Assembly: GCF_018860665.1 (NCBI RefSeq)
Contig: NZ_JAHKPK010000011.1
Span: forward strand, 1-64,000
Length of the DNA: 64,000 bases
From: Pacificibacter marinus
GTDB taxonomy: Bacteria > Pseudomonadota > Alphaproteobacteria > Rhodobacterales > Rhodobacteraceae
Direction: 5' to 3'
Position numbers and translations under genes: made by a program. Below, piece after piece: positions 1 through 64,000 of the stretch. Under the pieces are notes generated by a model that did not search any database, was not told where the DNA came from, and saw only the letters and a program-made list of their open reading frames with translations. How positions within the stretch are numbered: the first letter of the stretch is position 1; each line of letters starts with the position of its first letter.

Positions 1-1113
1 GCGATTTCATTTGTCGTGGCCTTATTCGGTGGTGCAGCGGGCTTGTCTTTGACCAAAGACTTGTCGCGCAAATCAGTTGCGCAGCGCAAACTTGCGGTGG
101 CATTGGCGTCGATTGCCTTCGGGGGTGGCATCTGGTCGATGCACTTCATTGCGATGCTGGGTTTGAGCATGCCGATTTTGTTTTATTATGACGCGGCGCT
201 GACTTTGGTTTCGGCTTTGATGGCGATTTTGATCGTAGCGCTGGCTTTGGTGATCCTGCATTTCACCCCGCGTACCAAGTTGAGCATCATGTTTGCAGGC
301 GCTCTTGTCGGCGCTGGCATTTTGGCGATGCATTATGTTGGCATGGCGGGGATGCAGTTGTGTCGGCCCGTGTATACGGTTTACGGGGTGCTAAGTTCGT
401 CCGTGTTGGCAATCGGTCTGTGCATCGTCGCGTTTAGCGTGGCGTATCGGCAGCGGTCCAATCGGACGATTTTGATCGGAACGCTGTGTTTTGGGCTGGC
501 GGTGTTTTCAGTGCATTTCATTGCGATGTCCGAGACCAATTTCATCGCTTTGCCCTCGATCCGCGAGTTTGGACCTTTGATCAGCAATGAGACCATGGCA
601 ATTGGCGTGATCTTGTCGAGCTTTGTAATTTTGGGAGCGTTTTTGTGGGTGGGATCAACGATTTTGATTCCGACGGAAACGGCAATTGATCCAAGCCAGA
701 ACACATCAGCGGACACTGCACGGGCCGCAAGCGCGCAGGCTGATAGTGAACGCCAAGCCGCCTTGCGGCGCATTCCATGCGAGCGCGATGGCGGTAAGGT
801 TTTTGTCGCCCCTAGTGACATCAATTTTGTGCGTGCGGATGGGCATTACTGCCAAGTCTACACGGCCAGCGCGCGCTATTTTTGCGTCTGGCCGATCACT
901 GAAGCGACCAAACGGTTGGTGCCTGCAGGATTTATCAAAGTGCATCGCAGCTATCTGGTGAACCCGTCCAAGGTCACGCGGTTTGAGCGGAGCAAAGATA
1001 AAGGCCAGTGCTTTTTTGCCGAGGACAAAATGCCGCCTGTGCCCGTTAGCCGATCGCAATTGAAAGATGCCGAGGCCGCCTTCAACGACGCGGCGGCGCA
1101 ACTCGTGCGCTGA
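1..1113 (+). CDS. coxC: MHYT-LytTR membrane regulator, CoxC-like (5' partial)
   Basis: The reading frame is open from base 1, so the gene begins before the window. The N-terminal two thirds is a seven-helix MHYT-type membrane sensor with repeated motifs (WSMHFIAMLG, LAMHYVGMAG, FSVHFIAMSE) whose His/Met residues are proposed metal ligands. After a polar linker a LytTR DNA-binding domain follows (VFVAPSDINFVRADGHYCQV ... FIKVHRSYLVNP). This MHYT-LytTR fusion is the architecture of CoxC/CoxH in the Oligotropha CO dehydrogenase cluster, and the gene lies 110 bp upstream of coxM in the same direction. It is probably a membrane-bound transcription factor sensing CO, O2 or redox state; the ligand is inferred. 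A short inverted repeat (1117-1138, GCGCATTT arms) follows the stop codon without a T-tract. Confidence 0.85.
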   Translation, partial: AISFVVALFGGAAGLSLTKDLSRKSVAQRKLAVALASIAFGGGIWSMHFIAMLGLSMPILFYYDAALTLVSALMAILIVALALVILHFTPRTKLSIMFAGALVGAGILAMHYVGMAGMQLCRPVYTVYGVLSSSVLAIGLCIVAFSVAYRQRSNRTILIGTLCFGLAVFSVHFIAMSETNFIALPSIREFGPLISNETMAIGVILSSFVILGAFLWVGSTILIPTETAIDPSQNTSADTARAASAQADSERQAALRRIPCERDGGKVFVAPSDINFVRADGHYCQVYTASARYFCVWPITEATKRLVPAGFIKVHRSYLVNPSKVTRFERSKDKGQCFFAEDKMPPVPVSRSQLKDAEAAFNDAAAQLVR

Positions 1114-1186
1114 GAGGCGCATTTCGTGCAAAATGCGCGGAATTTAAGCGTTTTGAAAAGCGTCTGCATGCATTGGTGTGCAGCCT

Positions 1187-1215
1187 CTCCCTAGCCAGAA
1201 ATTAAGCTTAGGGAG
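1187..1215 (+). promoter_or_regulatory. Hairpin enclosing the coxM ribosome binding site
   Basis: CTCCCTA at 1187-1193 is the exact reverse complement of TAGGGAG at 1209-1215. The right arm is the Shine-Dalgarno sequence (AGGGAGG) that precedes the coxM ATG at 1224. A GC/GC extension with one bulged T lengthens the stem. In mRNA this would hide the ribosome site, so translation of coxM could be gated. The pairing is seen in the sequence; the regulatory role is inferred. Confidence 0.5.
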
Positions 1216-1223
1216 GAAAAGCG

Positions 1224-2078
1224 ATGATTCCAGCGGCGTTTGAATACTATCGCCCGACAGATATGGACGGTGTTTTAGCCATCCTGGCCGAGCATGGGGA
1301 TGATGCTCGTGTTCTTGCGGGCGGGCATAGCTTGATCCCAATGATGAAGTTGCGCATGGCAGAGGTGCCGCATCTTATTGATTTGCAAGATGTCGGCGGA
1401 CTAAAAGGAATTACAGTCGAAGGCGGCACAATCCGCCTTGGCGCGATGACCACACAAACCGAAATCATCGGCAGCGATACTTTGACTGCGGCGGCGCCTA
1501 TTTTGCGCGAAGCCTCTTTGCAAATTGCTGATCCACAAGTGCGCTACATGGGGACGATTGGCGGTAATGTTGCCAATGGCGATCCGGGCAATGACATGCC
1601 GGGGTTGATGCAATGTCTTGATGCGACCTTTCATTTGATCGGACCTGATGGCACTCGCTATGTTGCTGCGCGTGATTTTTATGAAGCGGCTTACATGACT
1701 GACCGCGAAGACGACGAAGTTTTAACCGCAGTGTCTTTTGACCAGCCGGTAGGCGGCTACGCTTATGAGAAACAAAAGCGCAAAATCGGTGATTACGCGA
1801 CGGCTGCTGCTGCGGTGCAAATCGTGAAAGAGGGCGGCAAATGCACGTCTGCCTCAATCGCGATGACAAACCTCAGTGACACGCCGATTTATTCGCAAGA
1901 GGCCGGCGCGGCTTTGGTTGGCACGGTTGTGGATGATGCGGCGATGGACGCCGCCGTTGCGGCGATGCTCGGCGATATTGACCCGACTGAAGACAACCGT
2001 GGGCCGATCGAATTCAAACGCCATGTGGCATCTTTGATCTTGCGCCGTGCGATCGCACGGGCGTGGTCACGGGCGTAA
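1224..2078 (+). CDS. coxM: CO dehydrogenase medium (FAD) subunit CoxM
   Basis: 284 residues, usual length for the FAD-binding subunit of molybdenum CO dehydrogenase. Both signature FAD loops are present: AGGHSLIPMMKLR near residue 32 and TIGGNVANGDPGNDMPG near residue 111. The C-terminal CO_deh_flav_C domain follows. CoxM passes electrons from the 2Fe-2S clusters of CoxS to quinone. The start is set by a strong AGGGAGG site 8 bases upstream. It is followed 12 bp later by coxS, giving the M-S-L order usual for form I enzymes. Confidence 0.95.
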   Translation: MIPAAFEYYRPTDMDGVLAILAEHGDDARVLAGGHSLIPMMKLRMAEVPHLIDLQDVGGLKGITVEGGTIRLGAMTTQTEIIGSDTLTAAAPILREASLQIADPQVRYMGTIGGNVANGDPGNDMPGLMQCLDATFHLIGPDGTRYVAARDFYEAAYMTDREDDEVLTAVSFDQPVGGYAYEKQKRKIGDYATAAAAVQIVKEGGKCTSASIAMTNLSDTPIYSQEAGAALVGTVVDDAAMDAAVAAMLGDIDPTEDNRGPIEFKRHVASLILRRAIARAWSRA

Positions 2079-2090
2079 AGGGAGAACATT

Positions 2091-2585
2091 ATGTCAAATA
2101 AAATGCACATCAAGCTGACTGTGAATGGCGAAGCGCACGAATTTCTTGCCGAGCCACGCGAGCTGTTGATCCACACATTGCGCGAGCGGCTGGACATTAC
2201 GGGGCCACATATCGGTTGTGAAACAACACATTGCGGTGCCTGCACCGTGACGATGAATGGCAAGTCTGTGAAATCTTGTACGGTTTTCGTCGCACAAGCC
2301 AATGGGGCCGATCTGACCACAATCGAGGGCATCGGCGATCCAGACAATCTGCACGCATTACAAACGTCGTTCAAAGAACATCACGGGCTGCAATGTGGGT
2401 TTTGTACCCCCGGTATGATCACCCGCGCCGCCAAGTTTTTGGAAGAAAACCCAAATCCGACTGAAGAAGACGTGCGCTTTGGTATGGCGGGCAACTTGTG
2501 TCGCTGCACGGGGTACCAAAACATCGTGAAAGCGATCCTCGCCACGGCGGACGAGTTGAACGCAGCTAAGGAGGCGGCAGAATGA
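2091..2585 (+). CDS. coxS: CO dehydrogenase small (2Fe-2S) subunit CoxS
   Basis: 164 residues. The N-terminal plant-type ferredoxin domain carries [16 protein letters not shown]...SC, and the C-terminal helical domain carries CGFCTPGM and CRCTGYQNI. These give the eight cysteines for two 2Fe-2S clusters. The subunit links the Mo-Cu site in CoxL to FAD in CoxM. The start follows GGGAGAAC. The last codons overlap coxL by 4 bp (ATGA), so the two are translationally coupled. Confidence 0.95.
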
Positions 2586-4996
2586 AGGACGATATCACCC
2601 GCGAAGATCGCGTCGATGCTTTGGGCGGCATGGGCTGTAAACGCAAACGTGTTGAAGATGCGCGCTTCACCCAAGGCAAAGGCAACTATGTCGATGACAT
2701 CAAATTGCCCGGCATGCTGTTTGGCGATTTTGTGCGCTCTCCCTACGCACACGCACGGATCACATCGATCAACAAAGAGGCCGCTTTGGCCATCGACGGC
2801 GTTGTTGCCGTTCTAACGGCCGAAGATTTGGCGCCACTTGGCTTGCATTGGATGCCCACGCTTGCGGGCGACAAACAGATGGTTTTGGCAGACGGTAAAG
2901 TGCTGTTCCAAGGTCAAGAAGTGGCCTTTATCGTTGCCAAAGATCGCTATGTTGCCGCCGACGCAGTTGAAATGCTCGATGTGCAATATGAAGAACTTCC
3001 TGTCATCACTGATCCTTATGAAGCGCTGCAATCTGACGTGGTTCTGCGCGAAGATCTGGACACGAATGTGCCCGGCGCGCATGGCCCACGCAAACACCAC
3101 AACCATATTTTTACATGGGAAGTGGGCGATGAGCCTGCGACGAACCAAGTCATGGATGACGCAGAAGTCGTGGCAGAAGAATCCATGTATTATCACCGCA
3201 CGCACCCTTGTCCGCTTGAGACCTGTGGGTCTGTTGCGTCTATGGACAAAATCAACGGCAAGCTGACCCTATGGGGCACCTTCCAAGCGCCGCATGTTGT
3301 GCGCACAGTTGCGTCTATGTTGTCTGGTATCGAAGAGCATAACATCCGCGTTGTCTCGCCTGATATCGGGGGTGGTTTTGGCAACAAAGTTGGCGTTTAT
3401 CCGGGGTATATCTGTTCCATCGTCGCCTCCATCGTGACGGGCAAGCCTGTTAAATGGGTCGAAGACCGTATGGAAAACCTGATGTCCACCGCCTTTGCGC
3501 GCGACTACTGGATGAAGGGTAAAATCTCGGCCACTAAGGACGGCAAAATCACCGGTCTGCATTGTCATGTGACAGCCGACCACGGTGCCTTTGATGCCTG
3601 TGCCGATCCGACCAAATTCCCTGCTGGATTTATGAACATCTGTACAGGGTCCTACGATATTCCTGTGGCTTACCTTGGGGTTGATGGGGTTTACACCAAC
3701 AAAGCGCCGGGCGGTGTGTCATATCGCTGTTCGTTCCGTGTGACCGAAGCTGTCTACTTTATCGAGCGGATGATCGAAGTTCTGGCCATCAAGTTGAACA
3801 TGGATTCAGCTGAACTGCGTCGGATCAACTTTATCCGCAAAGATCAGTTCCCGTACAAGGCCGCCTTGGGCTGGGAATACGATTCTGGGGATTACCACAC
3901 AGCATGGGACAAGGCGCTGAAAGCCGTCGATTATGATGGGTTGCGGGCCGAACAAGCCCAGCGTGTGGAAGACTTCAAAGCTGGCAAAACCCGCAAACTT
4001 ATGGGCGTTGGTCTGTCGTTCTTTACCGAGATCGTTGGCGCTGGTCCTGTGAAAAACTGTGACATCCTTGGGATGGGCATGTTCGACAGCTGTGAAATCC
4101 GTATTCACCCGACGGGCTCTGCGATTGCGCGTCTTGGTACGATTTCGCAAGGCCAAGGTCACGCGACAACATTCGCGCAAATTCTTGCCACGGAAATCGG
4201 CCTGCCTGCGGATAGTATCACCATCGAAGAAGGCGATACAGATACGGCGCCTTATGGTCTTGGCACATATGGGTCACGCTCGACCCCTGTGGCGGGGGCG
4301 GCCACAGCCCTTGCAGGTCGTAAAATCCGCGCAAAAGCGCAGATGATCGCGGCTTACCTTTTGGAAGTGCACGACAGTGATGTCGAATTTGATGTGGATC
4401 GTTTCACAGTCAAAGGCGCGCCTGAAAAGTTCAAAACCATGAAGGAAATCGCTTACGCCGCCTATAACCAAGCCATTCCAGGTTTGGAACCCGGCTTGGA
4501 AGCGGTCAGCTATTATGATCCGCCCAACATGACCTATCCTTTCGGCGCATATGTCTGCGTGATGGATGTCGATGTTGATACAGGTGTGACAGACATTCGG
4601 CGCTTTTACGCGCTTGATGACTGTGGCACACGCATCAATCCGATGATCATCGATGGTCAAATCCATGGCGGTTTGACTGAGGCGCTGGCTGTGGCTTTGG
4701 GGCAGGAAATTGCCTACGACAAACAAGGCAACGTGAAAACCGGTACATTGATGGACTTCTTCCTGCCCACAGCATGGGAAGTTCCAAACTATGAAACCGA
4801 TTTTACCGTCACCCCAAGCCCGCATCACCCGATCGGTGCAAAAGGTGTTGGTGAAAGCCCGCACGTGGGCGGTGTTCCGTGTTTCTCAAACGCGGTCAAC
4901 GATGCCTTCCGCGCCTTTGGTCTGACCCACACCAATATGCCACACGATCACTGGCGCATTTGGAAAACGGCCAACGCCCTTGGCTTGCACGATTAA
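2582..4996 (+). CDS. coxL: Form I CO dehydrogenase large (Mo-Cu) subunit CoxL
   Basis: 804 residues, close to the Oligotropha CoxL length. The catalytic loop reads [14 protein letters not shown], with the Cu-ligand cysteine at about residue 383. Form I enzymes carry AYxCSFR and form II AYRGAGR, so this is a form I, bona fide CO-oxidising enzyme, but with Ser in place of the usual Ala at the first position. Molybdopterin-cytosine-dinucleotide contacts ([28 protein letters not shown]) and the catalytic Glu loop [13 protein letters not shown] are present. The reaction is CO + H2O to CO2 + 2H+ + 2e-. It acts as a (CoxLMS)2 complex at the inner face of the cytoplasmic membrane. Confidence 0.96.
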
Positions 4997-5023
4997 GCCA
5001 CTTGCACGCGTAAACCAAAAGTA

Positions 5024-5043
5024 GGGTGGGCTTCGGCCCGCCC
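5024..5043 (+). promoter_or_regulatory. UUCG-capped stem-loop between coxL and coxD
   Basis: GGGTGGGC and GCCCGCCC form an 8-bp stem (one G-U pair) around a TTCG tetraloop, in the 63-bp gap between coxL and coxD. There is no T-tract, so it is unlikely to be a full terminator. A stable hairpin here would separate the highly needed structural genes from the maturation genes, by attenuation or protection of the upstream mRNA 3' end. Similar hairpins are common as interspersed palindromes in alphaproteobacteria. Confidence 0.55.
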
Positions 5044-5059
5044 GAACAAGGACAGACCC

Positions 5060-5938
5060 ATGACTTGGACTTCGCTTCAAACTGCTCTGGCAGATCAAAA
5101 TTATATTGCCTCAGACGATCTGGCTGTGGCGCTTCATTTGGCTTTGTCGCTTGAGCGGCCGATGCTGCTTGAAGGCGCTGCGGGCGTTGGCAAAACCGAA
5201 GTGGCGCGTGTGATCGCGGCGGCGCGTGACACCAAACTGATCCGTCTGCAATGTTATGAAGGCTTGGACGCCGCACAAGCGATTTACGAGTGGAATTATC
5301 AACGACAACTGCTTGCGATCCGTGCTGGCAGCGCATCGGGGACAGAGAGCGGGCAAGAGATCGAACAGCGCATTTTTTCGCGCGACTACCTGTTAGAACG
5401 CCCGCTGTTGCAGGCCATCACCCAAGACACGCCCCCTGTGCTGTTGATCGATGAGATCGACCGCGCGGATGAAGAATTCGAAGCCTTTTTGCTGGAAATG
5501 TTGGCGGAAAACCAGATCACTGTGCCCGAGCTTGGCACCATAACCGCGACCACAAAACCGATTGTGATTTTGACCTCGAACGGCACGCGCGATCTGTCGG
5601 ACGCTCTGCGCCGCCGGTGTTTGTATGCTTATGTTGAATACCCGGATCGCGATACAGAATTGGCGATTTTGCAGACCCGCTGTGCTGATGTCGAGGCGCG
5701 CTTGGCCGATCAAATCGTTGGTTTTGTGCAAAAGCTGCGCGAACAAGAGCTTGAAAAAACACCGGGTATTGCCGAGATGCTTGATTTTGCCGCAGCCCTG
5801 ATGGGGCTTGGCATCGCCGATCTATCACACGATCCCAAAGCCCTGCACGCAACATTGACCACGTTGCTGAAAACCCAAAGTGACCGCGCAAATATTACGC
5901 AAGATGTGGCACAGCGCATTGCAGGCAAAGCCGCATGA
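5060..5938 (+). CDS. coxD: MoxR-type AAA+ ATPase CoxD
   Basis: 292 residues with Walker A GAAGVGKTEVAR near residue 38, Walker B LLIDEIDRADEE near residue 130, and sensor-1 TSNGTRDLSDALRRR. CoxD is the MoxR-family chaperone known to be needed for building the [CuSMoO2] cluster of CO dehydrogenase in Oligotropha, working with the VWA protein CoxE. An AAGGA site precedes the ATG. It overlaps coxE by 4 bp (ATGA). Confidence 0.93.
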   Translation: MTWTSLQTALADQNYIASDDLAVALHLALSLERPMLLEGAAGVGKTEVARVIAAARDTKLIRLQCYEGLDAAQAIYEWNYQRQLLAIRAGSASGTESGQEIEQRIFSRDYLLERPLLQAITQDTPPVLLIDEIDRADEEFEAFLLEMLAENQITVPELGTITATTKPIVILTSNGTRDLSDALRRRCLYAYVEYPDRDTELAILQTRCADVEARLADQIVGFVQKLREQELEKTPGIAEMLDFAAALMGLGIADLSHDPKALHATLTTLLKTQSDRANITQDVAQRIAGKAA

Positions 5939-7119
5939 GCCGGATCACCAAATTTGCAGGTCGCGATCCAGGCCCCGCCGCACGTATGGGCGGTTTCATC
6001 GCCCATATGCGCGACAACGGTCTGCGCCTTGGGGTGAGGGAAACCCAAACGGCGCTCGCCGCTTTGGCATGTTTGGACGACATCACTCCCGCGCAAGCGC
6101 GTGCTGCGCTCAAGGCGGTGTGTGCCAGCTGCAAAGAGGACGCCGAGCGGTTTGATGACCTGTTTAATTCTTACTGGATGGACATGGGCCGCGTGCGCCA
6201 AAAGGTGATCTCGACGCCCAATCCGGCCAAGCCCACGGACGATATGCATTCCTCGCGTGATGCCAAAGGCGAAGACAGCTCTGGGACGGGCGATGCGACC
6301 CGTCCAGATGGCGGCGAGGGCGAGTCGACAAGTGACGGTGAAGGCAAATTGATTGCTGTTGAGATGCGCAACCTCGCGCGCCGCGATCTGCGTGACTTGG
6401 TGCGCCCTGAAGAAGTGAAAGACGCTGAAGAGGTTGCACGTCGTCTTGGCGCAGCCCTGCGGGATCGTCGCTCGCGCCGCCGGATTGCTGCGCGCAAAGG
6501 CGACCGTTTGCATTTTCGCAAAATCATTCGGCGGTCACTATCGACGGGGGGGGAACCTTTGCATCTTTACCGCAAAAAACGCCCTGATCGCAGTTCCAAA
6601 ATCGTCGCGATTTGTGATGTCTCTGGCTCGATGAGTGTCTATGCGCAGGTGTTTTTGGCCTTTCTTGCGGGGCTGATGCGCGCTGATGCGGACTCTGACG
6701 CCTATGTGTTTCACACGCGGTTGGTTCGGATCACCGAAGCCTTGCGTGACAAAGACCCAATGCGTGCCGTTGGGCGTATGTCGCTTATGGCGGATGGCTT
6801 TGGCGGTGGGTCCAAAATCGGCGCATGTCTTGGGCGGTTCTCAGACACCTATGCACGCCGCTTTGTTGATGGGCGCTCGGTGGTGATCATTTTTTCTGAT
6901 GGATTCGACACCACAGGGCCAGACCATATCGATGCGGCGCTGAGCAAACTTAGCAAACGCGGCTGTCGGATCATTTGGCTGAACCCGCTGAAAGGTTGGA
7001 AAGATTACGAACCCATGGCCGCTGGTATGGCCGCCGCCTTGCCGCATATCGATTTGTTTAGCGCGGCCAATACTTTGTCTGATTTGGCCGCTTTGGAAAA
7101 GGAGCTTGTTCGATTATGA
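5935..7119 (+). CDS. coxE: VWA-domain CO dehydrogenase maturation protein CoxE
   Basis: 394 residues. The C-terminal von Willebrand factor A domain carries a MIDAS motif DVSGSM near residue 226, followed by FSDGFDTTG and the IIWLNPL strand. The middle segment is rich in charged and Gly/Ser residues. CoxE is the usual partner of the MoxR ATPase CoxD in Cu/S insertion into CoxL. It is coupled to coxD and coxF by 4-bp ATGA overlaps at both ends. Confidence 0.92.
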   Translation: MSRITKFAGRDPGPAARMGGFIAHMRDNGLRLGVRETQTALAALACLDDITPAQARAALKAVCASCKEDAERFDDLFNSYWMDMGRVRQKVISTPNPAKPTDDMHSSRDAKGEDSSGTGDATRPDGGEGESTSDGEGKLIAVEMRNLARRDLRDLVRPEEVKDAEEVARRLGAALRDRRSRRRIAARKGDRLHFRKIIRRSLSTGGEPLHLYRKKRPDRSSKIVAICDVSGSMSVYAQVFLAFLAGLMRADADSDAYVFHTRLVRITEALRDKDPMRAVGRMSLMADGFGGGSKIGACLGRFSDTYARRFVDGRSVVIIFSDGFDTTGPDHIDAALSKLSKRGCRIIWLNPLKGWKDYEPMAAGMAAALPHIDLFSAANTLSDLAALEKELVRL

Positions 7120-7913
7120 GTTTTACAGAAATTCTTTCAACTGAGCTTACCACTGCCGCGCATGATCTGCGGGCAAAGGAAGAACCCTTTGCCTTTGCCA
7201 CCATCGTGCGCACAGTGGGCACCACAGCGGCCAAGCCCGGCGCAAAAGCCTTGATTGGTTCTGATGGCGCCATCGTGCAGGGGTTTTTAGGCGGTGGATG
7301 TATCCGAGGTGCTGTGAAACGGGCAGCGCTTAAAGCGATTGAAAGCGGCAGACCGCAGTTGATTTCCGTGGCCCCTGATGAGGCGTTGAAAGACCTCGGC
7401 GTGGCTTCTGGCGCTGTCACTGCTGGTGTGACTTACGCGCGCAATGGCTGTCCGTCGCGAGGCACGATAGATATCTTTATTGAGCCGATCTTGCCGATGC
7501 CTGAGTTGGTTTTATACGGCGATTTGCCGATTGCCGATGCGCTTGCGCGCTTGGCGCCACAACTGCATTGGTCGGTCAGCCGTGAGGCGGATGCGCTGCC
7601 AATCACGCCGCGCTTTCGCGCCATTGTTGTGGCCACCCAAGGCCAAGGCGACTTGGACGCATTGATAGCTGCGGTGCAATCTGAGGCAGATCACGTGGCC
7701 TTTGTTGGCAGTGGTAAAAAGTTCGCGGTGCTGGCTGAAAAGCTCAAGGCCGCTGGCCTGTCTGAAGCGCGGATTGCCAAAATTTCCTCGCCCGCGGGTC
7801 TTGATATCGGCGCTGTGACGCCAGAAGAAATTGCGCTCTCTGTTATGGCAGAACTCACGCAATTGCGCCGCGCAGACAAAGGTATAAATCAAAATGGTGC
7901 GCGCGATGAATAA
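7116..7913 (+). CDS. coxF: XdhC-family maturation factor CoxF
   Basis: 265 residues of the XdhC/CoxF family: an N-terminal XdhC domain (TIVRTVGTTAAKPGAKALIG ... GFLGGGCIRGAV) and a C-terminal Rossmann-like domain (AFVGSGKKFAVL). Family members bind and sulfurate the molybdenum cofactor and hand it to the apo-enzyme. Position after coxE agrees with coxF. The start codon overlaps the coxE stop (ATGA), and the 3' end overlaps the following MobA-like gene. Confidence 0.88.
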   Translation: MSFTEILSTELTTAAHDLRAKEEPFAFATIVRTVGTTAAKPGAKALIGSDGAIVQGFLGGGCIRGAVKRAALKAIESGRPQLISVAPDEALKDLGVASGAVTAGVTYARNGCPSRGTIDIFIEPILPMPELVLYGDLPIADALARLAPQLHWSVSREADALPITPRFRAIVVATQGQGDLDALIAAVQSEADHVAFVGSGKKFAVLAEKLKAAGLSEARIAKISSPAGLDIGAVTPEEIALSVMAELTQLRRADKGINQNGARDE

Positions 7914-8514
7914 CGTCGATGCGATCATTTTGGCGGGCGGTTTGTCGCGTCGCATGGGCGCGCAAAACAAGTTGCTTTTGGATTGGGGCGGCGTGCCAAT
8001 CATCCGCAAAGTGGTGCAAACTTATTTGGATACAAATATCGCGCAAGTCACCGTTGTGACAGGGTTTGAAGCGGGTCGCGTGCAAGAGGCCTTGAACGAT
8101 TTACCGCTGCATTGGTGTCATAATCCTGCGTTTGAACAGGGACAAAACACCACTGTTGCTGCGGGTTTGCGCCAGCCGTCAGATGCGGACGTGACCTTGA
8201 TTGGGTTGGGCGATCAACCTTTGCTTGAGCCTGCTGACCTGCGTGCGTTGCTTGACCTGCATTTCGCCAGTGACCCGCATAAAATTTCCATTCCCGTTGA
8301 TGGCGACAAGCGCGGCAATCCCGTTGTGTTGCCCAACGGTTTACGCCCGAGACTTTTGGAAAATCGCGCGCAGCCGGGCTGTAAGCGATTTATCCAGATG
8401 AACTCCGAATTTGTGCAACGGCAAAGCCTGAGCGCTGCGGGGTTTTACACCGATATCGATACGCCCGAAATCTATGCCCATCATCAAGGAGACCCCCATG
8501 AAATCTCTCACTAA
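7894..8514 (+). CDS. MobA-like molybdenum cofactor nucleotidyltransferase
   Basis: About 206 residues with the nucleotidyltransferase signature AIILAGGLSRRMGAQNKLLL at the N-terminus and the metal-binding region GLGDQPLL. The family (MobA/MocA/GlmU-like NTP transferases) adds CMP or GMP to molybdopterin. CO dehydrogenase uses the cytosine dinucleotide form, so a MocA-like activity is the logical role. An alternative ATG at 7906 begins nearer the conserved motif. The start overlaps coxF by 20 bp. No gene of this family is among the classical Oligotropha cox genes. Confidence 0.85.
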   Translation: MVRAMNNVDAIILAGGLSRRMGAQNKLLLDWGGVPIIRKVVQTYLDTNIAQVTVVTGFEAGRVQEALNDLPLHWCHNPAFEQGQNTTVAAGLRQPSDADVTLIGLGDQPLLEPADLRALLDLHFASDPHKISIPVDGDKRGNPVVLPNGLRPRLLENRAQPGCKRFIQMNSEFVQRQSLSAAGFYTDIDTPEIYAHHQGDPHEISH

Positions 8515-8590
8515 ATGGATCAAGGCACGATTGACCCTCACACCTGCGCAGGCCGATGCTTTGGCCCGCATGAAATTCCCCTGCTGTTAA
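8498..8590 (+). CDS. 30-residue conserved-looking microprotein ending in Cys-Cys
   Basis: An unlisted small gene of 30 codons. It begins MKSLTKWIKARLTLTPAQAD and ends ARMKFPCC. An AAGGAG ribosome site lies 6-7 bases before the ATG, inside the 3' end of the MobA-like gene, and the stop is 14 bp before the coxG ATG. The spacing and the strong ribosome site argue that it is translated. The first half is basic and amphipathic, and the C-terminus is a free Cys-Cys pair. Function is unknown. Thiols in a CO dehydrogenase maturation operon could hold Cu or sulfur for the Mo-S-Cu site, but this is speculation. Confidence 0.65.
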   Translation: MKSLTKWIKARLTLTPAQADALARMKFPCC

Positions 8591-8604
8591 TAAAAGGAAA
8601 AACA

Positions 8605-9057
8605 ATGGAACTTGCCGACGAAATTAGAATCGCCGCCCCAATGCATGTGGTCTACGCCGCATTGAACGACCCAGAAGTGCTAAAGCAGTGCATCCCTGGA
8701 TGTGAAGAGCTGATCAAGCATTCAGACACGGAGCTGGAAGCCAAAGTTGTGCTAAAGGTCGGCCCTGTGAAAGCAAAATTTGGTGGCAACGTGACGCTGG
8801 ATACGGCGGGTGCACCCGAGGCGTTTTCATTAACAGGTCAAGGCAATGGCGGCACGGCGGGCCACGCTAAAGGCGGCGCTGATGTGACGTTGACAGCGGA
8901 TGGCGACGAGACGATCCTAGTGTATAATGCCAAGGCTGAAATCGGCGGAAAACTTGCACAGCTTGGCAGCCGTTTGATCCAAAGCACGGCCAAAAAACTG
9001 GCGGCTAAGTTCTTTAAATCTTTCGCAGAGATTGTATCGCAAGAACATGCAGCCTGA
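8605..9057 (+). CDS. coxG: CoxG (SRPBCC-fold CO dehydrogenase membrane-anchoring protein)
   Basis: 150 residues from the ATG at 8605, which has AAGGAAA just upstream; an in-frame ATG at 8515 is less likely because it has no such site and lies across the upstream small gene. The sequence is typical of the CoxG/START family: an N-terminal IAAPMHVVYAALNDPEVLKQ, the CIPGCEEL loop, and a hydrophobic C-terminal helix (LIQSTAKKLAAKFFKSF). CoxG recruits CO dehydrogenase to the cytoplasmic membrane, and recent work on actinobacterial CoxG links it to quinone delivery. It overlaps coxI by 11 bp. Confidence 0.93.
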   Translation: MELADEIRIAAPMHVVYAALNDPEVLKQCIPGCEELIKHSDTELEAKVVLKVGPVKAKFGGNVTLDTAGAPEAFSLTGQGNGGTAGHAKGGADVTLTADGDETILVYNAKAEIGGKLAQLGSRLIQSTAKKLAAKFFKSFAEIVSQEHAA

Positions 9058-9976
9058 GCGGATCACCTATGTGGAACACGCCGCCGATGTCATGGCGCAT
9101 GCGGTTCGGCTGCATGCGTCTGACAAAGGTTTCGTGCTGGTCACCTCCATTGATATCAAAGGGGGGGCCGCGCGCGAACTTGGGTCGATCGCTGTGGTTG
9201 ATCCAAACGGTGAAATGTTTGGCTATATGTCCAATGGCTGCATCGATCGCGACATCCAACTGCGTGCGATGCAAATGGTCGGAAGTGATCACGCACGAGT
9301 TATGCGATATGGCGAAGGCTCGTCGTCCTTTGATCTGAAATTGCCCTGTGGCGGTGCCTTGGAGCTGTTGTTAGATCCATCGCCCGACATGGATGCGATT
9401 GAGCGGGCCTATCGTGATTTGCAAAACAGAACGGCCAGCACGCTGTGCTTTGCTGTGCCAGATAGACCAGAGCCTATTTGCTTTGAATACACGCCCAAGC
9501 CGCGTCTGTGTTTGGCGGGGCGGGGGGCTGTGTTTCGGGCCACGGCGCAGGTTGCAGCAACAGCGGGATTTGAGGTGGCACTGTATTCACCAGAGGCAGA
9601 GGACCTAGAGGCCTTGGCCGATGTGCCAAGCGTTGAGGCGATCTTGCTGACCAGTCCAAGTGCAGTACCAGACTTAAAGATGGATTCTTATTGCGGGTTT
9701 TTGACCCTGTTTCATGATCACGATTGGGAACCTATGTTGCTGGCCGCAGCTGTCAAAACCGACGCGCGGTTTATCGGCAGTTTGGGCAGTCGTAAAACCC
9801 ATGCGATCCGTTTGGAGACGCTCAAAGCGATGGGAGTTGACCCCGCACAGCTTGACCGATTGCGCGGCCCGATTGGGTTGGTGCCATCTTTGCGCAGTGC
9901 GCCGTTTATCGGAATTTCGTCCATCGCTGAACTCGTTGACGCGTTCCCGCGTACCATTTTTGTAAAGGACATTTAA
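9047..9976 (+). CDS. coxI: Second XdhC-family maturation factor, CoxI-like
   Basis: 309 residues from the ATG at 9047; the upstream TTG at 9032 lies deeper inside coxG and is not needed. It has an XdhC N-terminal region (VLVTSIDIKGGAARELGSIA ... GYMSNGCIDRDI) and a Rossmann C-terminal half (GSLGSRKTHAIRLETLKAMG, GLVPSLRSAPFIGISS). The same family as CoxF but longer and divergent, matching CoxI of the Oligotropha cluster. Probably the second cofactor-handling factor in CO dehydrogenase maturation. It is the last gene of the cox operon. Confidence 0.82.
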   Translation: MQPERITYVEHAADVMAHAVRLHASDKGFVLVTSIDIKGGAARELGSIAVVDPNGEMFGYMSNGCIDRDIQLRAMQMVGSDHARVMRYGEGSSSFDLKLPCGGALELLLDPSPDMDAIERAYRDLQNRTASTLCFAVPDRPEPICFEYTPKPRLCLAGRGAVFRATAQVAATAGFEVALYSPEAEDLEALADVPSVEAILLTSPSAVPDLKMDSYCGFLTLFHDHDWEPMLLAAAVKTDARFIGSLGSRKTHAIRLETLKAMGVDPAQLDRLRGPIGLVPSLRSAPFIGISSIAELVDAFPRTIFVKDI

Positions 9977-10085
9977 AATCCGCGTATGCTTTACGCCTGA
10001 TATAGCGCTGCCCATTTTGGGTCAGACGATATGCCTGCGCAGCATTGTCTAAACGCTTAGACACAAACGCCGTGGTGTAGGGCTG

Positions 10086-10152
10086 TGTTCAACACATTTG
10101 CTTTTTGTTGAACATGGATATATGTTCAACAAAGTATATTTTTGTTGAACAT
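10086..10152. promoter_or_regulatory. Paired palindromic operator with four TGTTCAACA copies
   Basis: TGTTCAACA occurs at 10086 and 10123, and its reverse complement TGTTGAACA at 10106 and 10143. They form two dyads with 20-bp internal spacing. The downstream dyad has perfect 12-bp arms (ATGTTCAACAAA at 10122-10133, TTTGTTGAACAT at 10141-10152) and includes the candidate start codon of the next gene. This looks like a cooperative operator; the binding protein is unknown. Confidence 0.7.
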
Positions 10153-11182
10153 GGGTCTCGCGATGATAAATCGACATTCGACAACGGCACATGCGGCTTA
10201 CCACGATCTTCAAAGATCGTTGTTAGACGCATCCATATCCAGCATGCGCGGCACACCAACACGGGTTGTTCGAAATCATAAAACCTATTGGTATGACAGT
10301 TATCGTATCGGCACCGATGTGCGTAAAACCTATATCGGGGAAGAAACACCAGAGTTGTTAGATCGTTTGAATCGTTTGAAGTCGTTGCGTCAAGACAGCG
10401 ATGACCAGCGGAAACAACGCACACGACTGATCCGCATTTTGCGTGCTGAAGGGTTTCAAGGTGTCGACGCGGCCACGGGCAGTTTACTGTCCGCATTGGC
10501 GAGCGCGGGCGTGTTTCGATTGGGCGGGACAGTTGTCGGAACCCATGCGTTTCGATTGTATGAAGGGGTCTTGGGAGTTCAGTACCGCTTTGATGAGATG
10601 GCCCAAACCGGCGACATCGATATCGCCAGCTTTGAACAACTGTCATTGGCGCTGGACGACGTAGTGGCCCCCCCATTGCAGCAGGTTTTGGGAGAGTTTT
10701 CATTTGCGCCGGTCCCCAGCCTGAAGGGCAACAAAATCTGGCGCTGGCGGCAAACGCGTAATGATCTGATGGTCGAATTTTTAACCCCGTCTTTTCAAGA
10801 GGATGAAGGCATTCGGCCTTTGGCTGCGCTGGGGGTAGATGCGCAGTCTTTGCATCATCTAAATTATCTTATTGCCGATCCCATCAAAGCTGTTGTCGTG
10901 TATCGCAGCGGTGTTTTGGTGCAAATCCCACGGCCTGAACGCTTTGCGATACACAAGCTGATCGTGGCAGATCGGCGACGCAAAGGGGATGATAGCTTAA
11001 AGGCCGAAAAGGACCGTTTACAAGCCAGTTTCTTGATCAATGTCTTGGCCGAAGATCGCCCAGACGAGCTGTGGGAAGCCTATCAAGAGGCCCGCGACAT
11101 AGGCCCCAAATGGTGTGCACGCCTTGATGCAACTTTGGACCGCCTGCCGCATATCCGCACCACGCTTGAAAGATTGGCGTAG
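10151..11182 (+). CDS. GSU2403-family nucleotidyltransferase-fold protein
   Basis: 343 residues if the ATG at 10151 is used; ATG at 10163 is an alternative, and neither has a clear Shine-Dalgarno site. The central part carries the polymerase-beta-type nucleotidyltransferase core: LGGTVVGTHAF near residue 125 and the metal-binding TGDIDIA near residue 153. This fits PF12281 (NTP_transf_8, GSU2403 family). The N-terminus holds a short basic segment (HKTYWYDSYRIGTDVRKTYI). Substrate and role are unknown; related folds serve as toxins, antitoxins or tRNA modifiers. It stands alone, without a cognate partner, behind an unusual operator. Confidence 0.75.
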   Translation: MGLAMINRHSTTAHAAYHDLQRSLLDASISSMRGTPTRVVRNHKTYWYDSYRIGTDVRKTYIGEETPELLDRLNRLKSLRQDSDDQRKQRTRLIRILRAEGFQGVDAATGSLLSALASAGVFRLGGTVVGTHAFRLYEGVLGVQYRFDEMAQTGDIDIASFEQLSLALDDVVAPPLQQVLGEFSFAPVPSLKGNKIWRWRQTRNDLMVEFLTPSFQEDEGIRPLAALGVDAQSLHHLNYLIADPIKAVVVYRSGVLVQIPRPERFAIHKLIVADRRRKGDDSLKAEKDRLQASFLINVLAEDRPDELWEAYQEARDIGPKWCARLDATLDRLPHIRTTLERLA

Positions 11183-11472
11183 GGTGGATGCGTGTTGACG
11201 GTATTGCCAAGTTGTTTTCGGCTTAAGCGGCGGTTTGAGGATGATGGACTGAATTGAGTTCATATTCATCACTTTTGTCTGGAGATATTGCATTATGTCT
11301 AGATTAATAGGAAAATGAGGCGAACAGACGGCAGGGTCAAGTCAGTCTAGCTACATGACCGTTTAGATTTTCTTTTTGGTCAACGTGGACAGGTTGTGCT
11401 TGGCGTGAGTTGCTGTTGCGCGCAAAGGCGTGCGCTGTATTAGTAGACACAAAGCATAAGAATTGGTCATTC
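11183..11472. other. Intergenic region upstream of hutC, no gene seen
   Basis: No convincing coding frame. It holds a sequence at 11293-11308 (TTATGTCTAGATTAAT) whose first nine bases equal the left half of the palindrome between hutI and hutF (17480-17495), so it may be a weak HutC site. The hutC promoter should also lie here, but no canonical -35/-10 pair is clear. Confidence 0.35.
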
Positions 11473-12162
11473 ATGAAAGTCACGTACAAAGAGGTCAAGT
11501 CTGATATTTTAGCAAAGATCATCAAAGGTGATTGGGCCCCCGGTGATTTGGTGCCGAACGAGGTAGACCTTGCCGAGACGTATAAATGTGCCCGTGCGAC
11601 AGTTAATCGTGCGATGCGCGAACTGTCGGACGATGGCATTATCGAACGCCGCCGCAAGGCTGGTACACGCGTACGTATGTCTCCGATCCGCCAAGCTCGT
11701 TTTGATATTCCGGTTATACGTGACGAGATCGAAGACAAAGGCGCATCCTATCGGTATTCTTTGGCCCGTCGCAGCGTTCGGGTTGCGCCCGATTGGTTGC
11801 GCGCACGGCTTAGATTGCCTGATGACGGCATGGTCTTGCATCTGGTCTGTATGCATTACGCCGATGGCACTCCTTACGAACATGAAGATCGTTGGATCAA
11901 TCTGAGCGCCCTACCAACAGCCGAAACTGCGGATTTTACCGAAAACGGCCCAAGCGAATGGTTGATCTCAACAATTCCTTTCTCTGAGGCCGAAATCAAT
12001 TTTTCGGCCGGATTGGCAGATGAAAAGCTGTCAGAATATTTGGCTTGTTCTGTTGGCGATCCCTTGTTCACTATCGAACGTTCGACATGGTGGAAAAACG
12101 ATGCGGTCACCTATGTGCGGTTTTCCTATCGCCCTGGCCATCGATTGACCACGCGCTTTTGA
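11473..12162 (+). CDS. hutC: Histidine utilisation repressor HutC (GntR family)
   Basis: 229 residues from the ATG at 11473; the frame is open further upstream but the conserved protein begins at MKVTYKEVKSDILAKII. The N-terminal winged helix shows LVPNEVDLAETYKCARATVN and GIIERRRKAGTRV. The C-terminal UTRA ligand domain contains HYADGTPYEHEDRWIN, typical of HutC, which binds urocanate as inducer. It lies convergent to hutU at one end of the hut locus. Palindromes at 17480-17495 and 19496-19511 are candidate binding sites. Confidence 0.92.
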   Translation: MKVTYKEVKSDILAKIIKGDWAPGDLVPNEVDLAETYKCARATVNRAMRELSDDGIIERRRKAGTRVRMSPIRQARFDIPVIRDEIEDKGASYRYSLARRSVRVAPDWLRARLRLPDDGMVLHLVCMHYADGTPYEHEDRWINLSALPTAETADFTENGPSEWLISTIPFSEAEINFSAGLADEKLSEYLACSVGDPLFTIERSTWWKNDAVTYVRFSYRPGHRLTTRF

Positions 12163-12184
12163 CCTCAAAAACCGTAGATCAATG

Positions 12185-12215
12185 AACCGCCGCAACCCCA
12201 AGGTTACGGCGGTTT
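12185..12215. terminator. Bidirectional terminator between hutC and hutU
   Basis: AACCGCCG (12185-12192) pairs with CGGCGGTT (12207-12214), followed by TTGTTCTT on the plus strand. It sits in the 57-bp gap between two converging genes, where a shared terminator is expected. Confidence 0.75.
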
Positions 12216-12219
12216 GTTC

Positions 12220-13887
12220 TTATAAAATTCCAGGTAGATTCAGACCATTTTCACGGGCGCAATCCAGTGCAATGTCATAGCCAGCGTCTGCGTGACGCAT
12301 CACGCCTGTGGCCGGATCGTTCCATAACACACGTGCGATGCGGTGATCTGCGTCTTCAGATCCATCACAACAGATCACCATGCCAGAGTGCTGGGAAAAG
12401 CCCATGCCGACCCCGCCGCCGTGATGCAATGACACCCATGTCGCGCCTGAAGCCGTGTTCAGCAAAGCGTTCAACAGCGGCCAGTCAGAGACTGCGTCAG
12501 AGCCGTCTTTCATGCTTTCTGTTTCGCGGTTTGGCGAGGCAACAGACCCTGAATCCAAATGGTCGCGGCCGATTACGATGGGCGCGGACAATTCGCCGTT
12601 GCGCACCATCTCATTAAACGCGAGACCCAGCTTGTGACGCACACCCAAACCGACCCAGCAAATACGTGCTGGCAGACCTTGAAAGGCAATCCGCTCGCGC
12701 GCCATATCCAGCCAATTGTGCAGATGTTTGTCTTCGGCCAAAATTTCTTTCACCTTGGCGTCTGTTTTATAAATGTCCTCAGGATCTCCAGACAAAGCCG
12801 CCCAACGGAACGGACCGATGCCGCGACAGAACAGCGGACGGATGTAAGCTGGCACAAAACCAGGGAAGTCAAAGGCGTCTTTCAACCCTTCGTCCAAGGC
12901 CACCTGACGGATGTTATTGCCGTAATCAAAGGTCGGAACGCCCATTTTCTGCAAATCGAGCATCGCTTGAACATGCACTTTCATCGAGGCACGTGCCGCT
13001 GTTTCCACCGCTTTAGGGTCGCTTTCGCGCTTTTCTTTCCACTCCGCCATGGTCCAGCCTTGGGGCAGATAACCATTGATCGGATCATGGGCAGAGGTTT
13101 GGTCGGTCACCATATCAGGGCGAATGCCGCGGGCCGCGATTTCGGCAAAGACGTCGGCGGCGTTGCCCAAGAGTCCAACAGATTTCGCCTCACCCGCTTT
13201 CGTCCAGCGATCAATCATCGACAAGGCTTCGTCAAGCGATGACGCTTTTTCGTCCACATATTTTGTACGCAGACGGAAATCGATGCTCTCGGTATTGCAT
13301 TCAACCGCCAAACAGCAAGCCCCCGCCATTACAGCCGCCAAAGGTTGCGCGCCGCCCATGCCGCCCAGACCACCGGTCAAAACCCATTTGCCCGTCAAAT
13401 CACCGTTGTAATGCTGGCGACCTGCCTCGACAAACGTTTCATAAGTGCCTTGCACGATGCCTTGGCTGCCGATGTAGATCCAAGATCCAGCGGTCATCTG
13501 GCCATACATCGCCAGACCTTTTTTATCGAGCTCGTTGAAGTGATCCCATGTCGCCCAATGCGGCACAAGGTTGGAGTTCGCGATCAAAACGCGTGGTGCG
13601 TCTTTATGGGTTTGGAACACGCCAACTGGCTTGCCCGATTGCACCATCAAGGTTTGATCTTCTTCCAGATCACGCAAGGCAGCAACGATCAAATCATAGT
13701 CTTTCCACGTGCGCGCGGCGCGGCCAATACCACCATAAACCACCAATTCATGTGGGTTTTCCGCCACATCAGGGTGCAGGTTGTTCATCAACATCCGCAA
13801 AGGCGCTTCAGTGAGCCAGCTCTTGGCAGAAAGTTCTGTGCCTGTTGCGGGATAAATATCACGGGTGTTCTTGCGCGGATCGCTCAT
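12220..13887 (-). CDS. hutU: Urocanate hydratase HutU
   Basis: 555 residues, normal for urocanase. It binds NAD+ through [14 protein letters not shown] near residue 170. The catalytic cysteine lies in [14 protein letters not shown], and [18 protein letters not shown] is the family signature. It converts urocanate to 4-imidazolone-5-propionate in the cytoplasm, step 2 of histidine breakdown. It is the last gene of the hutI-H-G-U operon and starts within the hutG stop (ATGA overlap). Confidence 0.97.
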
Positions 13888-14684
13888 GATGTGCCTTTCA
13901 AAGTCGGGGCCAATGCAGCCAATTGTGTCAAAATAGAAGAAAGATGAACGCGCAGGCGTTCGGATTTATCGGCGTCATAGGTCCAAGGGGCAGATTCATC
14001 CCTCAGATACGTGCTTTGCGCCAACTCCATTTGGATGGTGTGGAACCCCTCTGCTGGACGGCCATAATGACGTGTGGTCCAGCCGCCCTTGAAACGACCA
14101 TTTGTGATCGAGGTATAGCCAGCGGCAGCCCCGCACACCTCTTGTGTGAGGGCTTCGATTTCAGGTGCACATGTCGCGCCGAGGTTTGTACCGATGTTGA
14201 AATCTGGCAATGTGCCCTCAAACAAAAACGGAATGTTTGAACGGATCGAGTGGCAATCATACAAAATCGCGATGCCATGAATGTCGCGCACGCGATTCAA
14301 CTCAGCTTGCAACGCGGCATGATAAGCCGCGTGATAGATCTGACGACGTACTTCAATCGCGGCCTCTGTTGGGACAATGGTCCAAATGTCATGACCGTCA
14401 AAATCGGTCAAGGGCACAAGCCCCGTGGTGTTTTGACCAGGGTAAAGCGAGACACCAGAAGGGTCGCGATTGGCATCCACAACATAACGGTGGAAGGTCG
14501 CGCGCACGGTTGTCGCACCATCTAAAACACCGTCATAAAGCTGATGAATGTGCCAGTCGGTATCATCCAGCCCACGCCCGCGATTGTTTAGGTCAGCTAA
14601 AACATCATCGGGAACAAAGGTCCCTGTATGTGGCAAGCCCAAAACGATTGGGCTGTCATCTTGGGTGATCTCTACAGGAGTCAT
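13884..14684 (-). CDS. hutG: N-formylglutamate deformylase HutG
   Basis: 266 residues of the N-formylglutamate amidohydrolase family, with [14 protein letters not shown] at the N-terminus, [11 protein letters not shown] and the metal site YDCHSIRS. It releases formate and glutamate from N-formylglutamate, the last step of the five-step pathway that also needs HutF. It is coupled to hutH and hutU by 4-bp overlaps. Confidence 0.94.
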
Positions 14685-16219
14685 AGGCTCAACTCCGGCA
14701 TTACGATACCTGCCGCTGTGACGATGTCACCAGAGGTGATCATTACGGCCGCGCGTTCCAGATCAGGGGCGAGGTAGCGATCTTCGCCCATGGTTTCGAC
14801 CTCTTGGCGCACGCGTGTCACGACCTTTTGCAAGGCGGCGCTGGTCGCCAAAGGCGCGCGAAATTCGATGCCTTGGGCCGCGCAAAGCAGCTCAACACCC
14901 AAAATACGCGCAAGGTTTTCATTCATCGCCCCCAAACGACGCGCCCCGTGGGCCGCCATGGACACGTGATCTTCTTGGTTGGCTGAGGTCGGCGTGCTGT
15001 CTGTCACACAAGGGTTTGCCAGATGTTTGTTTTCACTCATCAGCGCCGCAGTGGTAACTTCGGCGATCATATAGCCACTGTTCAGTCCCGGATTGGGCGT
15101 CAAGAAGGGTGGCAAATTAAAGCTGAGCACAGGATCAACGATCAAAGCCACACGACGTTGCGCAATCGCGCCAATCTCGGCAATCGCCAAGGCGATCATA
15201 TCAGCAGCAAAGCCAACAGGTTCGGCATGGAAATTGCCCCCCGACACGATGACATCAGCCTCAATCAACACCAGTGGATTGTCTGTGGCGGCGTTGGCCT
15301 CAATCTCAAGCGTGCGCGCGGCCATGCGCAACACATCCATAGCCGCGCCTGTGACCTGCGGCTGGCAGCGGATGCAGTAAGGGTCTTGGACCCGCGCATC
15401 ATCGACCACATGACTTTCGCGAATATCCGATCCGTCCAAAAGCGCCCGCATGGTTTCGCCCGCTTGAATCTGTCCAAGGTGGCCGCGTAGGGTGTGAATT
15501 TCAGGTTGCAGCGGCGCGGTGGACCCCATGATGGCATCCGTGGACAAGGCCGATGTGACCAATGCAGAATGGGCAGCACGCCAAGCACCAAACAATCCAG
15601 CAAGCGCGAAAGCGGTCGAGAACTGCGTGCCGTTGATCAACGCGAGACCTTCTTTGGGGCCAAGCACAACAGGCGTCAGGCCAGCAGCTTTCAGGGCTTT
15701 GTCGCCCGACATCACTTGGCCGTCAAATTCTGCCTCGCCATGCCCCATCATTGCGGCGGCCATATGGGCCAAAGGCGCCAAATCGCCAGAGGCCCCCACA
15801 GACCCCTGCGCGGGGATCACAGGCGTTATGCCTTTGGCAAGCATGCCTTCAATCAAAGTCACAACCTCAAGCCGCACACCCGATGCACCACGGCCCAAGC
15901 TGAGCAATTTAAGCGCCATCAACAAACGCGCATGACGGCGCGAAATCGCAGGGCCAACACCACAGCAATGCGACAAAATCAAATTGCGTTGCAGCGTCGT
16001 GGTGTCTTTGGATTCAATCTTGACCGAGGCCAATTTACCAAAGCCCGTGTTCACACCGTAAACGGCATCCGTTCCAGCCACGGCTTTTGAGATCCGCGCA
16101 TGGGCACGCTCGATGTCAGGATGACACATAGGGTCGAGACGCACAGAGGCCTCATCCCAATAAATGGTCGCAAGATCGTCTAACGTAACAGCGCCAGGGG
16201 TGAGGGTTAATGTGGTCAC
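14681..16219 (-). CDS. hutH: Histidine ammonia-lyase HutH
   Basis: 512 residues, normal length. The MIO cofactor precursor Ala-Ser-Gly is in [17 protein letters not shown] near residue 145. Other conserved parts are [11 protein letters not shown] near residue 57 and [15 protein letters not shown]. It deaminates L-histidine to urocanate, step 1. It overlaps hutI and hutG by 4 bp each. Confidence 0.97.
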
Positions 16220-17427
16220 GATGTGCCTCCAAAAATGCGCGAATGAAGTGGATTAAAGCCGATGCGATACGCCAGTTCGGCTGGGTGTTTAATGTCCCAA
16301 ACGGCCATGTCAGCCCTCATGCCAACAGCCAATGTGCCGACATCTGTTAGGCCGAGCGCGCGTGCCGCATTTTGGGTCGCCCCGCGCAGGGCTTCTTCAG
16401 GTGTCATACGGAAAAGAGTACAGCCCATGTTTAGGGTCAAAAGCAGCGAATTGATCGGCGCAGTCCCTGGGTTAAGGTCCGTCGCCAAAGCCATCGGCAC
16501 GCCGTGTTTGCGCAACAAATCAATGGGCGGCGCTTGGGTTTCGCGCAGGGTGTAGAACGCGCCGGGCAAGATCACCGCAACAGTGCCTGCTTGCGCCATC
16601 GCTTTGACGCCCTCCTCATCCAAATATTCGATATGATCTGCGGACAGCGCGCCAAGTTGCGCCGCGAGTTTCGCGCCACCGATATTGGACAACTGCTCTG
16701 CGTGCAGCTTGACCGGCAGGCCGAGTTGCTGTGCAACATTGAAAACGCGGGCGATCTGTGCGGGTTGAAAGGCGATGCCTTCGCAAAATCCGTCCACCGC
16801 ATCAACCAAACCTTCAGCATGAGCGGCGCGCAATGTGGGGATGCAAATCTGGTCGATATAAGCGTCATCGCGGCCTGCAAATTCGGCAGGGGTCGCATGG
16901 GCGCCAAGGAATGTGGTTTTCACGCGAATAGGGCGGTGGTCTGCAATGGCGCGCGCGACACGCAGCATCCGCAGCTCTGTCTCGACATCCAAACCATAGC
17001 CCGACTTCACCTCTATGGTGGTCACGCCTTCCGCAATAAACGCGTCTACACGGCGCAGCGCGGATGCGAGAAGCTCTTGGTCTGACGCAGCTCGTGTGGC
17101 TTTCACGGTCGAAATAATACCACCGCCTGCGCGTGCGACCTCTTCGTAGCTGGCCCCATTCAGACGCATCTCAAACTCAACCGCGCGGTCACCGCCATGA
17201 ACAACATGTGTGTGACAATCGATCAGGCCGGGGGTCACAACGCGCCCCCCAAGATCGGTGCTCGGCAGGTTTTTATAAGTGTTTGGCAGATCATCCACAG
17301 GGCCAAGCCAGTCGATCATACTCTCCGTCACCACGATGGCGCCATCTTCGATCCAGCCATAAGCCGCATCCGATTCGCCCATCGTCGTAAGGTTTAAATT
17401 CACAAAAACCTGAGTATCTTGGGTCAT
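16216..17427 (-). CDS. hutI: Imidazolonepropionase HutI
   Basis: 403 residues from the ATG at 17427, chosen because [16 protein letters not shown] matches the family start and GGCGGAG lies just upstream; the frame stays open for another 69 codons without conserved sequence. Amidohydrolase metal ligands are seen in [12 protein letters not shown] and [12 protein letters not shown], and the catalytic Asp in LATDLNPG. It opens the imidazolone ring to give N-formimino-L-glutamate, step 3. It is the first gene of the minus-strand hut operon, with its promoter in the 85-bp region shared with hutF. Confidence 0.95.
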
Positions 17428-17479
17428 TTTGGCTCCGCCACAGTTGAATTTGTACTTTTCTAGTATGTGTAAGTGTGCT

Positions 17480-17495
17480 TTATGTCTATACATAA
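17480..17495. promoter_or_regulatory. Palindromic HutC-like operator between hutI and hutF
   Basis: TTATGTCTATACATAA has perfect 6-bp arms (TTATGT / ACATAA) around CTAT. It lies in the divergent hutI-hutF promoter region, 18 bp before the hutF ATG. AT-rich palindromes with a TNTATACA core are typical of HutC sites. A related palindrome occurs before hutD. Confidence 0.6.
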
Positions 17496-17512
17496 AAATT
17501 GAGGACCGCCAA

Positions 17513-18871
17513 ATGATTTTTGCAAAACAAGCTAAGCTTTCATCCGGATGGGCCACAAATGTGCGCGTGATCCTCGCCGATGGCAAGATCACGTCAGTGG
17601 CAGAAAACCAGTCGCCGGTGCAGGGTGATACCATCGTTGATACGCTACTGCCCGCGCTTGGAAACCTGCACAGTCACAGCTTTCAACGCGCGATGTCAGG
17701 CATGACCGAGTACCGCATGGCGGGCAAAGACAGCTTTTGGACATGGCGCGATTTGATGTATCGGTTCACGTCACATCTGACGCCAGAGCACGTTGAAGCC
17801 ATCGCCGGATTTGTGTTTTTGGAAATGCAAGAAGCAGGTTATGCCAGCGTTGGCGAGTTTCATTATTTGCACCACCAACCAAACGGCACGCCCTATGATA
17901 ACTTGGGCGAATTGTCGTCACGCATCGCGGCTGCGGCCAGTGAAACAGGCATTGGCCTGACGCATTTACCCGTTTTATACACCTACGGCGGCGCAGGCAA
18001 AGTGCCGCTTGCAGCAGGGCAAGCGCGTTTTGGCAACCCCGTGGATCGGTTCAACGATTTGGTGGGGCAGGCGCAAGTGGCCGTGTCAAACCTGCCCGCA
18101 GATTGCCGCGTCGGCATTGCACCGCATTCGCTGCGCGCCACATCGCCTGAGGATTTGAAAGCTGTTTTGGCAGCCAGACCTGATGGCCCAGTTCACATCC
18201 ACATCGCCGAACAGCCCAAAGAGGTCGCCGATGTGCAAGCCTGGTTGAACGCCCGCCCCGTGGACTGGCTGTTGGCCAACGCAGACGTCAACACAGATTG
18301 GTGCCTGATTCACGCAACGCATATGACCGAAGCAGAGACCGTAAATATGGCCAAATCAGGAGCCGTCGCGGGTCTTTGCCCTGTGACCGAGGCCAATCTT
18401 GGTGACGGGCCATTTAATGGCCCACAGTATCTTAGCGCAGGTGGTGCCTTTGGGGTCGGATCAGATTCAAACGTACTGATTTCACTTTCAGAAGAGTTAC
18501 GGACCTTGGAATACTCTCAACGCCTGCGGGATATTGCCCGTAATGTCATGGTTGTGGGGGAAGGCTCTGTTGGTGAAACGCTTTATATGGGCGCTGCAAA
18601 AGGTGGCGCGCAGGCTTTGGGGCGTGGCGCGGGTGAAATATTGGTTGGGGGGCTCGCTGATCTTGTCGCGATTGACAGTTCCGGCCCAGCCTTGTGCGCC
18701 TTGCGTCAAGATCAGCTGCTTGACGGCTTGGTGTTTGGCGCCAAGGACAGTGTTGTGACAGATGTTTGGTCCGCCGGTCGCCATGCTGTCCAATCGGGAC
18801 GACATGTAAAACGCGACACGATCATCGCCGCTTACCGATCTGCAATGGCCAGTTTGATGGCCGCGCTCTGA
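17513..18871 (+). CDS. hutF: Formimidoylglutamate deiminase HutF
   Basis: 452 residues from the ATG at 17513, which has a GAGGA ribosome site; upstream in-frame codons are not conserved. Amidohydrolase features: [11 protein letters not shown] near residue 53, [11 protein letters not shown], a His in LIHATHMT, and [11 protein letters not shown]. It deaminates N-formimino-L-glutamate to N-formyl-L-glutamate, which HutG then cleaves. Transcribed divergently from hutI. Its last 40 bp overlap the 3' end of hutD on the opposite strand. Confidence 0.95.
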
Positions 18872-19419
18872 TCCATATAGCTTAGGCAAATCTCAAACAA
18901 AGCGTCGCCTCTCGCCAGATCCACCACCGCGTTTGTCGCTGTTACGAACGCGGTGTCGCTGACACCCAAGGCTGTGCCGTCGATTTTGGGTGCACCCGCC
19001 AAACCATGCAAGATCACGATGCCATGCTCAGGCGTTTGGATCGCATGCTGCGATGCCTCTTTATGCACCGTCACGACGCCCTCGCACAGCGTTGGATCAA
19101 ACATCAAATTCAGATCGGTAAGCGGACCGGCGGTTAAGTGCGATTCAATCGCGATGCCGCCATCAAAAATCACAGGCCGCCATAACGATGCGTCAAGAGA
19201 CAGGTTTGGGCCCGTCAGTTTCATACCGCCGCCAGACACAACCGTCAAAATGCGCCTCATACCCGCAAAATCTGAAAACGGACCGTTTTGTGCCACATCC
19301 GCACGGCTGACCGTCCAAACGGCTTGCGTTCCAAGCAAACCTTTGGCGATATTACGGGTGATACCGCCGCCGTTTTTCCATGGCACATCAATAAGCGCTT
19401 TGGCTGCCAACACTTGCAT
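18832..19419 (-). CDS. hutD: HutD-family protein
   Basis: 195 residues, a cupin-fold HutD protein beginning MQVLAAKALIDVPWKNGGGI and containing NIAKGLLGTQAVWTVSRADV and FDGGIAIESHL. HutD is found in most proteobacterial hut loci and is thought to limit pathway flux by binding a hut intermediate; the mechanism is not settled. AAGGAC precedes the ATG. The 3' end overlaps hutF convergently. Confidence 0.9.
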   Translation of the reverse strand: MQVLAAKALIDVPWKNGGGITRNIAKGLLGTQAVWTVSRADVAQNGPFSDFAGMRRILTVVSGGGMKLTGPNLSLDASLWRPVIFDGGIAIESHLTAGPLTDLNLMFDPTLCEGVVTVHKEASQHAIQTPEHGIVILHGLAGAPKIDGTALGVSDTAFVTATNAVVDLARGDALFEICLSYMDQSAAIKLAIADR

Positions 19420-19495
19420 GGCATTGTCCTTGTGTTTATGTGACAGGTCGCTTGAACCAAACTAGATTACACCTTATTTAATGTGCTAATTTACA

Positions 19496-19511
19496 ATAAG
19501 TACATACATAA
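19496..19511. promoter_or_regulatory. Possible HutC-like site between hutD and adhC
   Basis: On the minus strand this reads TTATGTATGTACTTAT, an imperfect palindrome whose left half TTATGT and central TAC match the hutI-hutF site. It lies in the divergent region shared by hutD and the formaldehyde dehydrogenase gene, so it could control either. Confidence 0.35.
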
Positions 19512-19530
19512 TAATCATGGAGCCGTCCCA

Positions 19531-20646
19531 ATGATGAGAACTCGCGCCGCCGTTGCCGTTGCTGCTGGTCAACCACTTGAAGTGATGGAAGTGAACCTTG
19601 AGGGCCCGAAAGCGGGCGAGGTTTTGATCGAGGTTAAGGCCACGGGTCTGTGCCATACCGATGAATTCACCCGCTCTGGTGCCGATCCCGAAGGCATTTT
19701 CCCGACAATTCTTGGCCACGAGGGCGCAGGCGTTGTTTTGGAAGTGGGCGAGGGCGTTACCACGTTGGAAGTGGGCGATCACGTGATTCCGCTCTACACG
19801 CCAGAATGTCGCCAGTGCGAATACTGCCTGTCAGGCAAAACCAACCTGTGCCAAGCGATCCGCGTCACCCAAGGCCAGGGCCTGATGCCAGATGGCACAA
19901 CGCGTTTTTCCATGCTCGATGGCACGCCGATCTATCACTACATGGGCTGCTCAACCTTCGCGAACCACACCGTTGTGCCAGAAATCGCATTGGCCAAAGT
20001 GCGCAAAGACGCCCCCTTTGACAAAATTTGCTACATCGGCTGCGGTGTCACCACGGGTATCGGTGCGGTGATCAATACGGCCAAGGTTGAAATCGGCGCA
20101 CGTTGTGTTGTTTTCGGTTTGGGCGGTATCGGCTTGAACGTGATCCAAGGTCTGCGCATGGCTGGCGCGGATCAAATCGTTGGCGTTGATTTGAACGACG
20201 ATAAAGAAGAAATGAGCCGCTATTTCGGCCTCACAGATTTTGTAAATCCGACCAAAGTCAAGGGCGATCTTGTGGCCCATCTGGTCGAGTTGACAGGCGG
20301 CGGCGCGGATTACACCTTTGACGCCACAGGCAACACAACCGTTATGCGCCAAGCCCTTGAAGCGGCACATAAAGGCTGGGGCGAAAGCATCGTCATCGGC
20401 GTGGCCGCAGCTGGTGCAGAAATTTCCACCCGCCCGTTCCAATTGGTCACAGGGCGCGTTTGGCGCGGGACTGCGTTTGGCGGTGCCAAAGGCCGCACAG
20501 ATGTGCCGAAAATCGTTGATTGGTACATGGGCGGCAAAATCGAAATCGACCCGATGATCACCCACAAACTAACACTGGATGAAATCAACCACGGATTCGA
20601 TTTGATGCATGAAGGCAAATCGATCCGCGCTGTTGTAGAATTCTAA
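19531..20646 (+). CDS. adhC: S-(hydroxymethyl)glutathione dehydrogenase / class III alcohol dehydrogenase
   Basis: 371 residues from the first of two adjacent ATGs. Class III zinc alcohol dehydrogenase: catalytic Zn ligands in GLCHTDEF and GHEGAG, structural Zn cysteines in [15 protein letters not shown], the glutathione-recognition stretch [21 protein letters not shown], and NAD-binding [14 protein letters not shown]. It oxidises the spontaneous formaldehyde-glutathione adduct to S-formylglutathione. No S-formylglutathione hydrolase gene is adjacent. It may detoxify formaldehyde made by the demethylases at 47-52 kb. Confidence 0.93.
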
Positions 20647-20678
20647 ACGCCCAAAAGCGGAACCAAAGGAGCTTGGCC

Positions 20679-21887
20679 ATGAAACATGTTGTTGTCATTG
20701 GGGCAGGGCAAGCGGCCAGTGCTTTCGCCTTTAAACTGCGCGCCCTTGGTCACAAGGGCGCGATCACTTTGATCGGCGACGAACCTGCTTTGCCCTATCA
20801 ACGCCCGCCCTTGTCGAAGGCATATTTGCTTGGCGACATGTCGCGCGAACGTTTGTTTTTGCGGCCTCAGTCAAGCTATGATGAGGCCGACATCACGGTG
20901 CGTATGGGCGCCGCTGTCACCAGTATCGATCCCAAAACGCAACAGGTGTACCTTGGCGGCGAAGGTATAGCCTATGATGAATTGGTGCTGACCACCGGCT
21001 CTGCGCCGATCCGATTGCCCGCGCAGATTGGCGGTGATTTGCAGGGTGTTTTCTGTGTGCGCACGCTTGCCGATATCGATGCGATGGCACCGTATTTTAT
21101 CGAGAACCGTCGCGTCTTGATTGTCGGCGGCGGATACATCGGCCTTGAGGCCGCGGCCGTGGCTGCAAAACGCGGCCTGCACGTCACGGTGGTCGAAATG
21201 GCCGAACGTATTTTGCAGCGCGTGGCCGCACCGCAGACCTCGGATTACTTCCGCGCGCTGCATCATAGCCACGGCGTGACACTTCGCGAAGGCGTGGGTC
21301 TGACCCAGCTGAACGGCGACGATCACGTCACGCAGGCGGTACTTTCAACTGGCGAGACGTTGGATGTGGATTTTGTCATCGCGGGCATTGGCATTCGCCC
21401 CAATACCGCACTGGCCGAAGCCGCGGGGGTGAAGATCAAAAACGGCATATCCACCGACGCTTTTGGCGCGACGTCAGACCCGCACATTTGGGCTGCTGGT
21501 GACTGCGCGTCTTTCCCGATAGGCGATACGCGTGTGCGCCTTGAAAGCGTGCCGAATGCCATCGATCAGGCTGAAATCATTGCGCAAAACATCATGGGTG
21601 CAGGCATTGTCTATCACGCCAAACCGTGGTTTTGGTCGGATCAATATGATGTAAAACTGCAAATCGCAGGGTTGAATACAGGCTATGATACCGTCGTCAC
21701 GCGTGTCGGAGATAAGCCTCATTCGGTGTCGCATTGGTATTATTGTGGCGAGACCTTGCTGGCCGTCGATGCCATGAACGCGCCTCGTGATTACATGATC
21801 GGCAAGCGGTTGATCGAAGCGGGAAAATCACCGGCATCAGACGTGATTACTAACCCCGACACGGTCCTGAAATCGCTATTGTCATAA
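20679..21887 (+). CDS. FAD-dependent ferredoxin reductase (rhodocoxin/putidaredoxin reductase type)
   Basis: 402 residues from the ATG at 20679, with AAAGGAG 7 bases upstream. The FAD motif VVIGAGQAASAFAFKLR is at the N-terminus, the NAD motif VLIVGGGYIGLEAAAVAAKRG near residue 148, and the FAD-closing WAAGDCASFP near residue 272. These enzymes pass electrons from NADH to a 2Fe-2S ferredoxin serving a cytochrome P450 or Rieske oxygenase. No intact partner is nearby, but the fossil of a Rieske oxygenase lies immediately downstream on the other strand, suggesting a broken-up oxygenase system. Confidence 0.88.
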   Translation: MKHVVVIGAGQAASAFAFKLRALGHKGAITLIGDEPALPYQRPPLSKAYLLGDMSRERLFLRPQSSYDEADITVRMGAAVTSIDPKTQQVYLGGEGIAYDELVLTTGSAPIRLPAQIGGDLQGVFCVRTLADIDAMAPYFIENRRVLIVGGGYIGLEAAAVAAKRGLHVTVVEMAERILQRVAAPQTSDYFRALHHSHGVTLREGVGLTQLNGDDHVTQAVLSTGETLDVDFVIAGIGIRPNTALAEAAGVKIKNGISTDAFGATSDPHIWAAGDCASFPIGDTRVRLESVPNAIDQAEIIAQNIMGAGIVYHAKPWFWSDQYDVKLQIAGLNTGYDTVVTRVGDKPHSVSHWYYCGETLLAVDAMNAPRDYMIGKRLIEAGKSPASDVITNPDTVLKSLLS

Positions 21888-21890
21888 ATG

Positions 21891-21918
21891 CCGCGCGCCT
21901 GCGTGAACAGGCGCGCGG
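21891..21918 (+). terminator. Strong hairpin terminator after the ferredoxin reductase
   Basis: CCGCGCGCCTG (21891-21901) pairs perfectly with CAGGCGCGCGG (21908-21918) around a 6-base loop, followed by TTCTTGGGTTATT. It begins 3 bp after the stop codon. Confidence 0.75.
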
Positions 21919-21926
21919 TTCTTGGG

Positions 21927-22290
21927 TTATTCAGCGGCTGTTGCGACAGGTTTAACGCCCAGCTTGCTGTCCATGTAGCTCAGAAAATCCCAGATCGTGC
22001 CTTCCAAATCATCCGGCGCCAATGGCCCGCCCGCCTGCGAAGAACCGTGTTTTCTGCGCTTGTTGCAGGCTTTCCAGCTTCTCTTTGTCCTCGGCGTTGA
22101 AGGCTTTGCTCAGATCCACATAGGCGACAACTTCAGGGTCTGTTGGATCGGTTTTAAGCCCACAAACACCCCAGCGAATTGACACTTTATCCGCACCATT
22201 GGGGCGCAAACACAAGAACAACGTATAGTTCGCCACAACAGCAACCACAAAGCTTGGGAAGATGTTGAACAAAACAGCTTGATATTTTAA
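21927..22290 (-). pseudogene. C-terminal fragment of a Rieske oxygenase alpha subunit, frameshifted
   Basis: Minus-strand reading gives YQAVLFNIFPSFVVAVVANY, RPNGADKVSIRWGVCG and KAFNAEDKEKLESLQ, then after a frame change PLAPDDLEGTIWDFLSYMD to a stop. This is the end of the catalytic domain of a ring-hydroxylating oxygenase alpha subunit. The Rieske domain and most of the catalytic domain are missing, and there is no start codon. The frame is broken near 22024-22035 by a tandem GGGC GGGC; removing one copy restores one continuous frame. It abuts the end of the histidine kinase gene. Confidence 0.75.
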
Positions 22291-22293
22291 CCT

Positions 22294-23673
22294 CTAAACC
22301 TGTCTGGCAAGGCTGGTCGGCAGGGTCATGACGATTGTGAGACCATTTTGCGAATTGCTCAACGTCAAATCTCCCCCCAAGCTTTCAGCAACGGCGATTG
22401 AAATCGGCAGGCCAAGCCCGCTGCCCCCCGAAAGTGAGACTTGACCAAAACGTGCCGTCGCGATGTCCAGCTTATCAGGCGGAATGCCGATACCATCGTC
22501 TGCAACCGTCACTTGAATAGCGGCAGGCGTGGCACGGGTTTTCAAACTGATTTTCGTCAACTTAGCCCCACCGTGACAGAGCGCGTTGTCGATCAGATTG
22601 AGAACACCTTGTTGAAGAAGAACCGGATCTGCGTGCAAGACGCAGCCAGTCGCACCAAGATCAAACTCAAGCGTGATGTCGTGATCTGCCGCACGTATTT
22701 GGGCATTGTTTTCTAATTCGCCGAGCAATTCGTCAATCACTACGATAGGGAAGTCTGCGATCTCTCTTGGTGAAATCGCACGCTCAAAGGCCAGAAGACT
22801 GTTTGCCAAATCGGACGCATCTTGCGCCGCAAGGACAAGGTCTTCGCTGCGCGTTTTCATATCAGATAAGGTCTTGGCAGAGCGCACGGCCTCTGACATG
22901 GCAAGAACCCCTGCGATGGGATTGCGCAATTGATGTGCCGCGTTTGAAATGAATTCGTCTTTGGCGCGCAGCGTGGCACGCAGCTCTGACAAAAGACTGT
23001 TCAATGTCTGTACGACCCCTTTGACTTCAACAGGAACAGCGCGTTGAATTTCGTTCAACTCGCGTGAGGAGCGTTGCGAAATCGCGTCTTGTAAATCATG
23101 TAGAGGACGCAGGCCAACCCGCACGCCAAACCACACACTAAGGGCCAGCGCGGTGATAATGATTGCAATTATGCCAAAGGTGCGTTGCGTTATGTCCCTG
23201 ACAAAACTGTTGCGTAACGCAATATCTTGCCAAACTGTAAAGGTGAAGTCACCGCTCAGCCCTTCAATCGACATAGCATCAACATACCGCAGCGCCCGAA
23301 CGGGCAGCGTGCGGTAAATCGCATCATAATAAATTTGAGCCTGTTCGTTCTGATCTAGTGTTTTCGGTAAAACAGGCGGTGTCGCATAGCCTGTGACATA
23401 GGCACCATTTGGCGCGTAGACATGATAAAAAACCGGCCCGCCTGATGTGTCGCCGAGTAAAGAGAGCGTCTTAGGGCTAAGCGCGTCGCCACCCGACAGG
23501 GCTGTATCGCGTGAAATGGCCAAAGCAATGGACAAAAGTGAGCGATCAAAGCGATCGTTCGCGCGGGCGTTTGCATCATTTAGGGTAAGCACACCAAGCC
23601 CCAACGAAATCACCATCAAGGGCGTCAGTATGATCAGTGTCAATCGCGCCCTAAGTGACATTGTCCACATCAT
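22294..23673 (-). CDS. tctE: Sensor histidine kinase, TctE-like
   Basis: 459 residues. An N-terminal membrane helix (LTLIILTPLMVISLGLGVL) is followed by a periplasmic sensor region, a second helix near residue 170 and a HAMP-like segment. The kinase core has the H-box SNAAHQLRNPIAGVLAMSEA, N-box NLIDNALCHGG, and G boxes VADDGIGIP and SGGSGLGLPIS. It is coupled by a 4-bp overlap to the response regulator gene and lies divergent from a tripartite tricarboxylate transporter, so it should sense that transporter's substrate as TctE does. Confidence 0.88.
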   Translation of the reverse strand: MMWTMSLRARLTLIILTPLMVISLGLGVLTLNDANARANDRFDRSLLSIALAISRDTALSGGDALSPKTLSLLGDTSGGPVFYHVYAPNGAYVTGYATPPVLPKTLDQNEQAQIYYDAIYRTLPVRALRYVDAMSIEGLSGDFTFTVWQDIALRNSFVRDITQRTFGIIAIIITALALSVWFGVRVGLRPLHDLQDAISQRSSRELNEIQRAVPVEVKGVVQTLNSLLSELRATLRAKDEFISNAAHQLRNPIAGVLAMSEAVRSAKTLSDMKTRSEDLVLAAQDASDLANSLLAFERAISPREIADFPIVVIDELLGELENNAQIRAADHDITLEFDLGATGCVLHADPVLLQQGVLNLIDNALCHGGAKLTKISLKTRATPAAIQVTVADDGIGIPPDKLDIATARFGQVSLSGGSGLGLPISIAVAESLGGDLTLSNSQNGLTIVMTLPTSLARQV

Positions 23674-24341
23674 GCCCCACCATAATGCATTGAATACCCA
23701 AGCCCGCGTTGGACTTTAATTTCGATCGCAAAAGGCTTTAGCCGTTTGCGCAGGCGTGAGACATAGACTTCGACCACTTGTTCATCGACCTCTGCCCCCG
23801 TGCCATAGATTTTATCCAGTAGGGCCTGTTTTGATAACGTACGCGTTTGGGCCATCATCAAGGCTTCAAAGATCGCCACCTCACGTCGCGGCAGTTCCAA
23901 TGGCCCGTCTGTGCTGACGACTTGGCGTGCGGCCAGATCGAAAGTAAGTGGGCCGACTGAATGGGTCGGAACCGGTTTTGCGACAGCGCGCCGCATAAGA
24001 ACCTGCAAACGTGCGGTCAATTCGGCCATCTCAAAAGGCTTTGCCAGATAATCGTCCGCGCCAGAATTTAAACCGGACAGTTTATCCTCAAGTGTTGTGC
24101 GTGCGGTCAACATCAGGACTGGGCGTTGATCGCCGCGTGCCCGCAGACCTTTGAGCACTTCAATCCCGCTGAGATGAGGCAAGTTGAAATCAAGTATTAT
24201 AACGTCAGCGCCATCGTCTCTTAAGAATTCATCGGCTGCTGCGCCGTCAAAAATCAAATCGACTGCATGGCCTTCGTCGCGCAGGACATAGGCTATGCCA
24301 TTGGCAACGCTTTTATTGTCTTCGACTATGACAATCCGCAA
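23670..24341 (-). CDS. tctD: OmpR-family response regulator, TctD-like
   Basis: 223 residues. The receiver domain has the acidic pair ED (residues 7-8), phospho-acceptor Asp in VIILDFNLP near residue 51, Thr in MLTART and Lys in AKPFEMAE. The C-terminal winged helix (ELPRREVAIFEALM ... VEVYVSRLRKRLKP) binds DNA. Its promoter faces tctC across 145 bp, where its binding sites are expected; no clear direct repeats were identified. Confidence 0.9.
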   Translation of the reverse strand: MRIVIVEDNKSVANGIAYVLRDEGHAVDLIFDGAAADEFLRDDGADVIILDFNLPHLSGIEVLKGLRARGDQRPVLMLTARTTLEDKLSGLNSGADDYLAKPFEMAELTARLQVLMRRAVAKPVPTHSVGPLTFDLAARQVVSTDGPLELPRREVAIFEALMMAQTRTLSKQALLDKIYGTGAEVDEQVVEVYVSRLRKRLKPFAIEIKVQRGLGYSMHYGGA

Positions 24342-24486
24342 AACTCTGTCCTCTTCAAATTTCCGCGATGCAAGCTTGGTGAAAGGTTGGCGCGCGATGG
24401 TCAGAATATCAAGAGGGCTTTGGAGGGCTGGCTTGATTCGTATTGCCTGCTCTGAAGACTAGAGCAAAACTGTCTGGGAGGACAAC

Positions 24487-25578
24487 ATGACATTGAAAGC
24501 ATTCTTGCGTGCAAGCGCAATTGGCGCGGCTGCGCTATCGTCAACAGCGGCTATGGCAGATGACCACCGTCTCGATTTATCTGGCGAGACTGTAGAATGG
24601 ATTATTCCTTTTTCCGAGACCGGCGGCTCGGCACGTTGGGCCACTTTCTACGCACCATTGCTCAGCCAGGCCTTGCCGGGCACTCCAACGGTTGTGGTCA
24701 CATTTATGCCAGGCGCAGGGTCAACAACCGGCGCAAACCATTTCCAACGGCTAAAATATGAGGACGGCACAACCCTGTTCGGCTCGTCTGGATCGACACA
24801 ATTCCCGTATCTGCTGGACGATCCGCGCGTGCGCTACGAATACAGTGACTGGAACGTTGTGCTTGCATCGGGCACTGGTGGCGTTGCCTACCTTCCGCCT
24901 GCTCTTGCCGAGGCTTATGCCGCGGATCCGACAGCTTTGAACGATGAAGATTTCATTTACGGTGCGCAATCGGCGACGGGTCTTGATCTCGTGCCATTGT
25001 TGGCATGGGAAATGCTCGGTCTCAACGTCGAACCTGTATTTGGCATCGAGGGCCGTGGTGACGGACGTTTGATGTTTGAACGCGGTGAAGCCAATATCGA
25101 CTACCAAACATCGTCGTCTTATTTGTCAGGTGTTGCCCCATTGGTAGAGGCGGGCACAGCGACACCTTGGTTCAGCTTTGGCGCGCTTGATGATGATGGC
25201 AACATTGTCCGCGACCCAACATTCCCTGACATGCCAAGCTTTAAGGAAGTCTGCGAAGCGAACCCAAACTGTGAGACAAGCGGCACGACTTGGGACGCAT
25301 GGAAAGCCTTCTTTATCGCCGGTTTCCCAGCGCAAAAGATGGTGTTCTTGCCAAATGGCGCCTCTGAAGACGCAATCGCGACCTTCACAGAAGCCTTCGC
25401 AGCCATCAAGGACCGCCCTGATTACGCAGAAATCTCTGAAACAGCTCTGGGCCTTTACCCACAGTTGACTGGCGCAGGCGCGAAACGTGCGATGGCTGAT
25501 GCGACTGTCGTTCCAGAAGAGGCAAGCGACTTTGTGAAGACATGGCTTCAAGAAAGCTACGGCATTGTTCTAGAATAA
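24487..25578 (+). CDS. tctC: TTT-family substrate-binding protein, TctC-like
   Basis: 363 residues with a Sec signal peptide (MTLKAFLRASAIGAAALSS, cleavage after AMA). The mature part is a Bug/TctC periplasmic binding protein, although its N-terminal VEWIIPFSETGGSARWATFY is a variant of the usual VPFxxGG motif. It captures a carboxylate and delivers it to the TctAB permease. GGGAGGACAAC precedes the ATG. The ligand is not readable from the sequence. Confidence 0.85.
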   Translation: MTLKAFLRASAIGAAALSSTAAMADDHRLDLSGETVEWIIPFSETGGSARWATFYAPLLSQALPGTPTVVVTFMPGAGSTTGANHFQRLKYEDGTTLFGSSGSTQFPYLLDDPRVRYEYSDWNVVLASGTGGVAYLPPALAEAYAADPTALNDEDFIYGAQSATGLDLVPLLAWEMLGLNVEPVFGIEGRGDGRLMFERGEANIDYQTSSSYLSGVAPLVEAGTATPWFSFGALDDDGNIVRDPTFPDMPSFKEVCEANPNCETSGTTWDAWKAFFIAGFPAQKMVFLPNGASEDAIATFTEAFAAIKDRPDYAEISETALGLYPQLTGAGAKRAMADATVVPEEASDFVKTWLQESYGIVLE

Positions 25579-25593
25579 GAACCTTTTGCTCTC

Positions 25594-25617
25594 GGCCCCC
25601 GCCCAATGGTGGGGGCC
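25594..25617 (+). promoter_or_regulatory. GC-rich stem-loop between tctC and tctAB
   Basis: GGCCCCC (25594-25600) pairs with GGGGGCC (25611-25617). No T-tract follows, so it is probably an attenuator or mRNA-protecting hairpin that keeps the binding protein more abundant than the permease, as is common for transporters of this type. Confidence 0.6.
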
Positions 25618-25650
25618 CACGCAGTTAAATCTCAAATTTGGGGACTTCAG

Positions 25651-27678
25651 ATGGATGTTCTAGCGACAGCGCTTCCTGCGCTTGGCGATGCTTTTGCCAT
25701 GATTTTACAACCACATGTCTTGGGCTATTTGGTTCTTGGTGTGCTTATGGGGCTGTGCATCGGCGTGTTCCCAGGATTGGGCGGTATCGCTGGCCTGTCA
25801 CTTTTGCTACCCTTTATGTTTGGAATGGAGCCTTTGACCGGCTTGGCTTTAATGGTTGGGATGGTCGCGGTCGTTCCAACCTCGGATACGTTCTCATCTG
25901 TTTTGATGGGCATCCCTGGGTCTTCAGCCTCACAGGCAACGGTTTTGGACGGGTTTCCGATGGCCAAAAAAGGCCAAGCTGCCCGGGCTTTGTCTGCAGC
26001 CTTCTCCTCCTCGTTGTTCGGGGGGCTTTTAGGCGCTGCATTCTTGTCGGTCTTTATTCTGATCGCGCGGCCCATCGTGTTGATGTTCCAAACCCCTGAA
26101 TTGTTGATGATCACGATCTTCGGGCTTTCTATGGTCGGAATTCTTGCTGGACGCGTTGCCGTGAAAGGCATTGCTGCGGCAGGGCTTGGCGTGTTGATCG
26201 GCACAATTGGGCAGGGGTCCAGTGCGGGTGCGCTGCGCATGTCGACCTTTGACACGCCCTACCTGATGGATGGCCTTAAGCTGGTGATCGTTGGACTCAG
26301 CATTTTTGCTATACCTGAAATCGTGGCACTGTTGCGTCAAGACAAAGCCATCTCGGATCGCGCGGCGATTGGCGGGGGGTGGCTTGACGGCGTAAAGGAT
26401 TGGTGGGCCAATATCTGGCTTTCAGTCCGCTGTTCGTTGATTGGTGTCACTGTTGGCGTCATCCCCGGACTTGGCGGTTCCGTTGTCGATTGGATCGCTT
26501 ATGGTCATACGATTCAAACGGCCAAAGACAAATCGCAATTCGGGTCAGGCGACGTGCGTGGAGTGATTGGGCCTGAGAGTTCGAACAACGCCAAAGAGGG
26601 TGGCGGTCTGGTGCCCACGCTTTTGTTCGGCATTCCAGGGTCTGGGTCAATGGCCATCTTTATTTCCGGCATTGCCTTACTGGGCAGCGGAAATATCGAG
26701 GTTGGCCCCTCGATGCTCAAGAACAATCTTGATATCACCTACTCAATCGTATGGCTCTTGGCTTTAGCGAATGTTGTTGGCACCCTTGTTTGCATCGCGG
26801 CCTCTGGTCCTATCGCTAGACTGACCAACATCCGCTTCGCCCTTTTGGCACCCTTTTTGTTCATGATCATCGCTTTCGCGGCCTTTCAGTCACGCCAATC
26901 TATCATGGATTTGGTGGCTCTGTTCGGTATCGGTTTGTTGGGTATTTTGTTGCGCCGCTTTGATTGGTCACGGCCCGCATTCTTGATCGGGTTCGTTTTG
27001 GCCTCTCCTGCCGAACGTTACACCAATCAAGCCTATCAGATCGCGGCATCCCGTTTCCGGCGTAGCTTTGAAGAGGGTATCGATTATGTGTTCAGCCCTA
27101 TTGTTATTATTCTGATCATCATCACCGTTATTTCTGTTGTTGTTGGCATAAAAAATGCCAAATCAATTTTGGCTGAAGGTGATGTTAAAGACGGCAAAAA
27201 GCGCGCGCCTTTGATCTTTTTACTCGCCATTACGGCCTATGTTGCACTGGCCTATTTTAATGCGTCCCTGATCCCGGATTACGCCCGCATGGACCGTGTG
27301 TTCCCAGTTTTTGTGGCAACTGTTACGTTGATATGTTTGGCGATTTTACTTGTGCAAATGCGGTATTCACCTGACACCAACGCACTTTTCGCGGATCGAG
27401 AAGCACAAGACGCAGAAATAAATACGCACGGGCTTTGGTCAACACTTGCTTGGTTCGCTGCCCTTTTGGCAGGAACCGCAGTGTTCGGATTTATCATCGC
27501 TTTGGCAGTCTTTCTGGTGACCTTCATCCGCTACAGAGCTGAAAAAAGTTGGGTGTACGCAGGACTTTATGCTGCCTCAGGCATCGCGTTCATCTGCGCA
27601 ATGGCGGCAACATTGAACCGTGATTTCCCTCCGGGGTTGTTGCAAGAATTCGTCCGCTTGCCTTGGCCACTGTCATGA
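25651..27678 (+). CDS. tctA: Fused TctA-TctB tripartite tricarboxylate transporter permease
   Basis: 675 residues from the ATG at 25651. Residues 1 to about 500 are the large TctA permease, with the signature GVFPGLGGIAGLSLLLPFMF and its inverted counterpart GVIPGLGGSVVDWIAYGHTIQ. From about residue 520, after a charged linker, a second block of four hydrophobic helices resembles the small TctB subunit, normally a separate protein. No separate tctB is present, which supports a fusion. It overlaps the next gene by 4 bp (ATGA). Confidence 0.88.
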   Translation: MDVLATALPALGDAFAMILQPHVLGYLVLGVLMGLCIGVFPGLGGIAGLSLLLPFMFGMEPLTGLALMVGMVAVVPTSDTFSSVLMGIPGSSASQATVLDGFPMAKKGQAARALSAAFSSSLFGGLLGAAFLSVFILIARPIVLMFQTPELLMITIFGLSMVGILAGRVAVKGIAAAGLGVLIGTIGQGSSAGALRMSTFDTPYLMDGLKLVIVGLSIFAIPEIVALLRQDKAISDRAAIGGGWLDGVKDWWANIWLSVRCSLIGVTVGVIPGLGGSVVDWIAYGHTIQTAKDKSQFGSGDVRGVIGPESSNNAKEGGGLVPTLLFGIPGSGSMAIFISGIALLGSGNIEVGPSMLKNNLDITYSIVWLLALANVVGTLVCIAASGPIARLTNIRFALLAPFLFMIIAFAAFQSRQSIMDLVALFGIGLLGILLRRFDWSRPAFLIGFVLASPAERYTNQAYQIAASRFRRSFEEGIDYVFSPIVIILIIITVISVVVGIKNAKSILAEGDVKDGKKRAPLIFLLAITAYVALAYFNASLIPDYARMDRVFPVFVATVTLICLAILLVQMRYSPDTNALFADREAQDAEINTHGLWSTLAWFAALLAGTAVFGFIIALAVFLVTFIRYRAEKSWVYAGLYAASGIAFICAMAATLNRDFPPGLLQEFVRLPWPLS

Positions 27679-28787
27679 CTCAAACAAAAATCCCGTTTTT
27701 GTTCATGCGTGGGGGCACCTCGCGAGGTCCTTACTTTAACCGTGCCGATTTGCCCCAAGATCGTGAAACACTGGCGCAAGTGCTTATCGCGGCTGTGGGC
27801 TCGGGCCATGCGCTTAACATCGATGGTATAGGTGGCGGCAATGCCGTCACCACCAAAGTGGCAATGCTGTCGCAATCACAAGACGACTGGGCGGATATCG
27901 ACTATTTTTTCGCGCAAGTTAGCGTCGAGGACAAACAGGTTGATTTCAAACCGACCTGCGGCAATATCTTGTCTGGGGTTGGTCCCGCTGCGATTGAAAT
28001 GGGGCTTATGCCCGCAACAGGTGCGACCACGACGATCAAAATCTTGGCCGTGAACACAGGCGCACGGGTCATTGCAACGGTTCAAACCGGACCGGATGGC
28101 GTGGCCTATGTTGGCGCGACCGCCATCGACGGCGTGCCGGGCACCGCCGCACCGGTGCAATTGCAATTCATGGATACCGTGGGAGGCGCAACGGGGGCAT
28201 TTTTACCCACGGGAAATCTGCGCGACACCTTTAACGGGATCGAAGTGACTTGTATGGATGTTGCCATGCCGATGGTCATCGCGCGTGCAGATGCCTTTGG
28301 GCTGACGGGCTATGAAACAGCAGCTGAGTTGAACGAAAACCGTGATTTCTTTGCTGCAATGGAGGCCGTGCGTATTCAGGCAGGCGAAGCGATGGGGATC
28401 ACCGATGTCGCATCATCTGTGACGCCGAAATTCGGCCTATTGGCACCTGCGCGAGACGGCGGCACCGTTGCCGCGCGTTATTTCATGCCATGGACTGCGC
28501 ATCCAACGATGGCTGTCACGGGGGCTCAATGCCTTGCGTCTTGCGTTTTGACTCCTGAAAGTGTTGCGTCAGGTTTGGCGCATTTACCGAACGAAAATCC
28601 TGCCAAAATCACGCTTGAGCATGCCTCTGGTTTAATTGACGTGTTGGTCGACTACGAAATCAACGCCGGTGGCATCGTGTTGAAATCCGCAGGGCTTGTG
28701 CGGACCGCACGGCTTTTGGCATGTGGCGACGTCATGGTGCCACGCGAAATTTGGAGTGCACAGAATGAAAATTCATATACTGGATGA
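27675..28787 (+). CDS. PrpF/4-oxalomesaconate tautomerase family protein
   Basis: 370 residues from the ATG at 27675, coupled to the permease stop. It begins KIPFLFMRGGTSRGPYF, the hallmark of the PrpF family (diaminopimelate-epimerase-like fold), and contains GIGGGNAVTTKVA and SVEDKQVDFKPTCGNILSGVG. Members isomerise double bonds in tricarboxylates such as 4-oxalomesaconate (GalD) or 2-methylaconitate (PrpF). Next to a tricarboxylate transporter this suggests use of an unsaturated di- or tricarboxylate. The exact substrate is not known. Confidence 0.82.
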   Translation: MTQTKIPFLFMRGGTSRGPYFNRADLPQDRETLAQVLIAAVGSGHALNIDGIGGGNAVTTKVAMLSQSQDDWADIDYFFAQVSVEDKQVDFKPTCGNILSGVGPAAIEMGLMPATGATTTIKILAVNTGARVIATVQTGPDGVAYVGATAIDGVPGTAAPVQLQFMDTVGGATGAFLPTGNLRDTFNGIEVTCMDVAMPMVIARADAFGLTGYETAAELNENRDFFAAMEAVRIQAGEAMGITDVASSVTPKFGLLAPARDGGTVAARYFMPWTAHPTMAVTGAQCLASCVLTPESVASGLAHLPNENPAKITLEHASGLIDVLVDYEINAGGIVLKSAGLVRTARLLACGDVMVPREIWSAQNENSYTG

Positions 28788-29742
28788 CTGGTTTGACACC
28801 CTGCAAAGCTTGCCGTGTTTTGCCAAATTGCAAGATCATGAGGTCAAGGTCTGGAACGACCATGAATCCGATCCCGCAAAATTGGCGGCGCGGGTCGCGG
28901 ATGCAGATTGCCTTGTGCTGTTTCGTGAACGCACCAAAATTGGTGCAGACCTTTTGACGCGCCTGCCAAATCTAAAACTCATCAGCCAACGCTCTGTCTA
29001 CCCACATGTGGATGTGGAAAGCTGCACTGCAAATAATGTGCTGTTGAGTTCAAATATGCACAGCGATACGCCCTCTTATGCAGCAGCAGAAATGACGCTT
29101 GCACTGATCCTTGCCAGCTATCGCCAGATTCCCCAGCAAGCCAAATCGCTGAAAGACGGCACTTGGCAAATGGGGGTCGGGCGCACGTTGCGAGGGCGCA
29201 CTTTGGGCCTTTACGGATATGGGCGGATCGCCGGCGCCCTTGCCGAATATGCAAAAGCCTTGGGTCTGACTGTACAGTGGTGGGGGTCCGAGGCCGGACG
29301 CGCCCGCGCGATTGCAGATGGGCAACAGGTTGCATCTAGCCGGGACGCATTCTTTGCCACATCTGACATCGTCAGCCTTCATGTCCGCCTGAAGCCCCAA
29401 ACCAAAGGCATCATCACGGGTGCTGATCTGGCCGCGATGGCCCCTCGCGCGTTGTTCGTAAACACATCACGGTCTGGATTGGTTGCCAAAGGCGCGCTCG
29501 AGGCCGAGATCATGAAAGGACGCCTGTTTGCCGCGGTTGACGTCTTTGATGACGAACCGATGCGCGACAGGCATCATATTCTGGCCACGCATCCCAATGT
29601 TTTGGCCACGCCGCATATTGGTTATGTAACCGAGGATGAGTTTGATCTGCAATTCAGTGATATTTTTGACCAAATCAACGCCTATGCTGCAGGTGATCCG
29701 ATCCATATGATCAACCCTGTTGTCTGGGATTCAAAATCTTAG
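28765..29742 (+). CDS. D-2-hydroxyacid dehydrogenase family protein
   Basis: 325 residues from the ATG at 28765, inside the end of the preceding gene, with a GGAG site upstream. NAD-binding GLYGYGRIAGALAEY near residue 147, catalytic Arg in NTSRSGLV near residue 235, Glu in FDDEPM and His in TPHIGYVTEDEFD. It reduces a 2-oxo acid or oxidises a D-2-hydroxy acid. Coexpression with the PrpF-like enzyme and the TTT transporter suggests that it acts on the imported acid. Its end overlaps the convergent abrB-like gene by 32 bp. Confidence 0.85.
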   Translation: MKIHILDDWFDTLQSLPCFAKLQDHEVKVWNDHESDPAKLAARVADADCLVLFRERTKIGADLLTRLPNLKLISQRSVYPHVDVESCTANNVLLSSNMHSDTPSYAAAEMTLALILASYRQIPQQAKSLKDGTWQMGVGRTLRGRTLGLYGYGRIAGALAEYAKALGLTVQWWGSEAGRARAIADGQQVASSRDAFFATSDIVSLHVRLKPQTKGIITGADLAAMAPRALFVNTSRSGLVAKGALEAEIMKGRLFAAVDVFDDEPMRDRHHILATHPNVLATPHIGYVTEDEFDLQFSDIFDQINAYAAGDPIHMINPVVWDSKS

Positions 29743-30739
29743 CGGCAATCGGTGCCCCAAGGATCACAACAAAAATACGCAGAACATGATGGGCGATAAC
29801 AAAGGCCATATCAGCCCCAACAACCAGCGCGAGCACTGTCATCTCAGCCTGACCGCCGGGGGCGAAGGCCAAAAGCGTTTCCATAGGAGGCGCGAGACCT
29901 GCCAGATGAATGATCTCTGCAAAGATGACAGTCATTACAATTAGGATCACACAGAACCCAAGGGCGGCGCTCACGTCTTTGCGCACCTCTGGCATCGTGA
30001 CCCCAGCATATTTGGCACCGACAGTCATACCGATGAAAAACTGTGCCATCCAGATCGCTTCGGCAGGTGGGCGATGATGCAAAATCCCGAGCAAGGCCAA
30101 AATAGCAGCAAGGATCAGCGGTCCTAAAATGGAGGATCCGAACATCCCAAGAGCCTTGGCCACGCGCCATCCGATGAGGCCGCAAAGCACCATAATGATC
30201 AATTGCGATGGCGCGATAGACGAAGCGGGCTCACCGGGAGGGCTCGACAAATCGACATCCCAATAGCCTTGCAAAATAAACGGAAGTGCCACGACGACGA
30301 CCATAACCCGAGTGGCATGAACCAATGACAGCGCGCGCACGTCCCCGCCTGCTTCTTCGCCAAACGCCAACATGTCTTGCAAGCCTCCGGGCATCGCGCA
30401 GTAATAACTGGTGGCAAAATCAAACCCCCAGATCCGTTGAAAATAGGGAATACCAATCAGCCCGATGGCCGCAACCATAACAGGGATCATCAACAAGGTT
30501 GGCCACATCGAAATCATGGAAGCCAAAATCGTCATTGTGAAGGTCGCCCCAACAGCCACCCCAAGGATGGAACGCATCGCATCATTCACCAATTTGTTGC
30601 CCTTCATGGGCACCCCTGCCAAAGCGGCAATCAAACACGCGACGATTGGGCCAATCAGCCATGGCAAAGGCAAATCCAGCAGGTGAAAGACACCAACGCC
30701 AACAGCAGCAATTATATATGTTACAAAAAGATGTTTCAT
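29711..30739 (-). CDS. AbrB-family membrane protein (duplicated AbrB domain transporter)
   Basis: 342 residues with about ten hydrophobic helices in two repeated halves, each starting with a motif like LPWLIGPIVACLIAAL and containing a GVAVGATFTMTIL-type stretch (second copy FIGMTVGAKYAGVTM). This is PF05145, sometimes labelled ammonia monooxygenase or AbrB regulator, but it is clearly an integral membrane protein, probably a transporter of organic acids. It is translationally coupled (ATGA) to the GntR regulator and may serve the same substrate as the adjacent TTT system. Confidence 0.8.
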   Translation of the reverse strand: MKHLFVTYIIAAVGVGVFHLLDLPLPWLIGPIVACLIAALAGVPMKGNKLVNDAMRSILGVAVGATFTMTILASMISMWPTLLMIPVMVAAIGLIGIPYFQRIWGFDFATSYYCAMPGGLQDMLAFGEEAGGDVRALSLVHATRVMVVVVALPFILQGYWDVDLSSPPGEPASSIAPSQLIIMVLCGLIGWRVAKALGMFGSSILGPLILAAILALLGILHHRPPAEAIWMAQFFIGMTVGAKYAGVTMPEVRKDVSAALGFCVILIVMTVIFAEIIHLAGLAPPMETLLAFAPGGQAEMTVLALVVGADMAFVIAHHVLRIFVVILGAPIAAKILNPRQQG

Positions 30740-31386
30740 CCGCGCATGACCTCAAGACGATGACGCAGCGAGGTTTGCAGATGTGCTTCAGCACTCGCGC
30801 CTGCGGCTTCGACATCGCCATTGCGGATCGCGTCTATGATGTCTTGGTGCTGTCTGCATACCGTTGAAATTCGCGCCTCATCCGCGAGGGTCGTGGGCCC
30901 GAGCAACATCAAGGCATTGTTCAACGCGCGGGCTGATTCAAGTAAAAAACGGTTGCGCGTCGCCAGATAAATGCAACGGTGGAACTGTTGATTGATCGAC
31001 GCCGCCTGTGCAGGCGCATTCAGTGTCTTTGCGATTTCTGCATTCAGGTCTTCAAGTTCATCTATTTCCGCGGCGATAGCATGTTTGGCTGCCATTTCTG
31101 CTGCTGTGCGTTCCAGCACCAATCGCATTTCATACAGTTCGACCACCTCTGTACGGCTCAAGGCACGCACCACAGCCCCTAAACGTGGACGATGCTCAAC
31201 AATTCCGTCGGCTTCCAGCTTGCGCAGGGCTTCGCGGACTGGGGTACGCGATAGGGACAAACGGGCCGCCACATCTTCTTCACGTAGGCGATCATGAGGT
31301 TGGAAGACCCCAGATCTGATCGCATCAAGCAACCGTGCATAAGCGATACCGCCTTGCGACATGTCTGTTGAGTTTGACTTTGGCAT
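30736..31386 (-). CDS. GntR-family regulator with FCD domain
   Basis: 216 residues from the ATG at 31386. N-terminal winged helix: DRLREEDVAARLSLSRTPVR and EALRKLEADGIVEHRPRLGA. The C-terminal all-helical FCD domain contains the metal-binding DLNAEI...QFHRCIYLATRN region. FCD regulators sense organic acids. It sits behind a 26-bp perfect palindrome (31398-31423) only 12 bp from its start codon, so it is very likely autoregulated, and it is cotranscribed with the AbrB-like transporter. Confidence 0.9.
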   Translation of the reverse strand: MPKSNSTDMSQGGIAYARLLDAIRSGVFQPHDRLREEDVAARLSLSRTPVREALRKLEADGIVEHRPRLGAVVRALSRTEVVELYEMRLVLERTAAEMAAKHAIAAEIDELEDLNAEIAKTLNAPAQAASINQQFHRCIYLATRNRFLLESARALNNALMLLGPTTLADEARISTVCRQHQDIIDAIRNGDVEAAGASAEAHLQTSLRHRLEVMRG

Positions 31387-31397
31387 CTTGGATTCCC

Positions 31398-31423
31398 ATA
31401 TTGTATCCGCTTGGATACAATAT
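31398..31423. promoter_or_regulatory. 26-bp perfect palindromic GntR operator
   Basis: ATATTGTATCC at 31398-31408 is mirrored exactly by GGATACAATAT at 31413-31423 around GCTT. The TTGTATCC / GGATACAA core fits the short dyads bound by FadR/VanR-type GntR proteins. It lies just before the gntR start and ends the cyd-side intergenic region. Confidence 0.8.
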
Positions 31424-31490
31424 TTGATAAAGAAGGATTCCCTCAATGTCAAAAAGGAATATCGATGTTGGTATTTTCACGCGCCTTAAT

Positions 31491-31601
31491 TCAAGCGCCA
31501 ATCGCAAGTCGTATCGCGAATGCGATAACGGCTAAAATCAGAACACTGATAATCCAGAGACCAATAAACCAGCCAACACGCTTAACGGTTTTCGACAGCA
31601 T
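31491..31601 (-). CDS. DUF2474 (CydX-like) small membrane subunit of cytochrome bd oxidase
   Basis: A 36-residue gene starting at 31601. The sequence opens MLSKTVKRVGWFIGLW and ends AFAIRLAIGA, giving one transmembrane helix with basic flanks. Its ATG overlaps the cydB stop as TGATG. Small DUF2474 proteins follow cyanide-insensitive oxidase genes and are thought to play the part of CydX, the single-helix subunit that stabilises the haem centres. Assignment rests on position, size and the GWF...RL pattern. Confidence 0.8.
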   Translation of the reverse strand: MLSKTVKRVGWFIGLWIISVLILAVIAFAIRLAIGA

Positions 31602-32602
31602 CAGTGATAGCCCTCATCAGGATCGATTTTCCCGCGAAAGACCCAGTATGCATATGCTGTATAGGCAAGGATCATAGGCACAAGAACCACCGTACCGACA
31701 AGCGCAAACAACAGACTGGACTCTGGTGCGGCAGCTTCTTTGATCGTCAGACTCGGCGGCACGATGTTGGGATAGAAACTGATCCCGATTCCAATAAAGC
31801 ACAAAACAAACAAAACCAGTGCAGCAAAGAACGGTTGCGCATCTTTATCCGCTTTTAGTCCCGAGAAGAATGCCCATGCTGTTACAAGTACCGCGCTTGG
31901 CATCAGAACACTTAGGATACTACCGGGCAGATTGAACCAACGGTGAAAGTAGATCGGATCCTGAAACGGCGTCAGCAGACTGGCAAGACCAATAAACCCT
32001 AATGTCGCCACGGCAAGCCATCGTGCATACCCCTGCATTTTGCGTTGCAGCCCGCCCTCGGTTTTGAGGATAATCCACGTTGATCCGAGCAAAGCGTAGC
32101 CGATCACAACGGCCAAACCTGTTAAGACAGAAAACCCGCTCAGCCAGTCCCACCAGCCGCCAGCGTAAGCGCGGTCTTTGTATTCGATACCCTGTACCAA
32201 GGCACCAAGGGCGATGCCCTGCATGAATGCGGCCACGACTGAGCCGCCAAAGAATGCCACGTCCCAAACCGGTTTCCAGCGTTTGGTCCGCCAGCGGTAT
32301 TCAAAGGCAACCCCGCGAAAAATCAAAGCCAAAAGCATCAAGATGATAGGCATGTAAAGCGCTGGCATCACAACTGCATAGGCTAGCGGAAACACCGCAA
32401 ACAGCCCGCCGCCGCCAAGCACCAACCATGTCTCATTGCCGTCCCAAATCGGGGCAATGGAATTCATCATCGTCGCCTTTTCCCGCTCGTCATCCGCGAA
32501 AGGAAACAAGATACCAACACCTAAATCAAATCCATCAAGGATCACGTAGGTCAAGACAGCAAAGGCGATAATGCCGGCCCAGATAAAGGAAAGTTCAAAC
32601 AT
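31601..32602 (-). CDS. cydB: Cytochrome bd-type quinol oxidase subunit II (CioB/CydB)
   Basis: 333 residues with nine predicted hydrophobic helices. The N-terminus WAGIIAFAVLTYVILDGFDLG with GILFPFADDEREKATMMNSI and IWDGNETWLVLGGGGLFAVFP is the family signature. It pairs with CydA to form the membrane oxidase that reduces O2 to water without pumping. The gene is 11 bp downstream of cydA and coupled to the DUF2474 gene. Confidence 0.95.
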   Translation of the reverse strand: MFELSFIWAGIIAFAVLTYVILDGFDLGVGILFPFADDEREKATMMNSIAPIWDGNETWLVLGGGGLFAVFPLAYAVVMPALYMPIILMLLALIFRGVAFEYRWRTKRWKPVWDVAFFGGSVVAAFMQGIALGALVQGIEYKDRAYAGGWWDWLSGFSVLTGLAVVIGYALLGSTWIILKTEGGLQRKMQGYARWLAVATLGFIGLASLLTPFQDPIYFHRWFNLPGSILSVLMPSAVLVTAWAFFSGLKADKDAQPFFAALVLFVLCFIGIGISFYPNIVPPSLTIKEAAAPESSLLFALVGTVVLVPMILAYTAYAYWVFRGKIDPDEGYH

Positions 32603-32613
32603 AGCAAAATACC

Positions 32614-34023
32614 TTATTCACTTGGATGTGCGTCTGGATGTTTTTGGGTGATTTGTGTGCTGCCTGCCGTGCGGATCGGTCCGTCTTTGAGGCCCAGATG
32701 CGGTGTCGCGGCGGGTTTATTCATCATCCGCAAGAGGTAAAATGTGCCCGCGCCGAAGACAAAGAAATACACCACAATAAAAGCAAGCAAAGACGCCGCC
32801 ACCGCCGGTGCAGCAACTGGCGCAAGGCTGTCGCTGGTCCGCAGCACCCCATATACGGTGAAAGGCTGACGCCCGACCTCGGTTGTCACCCAGCCCGCTA
32901 ACACCGCAACGAAACCCATTGGCCCCATCACAATTGCGGCGCGGTGCAGCATGGGCGTGTCATACAAACGACCACGGTAACGCCGCCAAGCGGCCCATAC
33001 CCCAAAGCCCAGCATCGCCATTCCAAGACCAACCATCACGCGAAAGCTCCAAAAAACGATAGCGACTGGCGGTTCGTCTGCGTCTGGAATGGTATCCAAG
33101 CCATTCAATGGCGCACCCCATTTGTGTTTCAGGATAAGACTGGAAAGCTGAGGAATTTCTATCGCATAGTCGATCCGCTTTTCAGTCGGGTTTGGAATGC
33201 CGAATAATATCAATGGCGCGCCGTGTGGGTGACTGTCATAATGCCCTTCCATCGCCATCACCTTTGCCGGCTGGTGTTCTAACGTGTTGAGACCATGGAA
33301 ATCGCCCGCCAAAATTTGCAACGGGGCAACGATTATGAGCATCCACATGGCCATAGAAAACATTCGGCGCGCGGGCGCATCGGTCCGGTTACGCAAAAGA
33401 TGCAACCCGCCAACGCCGCCGACAACAAGCGCTGTTGTAAGATACGCCGCCAAAACCATATGAACCAATCGATAAGGAAAGGATGGATTGAAAACGATGG
33501 CCCACCAGTCTTCTGGCACAAACTGTCCAAGCGCGTTTATGCTGTAACCTGTGGGCGTCTGCATCCATGAATTCACGGACAAAATCCATGTGGCCGACAT
33601 CAGCGTGCCAAAAGCCACCATTGCTGTGGCGAACATGTGCAGTTTATCTCCCACCCGCTCGCGGCCAAACAGCATGATACCCAGAAAACCGGCCTCAAGA
33701 AAGAAAGCCGAAAGCACCTCATAGGCCATGAGTGGGCCAAGCACAGGACCGGTCTTGTCCGAGAACACAGACCAATTCGTGCCAAACTGGTACGACATCA
33801 CGATCCCGGATACGACGCCCATCCCAAACGCGACCGCAAAAATCTTTTTCCAATAGGTGAAAAGCGTCAGATATGTTGCGTCGCGGGTACGCAACCACAG
33901 CGCATTCAATACGGCCAGATAACTGGCGAGACCGATCGAAAATGCCGGGAAAATGATATGAAACGACACCGTGAACGCAAATTGCATCCGCGCGAGGGTT
34001 TCAGCGTTTAAACTGTCAAACAT
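32614..34023 (-). CDS. cydA: Cytochrome bd-type quinol oxidase subunit I (CioA/CydA)
   Basis: 469 residues, shorter than the E. coli CydA (about 520), which agrees with a short quinol loop and the cyanide-insensitive CIO class. The haem b595/d ligand His lies in QFAFTVSFHIIFPAFSIG near residue 19, and MAYEVLSAFFLEAGFLG, GDFHGLNTLEHQPAKVMAME and GWVTTEVGRQPFTVYGVLRT are conserved; the last has Phe where most have Trp. Such oxidases keep respiration going in the presence of cyanide, NO or, relevant here, CO. Confidence 0.95.
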   Translation of the reverse strand: MFDSLNAETLARMQFAFTVSFHIIFPAFSIGLASYLAVLNALWLRTRDATYLTLFTYWKKIFAVAFGMGVVSGIVMSYQFGTNWSVFSDKTGPVLGPLMAYEVLSAFFLEAGFLGIMLFGRERVGDKLHMFATAMVAFGTLMSATWILSVNSWMQTPTGYSINALGQFVPEDWWAIVFNPSFPYRLVHMVLAAYLTTALVVGGVGGLHLLRNRTDAPARRMFSMAMWMLIIVAPLQILAGDFHGLNTLEHQPAKVMAMEGHYDSHPHGAPLILFGIPNPTEKRIDYAIEIPQLSSLILKHKWGAPLNGLDTIPDADEPPVAIVFWSFRVMVGLGMAMLGFGVWAAWRRYRGRLYDTPMLHRAAIVMGPMGFVAVLAGWVTTEVGRQPFTVYGVLRTSDSLAPVAAPAVAASLLAFIVVYFFVFGAGTFYLLRMMNKPAATPHLGLKDGPIRTAGSTQITQKHPDAHPSE

Positions 34024-34142
34024 GGGCGTCTCCGACGTTTGTGTTTAGGGTGCAGTAATCTGTTGACCTCAGCGCTGCCTCCCATGTGCAGCACCCCAAT
34101 CTAACATGCATTACAAACAAATCGTTCATCGGCGGCTTAACT

Positions 34143-34165
34143 ATATTGATTTACTAAAGCAATAT
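34143..34165. promoter_or_regulatory. Inverted repeat in the cydA-nsrR divergent promoter
   Basis: ATATTG (34143-34148) is mirrored by CAATAT (34160-34165) with an 11-bp spacer, in the 180-bp AT-rich region between divergent cydA and the Rrf2 gene. The layout suggests an operator for the Rrf2 protein; the sequence only loosely resembles the known NsrR consensus. Confidence 0.35.
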
Positions 34166-34203
34166 TTTTGATATATCTTTTGCTGCGGCAATAGGATGCA
34201 CCA

Positions 34204-34668
34204 ATGAAATTGACGAGCTATACAAACTTTGCCCTGCGGTCTTTGCAGCTTGCGGCGCTCAAATCGCCCGAGCTTGTGCGCATCAATGATGTCGCACGCA
34301 TTCACAACCTATCGCGGCCGCACATCATGAAGATCGTGCATGAATTGGGTAAGGCGGGCTATCTTGAGACAGTGCGTGGTCGGGGGGGCGGTTTTCGTCT
34401 GGCACGCCCGGCGCAGGACATTATCGTTGGGGAAATCGTCCGGCTCACTGAGGGATCTATGGATGTTGTCGAATGCTTCAATCCTGAAAAAAACACCTGT
34501 TCATTGATTGGTATATGTGTGCTGTCACGCAAGATGCAGGAGGCAACAGCAGCCTTCATGGCCGTGCTGAATAATCTTACAATTGCCGACATCGCCGCCA
34601 ATAAGGGACAATTGATGGAGCGGATCGCGCCACTGGAACTTCCCGATAAAGAAATGACACCGTCCTGA
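34204..34668 (+). CDS. nsrR: Rrf2-family NsrR-like NO-sensing repressor
   Basis: 154 residues. The N-terminal winged helix contains LSRPHIMKIVHELGKAGYLE and RGRGGGFRLARP. Three cysteines in ECFNPEKNTCSLIGICVL have the C-x7-C-x5-C spacing of NsrR iron-sulfur ligands. NsrR is derepressed when NO attacks its cluster. It is divergent from the cytochrome bd genes, which encode an NO-tolerant oxidase, so it likely controls them. Confidence 0.85.
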   Translation: MKLTSYTNFALRSLQLAALKSPELVRINDVARIHNLSRPHIMKIVHELGKAGYLETVRGRGGGFRLARPAQDIIVGEIVRLTEGSMDVVECFNPEKNTCSLIGICVLSRKMQEATAAFMAVLNNLTIADIAANKGQLMERIAPLELPDKEMTPS

Positions 34669-34972
34669 CGGAGTTCCGCCCAAAACAGCTTTTTTGCAAC
34701 ATTCACATGCATAACAATCAGAGTTGGCAAGGCACGTACCATGTCACCAGTCTATGGTCGCTTGTATAAAAAGCGGCCAGTGTCGAATTGATGTCGCTAA
34801 ATTAATTATTCTGACGAGGCTGCTTGAAACTGATCCGTTAGAATGTGCCCAGCCTCGCCAAATTATCGTATAATCGATGTTATGTAAAAATAATCTCATT
34901 TAGTCCGACGACCTTAGTAAACTCGTTCAAGCCCAAGTTCGCACTGTTTGATAAACACCGTCCCCATACAGG
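34669..34972. other. AT-rich intergenic stretch with one long-range inverted repeat
   Basis: No coding frame of substance. CGAGGCTG (34815-34822) is mirrored by CAGCCTCG (34850-34857), giving a 43-base stem-loop without a T-tract. The stretch leads into a cluster of gene fragments and may itself be degraded sequence. Confidence 0.5.
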
Positions 34973-35112
34973 CTATATTTTGCTCAATAGGTTGCTGACC
35001 GACGCCTTTGCATCGCCGTAAAACATCCGCGTGTTTTCTTTGTAGAACAACGGGTTTTCGATACCGGAGTAACCGGTGCCTTGACCACGTTTAGACACGA
35101 ACACTGTAAATA
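34973..35112 (-). pseudogene. pntB: C-terminal fragment of pntB (transhydrogenase beta subunit)
   Basis: The minus-strand frame from about 35112 reads FTVFVSKRGQGTGYSGIENP followed by LFYKENTRMFYGDAKASV to a stop at 34973. This matches the last 45 residues or so of the NADP-binding domain of PntB, where a conserved KRSMxTGYAG...LFFxDNTxMLFGDAK occurs. The upstream part is cut off exactly at the edge of an IS481-type element. Confidence 0.75.
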
Positions 35113-35115
35113 TGT

Positions 35116-35954
35116 ACGGACTCTCGGGACACTTCCTGTAAATTACCCAATTTTGGGTGGAGGAAGTTTTTATGACGAACGAAGAACGTGACATTCAACG
35201 CAAGCTGAGAGTGCTCCAGCATGCTGAGAAGATCGGCAATGTACGCAAAGCATGCCGGTATTTTTGGGGTTGGGAGATCCAGCTTTTATAGATGGCGGGA
35301 TGCCTATCAAAAGCATGGGGAGGCTGGCTTGAAGAATGCCAAATCAATTCCGAAGAACCCGGCCAATCAAACACCTGCTGAAATCGTCGAGAAGGTTCTG
35401 TATCTGCGCCGCAAGTATCACTTGGGGCCCATAAGGATCGTCTGGTATATGGCACGTTACCACGGCATCAAAATCTCAGATGCCAGGGTCTACCGTATCC
35501 TCAGACGCAACGGCCTTAACCGGTTGCCCAGAGGCACACGAATGCGCAAGCTGCATACCAAGTGATATCACAAGCAGGTTCCAATACACCGCGATCGACG
35601 ATGCAACCAGAGTTCGCGCCCTCAAGGTCTACGATAAACATACGCAGGCAAACGCCATCGACTTCATTGACCACATCATCGAAAAGTTCCCGTTTCGCAT
35701 TCGTGAAGTGCGCACGGATAATGGCCACGAGTTTCAGGCCAAGTTCCATTGGCATGTCGAAGATCTCGGGATCAGGCACGCCTACATCAAACGCGGCACA
35801 CCGCAATTGAACGGCAAAGTCGAGCGATCCCACCGTTCCGATCAACAAGAGTTCTACAACTTCGCCAGGCCGCACGGTGCCCACAACGGACAAACCCCTT
35901 ACGAGGCGCTCAGAGACAAGCTACAGTAACCCCACAAGTGTCCCGCGGGTCCGT
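35116..35954 (+). mobile_element. Decayed IS481-family element
   Basis: Terminal inverted repeats of 19 bp (35116-35134 ACGGACTCTCGGGACACTT; 35936-35954 is its reverse complement with 2 mismatches) flank a broken transposase. The length, 839 bp, is shorter than usual because of internal deletions. No target duplication is visible. The element joins a pntB 3' fragment to a truncated transporter gene, so deletion of flanking DNA accompanied or followed insertion. Confidence 0.82.
35172..35929 (+). pseudogene. IS481-type transposase, frameshifted and internally deleted
   Basis: Starts MTNEERDIQRKLRVLQHAEK with a GGAGG site. The frame breaks in a T-run near 35262 (the next frame continues FGVGRSSFYRWRDAYQKHGE), then a stop follows HTK where an Arg codon is expected (CGA to TGA). 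The frame changes again at about 35573 by a deletion that removes the first catalytic Asp region. The rve core continues with QYTAIDDATR, VRTDNGHEFQAKFHW and QLNGKVERSHR. A second deletion joins EFY to NFARPHGAHNG. Clearly non-functional. Confidence 0.85.
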
Positions 35955-35957
35955 CTA

Positions 35958-36569
35958 GGTTACACCCGTGCGGTCGTTTTGATAAATCCAAGGTTCGCCT
36001 ATCTCCTTGTGATCTTTGCTGCCGCTCCGATGTGCATAATGGCATTCTTCGGAATTTCGCCTTACGTTTATGTTGACAGGTTCGGGATGTCTGAACATGC
36101 CTTCAGTGTTATCTTCGCGTTCAACGCGGCCTGTGGAATGATTGGTCCTGCACTTTACCTAAAACTTTCCCGAGTTATTCCGGTCCCAAGCATCATTCTG
36201 GGGTGCTTTGGGATCATGGCTATCGGTGGGTTAGTGATGCTATCCTTTGGAAGCCTATCGCCATTTATTTTTGCCGCAGTCGCCGCCACGACAACAGTTG
36301 CAGTGATCATCGTGCGCGTTCCAGGGGCTAACTTGCTTCTTGATCAACAAGTGGGTGATACTGGATCGGCGGCAGCCCTCATTCAGTTCAGCGCAACCCT
36401 TATGGGGGCAGCCGGCATCCAGATCGTAACGCTCAATTCAGGCGACCTCATTGCGAACTACGGCATCCTATTAATTGTGATCGGAGCGATTTGCACGACC
36501 TTGTGGCTATTCGTCAGAAATCGCTCCTTTGTCACAGATAATATTGTTCACCTGACGAACAGACTGTGA
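35958..36569 (+). pseudogene. C-terminal half of a Bcr/CflA-type MFS transporter
   Basis: The frame enters from the IS481 end and codes for about 200 residues with six hydrophobic helices (FAYLLVIFAAAPMCIMAFFG, SIILGCFGIMAIGGLVMLSF, GILLIVIGAICTTLWLFVRN). PGANLLLDQQVGDTGSAAAL is typical of the second half of DHA1 drug transporters such as Bcr/CflA. The first six helices and the natural start are missing, so it is a truncated gene. Confidence 0.78.
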
Positions 36570-36797
36570 TCGGTCGCACCATCTCTGGTCGATATGATAC
36601 CTTCACAAGTATCGATTGGCAGGATTGAGTATTACGCACAATAGCGGCGGGACACCGATATGCCCACTATTCTTTGACCAACGTTGGATCGAAATCCAAC
36701 GGGCTTCATCAACCGCACCTGACAAAGCGTGGGATGCCCCCTCTAAAGTAGTTCACCCACTGGGATATGTTTATCCCGATTTCAGGAGGACCACAGG

Positions 36798-36873
36798 ATG
36801 GCTGGAAAACGAGTGAAGCCCAAAGATATCGTGCTGAAACTGCGACAATTTGCAGTTTTTGCAAGGACAAGGA
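36798..36873 (+). mobile_element. Remnant of an IS3-family element (start of orfA)
   Basis: A GGAGG site and ATG begin MAGKRVKPKDIVLKLRQFAV, which matches the first residues of IS3-family OrfA proteins (MxGKRxKPEEIVxKLRQV). After about 25 codons the match stops abruptly and pntB sequence on the opposite strand begins. No orfB is present. The 36570-36797 stretch before it probably includes the left end of the same element. Confidence 0.65.
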
Positions 36874-36886
36874 AGGTCGACGGAGG

Positions 36887-37012
36887 AAGCTGCGCCTGTA
36901 CCACGGCCATACCGTAACCCGGTATGATGATAACGCCATCCTTGTCAGAGGTCAGATCAGTCATCAGCGGGCGGATCTTGGTAGCGTAAAGTGTCGATGC
37001 TTGCGCGGCCAT
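36887..37012 (-). pseudogene. pntB: Internal fragment of pntB (NADP-binding domain entry)
   Basis: The minus-strand frame contains VIIIPGYGMAVVQAQL at about 36887-36934. PGYGMAVAQAQ is the NADP-binding signature of transhydrogenase beta subunit domain III. The sequence before it (YATKIRPLMTDLTSDKDG) is not clearly PntB. The roughly 110 residues that should connect this to the C-terminal piece at 34973-35112 are missing, replaced by the IS elements and MFS fragment. Confidence 0.6.
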
Positions 37013-37180
37013 CGGTGATGGGCTGCCGCAAATTCAGGTAAGGAAACGGAAGCGTAGCCACCAAAGGTTGCGCCCTCTGCCTGTTCTTCCTCGCACCCTT
37101 TGCGAGCAGCCTGCCACAGGTGCAGGCCGCCTAAATTGGTCAGCATCGGATTTCAGCTTTTGACATGGCTGATCCCTTTG
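37013..37180. other. Unassigned sequence beside the rearranged region
   Basis: A minus-strand frame here (MLTNLGGLHLWQAARKGCEE at 37146 and downward) runs into the pntB fragment but matches no family I recognise. It may be another gene scrap created by the same rearrangement. Confidence 0.3.
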
Positions 37181-38119
37181 CTAAAAATTGACCCGATCGC
37201 CGCCCTTCAGATCCAAAATCTCGCGTGCCTCGTCCGGAGTGGCGACCTCACAGCCCAGATCCTCAACGATACGGCGGATCTTGGCGACCTGCTGCGCGTT
37301 GCTTTGCGCCAGCTTGCCGCGTGAGATAAACAGGCTGTCTTCAAGGCCAACGCGAACGTGGCCACCCATCTGGCTGGCCGTGGTGCCCAGCGTCATTTGC
37401 GATCCACCCGCGCCCAGAACCGACCAGCGGTAATCGTCGCCAAACAGACGATCGGCGGTGCGTTTCATAAAGATCAGATTGTCGATCTCAGGGCCAATCC
37501 CGCCCAGAATACCAAAGATGAACTGGATAAAGACAGGCGCTTTGAAAAGGCCGATATCCATACAAAATTTCAGGTTATACAAGTGGCCCACATCATAGCA
37601 TTCGTGTTCAAATTTCACGTCATGGGGGGCTAGAGTTTCGGCAGCTTCTTTGATGTCTTTAAAGGTATTGCGGAAGATATTACCGTCCGAATTGGCAACG
37701 TAATCCTTTTCCCAATCAAACTTCCAATCTTCATCTTTGTAACGGTTGGCGAGCGGATGAAACGAGAAGTTCATCGACCCCATGTTCATCGAACACATTT
37801 CCGGGGAAAACGTTTTCGCAGGATTGATCCGGTCCTGAATCGACAACGTCAACGATCCGCCCGTTGAGATATTCACAACTGCATCCGTCGCCTGTTTGAT
37901 GCGTGGCAGAAACGGCGCGAAATCGTCGATTGCGACGGACGGCGCGCCCGTTTCATTGTCGCGTGCGTGTAGGTGCAAGATAGATGCCCCCGCCTCTGCG
38001 GCATCTAGCGCCTGCTTGGCAATATCGTCATACGTGAAAGGCAGAGCATCAGACATCGTTGGGGTGTGAATGGCCCCTGTGATCGCGCAGGTGATGATGG
38101 TTTTTTGCTTCTTGGCCAT
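37181..38119 (-). CDS. Beta-keto acid cleavage enzyme (BKACE, DUF849)
   Basis: 312 residues. Zn ligands are seen in ILHLHARDNETG near residues 49-51, and the catalytic Arg/Glu/Asp group in GGHVRVGLEDSLF near residue 255; ITGAIHTPTMSDALPFT is the typical N-terminus. BKACE enzymes condense a beta-keto acid with acetyl-CoA to yield acetoacetyl-CoA and a shortened CoA ester or amine product (for example 3-keto-5-aminohexanoate or 3-dehydrocarnitine). It is the last gene of a long operon, 2 bp after livM. The substrate cannot be read; a 3-hydroxyacyl-type dehydrogenase in the same operon could supply the keto acid. Confidence 0.88.
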   Translation of the reverse strand: MAKKQKTIITCAITGAIHTPTMSDALPFTYDDIAKQALDAAEAGASILHLHARDNETGAPSVAIDDFAPFLPRIKQATDAVVNISTGGSLTLSIQDRINPAKTFSPEMCSMNMGSMNFSFHPLANRYKDEDWKFDWEKDYVANSDGNIFRNTFKDIKEAAETLAPHDVKFEHECYDVGHLYNLKFCMDIGLFKAPVFIQFIFGILGGIGPEIDNLIFMKRTADRLFGDDYRWSVLGAGGSQMTLGTTASQMGGHVRVGLEDSLFISRGKLAQSNAQQVAKIRRIVEDLGCEVATPDEAREILDLKGGDRVNF

Positions 38120-38121
38120 GC

Positions 38122-39150
38122 TTAGGCTCCTTTAGACGAATTGGATTGTTTGACGCGGAAACTCAGTGGGAACAGTTCCAGATTAAAGCGTGCACGAATG
38201 AGCCCCCAGATGCCGTTTGGGGCCTTGAGCATGATGACAATCGCGACCACCCCCAGCACCATCAGGTAAATAGTACCCAGATCGGCGAGCGTTTCGCGCA
38301 GGGCAAAGAAGATCAGCGTGCCGATGATCGGCCCCTCGATTGTGCCAATGCCGCCAATCACGACGATGAAGATGACGAATGCCGTCCAGTCGTTCACCGA
38401 AAATGCCGCGTCCGGCGAGATGCGCAGTTTCTGCAAAAAGATCAATGCGCCGATCATCGTCGTCAGCGCCGCCGTCACGACGTAGACGATGAATTTGGTG
38501 CGCCAGATGTCGATACCAAGTGATCCGGCGGCCAGTTCATTGTCGCGAATGGCCGTCAGCGCCAACCCGTTGCGAGACCGCAGGAACAAATAAACAGCCG
38601 CAATCACGATCACGGCGGATCCAAGCGCCAGCCAATAGCTGAGGGATTCACGCCCCGAGCGCGACTCTGACAACGACCTCACGATACCAACCGGCAAGGA
38701 CGAACCCGATCCGCCACCAAGTGAACTGACTTGGGCAAAGGACAGGCGGAACACCTCTGCGATAACCCATGTGCCAATGGCGAAATAGGCGCCGCGAAGT
38801 CGGAAAATCAGCAGTGCGACGGGGATCGCAATGATCGCCCCAAGAACGCCTGCAACACCAATCGCGGCGACGGGATGCATCCCACCGAACATGGTCAGCG
38901 CAAACAGCATATAGCCGCCGAACCCAACGTAGGCCTGCTGCCCGACAGATACGAGGCCAGCATAGCCCGCCATCAAATTCCAAAGACTGGCCAGCGCGAG
39001 GTACAAAAACAGCTCGCCCATAAGGCGCATATCCGCACGGCCTGCCCACCAAGGGGCGGCGATCAGGACGATCATCACAAGGATGGCAATGATGGCTGCG
39101 GCCTTGGTCGCAGCAGAGCTACGGGTGACGTGAAAATCAGAGTGGTTCAT
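38122..39150 (-). CDS. livM: Branched-chain-type ABC transporter permease LivM
   Basis: 342 residues from the ATG at 39150 (MNHSDFHVTRSSAATK); codons further upstream overlap livH and are not conserved. About ten hydrophobic helices and the typical AGYAGLVSVGQQAYVGFGGY and NELAAGSLGIDIWRTK loop. It forms the inner-membrane channel with LivH. It overlaps livH by 4 bp. Confidence 0.9.
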   Translation of the reverse strand: MNHSDFHVTRSSAATKAAAIIAILVMIVLIAAPWWAGRADMRLMGELFLYLALASLWNLMAGYAGLVSVGQQAYVGFGGYMLFALTMFGGMHPVAAIGVAGVLGAIIAIPVALLIFRLRGAYFAIGTWVIAEVFRLSFAQVSSLGGGSGSSLPVGIVRSLSESRSGRESLSYWLALGSAVIVIAAVYLFLRSRNGLALTAIRDNELAAGSLGIDIWRTKFIVYVVTAALTTMIGALIFLQKLRISPDAAFSVNDWTAFVIFIVVIGGIGTIEGPIIGTLIFFALRETLADLGTIYLMVLGVVAIVIMLKAPNGIWGLIRARFNLELFPLSFRVKQSNSSKGA

Positions 39151-40010
39151 CCGCTTATCCTCGGGAAAAGTCCATTCGGGCGCACGGCCAGGATCGCAAG
39201 GAACACAAGATGCCCCGCCAAAAGCTGCCAACCGGGATCGATCTTGGCACCCACCGTCTGGGCCACTCCTAGAATAACGCCGCCTGCAAGCGTTCCCCAA
39301 AGATTGCCAAGCCCGCCGATGATCACAGCCTCGAACCCGAAGATCAGGCGACCGCCGCCAATAGACGGATCAAAACTGGTGCGAATACCTAACATGATGC
39401 CCGCTATCGCAGTGACGCCGAGCGCGAGAGCCATCGCCAGCCCGAATATGTGACGCCGGTTCAGCCCCATCAATTGCGCGATTTCCTGATTGTCAGACGT
39501 CGCACGGAAGGCGCGTCCTAGGGCGGTCCGGTAGAACGTCCATTGCAGGGCGGCAATCACCGCTACGGCGATGGCAAACGTCAGCAAAGGCAAAACCCCC
39601 AAGGACAAACCGCCAACAGAAACGCTCGCAGTTTCTAAGGAACCCGCATTCATTTTCTGTGGATCAGCGGTGTAAATTTCAAGAAGCGCGTTTTGCAGGA
39701 TAACCGATAGTCCGAACGTTACCAAAAGCGGCGGCAACAGATCTCCGCCGAGCGTCTGGTTCAGGATGGATCGCTGTAAAACATACCCGATTACTGCCAT
39801 GCACGGCACCACGATGATCAGAGCCATCAGCGGGTGAATTCCAAGGATGGCCGTCACGCTCAGACCCAGATAGGCCCCCAGAACGATCATGTCGCCGTGA
39901 GCAATGTTCACAAGCCGCATCACGCCAAAGATCAATGAAAGACCCGCCGCGAACAGCGCGTATAGCCCGCCGAGCAAAGTGCCCTGAACCACTGCATTCA
40001 CCCATTCCAT
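39147..40010 (-). CDS. livH: Branched-chain-type ABC transporter permease LivH
   Basis: 287 residues from the ATG at 40010 (MEWVNAVVQGTLLGGLYALF). GLSLIFGVMRLVNIAHGDMI and the EAA-like loop region RATSDNQEIAQLMGLNRRHI are family signatures. It lies 1 bp from livF. Confidence 0.91.
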   Translation of the reverse strand: MEWVNAVVQGTLLGGLYALFAAGLSLIFGVMRLVNIAHGDMIVLGAYLGLSVTAILGIHPLMALIIVVPCMAVIGYVLQRSILNQTLGGDLLPPLLVTFGLSVILQNALLEIYTADPQKMNAGSLETASVSVGGLSLGVLPLLTFAIAVAVIAALQWTFYRTALGRAFRATSDNQEIAQLMGLNRRHIFGLAMALALGVTAIAGIMLGIRTSFDPSIGGGRLIFGFEAVIIGGLGNLWGTLAGGVILGVAQTVGAKIDPGWQLLAGHLVFLAILAVRPNGLFPRISG

Positions 40011-40011
40011 A

Positions 40012-40719
40012 TTATTCAACTCCGAAATAAGCGCGCGAAATGTCTTCGCGGGCAACAGTTGCAGACGGGCCGTTCAATGATACGCGACCCTCTTGAAGAC
40101 AGTAAAACCGGCTGGACACCGAAAGCGCCTTGCTGATGTCTTGCTCCACGATCAGCGCGCTCATGCCTTCCCCGATGATGCCGGGGAGGGCGGCGTAAAT
40201 GTCTTTGATGATGATCGGCGCAAGCCCGAGGCTGATTTCATCAAACAGGATCAAATCGGGGTTCGCCATCAGCGCACGGCCAATCGCAACCATCTGTTGC
40301 TGCCCCCCTGAAAGCGACGTTGATTGCTGCGCGCGGCGTTCTTTCAGGATCGGGAACAGCTTGTAAACCGCTTCCAAAGACCACGGTCCTTTGCGCCCGA
40401 TCTGCCCGCCAATGATTAAGTTCTCTTCTACGGAAAGAGACGGGAAAAGCTGGCGCCCTTCTGGAACCAAAGCGACGCCTCTTTTGGCCACCTCATCAGC
40501 ACGTAATGCGCCGATCCCCTCGCCACGATATTCAACCATTGCTGCGTCGTTCTGCGTCAGCCCCGAAATGGAACGCAACAAGGTCGTCTTGCCTGCGCCA
40601 TTGGCCCCGATAATCGCCAGAACCTCGCCCTCGGCGACCTCCAGATCGACGCCATACAGGGCCTGAAAATCTCCGTAGTGAGCTTCAAGCCCAGAGATGT
40701 GCAAAATTGGATCAGGCAT
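40012..40719 (-). CDS. livF: ABC transporter ATP-binding protein LivF
   Basis: 235 residues: Walker A GANGAGKTTLLRSISGL, signature SLSGGQQQMVAIGRALM, Walker B LILFDEISLGLAP, and switch His replaced by a Gln in VEQDI as usual for LivF. One of two cytoplasmic ATPases of the importer. It overlaps livG by 8 bp. Confidence 0.92.
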   Translation of the reverse strand: MPDPILHISGLEAHYGDFQALYGVDLEVAEGEVLAIIGANGAGKTTLLRSISGLTQNDAAMVEYRGEGIGALRADEVAKRGVALVPEGRQLFPSLSVEENLIIGGQIGRKGPWSLEAVYKLFPILKERRAQQSTSLSGGQQQMVAIGRALMANPDLILFDEISLGLAPIIIKDIYAALPGIIGEGMSALIVEQDISKALSVSSRFYCLQEGRVSLNGPSATVAREDISRAYFGVE

Positions 40720-41440
40720 CGGCTTCTATCCCCAAATAAATTTCCTGCACTTCGGGGCTTTTCATGATCGCGTGAGGTTCGCCCTCGGCAATCTTTTTGC
40801 CAAAATCGATAACGATCAATCGGTCCACCACAGCCAGAAGCGCGTGAACCACATGTTCGATCCAGATGATCGTGACGCCACTTGCGTGAATGTCTTTGAT
40901 GGTTTTCACCAAAGATGCGCATTCAGCCTCTGTCAGCCCGCCCGCGATCTCGTCCAGCATCAACAGTTTAGGTCTTGCGCAGAGTGCTCGAGTCAATTCG
41001 AGTCGTTTGCGCCCCAATAGGGTCAGCCCGCCCGCCAAAGTGTTTGCACGGTCTAACAATTCGGTTTGTTCCAACACTTCAAGGCAGAATTTCTCAGCTT
41101 CATGGCCTGACAATCCCGCAGCTTGTGTGGCGGCAACCATCGCGTTTTCAAAAACGGTCATCCCCGAAAACGGCTGCGGCACCTGAAAACTACGCGCCAT
41201 GCCTGACCGGCATCGTTTCGCGGCGTTCATCGAGGTCACGTCTTGCCCATTGAAATGCACCTTGCCGGAATTCGGCTGCAACGTGCCCGTAATCAGATTG
41301 AACATCGAGGTCTTACCAGCCCCGTTTGGCCCGATCACGCCAAGCGCTTCACCCGCCTCGACGCCGTAGGTTAGCTCGTCGGCGACCGTCACGGCGCCAA
41401 AGGATTTGGTAACTTGGTCGAGTTGAAGAAATGCCGTCAT
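40712..41440 (-). CDS. livG: ABC transporter ATP-binding protein LivG
   Basis: 242 residues: Walker A GPNGAGKTSMFNLITG and Walker B LLMLDEIAGGLTEAE. The signature loop reads LTLLGRKRLELTRAL instead of LSGGQ, a variant known in a subgroup of LivG proteins that transport compounds other than branched-chain amino acids. It works with LivF. Confidence 0.9.
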   Translation of the reverse strand: MTAFLQLDQVTKSFGAVTVADELTYGVEAGEALGVIGPNGAGKTSMFNLITGTLQPNSGKVHFNGQDVTSMNAAKRCRSGMARSFQVPQPFSGMTVFENAMVAATQAAGLSGHEAEKFCLEVLEQTELLDRANTLAGGLTLLGRKRLELTRALCARPKLLMLDEIAGGLTEAECASLVKTIKDIHASGVTIIWIEHVVHALLAVVDRLIVIDFGKKIAEGEPHAIMKSPEVQEIYLGIEADA

Positions 41441-41464
41441 TGCGTTTTCCTGTTGCGTTATTAT

Positions 41465-41492
41465 TGGTCGCGCCTTCCAGTAGGCGCGACCA
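41465..41492 (-). promoter_or_regulatory. Intra-operon stem-loop after the binding-protein gene
   Basis: TGGTCGCGCCT and AGGCGCGACCA are perfect 11-bp arms around a 6-base loop. It lies between the binding-protein gene and livG on the transcribed minus strand. No T-run follows, so it likely acts to stabilise the upstream message or partly terminate, raising binding-protein levels. Confidence 0.65.
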
Positions 41493-41501
41493 GAGTTCTT
41501 G

Positions 41502-42776
41502 TCAGGAAAGCAGCTTGAGTTCGCCGGTCAACGGGATGTCGGGATGCGCTGAGTTTGCAACGATTTTGAGGTCCATCCCGTCGCCATCACGCTGCCACTG
41601 GCCCGCGACCAACGGCGTCTTCGTGACGTTGTTGATCGGGCCGGTTGACCAATCAACATTACCAACGATGGTATTGAGATTGGTCGATGCAATCGCCGAA
41701 ACGATCGCTGCCGGATCTTCCAAATCTTCAGCACGCTTAACGACGTCAGCAACGACCTCGAACAAAGCGTGTTTGAACCCGATAGGCTGCGTCCAAGGGC
41801 GGCCTGTCGCCGCAGTAAACCCGTCTGCCAATTCTTTCGAGCTCGCACCCGTCAACGACGAGTTAAACGGGTGGTTTGGTGACCACCAAACCTCGGATGA
41901 CAATCCGTCACCACGATCGCCAAGCGATTCAATCACGGACGGGAAAAGCAATGCCTTACCAATCGTGACGATTTTCGGTGCAAACCCCTGTTGGGCAGAC
42001 TGTGCCCAGAATGTCGCGAAATCCGGTGGAATCATGTTGCCCGTGACGATCTCACAGCCCGCGGCCTTGAACGCTGCGATCTGGTTGCTGAAATCGTCTG
42101 ACAGTGGCTGATACCGGCCCGGATCAATCAGATCATAGCCTGCTTCCGCGAACGGTTTTGGCAAGCCAAGTTCAGGGTCGCCCCATGCGTTGCCATCAGC
42201 GTCATTCGGGAACAACCCGCCAACGGTTTTGGACACACCTGTCGGGCCCCACATATCAAGGAAAGCACCAATGACGTCCTCTAGGCCCCAAAAGAAGTGA
42301 TAGGTGTTTTGGAACCCTTCGCCCGGCACGCCGTTGCGACCAAAGAAATACGGCTGCCAAGGACAATCGGTGGTGATGCACGGCACTTCGTTGATCTCGG
42401 CCTGATCGGATACGGGGTTTACCGTTTCAGGAGTAGACGCGGCAACGATGATGTCGACCTCATCCCCAAGGATCAAATCTGCCGCAACCTCGGCGGCGCG
42501 GTTGGGGTTGGATTGGCTGTCTTTTGAAATGATTTCAACGTTGTAGGTCTTACCGTTGTTCTCAATTCCGGCAGCAAACCTTTGGCTAATCGCATCCAGA
42601 ACGTAATCATCCGCTTCTGCAAATGAGGCCAATGGGCCCGTACGTGGGCTAACATGCCCGACGCGCAATGTCGGACTCTGGGCATAGGCCCGTGTGCTTG
42701 TCAAAATCGCAGGTGCAGCAATTGTTGCAGCACTGGCCGACAGGAACCTGCGGCGTGTCCATGTTGTCTTTGTCAT
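41502..42776 (-). CDS. Periplasmic substrate-binding protein of Liv-type ABC transporter (Tat-exported)
   Basis: 424 residues. A twin-arginine signal TRRRFLSASAATIAAPAIL precedes the mature Peripla_BP_6 domain, which begins TLRVGHVSPRTGPLASFAEA. Aromatic residues rich in the second lobe (CPWQPYFFGRNGVPGEGF, WGLEDVIGAFLDMWG) may contact a bulky ligand. The longer-than-usual protein and Tat signal resemble binding proteins for aromatic or amide compounds, not leucine. The ligand is unknown. Confidence 0.87.
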   Translation of the reverse strand: MTKTTWTRRRFLSASAATIAAPAILTSTRAYAQSPTLRVGHVSPRTGPLASFAEADDYVLDAISQRFAAGIENNGKTYNVEIISKDSQSNPNRAAEVAADLILGDEVDIIVAASTPETVNPVSDQAEINEVPCITTDCPWQPYFFGRNGVPGEGFQNTYHFFWGLEDVIGAFLDMWGPTGVSKTVGGLFPNDADGNAWGDPELGLPKPFAEAGYDLIDPGRYQPLSDDFSNQIAAFKAAGCEIVTGNMIPPDFATFWAQSAQQGFAPKIVTIGKALLFPSVIESLGDRGDGLSSEVWWSPNHPFNSSLTGASSKELADGFTAATGRPWTQPIGFKHALFEVVADVVKRAEDLEDPAAIVSAIASTNLNTIVGNVDWSTGPINNVTKTPLVAGQWQRDGDGMDLKIVANSAHPDIPLTGELKLLS

Positions 42777-42824
42777 CTGGTCGTCCTCCCTAAGTCGGTT
42801 TGTTCAACCGTGTTATCGTTCGTT

Positions 42825-43751
42825 TCAGTCCAATAAAATTCCATCAAGACGGTTCAGATGTCGCGCGACACGCGCCCGTACTTGGTCGGCTTCTTCGGGT
42901 GTCCATTTGCGGAACCCTTCCCCCGATTTCATGCCCAGCCGTCCCTCCTCGACAAGCTGTTCAAGATACGGTGACGGCCCTTTTCTGCTTTCCAGATCGA
43001 ACAGCACGTTCTCGTGGATATCGAGGGTCAGGTCCGTGCCAACCAGATCGGCATTTTCCAATGGTCCAAGCACGGCAAGCCGCCGCCCGAAACTGGCTTT
43101 GATTACGGTATCAACGGATTCAGCGTCACAAATGCCATTCTCCACAAGGCTGATTGCCTCGCGCCAAAGGGCATGCTGCAGCCGATTACCGATAAACCCC
43201 GGCACGTCTTTGTTGACGCGAACGGGCGTCTTTCCCGCGTCTTCCAACAGCGCCATCATATCGTCCGCCACCGCGACATCGGTCCACTCTGTGCTGACGA
43301 CTTCGACCAACGGGATCAAATGCGGCGGGTTCCACCAATGGGTGCCGATTGCCCGCCCCTTAATGCGCAGCTCGCTCATGATTTTGGTAATCGGCATCAC
43401 GGATGTGTTGGACGCAAGGATACAAGTCTCGGGTGCGAGCTCTTCGATTTCAGCAAAAATCTTGCGCTTTAGGTCCAGCTTCTCGGGGGCCGCTTCAAAT
43501 ACGACTTCAGCGTTCTTAACTGCCCGTTCAATCGACCCCGTGATCTCGATTTTCTTAAGGATTTTGGCGATCTTCTCGTCGGACTCACCCATCCCCTTGA
43601 GACTGTCCATAATGCGGCGCGATACGCTCGCTCGTGCGTCCTCGACAGGGTCCGTGATCAGCACATATTGTCCGGCACGGGCCAACGTCAGGGCAATGCC
43701 GTGCCCCATGAGGCCGGCACCAATAACTGCGATTTGGCGGTTCTTTTTCAT
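42825..43751 (-). CDS. 3-hydroxyacyl-CoA / L-carnitine-type dehydrogenase
   Basis: 308 residues: NAD motif AVIGAGLMGHGIALTLARAG at the N-terminus, catalytic His in GTHWWNPPHLIPLVEVV near residue 140, and a helical C-terminal dimerisation domain (GNRLQHALWREAISLVENG). The WW-PP pattern after the His, in place of HFFNP, is that of L-carnitine dehydrogenase, L-gulonate dehydrogenase (lambda-crystallin) and similar enzymes acting on free beta-hydroxy acids. It would make the beta-keto acid used by the BKACE in the same operon. Confidence 0.85.
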   Translation of the reverse strand: MKKNRQIAVIGAGLMGHGIALTLARAGQYVLITDPVEDARASVSRRIMDSLKGMGESDEKIAKILKKIEITGSIERAVKNAEVVFEAAPEKLDLKRKIFAEIEELAPETCILASNTSVMPITKIMSELRIKGRAIGTHWWNPPHLIPLVEVVSTEWTDVAVADDMMALLEDAGKTPVRVNKDVPGFIGNRLQHALWREAISLVENGICDAESVDTVIKASFGRRLAVLGPLENADLVGTDLTLDIHENVLFDLESRKGPSPYLEQLVEEGRLGMKSGEGFRKWTPEEADQVRARVARHLNRLDGILLD

Positions 43752-43754
43752 CGA

Positions 43755-44552
43755 TCAGCCTGCCGTATATCCACCGTCAGCATACAGAATATGCCCGGTG
43801 TAAAAATCAGATGCTTTTGATGCGAGGAACAGAAGCGGCCCCGCCAGATCTTCCGGTTCGCCCAATCGCCCTTTGGGGACACGGGCAAGAAAACCGGAGC
43901 GTACCGCGTTGGCCTCTTCGTTGTCTTCAAACATCCACGCAGTCAGTGGCGAACGAAAAACCGTTGGTGCGATCGCGTTTACCGTGATGCCTGTTGGCCC
44001 TAATTCGCAGCCAAGCGCCTTGGTCAAACCATCGGTCGCCGCCTTAGATGCACAATAGGCAGTGTAGCCCGCAGGATGCCCCAAAAGGCCACGTGCGGAT
44101 GACACCAGAACGATCTTGCCGCCCTCACCCTGCGCCTTCATTTGCGCAGCAGCGGCGCGGGCCAAAAGCCAGCTTTGCGTAACGTTGGCATCCATCACCG
44201 ACTGAAACGTTTCTGGCGACATATCATTAATCAACGCCACCTTATTCATGCCAGACGCGACCACCAAGATATCGAGTTTATTATATGTCGCGACAGCCTG
44301 TGCAACCATGTCAGCGCAGACAGATTCATCTGTTGGGCGTGTATTAATTGCAGTCACTTCCGCGCCCATGCCACGGCATTCTTCGGCGATCATATCCAAT
44401 GCAGATTGATTCCCCGCAACCAGCACAAGTTTCGCTCCAGCCCCTGCCAGAATACGCGCCGCCACCATGCCAAAGGCACCTGACGCGCCTGTGATCAGAG
44501 CAACTTTGTCTTTCACGTCAAACATCGAAAGAGGGTTTTGCATTACGTTCAT
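43755..44552 (-). CDS. Short-chain dehydrogenase/reductase
   Basis: 265 residues: TGASGAFGMVAARILAGAG coenzyme motif near residue 21, catalytic Ser in LVSSARG near residue 150, and YxxxK in YTAYCASKAA. The usual classical-SDR NNAG is replaced by VVASGMNK. Closest in style to gluconate 5-dehydrogenase-like enzymes. It lies 3 bp before the hydroxyacyl dehydrogenase gene, so it is part of the same pathway and may act on a hydroxy or oxo intermediate. Confidence 0.85.
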   Translation of the reverse strand: MNVMQNPLSMFDVKDKVALITGASGAFGMVAARILAGAGAKLVLVAGNQSALDMIAEECRGMGAEVTAINTRPTDESVCADMVAQAVATYNKLDILVVASGMNKVALINDMSPETFQSVMDANVTQSWLLARAAAAQMKAQGEGGKIVLVSSARGLLGHPAGYTAYCASKAATDGLTKALGCELGPTGITVNAIAPTVFRSPLTAWMFEDNEEANAVRSGFLARVPKGRLGEPEDLAGPLLFLASKASDFYTGHILYADGGYTAG

Positions 44553-44554
44553 AT

Positions 44555-44899
44555 TCAGGACTCCGGAGGATAAGGAATGACGACCAGCATTTTTGCTGTC
44601 TCATTGCTGCGGTTCTCAATCTTGCGAACTTCGCCCGAGGGAATGGTGCAGCTGTCGTATTTTTTCAGAACAGTCTCGACACCATCAACAATCACGGTCA
44701 TCTCACCTTCCAGCATGACGTAGACTTTCTCGAACGGGGTTGAATCCGGCCCAGCACCGCCCCCTGGAAGGAACTGACTAAATCCAACCCACTGATTGGT
44801 CGGTCCGCCCTCTTCAAACCCTTGCAAGCGTAGCCCATGACATTCGAAATGGTTTGGCGCAACATAGGGCTGTGCGTCGGCAAATCGCTTAAGGTGCAT
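44555..44899 (-). CDS. Small cupin-domain protein
   Basis: 114 residues, single cupin fold: VAPNHFECHGLRLQGFEEGG, then FEKVYVMLEGEMTVIVDGVE as the second cupin motif region. The metal-binding His set is incomplete, so a catalytic role is uncertain. It may be an isomerase, lyase or ligand sensor of the pathway. The stop is 2 bp before the SDR start. Confidence 0.75.
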   Translation of the reverse strand: MHLKRFADAQPYVAPNHFECHGLRLQGFEEGGPTNQWVGFSQFLPGGGAGPDSTPFEKVYVMLEGEMTVIVDGVETVLKKYDSCTIPSGEVRKIENRSNETAKMLVVIPYPPES

Positions 44900-44972
44900 G
44901 TCTTCTCCTCCCAGAAAATCGTGCGATTGACGTGCTACCCTATCCCTCCAGACAGGACAGCACGTTTTGCTT

Positions 44973-45809
44973 TTAGAATTCAGCGCCGTCGTCGATGCGG
45001 AAGTCTTGGCCCTTGTCGATCATCGCCACGAGGCGAATGATGCAGCCATCACCACGGTCCCAGTTCCAAGGGAAGAAGGCGAAGGTACAGCGCTTGCCGG
45101 TCACCGCGTCTAGATCGCCGCCAACGTTCTCGATGCCGAGAATACCGTTCTTGAACAACACGTTGTGCACTGGCTCCCACTCGGGGAATGCGTCTTTCCA
45201 ATCGATGCCGCCGGACCATTCCTTGTACTCTTCGGCCAGGTGCGGCAGCAGCGGACCGTTGCGCTGCGGGCCGATCGCGGTGGCCAGCGGGTGGTCGTTG
45301 GCCTGGGTGTCGTGACCGACAACCTTCACGCCCTTTTCGACCATCCATTCGCCCGCCGACTTCACGAAGCCGGGACAATAAGCGAAGTAATCACCGTCTT
45401 CGTAACGCTTGTGCCAGCCGGTGTTGATGATCAGAACGTCGCCCTTACGGATCGCGTGACCGCAAGCCTTTTCAAGGTCTTCGCCTGTGATCGGCTCCCA
45501 CTTTTTCTTGGGCAAGGATACGACAATCCCAGTGCCAAAGAAATGCGGCAGCGGAACTTCGTCGATGAACGGCGTGCCCTGAACAACGTGTGCGGGTGCA
45601 TCAATATGGGTCGTTGCGTGCATAGTTGTCGTAATGCGCTGACTCAGAACGCCAGATTTCGCCATGTAGTGGATACGTTCGATTTTTGTATCCTCAAAAT
45701 AAGGCCAGTTCGGGTTCTGAAACCCAAAACGGTGGCTGAGGTTATAAAACTCAAGCCCCATATCGTTGTCGGTATTTGCTTGAAACTCTATGCCGCGGAT
45801 TTCGACCAT
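44973..45809 (-). CDS. Cyclase family protein (kynurenine-formamidase-like metal hydrolase)
   Basis: 278 residues from the ATG at 45809, which follows GGAGGAG; a TTG three codons earlier is unlikely. The PF04199 signature HATTHIDAPAHV supplies His/His/Asp metal ligands, with DVLIINTGWHKRY and GVKVVGHDTQAND as later conserved blocks. Members hydrolyse cyclic or N-formyl amides and lactones (kynurenine formamidase, isatin hydrolase). First gene of the long minus-strand operon, divergent from the IclR regulator; it would open a cyclic or amide substrate. Confidence 0.85.
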   Translation of the reverse strand: MVEIRGIEFQANTDNDMGLEFYNLSHRFGFQNPNWPYFEDTKIERIHYMAKSGVLSQRITTTMHATTHIDAPAHVVQGTPFIDEVPLPHFFGTGIVVSLPKKKWEPITGEDLEKACGHAIRKGDVLIINTGWHKRYEDGDYFAYCPGFVKSAGEWMVEKGVKVVGHDTQANDHPLATAIGPQRNGPLLPHLAEEYKEWSGGIDWKDAFPEWEPVHNVLFKNGILGIENVGGDLDAVTGKRCTFAFFPWNWDRGDGCIIRLVAMIDKGQDFRIDDGAEF

Positions 45810-45929
45810 TGGATACAACTCCTCCGTTCGCGGCCTTGGCCACGCTGTTGATTTGCGAATGTCAGGATGGTTCCTCCCAGTCCCGTCTCTACAAATAAAG
45901 CATATGGTCTATCCTGACGTCAACAAATT

Positions 45930-45965
45930 AATCGCATCGTGATACTGCTGTATTGCATTGCGATT
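45930..45965. promoter_or_regulatory. Candidate IclR operator
   Basis: AATCGCA (45930-45936) and TGCGATT (45959-45965) form a 7-bp inverted repeat in the 221-bp region between the divergent cyclase and iclR-type genes. Position fits an IclR binding site; the wide spacer makes this tentative. Confidence 0.35.
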
Positions 45966-46030
45966 TGATATGTTGACAATGTCTAAAATTCAGTGTGTTA
46001 CGGGAAAGCAAAAAAGAGCCGGAGCTGATC

Positions 46031-46801
46031 ATGACGAAAGAGAACACTGAAACAACTAAGGGTGGTATTCAGGTTATTGCGCGGTCAGCAGCGATTCTTC
46101 GCGCCCTAAAGGATCAGCCAAATGGCATGAGCCTCGGCCAAATCGCAACCGCCACATCCCTTCCCCGCTCCACCGTTCAACGGATTGTTGCGGCGCTACA
46201 AACAGAACGGTTTATTATTTCAGTTGCGAACGGTGGTGGCCTCAAACTCGGGCCGGAACTGGGTGCACTCGCCGAGGCGACCCACTATAACATCGTTGAA
46301 CAATGCCGCATTTTCCTGTCAGAACTTTCCCAAGCCACAGGAGAGACAGCGGATCTATCTGTCCTGCGGGGCAATAAAATGATCTTTCTTGACCAAGTGC
46401 CCGGCACCCAGAGGTTGCGCGCAATTTCCTCCGTTGGAGATGTTTTCCCGGTAACAACCACCGCGAATGGCCGTGCATGTCTCGCGATGCTGCCTCGCGA
46501 AGATGCCCACAAACTCGCCGCGCAGGAATGGGCTCGGCAGAACGTCCGGCCCGACGTCATTAAATTTGACCGTATGTTAAACGAGGTCGCAGAAAACGGC
46601 ATTGCCCGCGACGTCGATGATCATACCGACGGTATCAGCGCGGTTGGCTTTGCCTTTGAAGATTGGACCGGCAACATTCACGCGATATCCGTACCGGTCC
46701 CGACATCGCGATTTTCCCGTCAGAGCGCCGAAATCGAAACTGCAATCCGCGCCACCCAAAAGAATATCGCTAAAATGATGGATCGTGGAAACTTCAATTA
46801 G
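46031..46801 (+). CDS. IclR-family transcriptional regulator
   Basis: 256 residues from the ATG at 46031 (GGAG upstream). N-terminal helix-turn-helix: MSLGQIATATSLPRSTVQRI. The C-terminal effector domain includes ETADLSVLRGNKMIFLDQVP, VFPVTTTANGRACLAM and AVGFAFEDWTGNIHAISVPV. It faces the cyclase-to-BKACE operon and most likely controls it in response to the pathway substrate. Confidence 0.9.
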   Translation: MTKENTETTKGGIQVIARSAAILRALKDQPNGMSLGQIATATSLPRSTVQRIVAALQTERFIISVANGGGLKLGPELGALAEATHYNIVEQCRIFLSELSQATGETADLSVLRGNKMIFLDQVPGTQRLRAISSVGDVFPVTTTANGRACLAMLPREDAHKLAAQEWARQNVRPDVIKFDRMLNEVAENGIARDVDDHTDGISAVGFAFEDWTGNIHAISVPVPTSRFSRQSAEIETAIRATQKNIAKMMDRGNFN

Positions 46802-47353
46802 TCAACGAACGGCAAAGACGGCCATTCAGGATTCTCGTACGAACCCAGCCCCCAAAACCCTCAGTCTTGACCGTGGCACAGCGTGCCATCTGCGTGGCAC
46901 AGCGTGCCATCTGCGTGGCACAACGTGGCACGGCGAAAATAAGCTATTGAAAACATTGAGAAACAACACTCTTTGGTGCATTTGCACCAAAATCGCCGAA
47001 AAACCCTTTATTTATAGTGACTTAGAGGCAACGGGCAGCTTGCTGCGTCAGGTGTGTATGAATTTCCCCGAAATTCGATCGTTTCAGGTCTGAGAAAACT
47101 GCGAGATTTACACTCGATCACGTTACTTGTGGCCGTTCAAAGGTCCTTACGGACGAACCAACAAGTGCGAGTACGGCCACAATTGAGTATTTTCGAAATG
47201 CGTGAAGCATCCTATCGCGTAGGGTGTAAGCAGCTTGGCCCCATTAGATATTATTGCAATTTCAAATATAGTATTGACGCATCTTTCGACGATTGCTTGA
47301 GCAGCCGTTCAGTCTTGCCCAAGCAATCGAAATCTATCCACACACAATAGTAC
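46802..47353. other. Non-coding region with tandem and palindromic repeats
   Basis: About 550 bp between iclR and the next minus-strand operon with no convincing gene. Short frames here have no recognisable similarity or ribosome sites. It contains a 21-bp tandem repeat (46872-46934) and a separate palindrome at 46972-46991 (TTTGGTGCA / TGCACCAAA with a TT centre). The composition is more AT-rich toward 47353. Confidence 0.6.
46872..46934. repeat. 21-bp tandem repeat with internal dyads
   Basis: CGTGGCACAGCGTGCCATCTG is present twice (46872-46892, 46893-46913) followed by a partial, diverged third copy. Each unit contains TGGCAC-AGC-GTGCCA, a perfect 6-bp dyad. Copies this exact suggest recent duplication or a multi-site binding region. 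Confidence 0.8.
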
Positions 47354-49798
47354 TCAGACCTTTACCCTTGCTGACGTCGGATCATACAGCGGCTTAAGTG
47401 ACGCCGTGGCGGCAAAACGCTGCCCTGCGACTTCGATTTCATAGGCCGAGGCCAAAACCTGTTGCACGGTTTCCCCCGCACAAGGCACATAGCCCAGACC
47501 AATCGCGCCTCCCAATGTGTGCCCGTAATTGCCCGAGCTGAGATACCCCACCAGTTGACCATCGCGCAGGATCGGTTCTGCGTGATAGAGCAAGGGATTA
47601 GGATCGGTCAGTTGGAATTGAACCATCCGTTTTTGCAAACCCTGTTCGCGTCTGCGCAGCACAGCATCCCGCCCGATATACAAGTCATCGGTTTTTTTGA
47701 TTGCAAAGCCAAGCCCCGCTTCAAGAATGTGATCTTCGCTTGAAATGTCATGACCGAAATGGCGAAAGCCTTTTTCAATCCGGCAACTGTCCATCATGTG
47801 CAAGCCACACAATTTGGCATCCATATCGCGGCCAGCCTCAAGCAAAACCTCAAACACATGCGCCGCCATATCGGTGGACACATACAATTCCCACCCCAGC
47901 TCGCCCACATAGGTCACGCGGTGCGCGCGAGCCAAGCCCATGCCGATCTCAATCTCTTGGCAAGTCCCAAAGGGATTGACCTCATTGCCAAAATCATTGG
48001 GTGACACGCGCTGCAGCAATTTGCGCGCATTTGGTCCCATGACGCAAATCACAACCTCGGCTGCTGTCATATCCGTCAGCGTCACGCGGTAATCACCGAT
48101 CAAACGCCGCATCCATGCGTGATCTGCAATGCGGGTGGCCGCTGGCGTGACGACCAAATATTCGGTTTCGGACAGGCGCGTGATGGTCACATCCGCCTCG
48201 ATTCCGCCAGATGCATTCAAGAACTGACTGTAGACGATCTTGCCCACAGGCACCGACAGATTGCTGGCCGCAACCGCGTTTAGAAACGCCTCGGCATCTG
48301 GCCCGTCCACTTTGATTTTGCCAAACGATGACATGTCGTAAATGCCAACATTTTCGCGGATGGCTTTATGTTCGCGGGCGGAATTTTCAAACCAATTCTG
48401 CCGCTTCCACGTGTATTCATATTCGGCTTTTTGCCCAGCATCCGCAAACCAATTGGCCCGTTCCCAGCCTGAAAATTCACCAAAGACAGCACCTTGCGCT
48501 TTAAGCGCATCGTGCAGCGGTGACCGGCGAATGCCCCGCGCCGTGGCCTTTTGGCGGTATGGAAAATGGTCAGCAAACAACAGACCAAGCGTTTCTTTGG
48601 AGCGTTCAAACAGATAGGTTTTATTGCCCTGAAACGGCTGCATCCGCGCAATGTCAACGTCACCCAAATCAAAGGGTTTCTCGCCTGTGTCCATCCACGC
48701 CGCCAGCGCCATGCCTGCGCCCCCCGCCGATTGAATACCGATGGAATTAAACCCAGCGGCAACCCAAACATTGTCCATCTCAGGCGCAAGGCCAAGGTGA
48801 TAGGCATCATCAGGCGTGAAACTTTCAGGTCCATTGAAGAACGTGTGAATTCCCGCGCTTGCCAACAAAGGCATACGATTGACCGCCTGCTCTAAGATAG
48901 GCTCGAAGTGGTCGAAATCCTCGGGCAGTTGATCGAATTCAAAATCCTCAGGGATGCCTTTCATCGCCCAAGGTTTGGCCACCGGCTCAAACGCACCCAA
49001 CAGCAATTTGCCCGCGTCTTCTTTGTAATAGGCACATTCTTCGGGCACGCGCAGGGTCGGCAGTTGCGCAAAATCTGGGATCGTATCGGTGACGATATAA
49101 AAATGCTCACAGGCGTGCAGCGGCACATTAACGCCCATTTGACGGCCCACATCGTGCCCCCACATGCCCGCGCAATTGACCACGTGATCGCACACAATCG
49201 TACCGCTCTCGTCACCCGTTTCCCATGACACGCCCGTGATGCGACGGCCTTCACGTTGAAACCCTGTGACTTTCGTACGCTCGATAATCTGCGCGCCGCG
49301 CTGTTTGGCGCCCCGCGCCATCGCCAGCGCAATATTCGCCGGATCCCCCTGCCCGTCTTTGTCCAAATACACCGCCGCTGTCACGTCATCCACATTGACA
49401 TGCGGATACCGTTTGACGACCTCTTCGGGGCTGATCTGTTCCACTTCGACCCCGAAAGCACGCGCCATCGAGGCTTGACGTAAAATTTCTTCGCGACGCT
49501 CAGGCGTCAGCGCAAGGGTGATCGATCCGTTGCGACGAAACCCTGTGGCAACACCGGTTTCAGCCTCAAGATTGCCATATAACTCTTGGCTGTATTTCGC
49601 CAAGCGGGTCATATTTTGCGAGGCGCGCAGCTGCGCGATCAACCCCGCCGCATGCCATGTGGTGCCAGAAGTCAGCTGCTTACGTTCCAGCAGCACAACG
49701 TCTTTCCAACCCAATTTTGTCAAATGATAAGCAACGGAACAACCGATCACGCCGCCACCGACGATCACGACACGGGCCTGTTTAGGGGGCAAAGTCAT
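47354..49798 (-). CDS. Dimethylglycine/sarcosine-dehydrogenase-like FAD-GcvT enzyme (copy 1)
   Basis: 814 residues from the ATG at 49798. An N-terminal DAO flavoprotein domain (VVIVGGGVIGCSVAYHLTKL, then SGTTWHAAGL whose His is the covalent FAD attachment site in dimethylglycine dehydrogenase) is followed by an FAO_M segment and a C-terminal GcvT tetrahydrofolate domain (GWELYVSTDMAAHVF, MMDSCRIEKGFRHFGHD). Such enzymes remove N-methyl groups from dimethylglycine, sarcosine or related amines, passing the one-carbon unit to folate. 19 bp downstream of a paralogue. Exact substrate is not decided by the sequence. Confidence 0.88.
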   Translation of the reverse strand: MTLPPKQARVVIVGGGVIGCSVAYHLTKLGWKDVVLLERKQLTSGTTWHAAGLIAQLRASQNMTRLAKYSQELYGNLEAETGVATGFRRNGSITLALTPERREEILRQASMARAFGVEVEQISPEEVVKRYPHVNVDDVTAAVYLDKDGQGDPANIALAMARGAKQRGAQIIERTKVTGFQREGRRITGVSWETGDESGTIVCDHVVNCAGMWGHDVGRQMGVNVPLHACEHFYIVTDTIPDFAQLPTLRVPEECAYYKEDAGKLLLGAFEPVAKPWAMKGIPEDFEFDQLPEDFDHFEPILEQAVNRMPLLASAGIHTFFNGPESFTPDDAYHLGLAPEMDNVWVAAGFNSIGIQSAGGAGMALAAWMDTGEKPFDLGDVDIARMQPFQGNKTYLFERSKETLGLLFADHFPYRQKATARGIRRSPLHDALKAQGAVFGEFSGWERANWFADAGQKAEYEYTWKRQNWFENSAREHKAIRENVGIYDMSSFGKIKVDGPDAEAFLNAVAASNLSVPVGKIVYSQFLNASGGIEADVTITRLSETEYLVVTPAATRIADHAWMRRLIGDYRVTLTDMTAAEVVICVMGPNARKLLQRVSPNDFGNEVNPFGTCQEIEIGMGLARAHRVTYVGELGWELYVSTDMAAHVFEVLLEAGRDMDAKLCGLHMMDSCRIEKGFRHFGHDISSEDHILEAGLGFAIKKTDDLYIGRDAVLRRREQGLQKRMVQFQLTDPNPLLYHAEPILRDGQLVGYLSSGNYGHTLGGAIGLGYVPCAGETVQQVLASAYEIEVAGQRFAATASLKPLYDPTSARVKV

Positions 49799-49817
49799 AT
49801 CAAAACCTTTCAAAGGG

Positions 49818-52259
49818 TTACGCGCGAATGCGGCTGTTGTCTGCGTCCCAAAGGCACGCGGAGGCTTGGATCGTCGCCTTATGGCGCTGACCGTAAATTT
49901 CGACCTCGACCAAAGCACCTGCAACCGCCGCTTCGGTCTTGATCATTGCAATCGCGATGGCCGCCTCGACGCGGAACCCATAAGCCGACGAGGTCACTTC
50001 ACCGACACGTTTCCCATCTGCAAACACCGCCGCCATATAAGGCGCGTCTTGCGCGGCCCCCTCGACCACCAAGGTGACTTGGGTTTTGGCTGACCCTTTC
50101 GCCTGCTCGGCAATCAAGGCGGCCTTGCCAGGGAAATCTTGCGGTTTATCCAATTTCACAAAGCGCCCCAGACCGGTTTCCAACAAAGAATAATCCGTCG
50201 ACAAATCGCCCTTCCATGTCAGATAGCCTTTCTCGATCCGCATCGCATTGAGCGCATACATGCCAAACGGCGAGGCTCCTGCCGCGCGAATTGCGGTATA
50301 AATCTCAGCCGCATCATCCATCGCAACATGGACTTCCCAGCCCAATTCACCGGCAAAAGACACCCGCGCCAAACGCACATTCACCCCAGCGACCACCGCG
50401 TCTTGATGCGTCAACCAGCCCTGCGACAAATCACCATCTGAAATCTCAGCCAAAAGATCACGCGACTTTGGCCCCGTGACCAAAAGCGTCATCAACTGTG
50501 TGGTCGTATCAACAAGATTTAAGTTTTCAGGCAATTTGCGCGACAGGATTTCGAAATCATGCCATTGGGCCACGGCAGCGGTCATCAAAGTAAACTGATC
50601 TTCGCCGTGACGCATACACGACATCTCGGTCAGCACATGCCCACGCATATCTGACAGGTAAATCAGGTTTAAACGTCCAACTTTGGGCAAAGCGCCCGCG
50701 ATCTGTCCACGCAGCCACTCTGCGGCCCCTGCCCCGCTCAATTCAAAGCGCGAAAACCCGCACATATCAATCACACCAACACCGTCGCGCACGGCCTCGA
50801 CCTCGGCGCGCACCCGTGCTGTCCAAGGGCCAGTGCGATCCCATGTCAAGGTTGCGGCCTCGGATGTGTCATCGCCCTCTTTGGCAAACCAATTGGCCCG
50901 TTCCCAACCATTATATGCGCCCATTTGCGCGCCATCTGCGATCAGGCGATCATGGTTTGGTGACAGCTTTTTATTCCGCTCCGCAGGCCATTCATGATGT
51001 GGGAAATGCATCGCATATTCATGACCGTAAGTCTCAAGCGCCTTACCAAGATTATACTGCGTGTCAGTGTAATCGGTGTAACGGCGCGGATCGATTGCCC
51101 ACATATCCCATTCGGTCTGTCCGTGCATGATCCATTCGGACATGACCTTGCCAGCCCCACCACCTTGGGCGATGCCAAAGGTGAAACTATGGGCTTCGAA
51201 CGCATTCGGCACCCCTGGCATTGGCCCAACCATCGGCAAACCGTCCGGCGCATAAGGAATAGGACCGTTGATGTTGCGTTTAACGCCTTGGGTGCCAAGC
51301 AGTGGCACGCGCTCCATCGCATCCATGATGTAAGGCTCAAGCCGGTCCAGATCATCGGGATAGAGCTGAAATGAAAAATCAGCAGGCATTTGATTGTCCG
51401 GCGTGATCCAAGCCGCTTCGCAGTTCATCTCGTAAGGGCCAAGGTTCAAACTATAGCTGTCTTGGCGCAAATAATAAGATGTGTCCACGTCGCGCAGCAT
51501 CGGCACTTTGCGGCCCTGCTCTTTACTCCATGCCTCGATTTCAGGGATGCTTTCCGTCAAGAAATACTGATGGCTCATCACCGTCATCGGCACTTTGCGC
51601 CCACCGAACGCCTCGAACCATTCGCCCACACGGCCCGCGTAATATCCCGCTGCATTGACCACATAGTCGCAGCGAATATCGCCTTTTTCCGTATGAACGA
51701 TCCATTCGCCCCCCTCACGGCTGACCCCTATTGCGGGGGTAAAGCGCGCGATTGTAGCGCCTAGAGTGCGCGCGCCTTTGGCCAAGGCTTGGGTCACTTG
51801 CGCCGGATCAATGTCACCATCCAGTGGATCCCAAAGCCCACCTTCCAGATCATGGATCTCCATAAAGGGGAAATGCTCTTGCAGCTGATCGGGGGTACAC
51901 ATATCCATCGTCAGACCCATATGCGCCGCCATGCCGCGCACGCGGTCAAATTCCATCATCCGTTCATGGCTATGTGCCAAACGCACAGCCCCCGTGACGT
52001 GATAGTTGATCGGATAAGACACAGTCTCGCCAAGATCACGATACAGCGCAAGGCCGTAACGCTGCATATTCATCACGCCATAATTGGTCGAAAAATTTGG
52101 GCAATTGCCAGCGGCGTGCCATGTCGAGCCCGCCGTGAGTTCGTTCTTTTCAAGTAAGACACAATCCGTCCAGCCAGCCTTGGCCAGATGATACAAAGTA
52201 GACACACCGATGACACCGCCGCCAATGATGACGACGCGCGCAGTTGTAGGAAGGGACAT
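49818..52259 (-). CDS. Dimethylglycine/sarcosine-dehydrogenase-like FAD-GcvT enzyme (copy 2)
   Basis: 813 residues, same architecture as copy 1: VVIIGGGVIGVSTLYHLAKA, flavinylation-type AGSTWHAAGN, and a GcvT end (GWEVHVAMDDAAEIYTAIRA, ALNAMRIEKGYLTWKGD). The two copies differ throughout, so this is an old duplication with probably different substrates, for example dimethylglycine and sarcosine in turn. It is 9 bp downstream of the XRE-cupin regulator gene. Confidence 0.88.
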   Translation of the reverse strand: MSLPTTARVVIIGGGVIGVSTLYHLAKAGWTDCVLLEKNELTAGSTWHAAGNCPNFSTNYGVMNMQRYGLALYRDLGETVSYPINYHVTGAVRLAHSHERMMEFDRVRGMAAHMGLTMDMCTPDQLQEHFPFMEIHDLEGGLWDPLDGDIDPAQVTQALAKGARTLGATIARFTPAIGVSREGGEWIVHTEKGDIRCDYVVNAAGYYAGRVGEWFEAFGGRKVPMTVMSHQYFLTESIPEIEAWSKEQGRKVPMLRDVDTSYYLRQDSYSLNLGPYEMNCEAAWITPDNQMPADFSFQLYPDDLDRLEPYIMDAMERVPLLGTQGVKRNINGPIPYAPDGLPMVGPMPGVPNAFEAHSFTFGIAQGGGAGKVMSEWIMHGQTEWDMWAIDPRRYTDYTDTQYNLGKALETYGHEYAMHFPHHEWPAERNKKLSPNHDRLIADGAQMGAYNGWERANWFAKEGDDTSEAATLTWDRTGPWTARVRAEVEAVRDGVGVIDMCGFSRFELSGAGAAEWLRGQIAGALPKVGRLNLIYLSDMRGHVLTEMSCMRHGEDQFTLMTAAVAQWHDFEILSRKLPENLNLVDTTTQLMTLLVTGPKSRDLLAEISDGDLSQGWLTHQDAVVAGVNVRLARVSFAGELGWEVHVAMDDAAEIYTAIRAAGASPFGMYALNAMRIEKGYLTWKGDLSTDYSLLETGLGRFVKLDKPQDFPGKAALIAEQAKGSAKTQVTLVVEGAAQDAPYMAAVFADGKRVGEVTSSAYGFRVEAAIAIAMIKTEAAVAGALVEVEIYGQRHKATIQASACLWDADNSRIRA

Positions 52260-52268
52260 AGCAAGACC

Positions 52269-52826
52269 TCAGTATACAGGGGGGGAAATGACCCAGACCG
52301 CGATGGCCTGTTCATCATAAGGATTGGCCCAGCGATAGCTTTCGCCACGAATGCGAAAGGCATCGCCGGAAGAAATGGTGAATTTTTGTTCCTCGATCCA
52401 CAGATCAAGAGTACCCGAAATCACATAGGCGACCTCGATCGTAGGACGTTGGATGGCATTGGTCAGTTTGGAATGCGGCTTGAAAATGGAATGAACCACT
52501 TCGAAATCATCGGTCAGATCGGGGGACACCAAGGTCTCGATCAGGCCGTTGTCATGCGACCCTATTTCGCGCCGCGCTGCCGCCCGCACGATAATGCCGC
52601 GCTCGTGATCTGGCGCGTCAGCTGTGCCGAAAAACAACGATACCGGCACGTCAAGCGCGCGGGCAATGTCTTGCAGGCTTTTAAGGCTGGGGCTGGTGTG
52701 ATTGCGCTCGATCTGTGACAGCCAGCCAACGGATTTACCGATAGCTGTGGCCAAAGCCTCAAGCGTCATTTTACGCGCCACCCTAAGGGCGCGGATGTCG
52801 TGGCCTAGATCATCAGTGTCGGGCAT
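52269..52826 (-). CDS. XRE-family regulator with cupin sensor domain
   Basis: 185 residues: an N-terminal Cro-type HTH (LRVARKMTLEALATAIGKSV, GWLSQIERNHTSPSLKSLQD) and a C-terminal cupin that binds a small ligand (EVAYVISGTLDLWIEEQKFT). This PuuR-like arrangement commonly controls amine or methylamine catabolism. It heads the operon with the two demethylase-like genes and has AT-rich repeats before it. Confidence 0.88.
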   Translation of the reverse strand: MPDTDDLGHDIRALRVARKMTLEALATAIGKSVGWLSQIERNHTSPSLKSLQDIARALDVPVSLFFGTADAPDHERGIIVRAAARREIGSHDNGLIETLVSPDLTDDFEVVHSIFKPHSKLTNAIQRPTIEVAYVISGTLDLWIEEQKFTISSGDAFRIRGESYRWANPYDEQAIAVWVISPPVY

Positions 52827-52886
52827 GGGTTCTCCAGAATCAAACGCTCAGCAGGCACTTCCCGCTTAAGTGAAAAATTGGCACGT

Positions 52887-52928
52887 TTTTTCATTCTTGG
52901 AAATGAAAAATGATCCTATATTTTCATT
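52887..52928. promoter_or_regulatory. Inverted-repeat operator upstream of the XRE regulator
   Basis: TTTTTCATT (52887-52895) is mirrored by AATGAAAAA (52902-52910), and a third half-site TTTTCATT starts at 52921. These lie 60-100 bp before the regulator start, where autoregulation would be expected. Confidence 0.55.
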
Positions 52929-52953
52929 TTTTGATTTTGAATGGACCAAACGT

Positions 52954-52994
52954 CTAAAAAATATGCAAGGCAGGACGATAAAGACCGCCCTGCC
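52954..52994 (-). terminator. Terminator of the succinate-semialdehyde dehydrogenase gene
   Basis: On the minus strand GGCAGG (from 52994) pairs with CCTGCC, followed by TTGCATATTTTTTAG. A stem-loop with a downstream T-run 23 bp after the gene's stop is a typical intrinsic terminator. Confidence 0.65.
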
Positions 52995-53016
52995 CCCGAC
53001 TGGCGACAACAACGCC

Positions 53017-54477
53017 TTAGTTGATTTCACCCATGCATAGGTATTTCAGTTCAAGGAAATCATCAGTGCCGTACTTAGACCCTTCGCGGCCCAGTCCCGA
53101 TTGTTTGACACCACCAAAGGGCGCAAGCTCGGTGGAAATCAGGCCAGTGTTGATGCCAACCATCCCCGTTTCCAGCGCCTCGGCCACACGCCAAACCCGC
53201 GCCAGATCACGGCTGTAGAAATAAGCGGCAAGGCCAAATTCACTATCGTTGGCCATCGCCACAACATCAGCCTCGTCGTCGAATTTAAACAAAGGCGCTA
53301 CAGGCCCGAAGGTTTCTTCGCGTGCAACTTTCATGCCTGTGGCCACACCCGTTAAAACCGTCGGCTGAAAGAATGTCCCACCTTGATCCATGCGCGCGCC
53401 CCCTTGGGTGATCTCAGCGCCTTTCGCCACCGCATCCGCGATATGATCCTCGACCTTGCTCACGGCGGCCTCGTTGATCAGCGGCCCCGTTGTGACACCA
53501 TCTGCAAACCCATCACCAATCTGCAACCCTGCCACTTTGTCTTTCAACTTGGCGGCAAAATCGTCATAGACGCCGGACTGCACATAGATGCGATTGGCGC
53601 AAACACAGGTCTGCCCGTTGTTGCGAAACTTCGCGATCATCGCCCCCTCAACTGCCGCATCCACATCGGCGTCATCAAAGACAATAAACGGCGCATTGCC
53701 GCCCAGCTCCAGCGACATCTTTTTGATCGTATCCGCACATTGACGCATCAAAATCTTGCCCACACGTGTCGACCCCGTAAAGGTGATCTTTGCCACTTTT
53801 TCATTCGCGCAAAGCTCTTGCCCCACGCCCGCGCTATCCGTGGAGGGGATCACATTGAACACCCCCGCTGGAATTCCCGCGCGATCCCCCAACACAGCCA
53901 TGGCCAACGCAGACAATGGCGTCAGCTCGGCAGGGCGCGCCACAAAGGTACAGCCCACAGCCAGCGCAGGCGCCACCTTGCGCGCAATCATCGCGTTGGG
54001 AAAATTCCATGGCGTAATCGACCCCACAACCCCGATCGGTTGCTTCAACACCACGATACGCTTGTCGCGCTGATGACCCGGAATAACATCACCGTAAATG
54101 CGCTTGGCCTCTTCCGCGAACCACTCGATGAACGACGCCCCGTACAGCACCTCACCACGCGCCTCGGCCAGCGGCTTGCCCATCTCAGCCGTTAAAATCG
54201 TGGCAAGGTCATCTGCGTTTTCAACAATCAAATCATACCAACGCCGCAAAATCACACTGCGCTCTTTGCCCGTTTGCGCCGCCCATTCCGCTTTCGCTGC
54301 ATAAGCGGCATCAATGGCATCCTTGGTCTCGGCCACACCCAAATCGGCGACATGCGCAATGCATGCGCCAGTGGCAGGATTGTGAACCTCAAAGGTCGTG
54401 TCAGACGAAACCCAAACCCCATTCACATAGGCGCGTGTTTCAAGAAGTGTTGGGTCCTTAAGATTAAGCGCAGTCAT
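53017..54477 (-). CDS. gabD: NAD(P)-dependent succinate-semialdehyde dehydrogenase
   Basis: 486 residues from the ATG at 54477 (MTALNLKDPTLLETRAYVNG), where a GGAAAC site precedes. Aldehyde dehydrogenase landmarks: ITPWNFPNAMIARKVAPALA, catalytic Glu in LELGGNAPFIVF and catalytic Cys in NNGQTCVCANR. The ending GLGREGSKYGTDDFLELKYL is typical of GabD. It oxidises succinate semialdehyde to succinate, feeding the TCA cycle from GABA or polyamines. Upstream of the PuuR-like regulator on the same strand, but separated by its own terminator. Confidence 0.92.
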   Translation of the reverse strand: MTALNLKDPTLLETRAYVNGVWVSSDTTFEVHNPATGACIAHVADLGVAETKDAIDAAYAAKAEWAAQTGKERSVILRRWYDLIVENADDLATILTAEMGKPLAEARGEVLYGASFIEWFAEEAKRIYGDVIPGHQRDKRIVVLKQPIGVVGSITPWNFPNAMIARKVAPALAVGCTFVARPAELTPLSALAMAVLGDRAGIPAGVFNVIPSTDSAGVGQELCANEKVAKITFTGSTRVGKILMRQCADTIKKMSLELGGNAPFIVFDDADVDAAVEGAMIAKFRNNGQTCVCANRIYVQSGVYDDFAAKLKDKVAGLQIGDGFADGVTTGPLINEAAVSKVEDHIADAVAKGAEITQGGARMDQGGTFFQPTVLTGVATGMKVAREETFGPVAPLFKFDDEADVVAMANDSEFGLAAYFYSRDLARVWRVAEALETGMVGINTGLISTELAPFGGVKQSGLGREGSKYGTDDFLELKYLCMGEIN

Positions 54478-54572
54478 TTTGTTTCCTTTTCCCCACGCCC
54501 TCAGGCGCGTCCAAATTGATAAATGCTCGGCATGCAAAACACGCGCCCGCCGCCTCACAATTCTATTGTAAC

Positions 54573-55784
54573 TTATTCCGCCACCTCAAAGGCCCCAGGT
54601 GCTATATCTTGCCAAAACGTCACAATCGCTGCGTGATTAAGCGATGACACCCAGCCGTAATTCTCAAAATCCAAAAGCTCAGCCCCATCCAACTTTGACA
54701 TAAACAACCGTTTATCTGCATCGCGTTGCGTGGGCGATCTGGCACTCACAAGCCTTTGCAAAATTTCAAGCCGTTTGGCCCGCTCAGCCCCCTTTTCACT
54801 CAAAGGCGGTTGCTGTTGCTGGTTTCGCGGCGAAACCGTACTGCCGCTAAAGTCTTGCTTAAGAGCTGCGGTCAAATAGCTGACAGGGTTCTTTACACCC
54901 CCCTGCCCCGCCACATAATCAACCTGCTTGCGCACATAGGCTTCGTCATGCTCGTTCATCCATTGCAGCGCCAAACGATCACTCACCCCAAGCGCGCGCA
55001 TCCGTTTGTAAATGTCAGAATTGCGCAGGCCTGCGCCATCATCCAAATCCAAAATCGACAGTTGCGGATTCTCCGCGATTTTAAACCGAATTTCCGACAC
55101 GGACCGACCAACTTTGCGGGTCTCAGGCGTCACAACAATGTTCGAAGTCTTATTGACCTCCGCCACAGCCGGTTTGATGATCTTAGCATTCAGATGCTTG
55201 TACACCTCGTAATAGGAACTCTCGGACACCCCCATCAGGCGGCGGAACAGATCGAGAGACCACCAGCCAGTCGATCCTGTGCGCACAAAGCGATAGCAAT
55301 TCTCATACAGCGCCAAAGCATGTCCCGAAGTAAATCGCCGCTGAATATTCAAATTGATCAAAGCAAAGACTTTTGGATCATCCAGCTTTTGCGCCAAGGC
55401 GGGGGAATAGGCGTATTCACACACCCCACCCTTCAACTTGGCATAACTCAGCAAGGACGACACGCCCCATTCCTGACGCCCCTCCTCATCCAACATGTCC
55501 CACTCGGCCACGGTTTCGGCGAGGCCACGCAGCGACTGTTTGAGCGTGTCCATATCGTTGGAATTATAGCCAATCATCATACACAAAGTGCGCGCATCGA
55601 TCTGATGCACTTGCTGGCTCATCAAGGTGTCATAGGCATTGAGCAAAAGAACGTTGGACAGTTTCCGCTGCAACAAAGTCAGCTTACCCGACACATGGAT
55701 CGCGGCCACATTCTTTTTCACCGCGCCACGCCGCAATGATCCGGTCAGATTCTCTTTTTCAATATCATCCATTGCCTGTCTCAT
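54573..55784 (-). CDS. Plasmid replication initiator (Rep_3 superfamily)
   Basis: 403 residues. The N-terminal half has the two winged-helix layout of RepB/Rep_3 initiators (LTLLQRKLSNVLLLNAYDTL, then SGHALALYENCYRFVRTGST and MGVSESSYYEVYKHLNAKII). Residues past 300 are polar, with a Gln-rich linker. Proteins of this kind start replication of roseobacter plasmids by binding iterons. It reads away from the iteron-rich origin at 55785-56358 and lies opposite parAB. ATG at 55772 is an alternative start. Confidence 0.85.
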   Translation of the reverse strand: MRQAMDDIEKENLTGSLRRGAVKKNVAAIHVSGKLTLLQRKLSNVLLLNAYDTLMSQQVHQIDARTLCMMIGYNSNDMDTLKQSLRGLAETVAEWDMLDEEGRQEWGVSSLLSYAKLKGGVCEYAYSPALAQKLDDPKVFALINLNIQRRFTSGHALALYENCYRFVRTGSTGWWSLDLFRRLMGVSESSYYEVYKHLNAKIIKPAVAEVNKTSNIVVTPETRKVGRSVSEIRFKIAENPQLSILDLDDGAGLRNSDIYKRMRALGVSDRLALQWMNEHDEAYVRKQVDYVAGQGGVKNPVSYLTAALKQDFSGSTVSPRNQQQQPPLSEKGAERAKRLEILQRLVSARSPTQRDADKRLFMSKLDGAELLDFENYGWVSSLNHAAIVTFWQDIAPGAFEVAE

Positions 55785-56358
55785 TACTCATGCGCACCTA
55801 TGGGCCTGTTTTTCTGACCTCGTTTTTGCGATTCGTATCACAGTGCTTCACAATCTCAGTATTTGCGATAAGGTCCCCACGTTCAAGCATTCAATTGGCA
55901 CCTTACAGGCAATCCCGCAGCTGGGTACTTTAGACGCCCATTGTCTCGCTAAGGGACCCAAATACAGGACAATCAGATGTTAGGATTCGCACATAGGATA
56001 TCCGATTCGTTTACAAATGACCCTAAACCAGCACTTTTAGGGTCTAACGTCTCAAACGACAGCGCGATCCTGAGAATCGGCACCTTAATTCCCGTATATG
56101 GGTCCCCTTCGGCCCGCATTCAGGCACCTTTCCCCCTGTATTAAGGCACCTATAAGTCCATAACCTATTGATTTTTAAAATTTTTTCTATGCATAAAGAT
56201 TCTAAAATCTTATAAAGATTACTAAACAGATTGGGGTTTGTTCTTAAATTTGATTTTCAATTTAGATCAGCCTTCAAATTGATTCACATTTCCAAGCTCA
56301 TGTGCCATACTTCAACGGATATCGCATAAAGTAGCGAACATGCAGAGGCACCTAAACC
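55785..56358. other. Replication origin region with iterons and AT-rich unwinding segment
   Basis: The 574-bp region between rep and parA holds five copies of GGCACCT (55897, 56079, 56123, 56145, 56347), two followed by TA, all in the same orientation as iterons are. A perfect 9-bp dyad, GACCCTAAA / TTTAGGGTC, lies at 56019-56044. From 56160 to 56290 the sequence is strongly AT-rich, fitting a DNA-unwinding element. No gene is present. Confidence 0.75.
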
Positions 56359-57774
56359 ATGACGTCAGGCAATAAGGGCAAAGATGCTCTCCCACCTTAT
56401 TTCAATATTGACCCGAAAGCAGCAGCAGAAAGTTTGGCAGCGCCGATCGACACCGCGCGATTTGCAAAAGCAGCCGCTTTCGCAGGGCGAGGTCGTGATG
56501 ATTTGGCAAAGCGTGGCTATGCGCCGGATGGCAAAAAGCGTCTGCGCAAGTTCTCGACATGGGAAATCTGTAAGTATCTCATTCCAGTGGCTGCGGCCCA
56601 TTTACGACGTGTTTTGAAGGCCAACCCAGAATTGCCGCAGGGCGAAGGTGAGGGGAATTCAAAGTGGTTCAGCTTGGAAGATGTGCAAAAACTGCGTGAG
56701 CATTTTACCAAGGAAGGTGCCGCAAACCGCGAATACACCGCTTGGCGCCCTGAGGGTTTGCCAGCCAAGGTTGTGGCGGTCGCAAATTTCAAAGGCGGTG
56801 TTGGTAAAACCTCGACATCGGCGCATTTGGCAATGTCTGCGGCTCTTGATGGTTATAAGGTTTTGGTCATTGATTTGGACAGTCAGGGGTCAATGACATC
56901 GATTTTGGGCGGAACTGTTGCTGACGAATGGGAAACCGCTTTCCCGCTTTTGGCACGTGATTATGCCTTGGCCTTGCAGCGTGAAAACAAGGTACGTGAA
57001 GCGGCGGGGCAAGCGCCTTATCCGTTCGACGAAACCCTTAATGAGGCGTTAACAGTTTCGCCGCGAAACCTGGTTCAAAAGACCCATTGGCCCAACATCG
57101 ATCTCATCGGTGCCCAGCTGAATCTGTATTGGGCGGAATTCCAAGTGCCCGTTTGGCGGATGCAGTTGCGTTCATGGACGTTATGGGATGCCTTGTCTAA
57201 CGCGCTTGAAGACGGCGGTTTGCTTGACGACTATGATTTGATTTTTCTCGATACACCGCCTGCGCTTGGATACCTAACAATCAACGCTTTGGCCGCCGCC
57301 GACATTATGCTGGTTCCCCTTGGCGCTTCGTTTTTGGAATTCGATTCTACGGGCCGTTTCTTTGACATGATCTATTCCACTTTTGCCTCAATAGAAGAAG
57401 GCGAAAACCGGAATCGGCGTGCTGATGGTCTGCCTGAAATGCGTTTTGAGTGGGACGCCGTTTTGGCGCTCATCACCCGTTTTGACGCCGCTCAACAAAC
57501 GGATTTGGCCAACGTGATTCAGGCTTATTTCGGTGACTTCATGACGACCTATCGTCAAGATGTGACGGCCATGGTGGGGCAGGCCGGTGAGCAAGTGTCG
57601 GGCATCTATGAGACCGATTACCGTGACTTTAACCGCGACACCTATGTGCGTGGACGCGAGACATTTGACCAAACTTGGGCCGAAGTGAAGCGGGTGATTT
57701 TAGGCACATGGTGGCGCGATTTGCAGGCGGCTGAGGCAGAGAAAGCAGAGGAAAATACAGATGGCGAAGCGTAG
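56359..57774 (+). CDS. parA: ParA-type plasmid partition ATPase
   Basis: 471 residues. An N-terminal helix-turn-helix region about 130 residues long precedes the deviant Walker A motif NFKGGVGKTSTSAHLAMSAA near residue 142. VLVIDLDSQGSMTSILGG (A' motif) and FLDTPPALGYL (Walker B) follow. Type Ia ParA proteins both segregate the plasmid and repress their own operon through the N-terminal DNA-binding region. It overlaps parB by 14 bp. Confidence 0.92.
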   Translation: MTSGNKGKDALPPYFNIDPKAAAESLAAPIDTARFAKAAAFAGRGRDDLAKRGYAPDGKKRLRKFSTWEICKYLIPVAAAHLRRVLKANPELPQGEGEGNSKWFSLEDVQKLREHFTKEGAANREYTAWRPEGLPAKVVAVANFKGGVGKTSTSAHLAMSAALDGYKVLVIDLDSQGSMTSILGGTVADEWETAFPLLARDYALALQRENKVREAAGQAPYPFDETLNEALTVSPRNLVQKTHWPNIDLIGAQLNLYWAEFQVPVWRMQLRSWTLWDALSNALEDGGLLDDYDLIFLDTPPALGYLTINALAAADIMLVPLGASFLEFDSTGRFFDMIYSTFASIEEGENRNRRADGLPEMRFEWDAVLALITRFDAAQQTDLANVIQAYFGDFMTTYRQDVTAMVGQAGEQVSGIYETDYRDFNRDTYVRGRETFDQTWAEVKRVILGTWWRDLQAAEAEKAEENTDGEA

Positions 57775-58849
57775 AAAACTGGTGACTCCATCCGCGTCTG
57801 ATTTGGATCAGATCGAACAGGAGTTTCGCGGCGAAACCACAGCGCGCGCACCGTTAAGTGTTCCTATCGCACAGGTGGCTGCCGAATCAGCTGGGGCATT
57901 TGATCCCCGGACACAGGCAGATCGCGAGAAATCTGCGAAAGACAGCGCAGATGCCAAAATTTTACGTGAATCCCAATCTAAAGGATTGATATTAAAAGAA
58001 TTACCTTTGGAGCTTATCCACGCTGACGCTTTGGTGCGTGATCGGGTTGTTCTGGACGCTGAGCAGATGAATGAACTGCAAATGTCGATCGCCAAAGGCG
58101 GGTTGCGATTGCCGATTGAGGTCTTTGAACTGTCAAAACCCGAGGGCGAGCATCGATATGGTCTGCTGTCTGGCTATCGTCGTCTGCACGCGGTGCAAGC
58201 GCTTAAAGAGCTGACCACTAATGAGAAATATAATACCATCAAAGCCATCATACGTGACCCCGATGCTATGGGTGGCACCTTTGCGGCGATGATCGAAGAA
58301 AACGAAATTCGCGCGGCGTTAAGCCATTATGAGCGTGGGCGCATTTCGGTGATCGCCGCCCAGCAGGGCGCGTTTGAAAATACCGAAGCCGCCGTGAATG
58401 GGCTATTCCCGATGGCGTCGAAAGCCAAGCGGTCCAAGATACGTTCCTTTGCACTGATCTTTGAAGAACTTGGCGATATGCTGGTCTTCCCTGATCAATT
58501 GAAAGAACGCGATGGCTTGAAACTGGCCGCAGCGCTGCGTGAAGGGCATGAGAGCAAACTGCGTGACGCGATGGCTATTACCACGCCCACGACACCGGAG
58601 CAGGAAATCTACCAGATCGAAACTGCATTGGCTGCATTGACTGTCGTGCGGAAAGACCCAGCGCGCGGGGGGCGGCCAAAGAAAGTGCCTCCCGCACCGC
58701 ACAGTGCGCGGCAGTTGAAATCAGGCGTTCGACTGGCGAGCAGCCATGACGGGCAGGGGTGGATGATCCGGATCAACGGCGACCGCGTGGATCAGGAATT
58801 GGTTGAGATTGCTATGGCAGAGTTGGAACGTCTTTTAGACGCGCCTTAA
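57761..58849 (+). CDS. parB: ParB-type plasmid partition protein
   Basis: 362 residues. The ParB/Spo0J nuclease-like (CTPase) domain includes LELIHADALVRDRV and YGLLSGYRRLHAV, then the HTH region ENEIRAALSHYERGRISVIA. A basic RGGRPKKVPPAPHS linker leads to the dimerisation tail. It binds a parS-like centromere and works with ParA. No parS consensus was identified with certainty; the dyads at 56019-56044 are candidates. Confidence 0.9.
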   Translation: MAKRRKLVTPSASDLDQIEQEFRGETTARAPLSVPIAQVAAESAGAFDPRTQADREKSAKDSADAKILRESQSKGLILKELPLELIHADALVRDRVVLDAEQMNELQMSIAKGGLRLPIEVFELSKPEGEHRYGLLSGYRRLHAVQALKELTTNEKYNTIKAIIRDPDAMGGTFAAMIEENEIRAALSHYERGRISVIAAQQGAFENTEAAVNGLFPMASKAKRSKIRSFALIFEELGDMLVFPDQLKERDGLKLAAALREGHESKLRDAMAITTPTTPEQEIYQIETALAALTVVRKDPARGGRPKKVPPAPHSARQLKSGVRLASSHDGQGWMIRINGDRVDQELVEIAMAELERLLDAP

Positions 58850-58866
58850 ATGCACCTATCGCACAC

Positions 58867-58898
58867 AAAAAAGACCTTAACCGCGGGGTTAGGGTCTT
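58867..58898 (-). terminator. Terminator between convergent parB and Gfo/Idh gene
   Basis: AAGACCTTAACC and GGTTAGGGTCTT form a 12-bp stem with one G-T pair around GCGG. On the minus strand the stem is followed by TTTTTTG, so it mainly terminates the 58944-60053 gene, and may also stop parAB transcripts. Confidence 0.7.
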
Positions 58899-58943
58899 AA
58901 TGTTAGTCCGTTACATCGTAGATGAAGCAGGGCTAATGCGTGT

Positions 58944-60053
58944 TTATATCACTGCAAATTCATCCAAAGTCACAACCTGTCCTGTCAGGGCACTTTTCTG
59001 TGCTGCCATTCCCATCGCAACAGCTTTCCAACCATCGTTTAAACTGACATCGGGCAGGGTTCGCTCACCGCGCACCAAGGCCAGAAAGCCTTCGTGTTGA
59101 TAGAATGTTGAGCCATTGTGATCGCCGGCTTCCAGAAGTGTCGGATCAACGGGGATGTCACGCACTTCGGGGCCTTTGGGGTCGCGTGGGCTGACGATGA
59201 GTTGAGGAATAGGGGCGTCGCCCAGATGTGCTGGCCAGAAACGACCCGGACCTGGCACCAAGGCTTCGATTTTGCCTTTTGGTCCAACGGCGCTGATTTC
59301 TTCTTGGTAGCGGGCACCTTCGGCAAACATGCATAATTCCAACATGGCGCGCATGCCGTTTGCGAAGTCTACGATCACATAACCGTTGTCCAAGATATCT
59401 GATGCTTTGCCACCGTAAACCTCGTCCAGATGATTCACGTCTTGACCCGCGCTGGCCATGACCCGCAGGGGTTCGGATTTTGTCAGCAAGCGCATGAGGT
59501 CAAAGAAGTGGCAGCATTTTTCAACAAATGTGCCGCCTGATTTTTCATTGAAGCGATTCCAGTCGCCGACCTTTGGCAAAAAGGGAAAGCGGTGTTCGCG
59601 GATGGTCAGCATTTTGATGCCGCCCGTGGCGTCATCGACGGCGGATCGCAAAGCGGCCACAGGGGGCATGTAGCGGTATTCCATCGCGACCCAGACAGGC
59701 GCGGGGTAGCTGTCTTGGAACGCTTTCAAACGTGTGACATCTGCGGGATCTGTGAACAATGGCTTTTCGACAAGAACGGGCAGGGGGCGCGTTGCCGCGA
59801 TTTTTTCCAGCTGGTCCATATGGCAAAAATTCGGGCTGACGATGACAAGGCAATCCAGCGCCTCGATTGCCAAAAGCGCCTCAAGGCTGTCGCAGAATTG
59901 CGCATCGGGGGCAAATTTTGAGGCGATTTCTGCCATGTTCGGGTCGGGCTCGTAGATCGCCGTGACTTTTGTATCAGGCAGTAATGCGATGTTACGCAGG
60001 TGTTCTTGTCCCATCATGCCACAGCCGATGATGCCGTAATGTGTGGTCGTCAT
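58944..60053 (-). CDS. Gfo/Idh/MocA family protein, candidate NAD-dependent glycosidase
   Basis: 369 residues. N-terminal Rossmann motif YGIIGCGMMGQEHLRNIALL, then the EKP triad in LPVLVEKPLFTDPADV near residue 97. A C-terminal beta-sheet domain includes SGGTFVEKCCHFFDLMRLLT near residue 180. The family is mostly NAD(P)-dependent sugar dehydrogenases, but some members are NAD+-dependent glycosidases (GH109, and GH188 sulfoquinovosidases). Its neighbours on the other side of the regulator encode a sulfonate-type monooxygenase system, so release of sulfoquinovose from its glyceride is a plausible role. A plain sugar dehydrogenase cannot be excluded. Confidence 0.8.
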   Translation of the reverse strand: MTTTHYGIIGCGMMGQEHLRNIALLPDTKVTAIYEPDPNMAEIASKFAPDAQFCDSLEALLAIEALDCLVIVSPNFCHMDQLEKIAATRPLPVLVEKPLFTDPADVTRLKAFQDSYPAPVWVAMEYRYMPPVAALRSAVDDATGGIKMLTIREHRFPFLPKVGDWNRFNEKSGGTFVEKCCHFFDLMRLLTKSEPLRVMASAGQDVNHLDEVYGGKASDILDNGYVIVDFANGMRAMLELCMFAEGARYQEEISAVGPKGKIEALVPGPGRFWPAHLGDAPIPQLIVSPRDPKGPEVRDIPVDPTLLEAGDHNGSTFYQHEGFLALVRGERTLPDVSLNDGWKAVAMGMAAQKSALTGQVVTLDEFAVI

Positions 60054-60086
60054 AGTCTTTCCTTTTTTTCGGCCTTTTTTCTGGCC

Positions 60087-60797
60087 TTATTTGAGGCGTT
60101 GCACGTAAAGGGCTTGATCGGTGTCAAACCATGTGCGTGAAAATTCGACGGCTTCGGGGGCGTCTGCCCAACTTAAGCGTTCTATATATCCGGTGAGTGT
60201 TCCGCTGGGTTTGGTGAAATTTTCGGGGGCCCATTCGGGGACTGCGCCAATGCCCACGCGGTCTTCGGCGCGGGTGATCCAAAAGCCAAGCTGTTCTTTG
60301 TAGAAGTGGTATAGCGAATCAGAAATGGCCCCGTCAGGGACTTGGCCTGCATCTGCATCGAGCCAGATTTCTTCTACGGCAATAATTGTTTCATTGAGGA
60401 ACCGCAGGCGACGGATTCGGGTGGCATATGTGCTGGTGCCAAAGGGGGGCAGGCTGTGCGGTTTTTCCATCGCGTCAATGCTGAGGATTTGCGCGATTGG
60501 CAAGCCGCCACCGCCGAGAAGTTCCAAGCGAAACATGGCATAGATGCTGTTGCTGTCACCGCCATGGCGGATGTAATTGCCAGAGCCTTGGATGCGCTCA
60601 AGCAGGTTTTTTTCAACGAGAATATCGAGCGCTTTGCGCAGGGTGCCCACGGATGTTTTCAGGGATTTGGCCATTTCGCGTTCGGGCGGAAGGCGTTCAC
60701 CATCCATCAAACGGCCCGCGCTGATGTCACGGATCAGCAGTTCAGAGATCTGGACATAGGCTGGCAAAACATTGGGATTTCCACCGCTCGGTTTCAT
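60087..60797 (-). CDS. GntR-family regulator with UTRA domain
   Basis: 236 residues from the ATG at 60797, which has GAGGATC upstream; the longer frame crosses the divergent promoter. N-terminal winged helix: YVQISELLIRDISAGRLMDG, RLPPEREMAKSLKTSVGTLR. The C-terminal UTRA domain (RFLNETIIAVEEIWLDADAG) binds a sugar or small metabolite. It is divergent from the monooxygenase operon and 33 bp upstream of the Gfo/Idh gene on its own strand, so it probably controls both directions. Confidence 0.88.
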   Translation of the reverse strand: MKPSGGNPNVLPAYVQISELLIRDISAGRLMDGERLPPEREMAKSLKTSVGTLRKALDILVEKNLLERIQGSGNYIRHGGDSNSIYAMFRLELLGGGGLPIAQILSIDAMEKPHSLPPFGTSTYATRIRRLRFLNETIIAVEEIWLDADAGQVPDGAISDSLYHFYKEQLGFWITRAEDRVGIGAVPEWAPENFTKPSGTLTGYIERLSWADAPEAVEFSRTWFDTDQALYVQRLK

Positions 60798-60906
60798 GGA
60801 TTTGATCCTCGGAGGCAACAGAGATAAAAAATTGATACACCATTGATCTACATCATTTTGAGTGCTAGGCAAGTGGAAAGTGAGACGCATTCTTGGGAGG
60901 GAAGCG

Positions 60907-62061
60907 ATGACCATCGTACCTATTACATCGCCAGATTTAGACGCCGCAGAAGTATCGTGGTTCGCCGCCCTATGTTCGGACGATTACCAGTTTTTGGGCG
61001 TGCCCGACGGTGATTTGCGGTCCAGTTGGGCGCATTGCTCGAACATCGTGAAAACGGCGGAAAAGCAAGGATTTGGCAATATTTTGTGCCCCTCGTCTTA
61101 TCAGGTCGGCCAAGACACGTTGTCATTTGTGGCGGGCTGCGCGCCGATCACCACGGACATCAATTTGCTGGCAGCGGTGCGTTGCGGAGAGATGCAGCCG
61201 ATCATGTTGGCGCGGACTTTGGCAACGCTGGATCACATGTTGGAAGGGCGTTTGACGGTTAATATTATTAGCTCTGATTTCCCCGGACAAAAGGAAGACA
61301 GCGCTTATAGATATCAACGGTCCCGCGAGGTCGTGGAAATTTTGAAGCAGGCCTGGACGCAGCGCGAGATCAATTACGAAGGCGAGATTTACAACTTTAA
61401 GGGTCTGACAACGGATCCTGTCGTGCCGTACCAAACGGGCGGGCCGCTGTTGTACTTTGGCGGCTATTCTCCGATGGCGCTGGAACTGTGCGGTCAGCAT
61501 TGCGACGTGTATTTGATGTGGCCTGAAAAGCAAGAAGAGCTTGCTGGCCGGATGCGTGCTGTGAACGCGGTGGCAGAGAAATATGATCGCACGCTGGATT
61601 ATGGTCTGCGGGTGCATATGATTGTGCGCGATACGGAAAAAGAGGCGCAGGAATACGCCGAATACATCACGTCGAAACTGGATGATGACTATGGTCGCAT
61701 GATCCGCGAACGGGCGTTGGATGCAGGGTCTTTGGGCGTATCGCATCAGGCCGCGAACCGTGAGCTTGCGGACGAATATGGCTATATCGAACCCAACCTC
61801 TGGACTGGCGTTGGCCGTGCAAGATCTGGCTGTGGCGCGGCGCTTGTTGGCTCTGCGGATCAGGTATTGTCCAAGATCGAAGCCTACCAAAAAATGGGCA
61901 TACGCGCGTTTATTTTCTCGGGCTATCCGCACATTGATGAGGCCGAACATTTTGGCCGTCTTGTGTTGCCACATCTTAAAACCTGTTCCATGCCGCAAGC
62001 TTATGGCCGCGTGCCGAGCAGTGCCCCCCAAACACCCTTGGCCGCAGGAGTCCGCCGTTAA
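60907..62061 (+). CDS. FMNH2-dependent LLM-class monooxygenase (SsuD/SmoC-like)
   Basis: 384 residues from the ATG at 60907 (GGGAGG upstream). It is a TIM-barrel luciferase-like monooxygenase of the alkanesulfonate group: SYQVGQDTLSFVAGCAPITT, LARTLATLDHMLEGRLTVNI, SREVVEILKQAWTQREINYE and GQHCDVYLMWPE. These enzymes split C-S bonds of sulfonates with O2 and FMNH2, releasing sulfite and an aldehyde. Adjacent aldo/keto and flavin reductase genes reproduce the SmoC-SmoB-SmoA set of the sulfoquinovose monooxygenase pathway, in which the aldehyde is 6-oxo-glucose. Other sulfonates remain possible. Confidence 0.82.
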   Translation: MTIVPITSPDLDAAEVSWFAALCSDDYQFLGVPDGDLRSSWAHCSNIVKTAEKQGFGNILCPSSYQVGQDTLSFVAGCAPITTDINLLAAVRCGEMQPIMLARTLATLDHMLEGRLTVNIISSDFPGQKEDSAYRYQRSREVVEILKQAWTQREINYEGEIYNFKGLTTDPVVPYQTGGPLLYFGGYSPMALELCGQHCDVYLMWPEKQEELAGRMRAVNAVAEKYDRTLDYGLRVHMIVRDTEKEAQEYAEYITSKLDDDYGRMIRERALDAGSLGVSHQAANRELADEYGYIEPNLWTGVGRARSGCGAALVGSADQVLSKIEAYQKMGIRAFIFSGYPHIDEAEHFGRLVLPHLKTCSMPQAYGRVPSSAPQTPLAAGVRR

Positions 62062-62951
62062 TGGAACGTATTCGTTTTTCTGATACCCTAGAGATGAGCC
62101 GCATTGTTTACGGCATGTGGCGTGTGGCTGATGACGCTGACACCTCGGTCAAACATGTGACTGCCAAAATCGAGGCTTGCCTTGCGCAGGGGATCACAAC
62201 ATTTGACCAAGCCGACATCTATGGCGATTACACCGCCGAGGCCGTTTTGGGCACGGCTCTGCGGGGCCAATCCGCTTTGCGCGACCAAATGCAGATCGTG
62301 ACCAAGTGCGATATCGTGGCACCTTGTGGCAAATACAGCGATGTTCCGGTTAAATATTACGACACCTCTGCGGCGCATCTGAATGCATCTGTTGAGGCGT
62401 CCTTGACCAGTATGGCGATTGATCACATCGATCTTTTGCTGGTGCACCGCCCTGATCCTTTGATGGACCATCATGAAACGGGTGCCGCTTTGGATGCGCT
62501 CGTGGCCTCTGGCAAAGTCGGCAATATCGGTGTGTCTAATTTCAAACCTTGGGATTGGGAATTGCTGCAAGCGGGCATGAACACCCAACTTGTCACCAAC
62601 CAACTTGAAGTGTCGCTGTCCGCCCATGAGGGTTTGGTCAATGGCGATATCGCGTTTCACCAAAAGAATGCACAACCGATCATGGCGTGGTCGCCTTTGG
62701 GTGGCGGGGCTTTGATGACCGCAGATGACGACATCGGGCGTATGCTGGACGTCATTGCAAACGAGAACGGCGTGGATCGCTCAGCAGTTGCTGTGGCTTG
62801 GGTCTTGGCGCATCCCGCAGACATTTTGCCCGTTATGGGCACAAACAACTTGACGCGTATTGCCGCGATTTCGGACGCGTTCAAAGTCAAAATGGACCGC
62901 CAAACGTGGTACAAACTCTACACGGCAGCCTTGGGTCGTGAGGTCGCATAA
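62061..62951 (+). CDS. Aldo/keto reductase (SmoB-like candidate)
   Basis: 296 residues starting in a TAATG overlap with the monooxygenase stop. AKR features: catalytic Asp/Tyr in FDQADIYGDYTAEAVLGTAL near residues 50-57, Lys in IVTKCDI, His in LLVHRPDP, and the NADPH loop AWSPLGGGALM. In the sulfo-SMO pathway an AKR reduces 6-oxo-glucose to glucose. Tight coupling to a sulfonate monooxygenase makes an aldehyde-reducing role likely. General sugar reductases look the same by sequence. Confidence 0.82.
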   Translation: MERIRFSDTLEMSRIVYGMWRVADDADTSVKHVTAKIEACLAQGITTFDQADIYGDYTAEAVLGTALRGQSALRDQMQIVTKCDIVAPCGKYSDVPVKYYDTSAAHLNASVEASLTSMAIDHIDLLLVHRPDPLMDHHETGAALDALVASGKVGNIGVSNFKPWDWELLQAGMNTQLVTNQLEVSLSAHEGLVNGDIAFHQKNAQPIMAWSPLGGGALMTADDDIGRMLDVIANENGVDRSAVAVAWVLAHPADILPVMGTNNLTRIAAISDAFKVKMDRQTWYKLYTAALGREVA

Positions 62952-63466
62952 TGGGACAGGGGAACGTATTGATGCCAGAATGTTTTAAACCCAACGCTGA
63001 CAACACGCGCTTGTTGCGCGATGCCTTTGGACGCTTTGCAACTGGGGTGACCGTTATCACGGCTGCGTCAGAGGATGGCCCCGTGGGCATCACCGCCAAT
63101 AGCTTTTCATCATTGTCTTTGGACCCTGCGCTTGTCTTGTGGTCGCCCGCCAAAGGATCGCGTCGGTTCAAATATTTCGAGGCTGCCCCCCAGTTTGCCA
63201 TCCATATTCTGGCTGATGATCAAGCGGATGTTTGCGAAGGTTTTGCCCGCAATATGCACGCCTTTGATAATCTGGACATGACCACCAGCGCGCAGGGCGT
63301 GCCGTTGATCAACAATTGCTTGGCGCGTCTTGAGTGTCGTCATGTGGCAACTCATCCGGGAGGCGATCATGTGATCGTGGTGGGGCAGGTTACACGGGCC
63401 GAAATCAACCAAGGCAATGCGCTCGGGTTTTTTGCTGGCAAATATGGTGTCTTTCAAGCGGCATAA
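62951..63466 (+). CDS. Flavin reductase (FMN reductase partner of the monooxygenase, SmoA-like)
   Basis: 171 residues, starting in a TAATG overlap with the aldo/keto reductase. The flavin_reduct domain has DAFGRFATGVTVITAASEDG, GITANSFSSLSLDPALVLWS and GDHVIVVGQVTRAEINQGNA. It supplies FMNH2 to the two-component monooxygenase upstream. An internal ATG at 62981 is a possible shorter start. Confidence 0.88.
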   Translation: MGQGNVLMPECFKPNADNTRLLRDAFGRFATGVTVITAASEDGPVGITANSFSSLSLDPALVLWSPAKGSRRFKYFEAAPQFAIHILADDQADVCEGFARNMHAFDNLDMTTSAQGVPLINNCLARLECRHVATHPGGDHVIVVGQVTRAEINQGNALGFFAGKYGVFQAA

Positions 63467-63546
63467 AACGGCAAAGGAGCGGATTTAGGGACGACTGATA
63501 TAAGAGGAAAAGGCCTGACAAGGGTCATCATGGGAGGAGAAAGTCT

Positions 63547-64000
63547 GTGGGAGGACTATTACTGGTGCTTGCACCGCTAGGGGCCGTTAACCATCACGTT
63601 TTACGTGTGGCGCGCGGCGTGGGTGCATTGGCTGTAGGCTTGATGGTTGTCGCCATCTTGATACAGGTATTTTATCGTTACATTCTAAACAATGCATTGC
63701 CGTGGCCTGATGAGGCTGCGCGTTTTTGCATGTTGTGGATGGCGGGTCTGATGGCCCCGACTGCGTTCCGCCAAGGTGGTTTCGTTGCCATCGACATGTT
63801 GGTGGTGATGCTACCACGGGTTGTTGGTGGGGTGCTCAACCTATTGCTATTGCTTTTGTCACTGCTGGTCTTGGTTGTTGCCGTGAAAATCGGTTGGGGC
63901 GAAGTCACGGGCTTTGGCGGTCGTTTCGCCACCGCTGCGCTATATGTGCCTACGTCTTTTGATTTTTCAGAGGTTTTGCGGGTGCCGCGCTCATGGATGA
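63547..64000 (+). CDS. TRAP transporter small permease DctQ-type (3' partial)
   Basis: The frame begins with GTG at 63547 behind a strong GGGAGGAG site and runs off the window. At least three hydrophobic helices are seen (VGALAVGLMVVAILIQVFYR, NLLLLLLSLLVLVVAVKIGW). The DctQ signature is YILNNALPWPDEAARFCMLW and GLMAPTAFRQGGFVAIDML. TRAP permeases need a large permease and a periplasmic binding protein, presumably beyond the window. Position suggests uptake of the substrate of the preceding operon. Confidence 0.82.
   Translation, partial: MGGLLLVLAPLGAVNHHVLRVARGVGALAVGLMVVAILIQVFYRYILNNALPWPDEAARFCMLWMAGLMAPTAFRQGGFVAIDMLVVMLPRVVGGVLNLLLLLLSLLVLVVAVKIGWGEVTGFGGRFATAALYVPTSFDFSEVLRVPRSWM

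Follow-up and report, generated by a model that had tools for sequence, protein, structure and literature searches.

Directly upstream of coxG in the form-I carbon monoxide dehydrogenase (CODH) operon of Pacificibacter marinus lies a 30-codon gene whose product, here called the microprotein, ends in two cysteines. Our preferred reading, to which we give a probability slightly below one half (about 0.47), is that it acts as a membrane-side partner of CoxG, resembling the C-terminal tail of some CoxG proteins, and would be an accessory to the form-I CODH operon of Rhodobacterales. At the level of sequence, the case comprises coding conservation, the position of the gene, the Cys-Cys end, a predicted cationic amphipathic helix and co-occurrence with coxG. 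The window referred to below is the whole stretch of DNA analysed, 64,000 nucleotides in length.

A small gene between the MobA-like gene and coxG

The neighbourhood of the microprotein gene is a form-I cox cluster in the order coxM, coxS, coxL, coxD, coxE, coxF, MobA-like gene, microprotein gene, coxG and a gene for a second XdhC-like protein. Its features in the window are the following.

1224..2585, + strand, coxM (1224-2078) and coxS (2091-2585)
2582..4996, + strand, coxL; TIGR02416 at 1411 bits (cut-off 991), active-site loop SYRCSFR
5060..5938, + strand, coxD (AAA ATPase)
5935..7119, + strand, coxE (VWA_CoxE)
7116..7913, + strand, coxF (XdhC family)
7894..8514, + strand, MobA-like nucleotidyltransferase, overlapping the start of the microprotein gene
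8486..8491, + strand, sequence AAGGAG, Shine-Dalgarno of the microprotein gene
8498..8590, + strand, microprotein gene; 30 aa, with basic amphipathic helix 2-12, helix 16-24 and the tail MKFPCC at the end (helices predicted)
8594..8598, + strand, sequence AAGGA, probable coxG ribosome site, immediately 3' of the microprotein stop
8605..9057, + strand, coxG (PF06240); 150 aa, without the C-terminal tail of Oligotropha CoxG
9032..9976, + strand, second XdhC/CoxI family protein, start not settled

The active-site loop of form I CoxL is usually AYRCSFR, and that of the CoxL of the window (2582-4996) reads SYRCSFR. A protein of the MHYT and LytTR type is encoded at 16-1113, just 5' of coxM, and brings to mind CoxC, the CO regulator of Oligotropha, as presented in the available text of PMC11347149.

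The microprotein ORF runs from the ATG at 8498 to a TAA stop ending at 8590 and encodes a 30-residue product (MKSLTKWIKARLTLTPAQADALARMKFPCC). The first-pass annotation had placed a small gene with an AAGGAG site between the MobA-like gene and coxG, and the details were verified: AAGGAG ends 6 nt 5' of the start, the MobA-like gene (7894-8514) shares 17 bp with the beginning of the ORF, and coxG starts at 8605, 14 nt past its end. In the near-twin genome G010, the same peptide is encoded with five nucleotide changes, all five of them synonymous. Scored against the cox genes, the codon log-odds is 1.67 in the microprotein frame (frame 0) versus -28.16 and -0.83 in the other two, and the frame-0 value is reached in 0.35% of 2000 shuffles; taken alone, this measure hardly distinguishes the microprotein frame from the third one, in which coxG is read. 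The coxG frame stays open in the 5' direction up to an ATG at 8515, within the microprotein gene, giving an ORF of 180 aa (8515-9057), so that a gene caller choosing this ATG for coxG hides the microprotein. The gene had also been described as unannotated. This holds for three of the four Rhodobacterales cox plasmid records checked in the PLSDB gene table, itself incomplete, from which the ORF is absent, and fails for the fourth, from Marivivens, where it is listed as hypothetical protein WP_301547026.1.

Conservation and selection in the family

The coxL model TIGR02416 was found in 101 of the 394 genomes of the window's family, a set with roughly one genome for each genus. The 9 kb located 3' of coxL, or less at contig ends, were taken from 100 of these genomes (G141 was left out), and five (G036, G304, G288, G027 and G386) fell outside the 95 loci judged, being too short or without the needed coxD, coxE or coxF matches. 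In the first search, covering 61 relatives, the peptide was found in G010 and also in G025, G026 and G032 (E 0.002-0.03), every copy lying directly 5' of coxG and ending in KFPCC; the weaker matches of that search (E 0.2-0.9) were not of the microprotein kind. Across the 95 loci, a microprotein homologue is present in 66 (63 with and three without an adjacent coxG) and absent in 29. A Cys-Cys-stop ORF lies 11-28 nt 5' of coxG in 63 of the 75 loci with an adjacent coxG; the 40 nt 5' of the remaining cox genes, inspected in 207 cases, never contain one.

The alignment (A2) comprises 64 members; it omits G078 and G098, in which the Cys-Cys end is present but no canonical start gives an ORF of 24 codons or more. 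The start codon is ATG in 62 of them, and 51 have a Shine-Dalgarno match of at least 4 nt. In 52 of the 64, the start overlaps or abuts the stop of the upstream gene (22/23 for mobA, 30/41 for coxF), which suggests translational coupling to that gene. All recognised members end in Cys-Cys, with KFPCC in 41 of the 64, RFPCC in 12 and a few variants; a second, smaller flavour ends in P[RK]CC and occurs in G338, G359, G371, G229, G256, G082 and G204, which fall in one part of the CoxD+CoxE tree. Manual reading of all three frames in the 12 coxG loci lacking a Cys-Cys-stop revealed, bar a remnant in G363, no microprotein that ends differently, so that the Cys-Cys end, although it served to recognise members, seems to be no mere search artefact. 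Any further Cys, beyond the terminal pair, is found in only 12 of the 64 members. Two probable decayed copies were noted and left uncounted, namely NPFPCC reading into EE before coxG in G363 and a TTIRFPCC read-through in G405, and G078 (L326) carries a truncated remnant of the gene. Plasmid copies from Pseudosulfitobacter pseudonitzschiae (KSPCC end), Aestuarium, Marivivens and Roseivivax stand outside all counts.

Conservation of the reading frame between related cox clusters had been named by the first-pass annotation as one test of the gene, and the frame proved to be conserved, in 63 of the 75 coxG loci and with a pN/pS of 0.32. Over 126 distinct sequences compared in 454 non-independent pairs (members are shared between pairs), with the last five codons omitted, pN/pS is 0.317 in frame versus 1.426 and 2.342 in the shifted frames. 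In 38 disjoint pairs, there are 145.5 synonymous differences over 382.2 sites versus 109.5 nonsynonymous differences over 1,099.8 sites. Judged by these substitution patterns, purifying selection acts on the microprotein reading frame. A small, conserved in-operon ORF under purifying selection is what characterises an accessory microprotein of an oxidoreductase operon, of the kind exemplified by CydX, and such an ORF was found here. Scans of the 64 members gave no family above cut-off in Pfam (best E 0.0022, HTH_OrfB_IS605, three members) or in NCBIfam (best E 0.054, one member), and the marks of a copper chaperone were not found: the terminal Cys-Cys is the only conserved cysteine motif, with no conserved CXXC, and Pfam assigned the members to no known Cu-binding family.

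Taxonomic range

A search of 385 alphaproteobacterial genomes yielded matches in 11 at E 0.01, of which only those in G000, G253 and G098, all of the window's own family, are credible. The eight non-family matches, with E between 4.5e-4 and 0.01, were rejected as chance, as the end of the model is not aligned, and G358:C1:2111420 (E 1.6e-6) was likewise put down to chance, with no stop after SRCC and a distance of 43 kb from coxL. Form-I coxL is present in 12 genomes outside the family, one of which, G480, was left out of the locus comparison. A pattern scan of a collection of 85,000 species returned at least 119 stretches, and among the matches listed 83 precede coxG; the pattern demands KFPCC and an ATGGA start and is blind to other forms. 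Eighty stretches were judged by eye and 39 by script, 15 script negatives then being read, and the 83 consist of 81 assigned by script plus L208 and L264 assigned by eye. Of these listed coxG-linked stretches, 79 belong to Rhodobacterales and four to metagenome-assembled genomes named only as Alphaproteobacteria, the organism table spanning 82 of the 83 (L264, from an uncultured Nioella, is not in it). The other 36 of the at least 119 look like chance matches. By its sequence distribution, the microprotein is conserved across dozens of genera, and the family looks like an invention of the Rhodobacterales.

Association with coxG

On a CoxD+CoxE tree of the 95 loci (built without L323, L315 and L316, the last two being fragments), the presence of the microprotein and of an adjacent coxG agree in 80 loci, with both present in 63 and neither in 17, whereas 12 loci have coxG only and three the microprotein only. 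The microprotein thus occurs in 63 of the 75 loci with an adjacent coxG versus 3 of the 20 without (Fisher 1.4e-8, uncorrected for descent). In 12 independent tree pairs, about 7 differ in the same direction, 0.2 in the opposite one and 5 show no difference, and a sign test on them gives a median p of 0.016-0.031 (range 0.004-0.22). For the MobA-like gene, the same tree of 95 loci gives no comparable signal of a link with the microprotein. These results lend support to the link with coxG behind the earlier suggestion of a CoxG partner or membrane tether. As one deletion can remove adjacent genes without any functional partnership, co-loss with coxG counts as support and not as proof.

Three loci keep the microprotein without an adjacent coxG, as intact ORFs in G289 and G147 and without a canonical start in G078, and in Roseivivax sp. 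THAF40 (L356:3700-4240) the microprotein is intact and coxG is broken. Conversely, in 12 of the 75 clusters CoxG is tail-less (149-159 aa) and the microprotein is missing, so that CoxG can manage in its absence. Together, the copies without an adjacent or intact coxG and the 12 coxG loci without the microprotein point to an accessory and not an essential part. All 20 genomes without an adjacent coxG have a CoxG homologue elsewhere, the best being 46-56% identical to that of the window.

C-terminal tails of CoxG

Past its START domain, CoxG of Oligotropha (205 aa) has the stretch KKKGWLKK and a hydrophobic helix, after which come Cys-Cys, His-Ala-His and, with a further Cys, Ile-Cys-Ser (L016:6001-6618). 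By its residues this tail is a possible metal site, of which the available text of PMC4240915 makes no mention. The same tail pattern is found on CoxG of G671, G793, Rhizobium sp. SL42 and Bradyrhizobium betae, so that outside Rhodobacterales a Cys-Cys tail occurs in five of the nine CoxG encoded directly after coxF, Oligotropha included. The other four (G674, G742, Shinella HZN7 and Rhizobium jaguaris) lack Cys-Cys, and the last two lack any tail. The three CoxG-like genes between coxL and coxD (G746, Paraburkholderia and Caballeronia) all encode a tail that lacks Cys-Cys, and no Cys-Cys was found in the tails of 25 CoxG homologues in other settings. A tblastn search of the plasmid collection with the Oligotropha tail matched five records, all five annotated as CoxG.

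In the 75 family loci, CoxG has 147-161 aa and the tail is absent. No Cys-Cys-stop ORF precedes coxG in the five clusters whose CoxG carries the Cys-Cys tail, and the fused tail and the microprotein were not seen in the same cluster, five tailed clusters being available for this comparison. Homology between the microprotein and the CoxG tails was looked for with hhalign and not found (probability 0.35 on a scale of 0-100, E 0.17); what we claim is therefore a likeness of architecture and not of descent. The length of the CoxG tail was considered as the cause of the absence of the microprotein and rejected, since CoxG of the 12 clusters without it is also 149-159 aa long.

Predicted shape and proposed role

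The stretch before LTPEQ is predicted to form a cationic amphipathic helix, with a mean net charge of +4 over the 64 members. Of the angles tried, 100 degrees gives the largest hydrophobic moment, and in 92% of the members the moment is larger than the average for shuffled sequences. The basic helix and C-terminal Cys-Cys proposed from the single sequence are thus both borne out as conserved features of the family. AlphaFold2, run with 39 alignment rows, predicts two helices, residues 2-12 and residues 16-24, followed by an extended tail with the Cys-Cys (mean pLDDT 78.8, pTM 0.29), a modest model of a 30-mer. An export signal was not evident by eye.

As a membrane-side partner of CoxG, the microprotein would have its basic N-terminal helix lying along the cytoplasmic membrane on the inner side, and its short second helix would hold the flexible KFP-Cys-Cys tail outward. 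It would work with CoxG, the START-domain protein linking CODH to membrane quinone, and would do the job of the basic helix and Cys-Cys tail present on CoxG of Oligotropha, Bradyrhizobium and others and absent from CoxG of Rhodobacterales. The two thiols may make or regulate the contact, through a disulfide or by binding a soft metal. A more specific and rather unlikely version has the pair as a thiol relay or soft-metal clip in electron transfer through CoxG, in which its reduced or metal-bound state would gate the docking of CODH or the hand-over to quinone; Cys-Cys fused to the CoxG tail (Oligotropha/Bradyrhizobium type) and Cys-Cys on a free microprotein (Rhodobacterales) would then be two architectures of one device. 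If the microprotein replaces the CoxG tail, its place would be at the membrane with CoxG and not in Cu/S insertion.

Weighing of alternative roles

A soft metal is passed on by vicinal C-terminal cysteines in mercuric reductase, a precedent for the proposal of the first-pass annotation that the microprotein carries Cu(I) or sulfide for assembly of the [CuSMoO2] site, with the C-terminal Cys-Cys as ligand. The position of the pair at the very end, the operon shared with coxDEF and the intact ORFs kept without an adjacent coxG in G289 and G147 agree with such a carrier, as does the available text of PMC4240915, in which the sulfur source for the CODH site is called unknown and the Cu path is a proposal. 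According to that text, CODH from coxE and coxF mutants of Oligotropha contains no or almost no Cu, and the coxG mutant has no particulate CODH and a sevenfold generation time. Table 1 of the same source gives, for coxG-mutant versus wild-type CODH from the same growth (H2), 1.48 versus 1.47 mol/mol Cu, 2.17 versus 1.53 mol/mol S and 0.31 versus 0.22 mol/mol Zn; its text, unlike the table, describes the mutant enzyme as Cu-deficient, Zn-rich and 51% active, which would favour the carrier. CoxG itself is presented as a quinone-binding link to the respiratory chain in the available text of PMC13240472, our source for Kropp 2025 on CoxG. For the Cu motif proposed for Oligotropha CoxF, MCPSHGTM (PMC4240915, available text), the Cys is present in all 95 loci, and the first Met is retained in seven, namely 6 of the 29 loci without and 1 of the 66 with the microprotein (Fisher 0.003). 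The seven are G410, G357, G363, G405, G309, G406 and G209, with the microprotein only in G410. This is the trade-off expected if the microprotein substituted for part of the CoxF Cu site, but the seven cases amount to two changes on the tree within one clade, with no independent pair, and beyond tilting the odds marginally towards the carrier and away from the CoxG partner they were not used. Set against the carrier are the coxF-coxG interval of Oligotropha, which holds no microprotein-like ORF, the 29 of 95 loci that lack the gene while keeping the CoxF Cys, and the Oligotropha coxG mutant, which is without the Cys-Cys tail and yet, by Table 1, has normal Cu and S. We therefore regard a Cu/S carrier as unlikely, and membrane-side help to CoxG as more likely than Cu/S supply to CODH.

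The overlapping or abutting starts at coxF or mobA, together with the three copies kept without an adjacent coxG (two as intact ORFs), would also suit a small structural subunit of CODH or of a CoxD-CoxE-CoxF complex, or a factor in the assembly of either, that acts independently of CoxG. We hold this to be unlikely, the microprotein being absent from 17 of the 20 loci in which coxD, coxE and coxF are present without coxG next to them. Those same three copies, and the one persisting beside the broken coxG of Roseivivax THAF40, also count against a regulatory leader peptide, since such a peptide should be found only with its downstream gene. Under that explanation, translation or stalling at Pro-Cys-Cys-stop would set the translation of coxG, for example in response to cysteine or copper, in keeping with the short distance to coxG, the coxG ribosome site adjoining the stop, and the copper-responsive small ORFs and nascent-chain regulators described in the available text of PMC9973294 and PMC9426467. 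Conservation, however, extends to the amphipathic helix and to the residues leading up to the end and is not confined to the end itself, and synonymous codons vary within the FPCC stretch, with CCC preferred; a leader peptide seems quite improbable. That the ORF is open by chance or through overlapping constraint is hardly credible: its mere 30 codons and the close log-odds of the third frame would allow it, but not the conservation across dozens of genera and the in-frame selection. On this sequence evidence, the ORF at 8498-8590 is a genuine gene and more than chance.

Significance and comparison with known systems

Rhodobacterales are prominent among marine CO oxidisers, and the passage of electrons from CO through CoxG into the quinone pool has only lately become a topic of study. 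With the microprotein family recognised, many genome annotations could be completed, and as a single 30-codon gene it makes a role at the CoxG-quinone step testable by deletion. No small operon protein is named, and no earlier account of the microprotein was found, in the available portions of PMC4240915, PMC13240472, PMC13203968 and PMC4103551.

Several small proteins invite comparison with the microprotein. YbdD/YjiX (DUF466) of CstA/BtsT is also small, ends in Cys-Cys and is encoded beside a membrane protein gene; it represents another family, and none of the 64 members had a Pfam match to DUF466. CydX is a transmembrane subunit and, unlike the microprotein, is not known to have a Cys-Cys end; the small ORF of Rhodobacter capsulatus compared here is that of CutF. 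As an accessory microprotein of cytochrome bd (37 aa), CydX is likewise a small protein of a respiratory enzyme complex (PMC4325964, available text). The copper-responsive ORFs of R. capsulatus and Bordetella (a uORF) are also small and lie 5' of a copper-related gene, but they regulate that downstream gene, in R. capsulatus by way of a nascent exported protein (PMC9973294 and PMC9426467, available text), whereas some copies of the microprotein persist without the downstream gene. The Cys-Cys tail of CoxG in Oligotropha/Afipia OM5, Bradyrhizobium betae, SL42, G671 and G793 is, like the microprotein, linked to CoxG and combines a basic patch, a helix and Cys-Cys; it differs in being fused to the CoxG C-terminus, in the hydrophobic character of its helix and in the extra His and Cys that follow the Cys-Cys pair.
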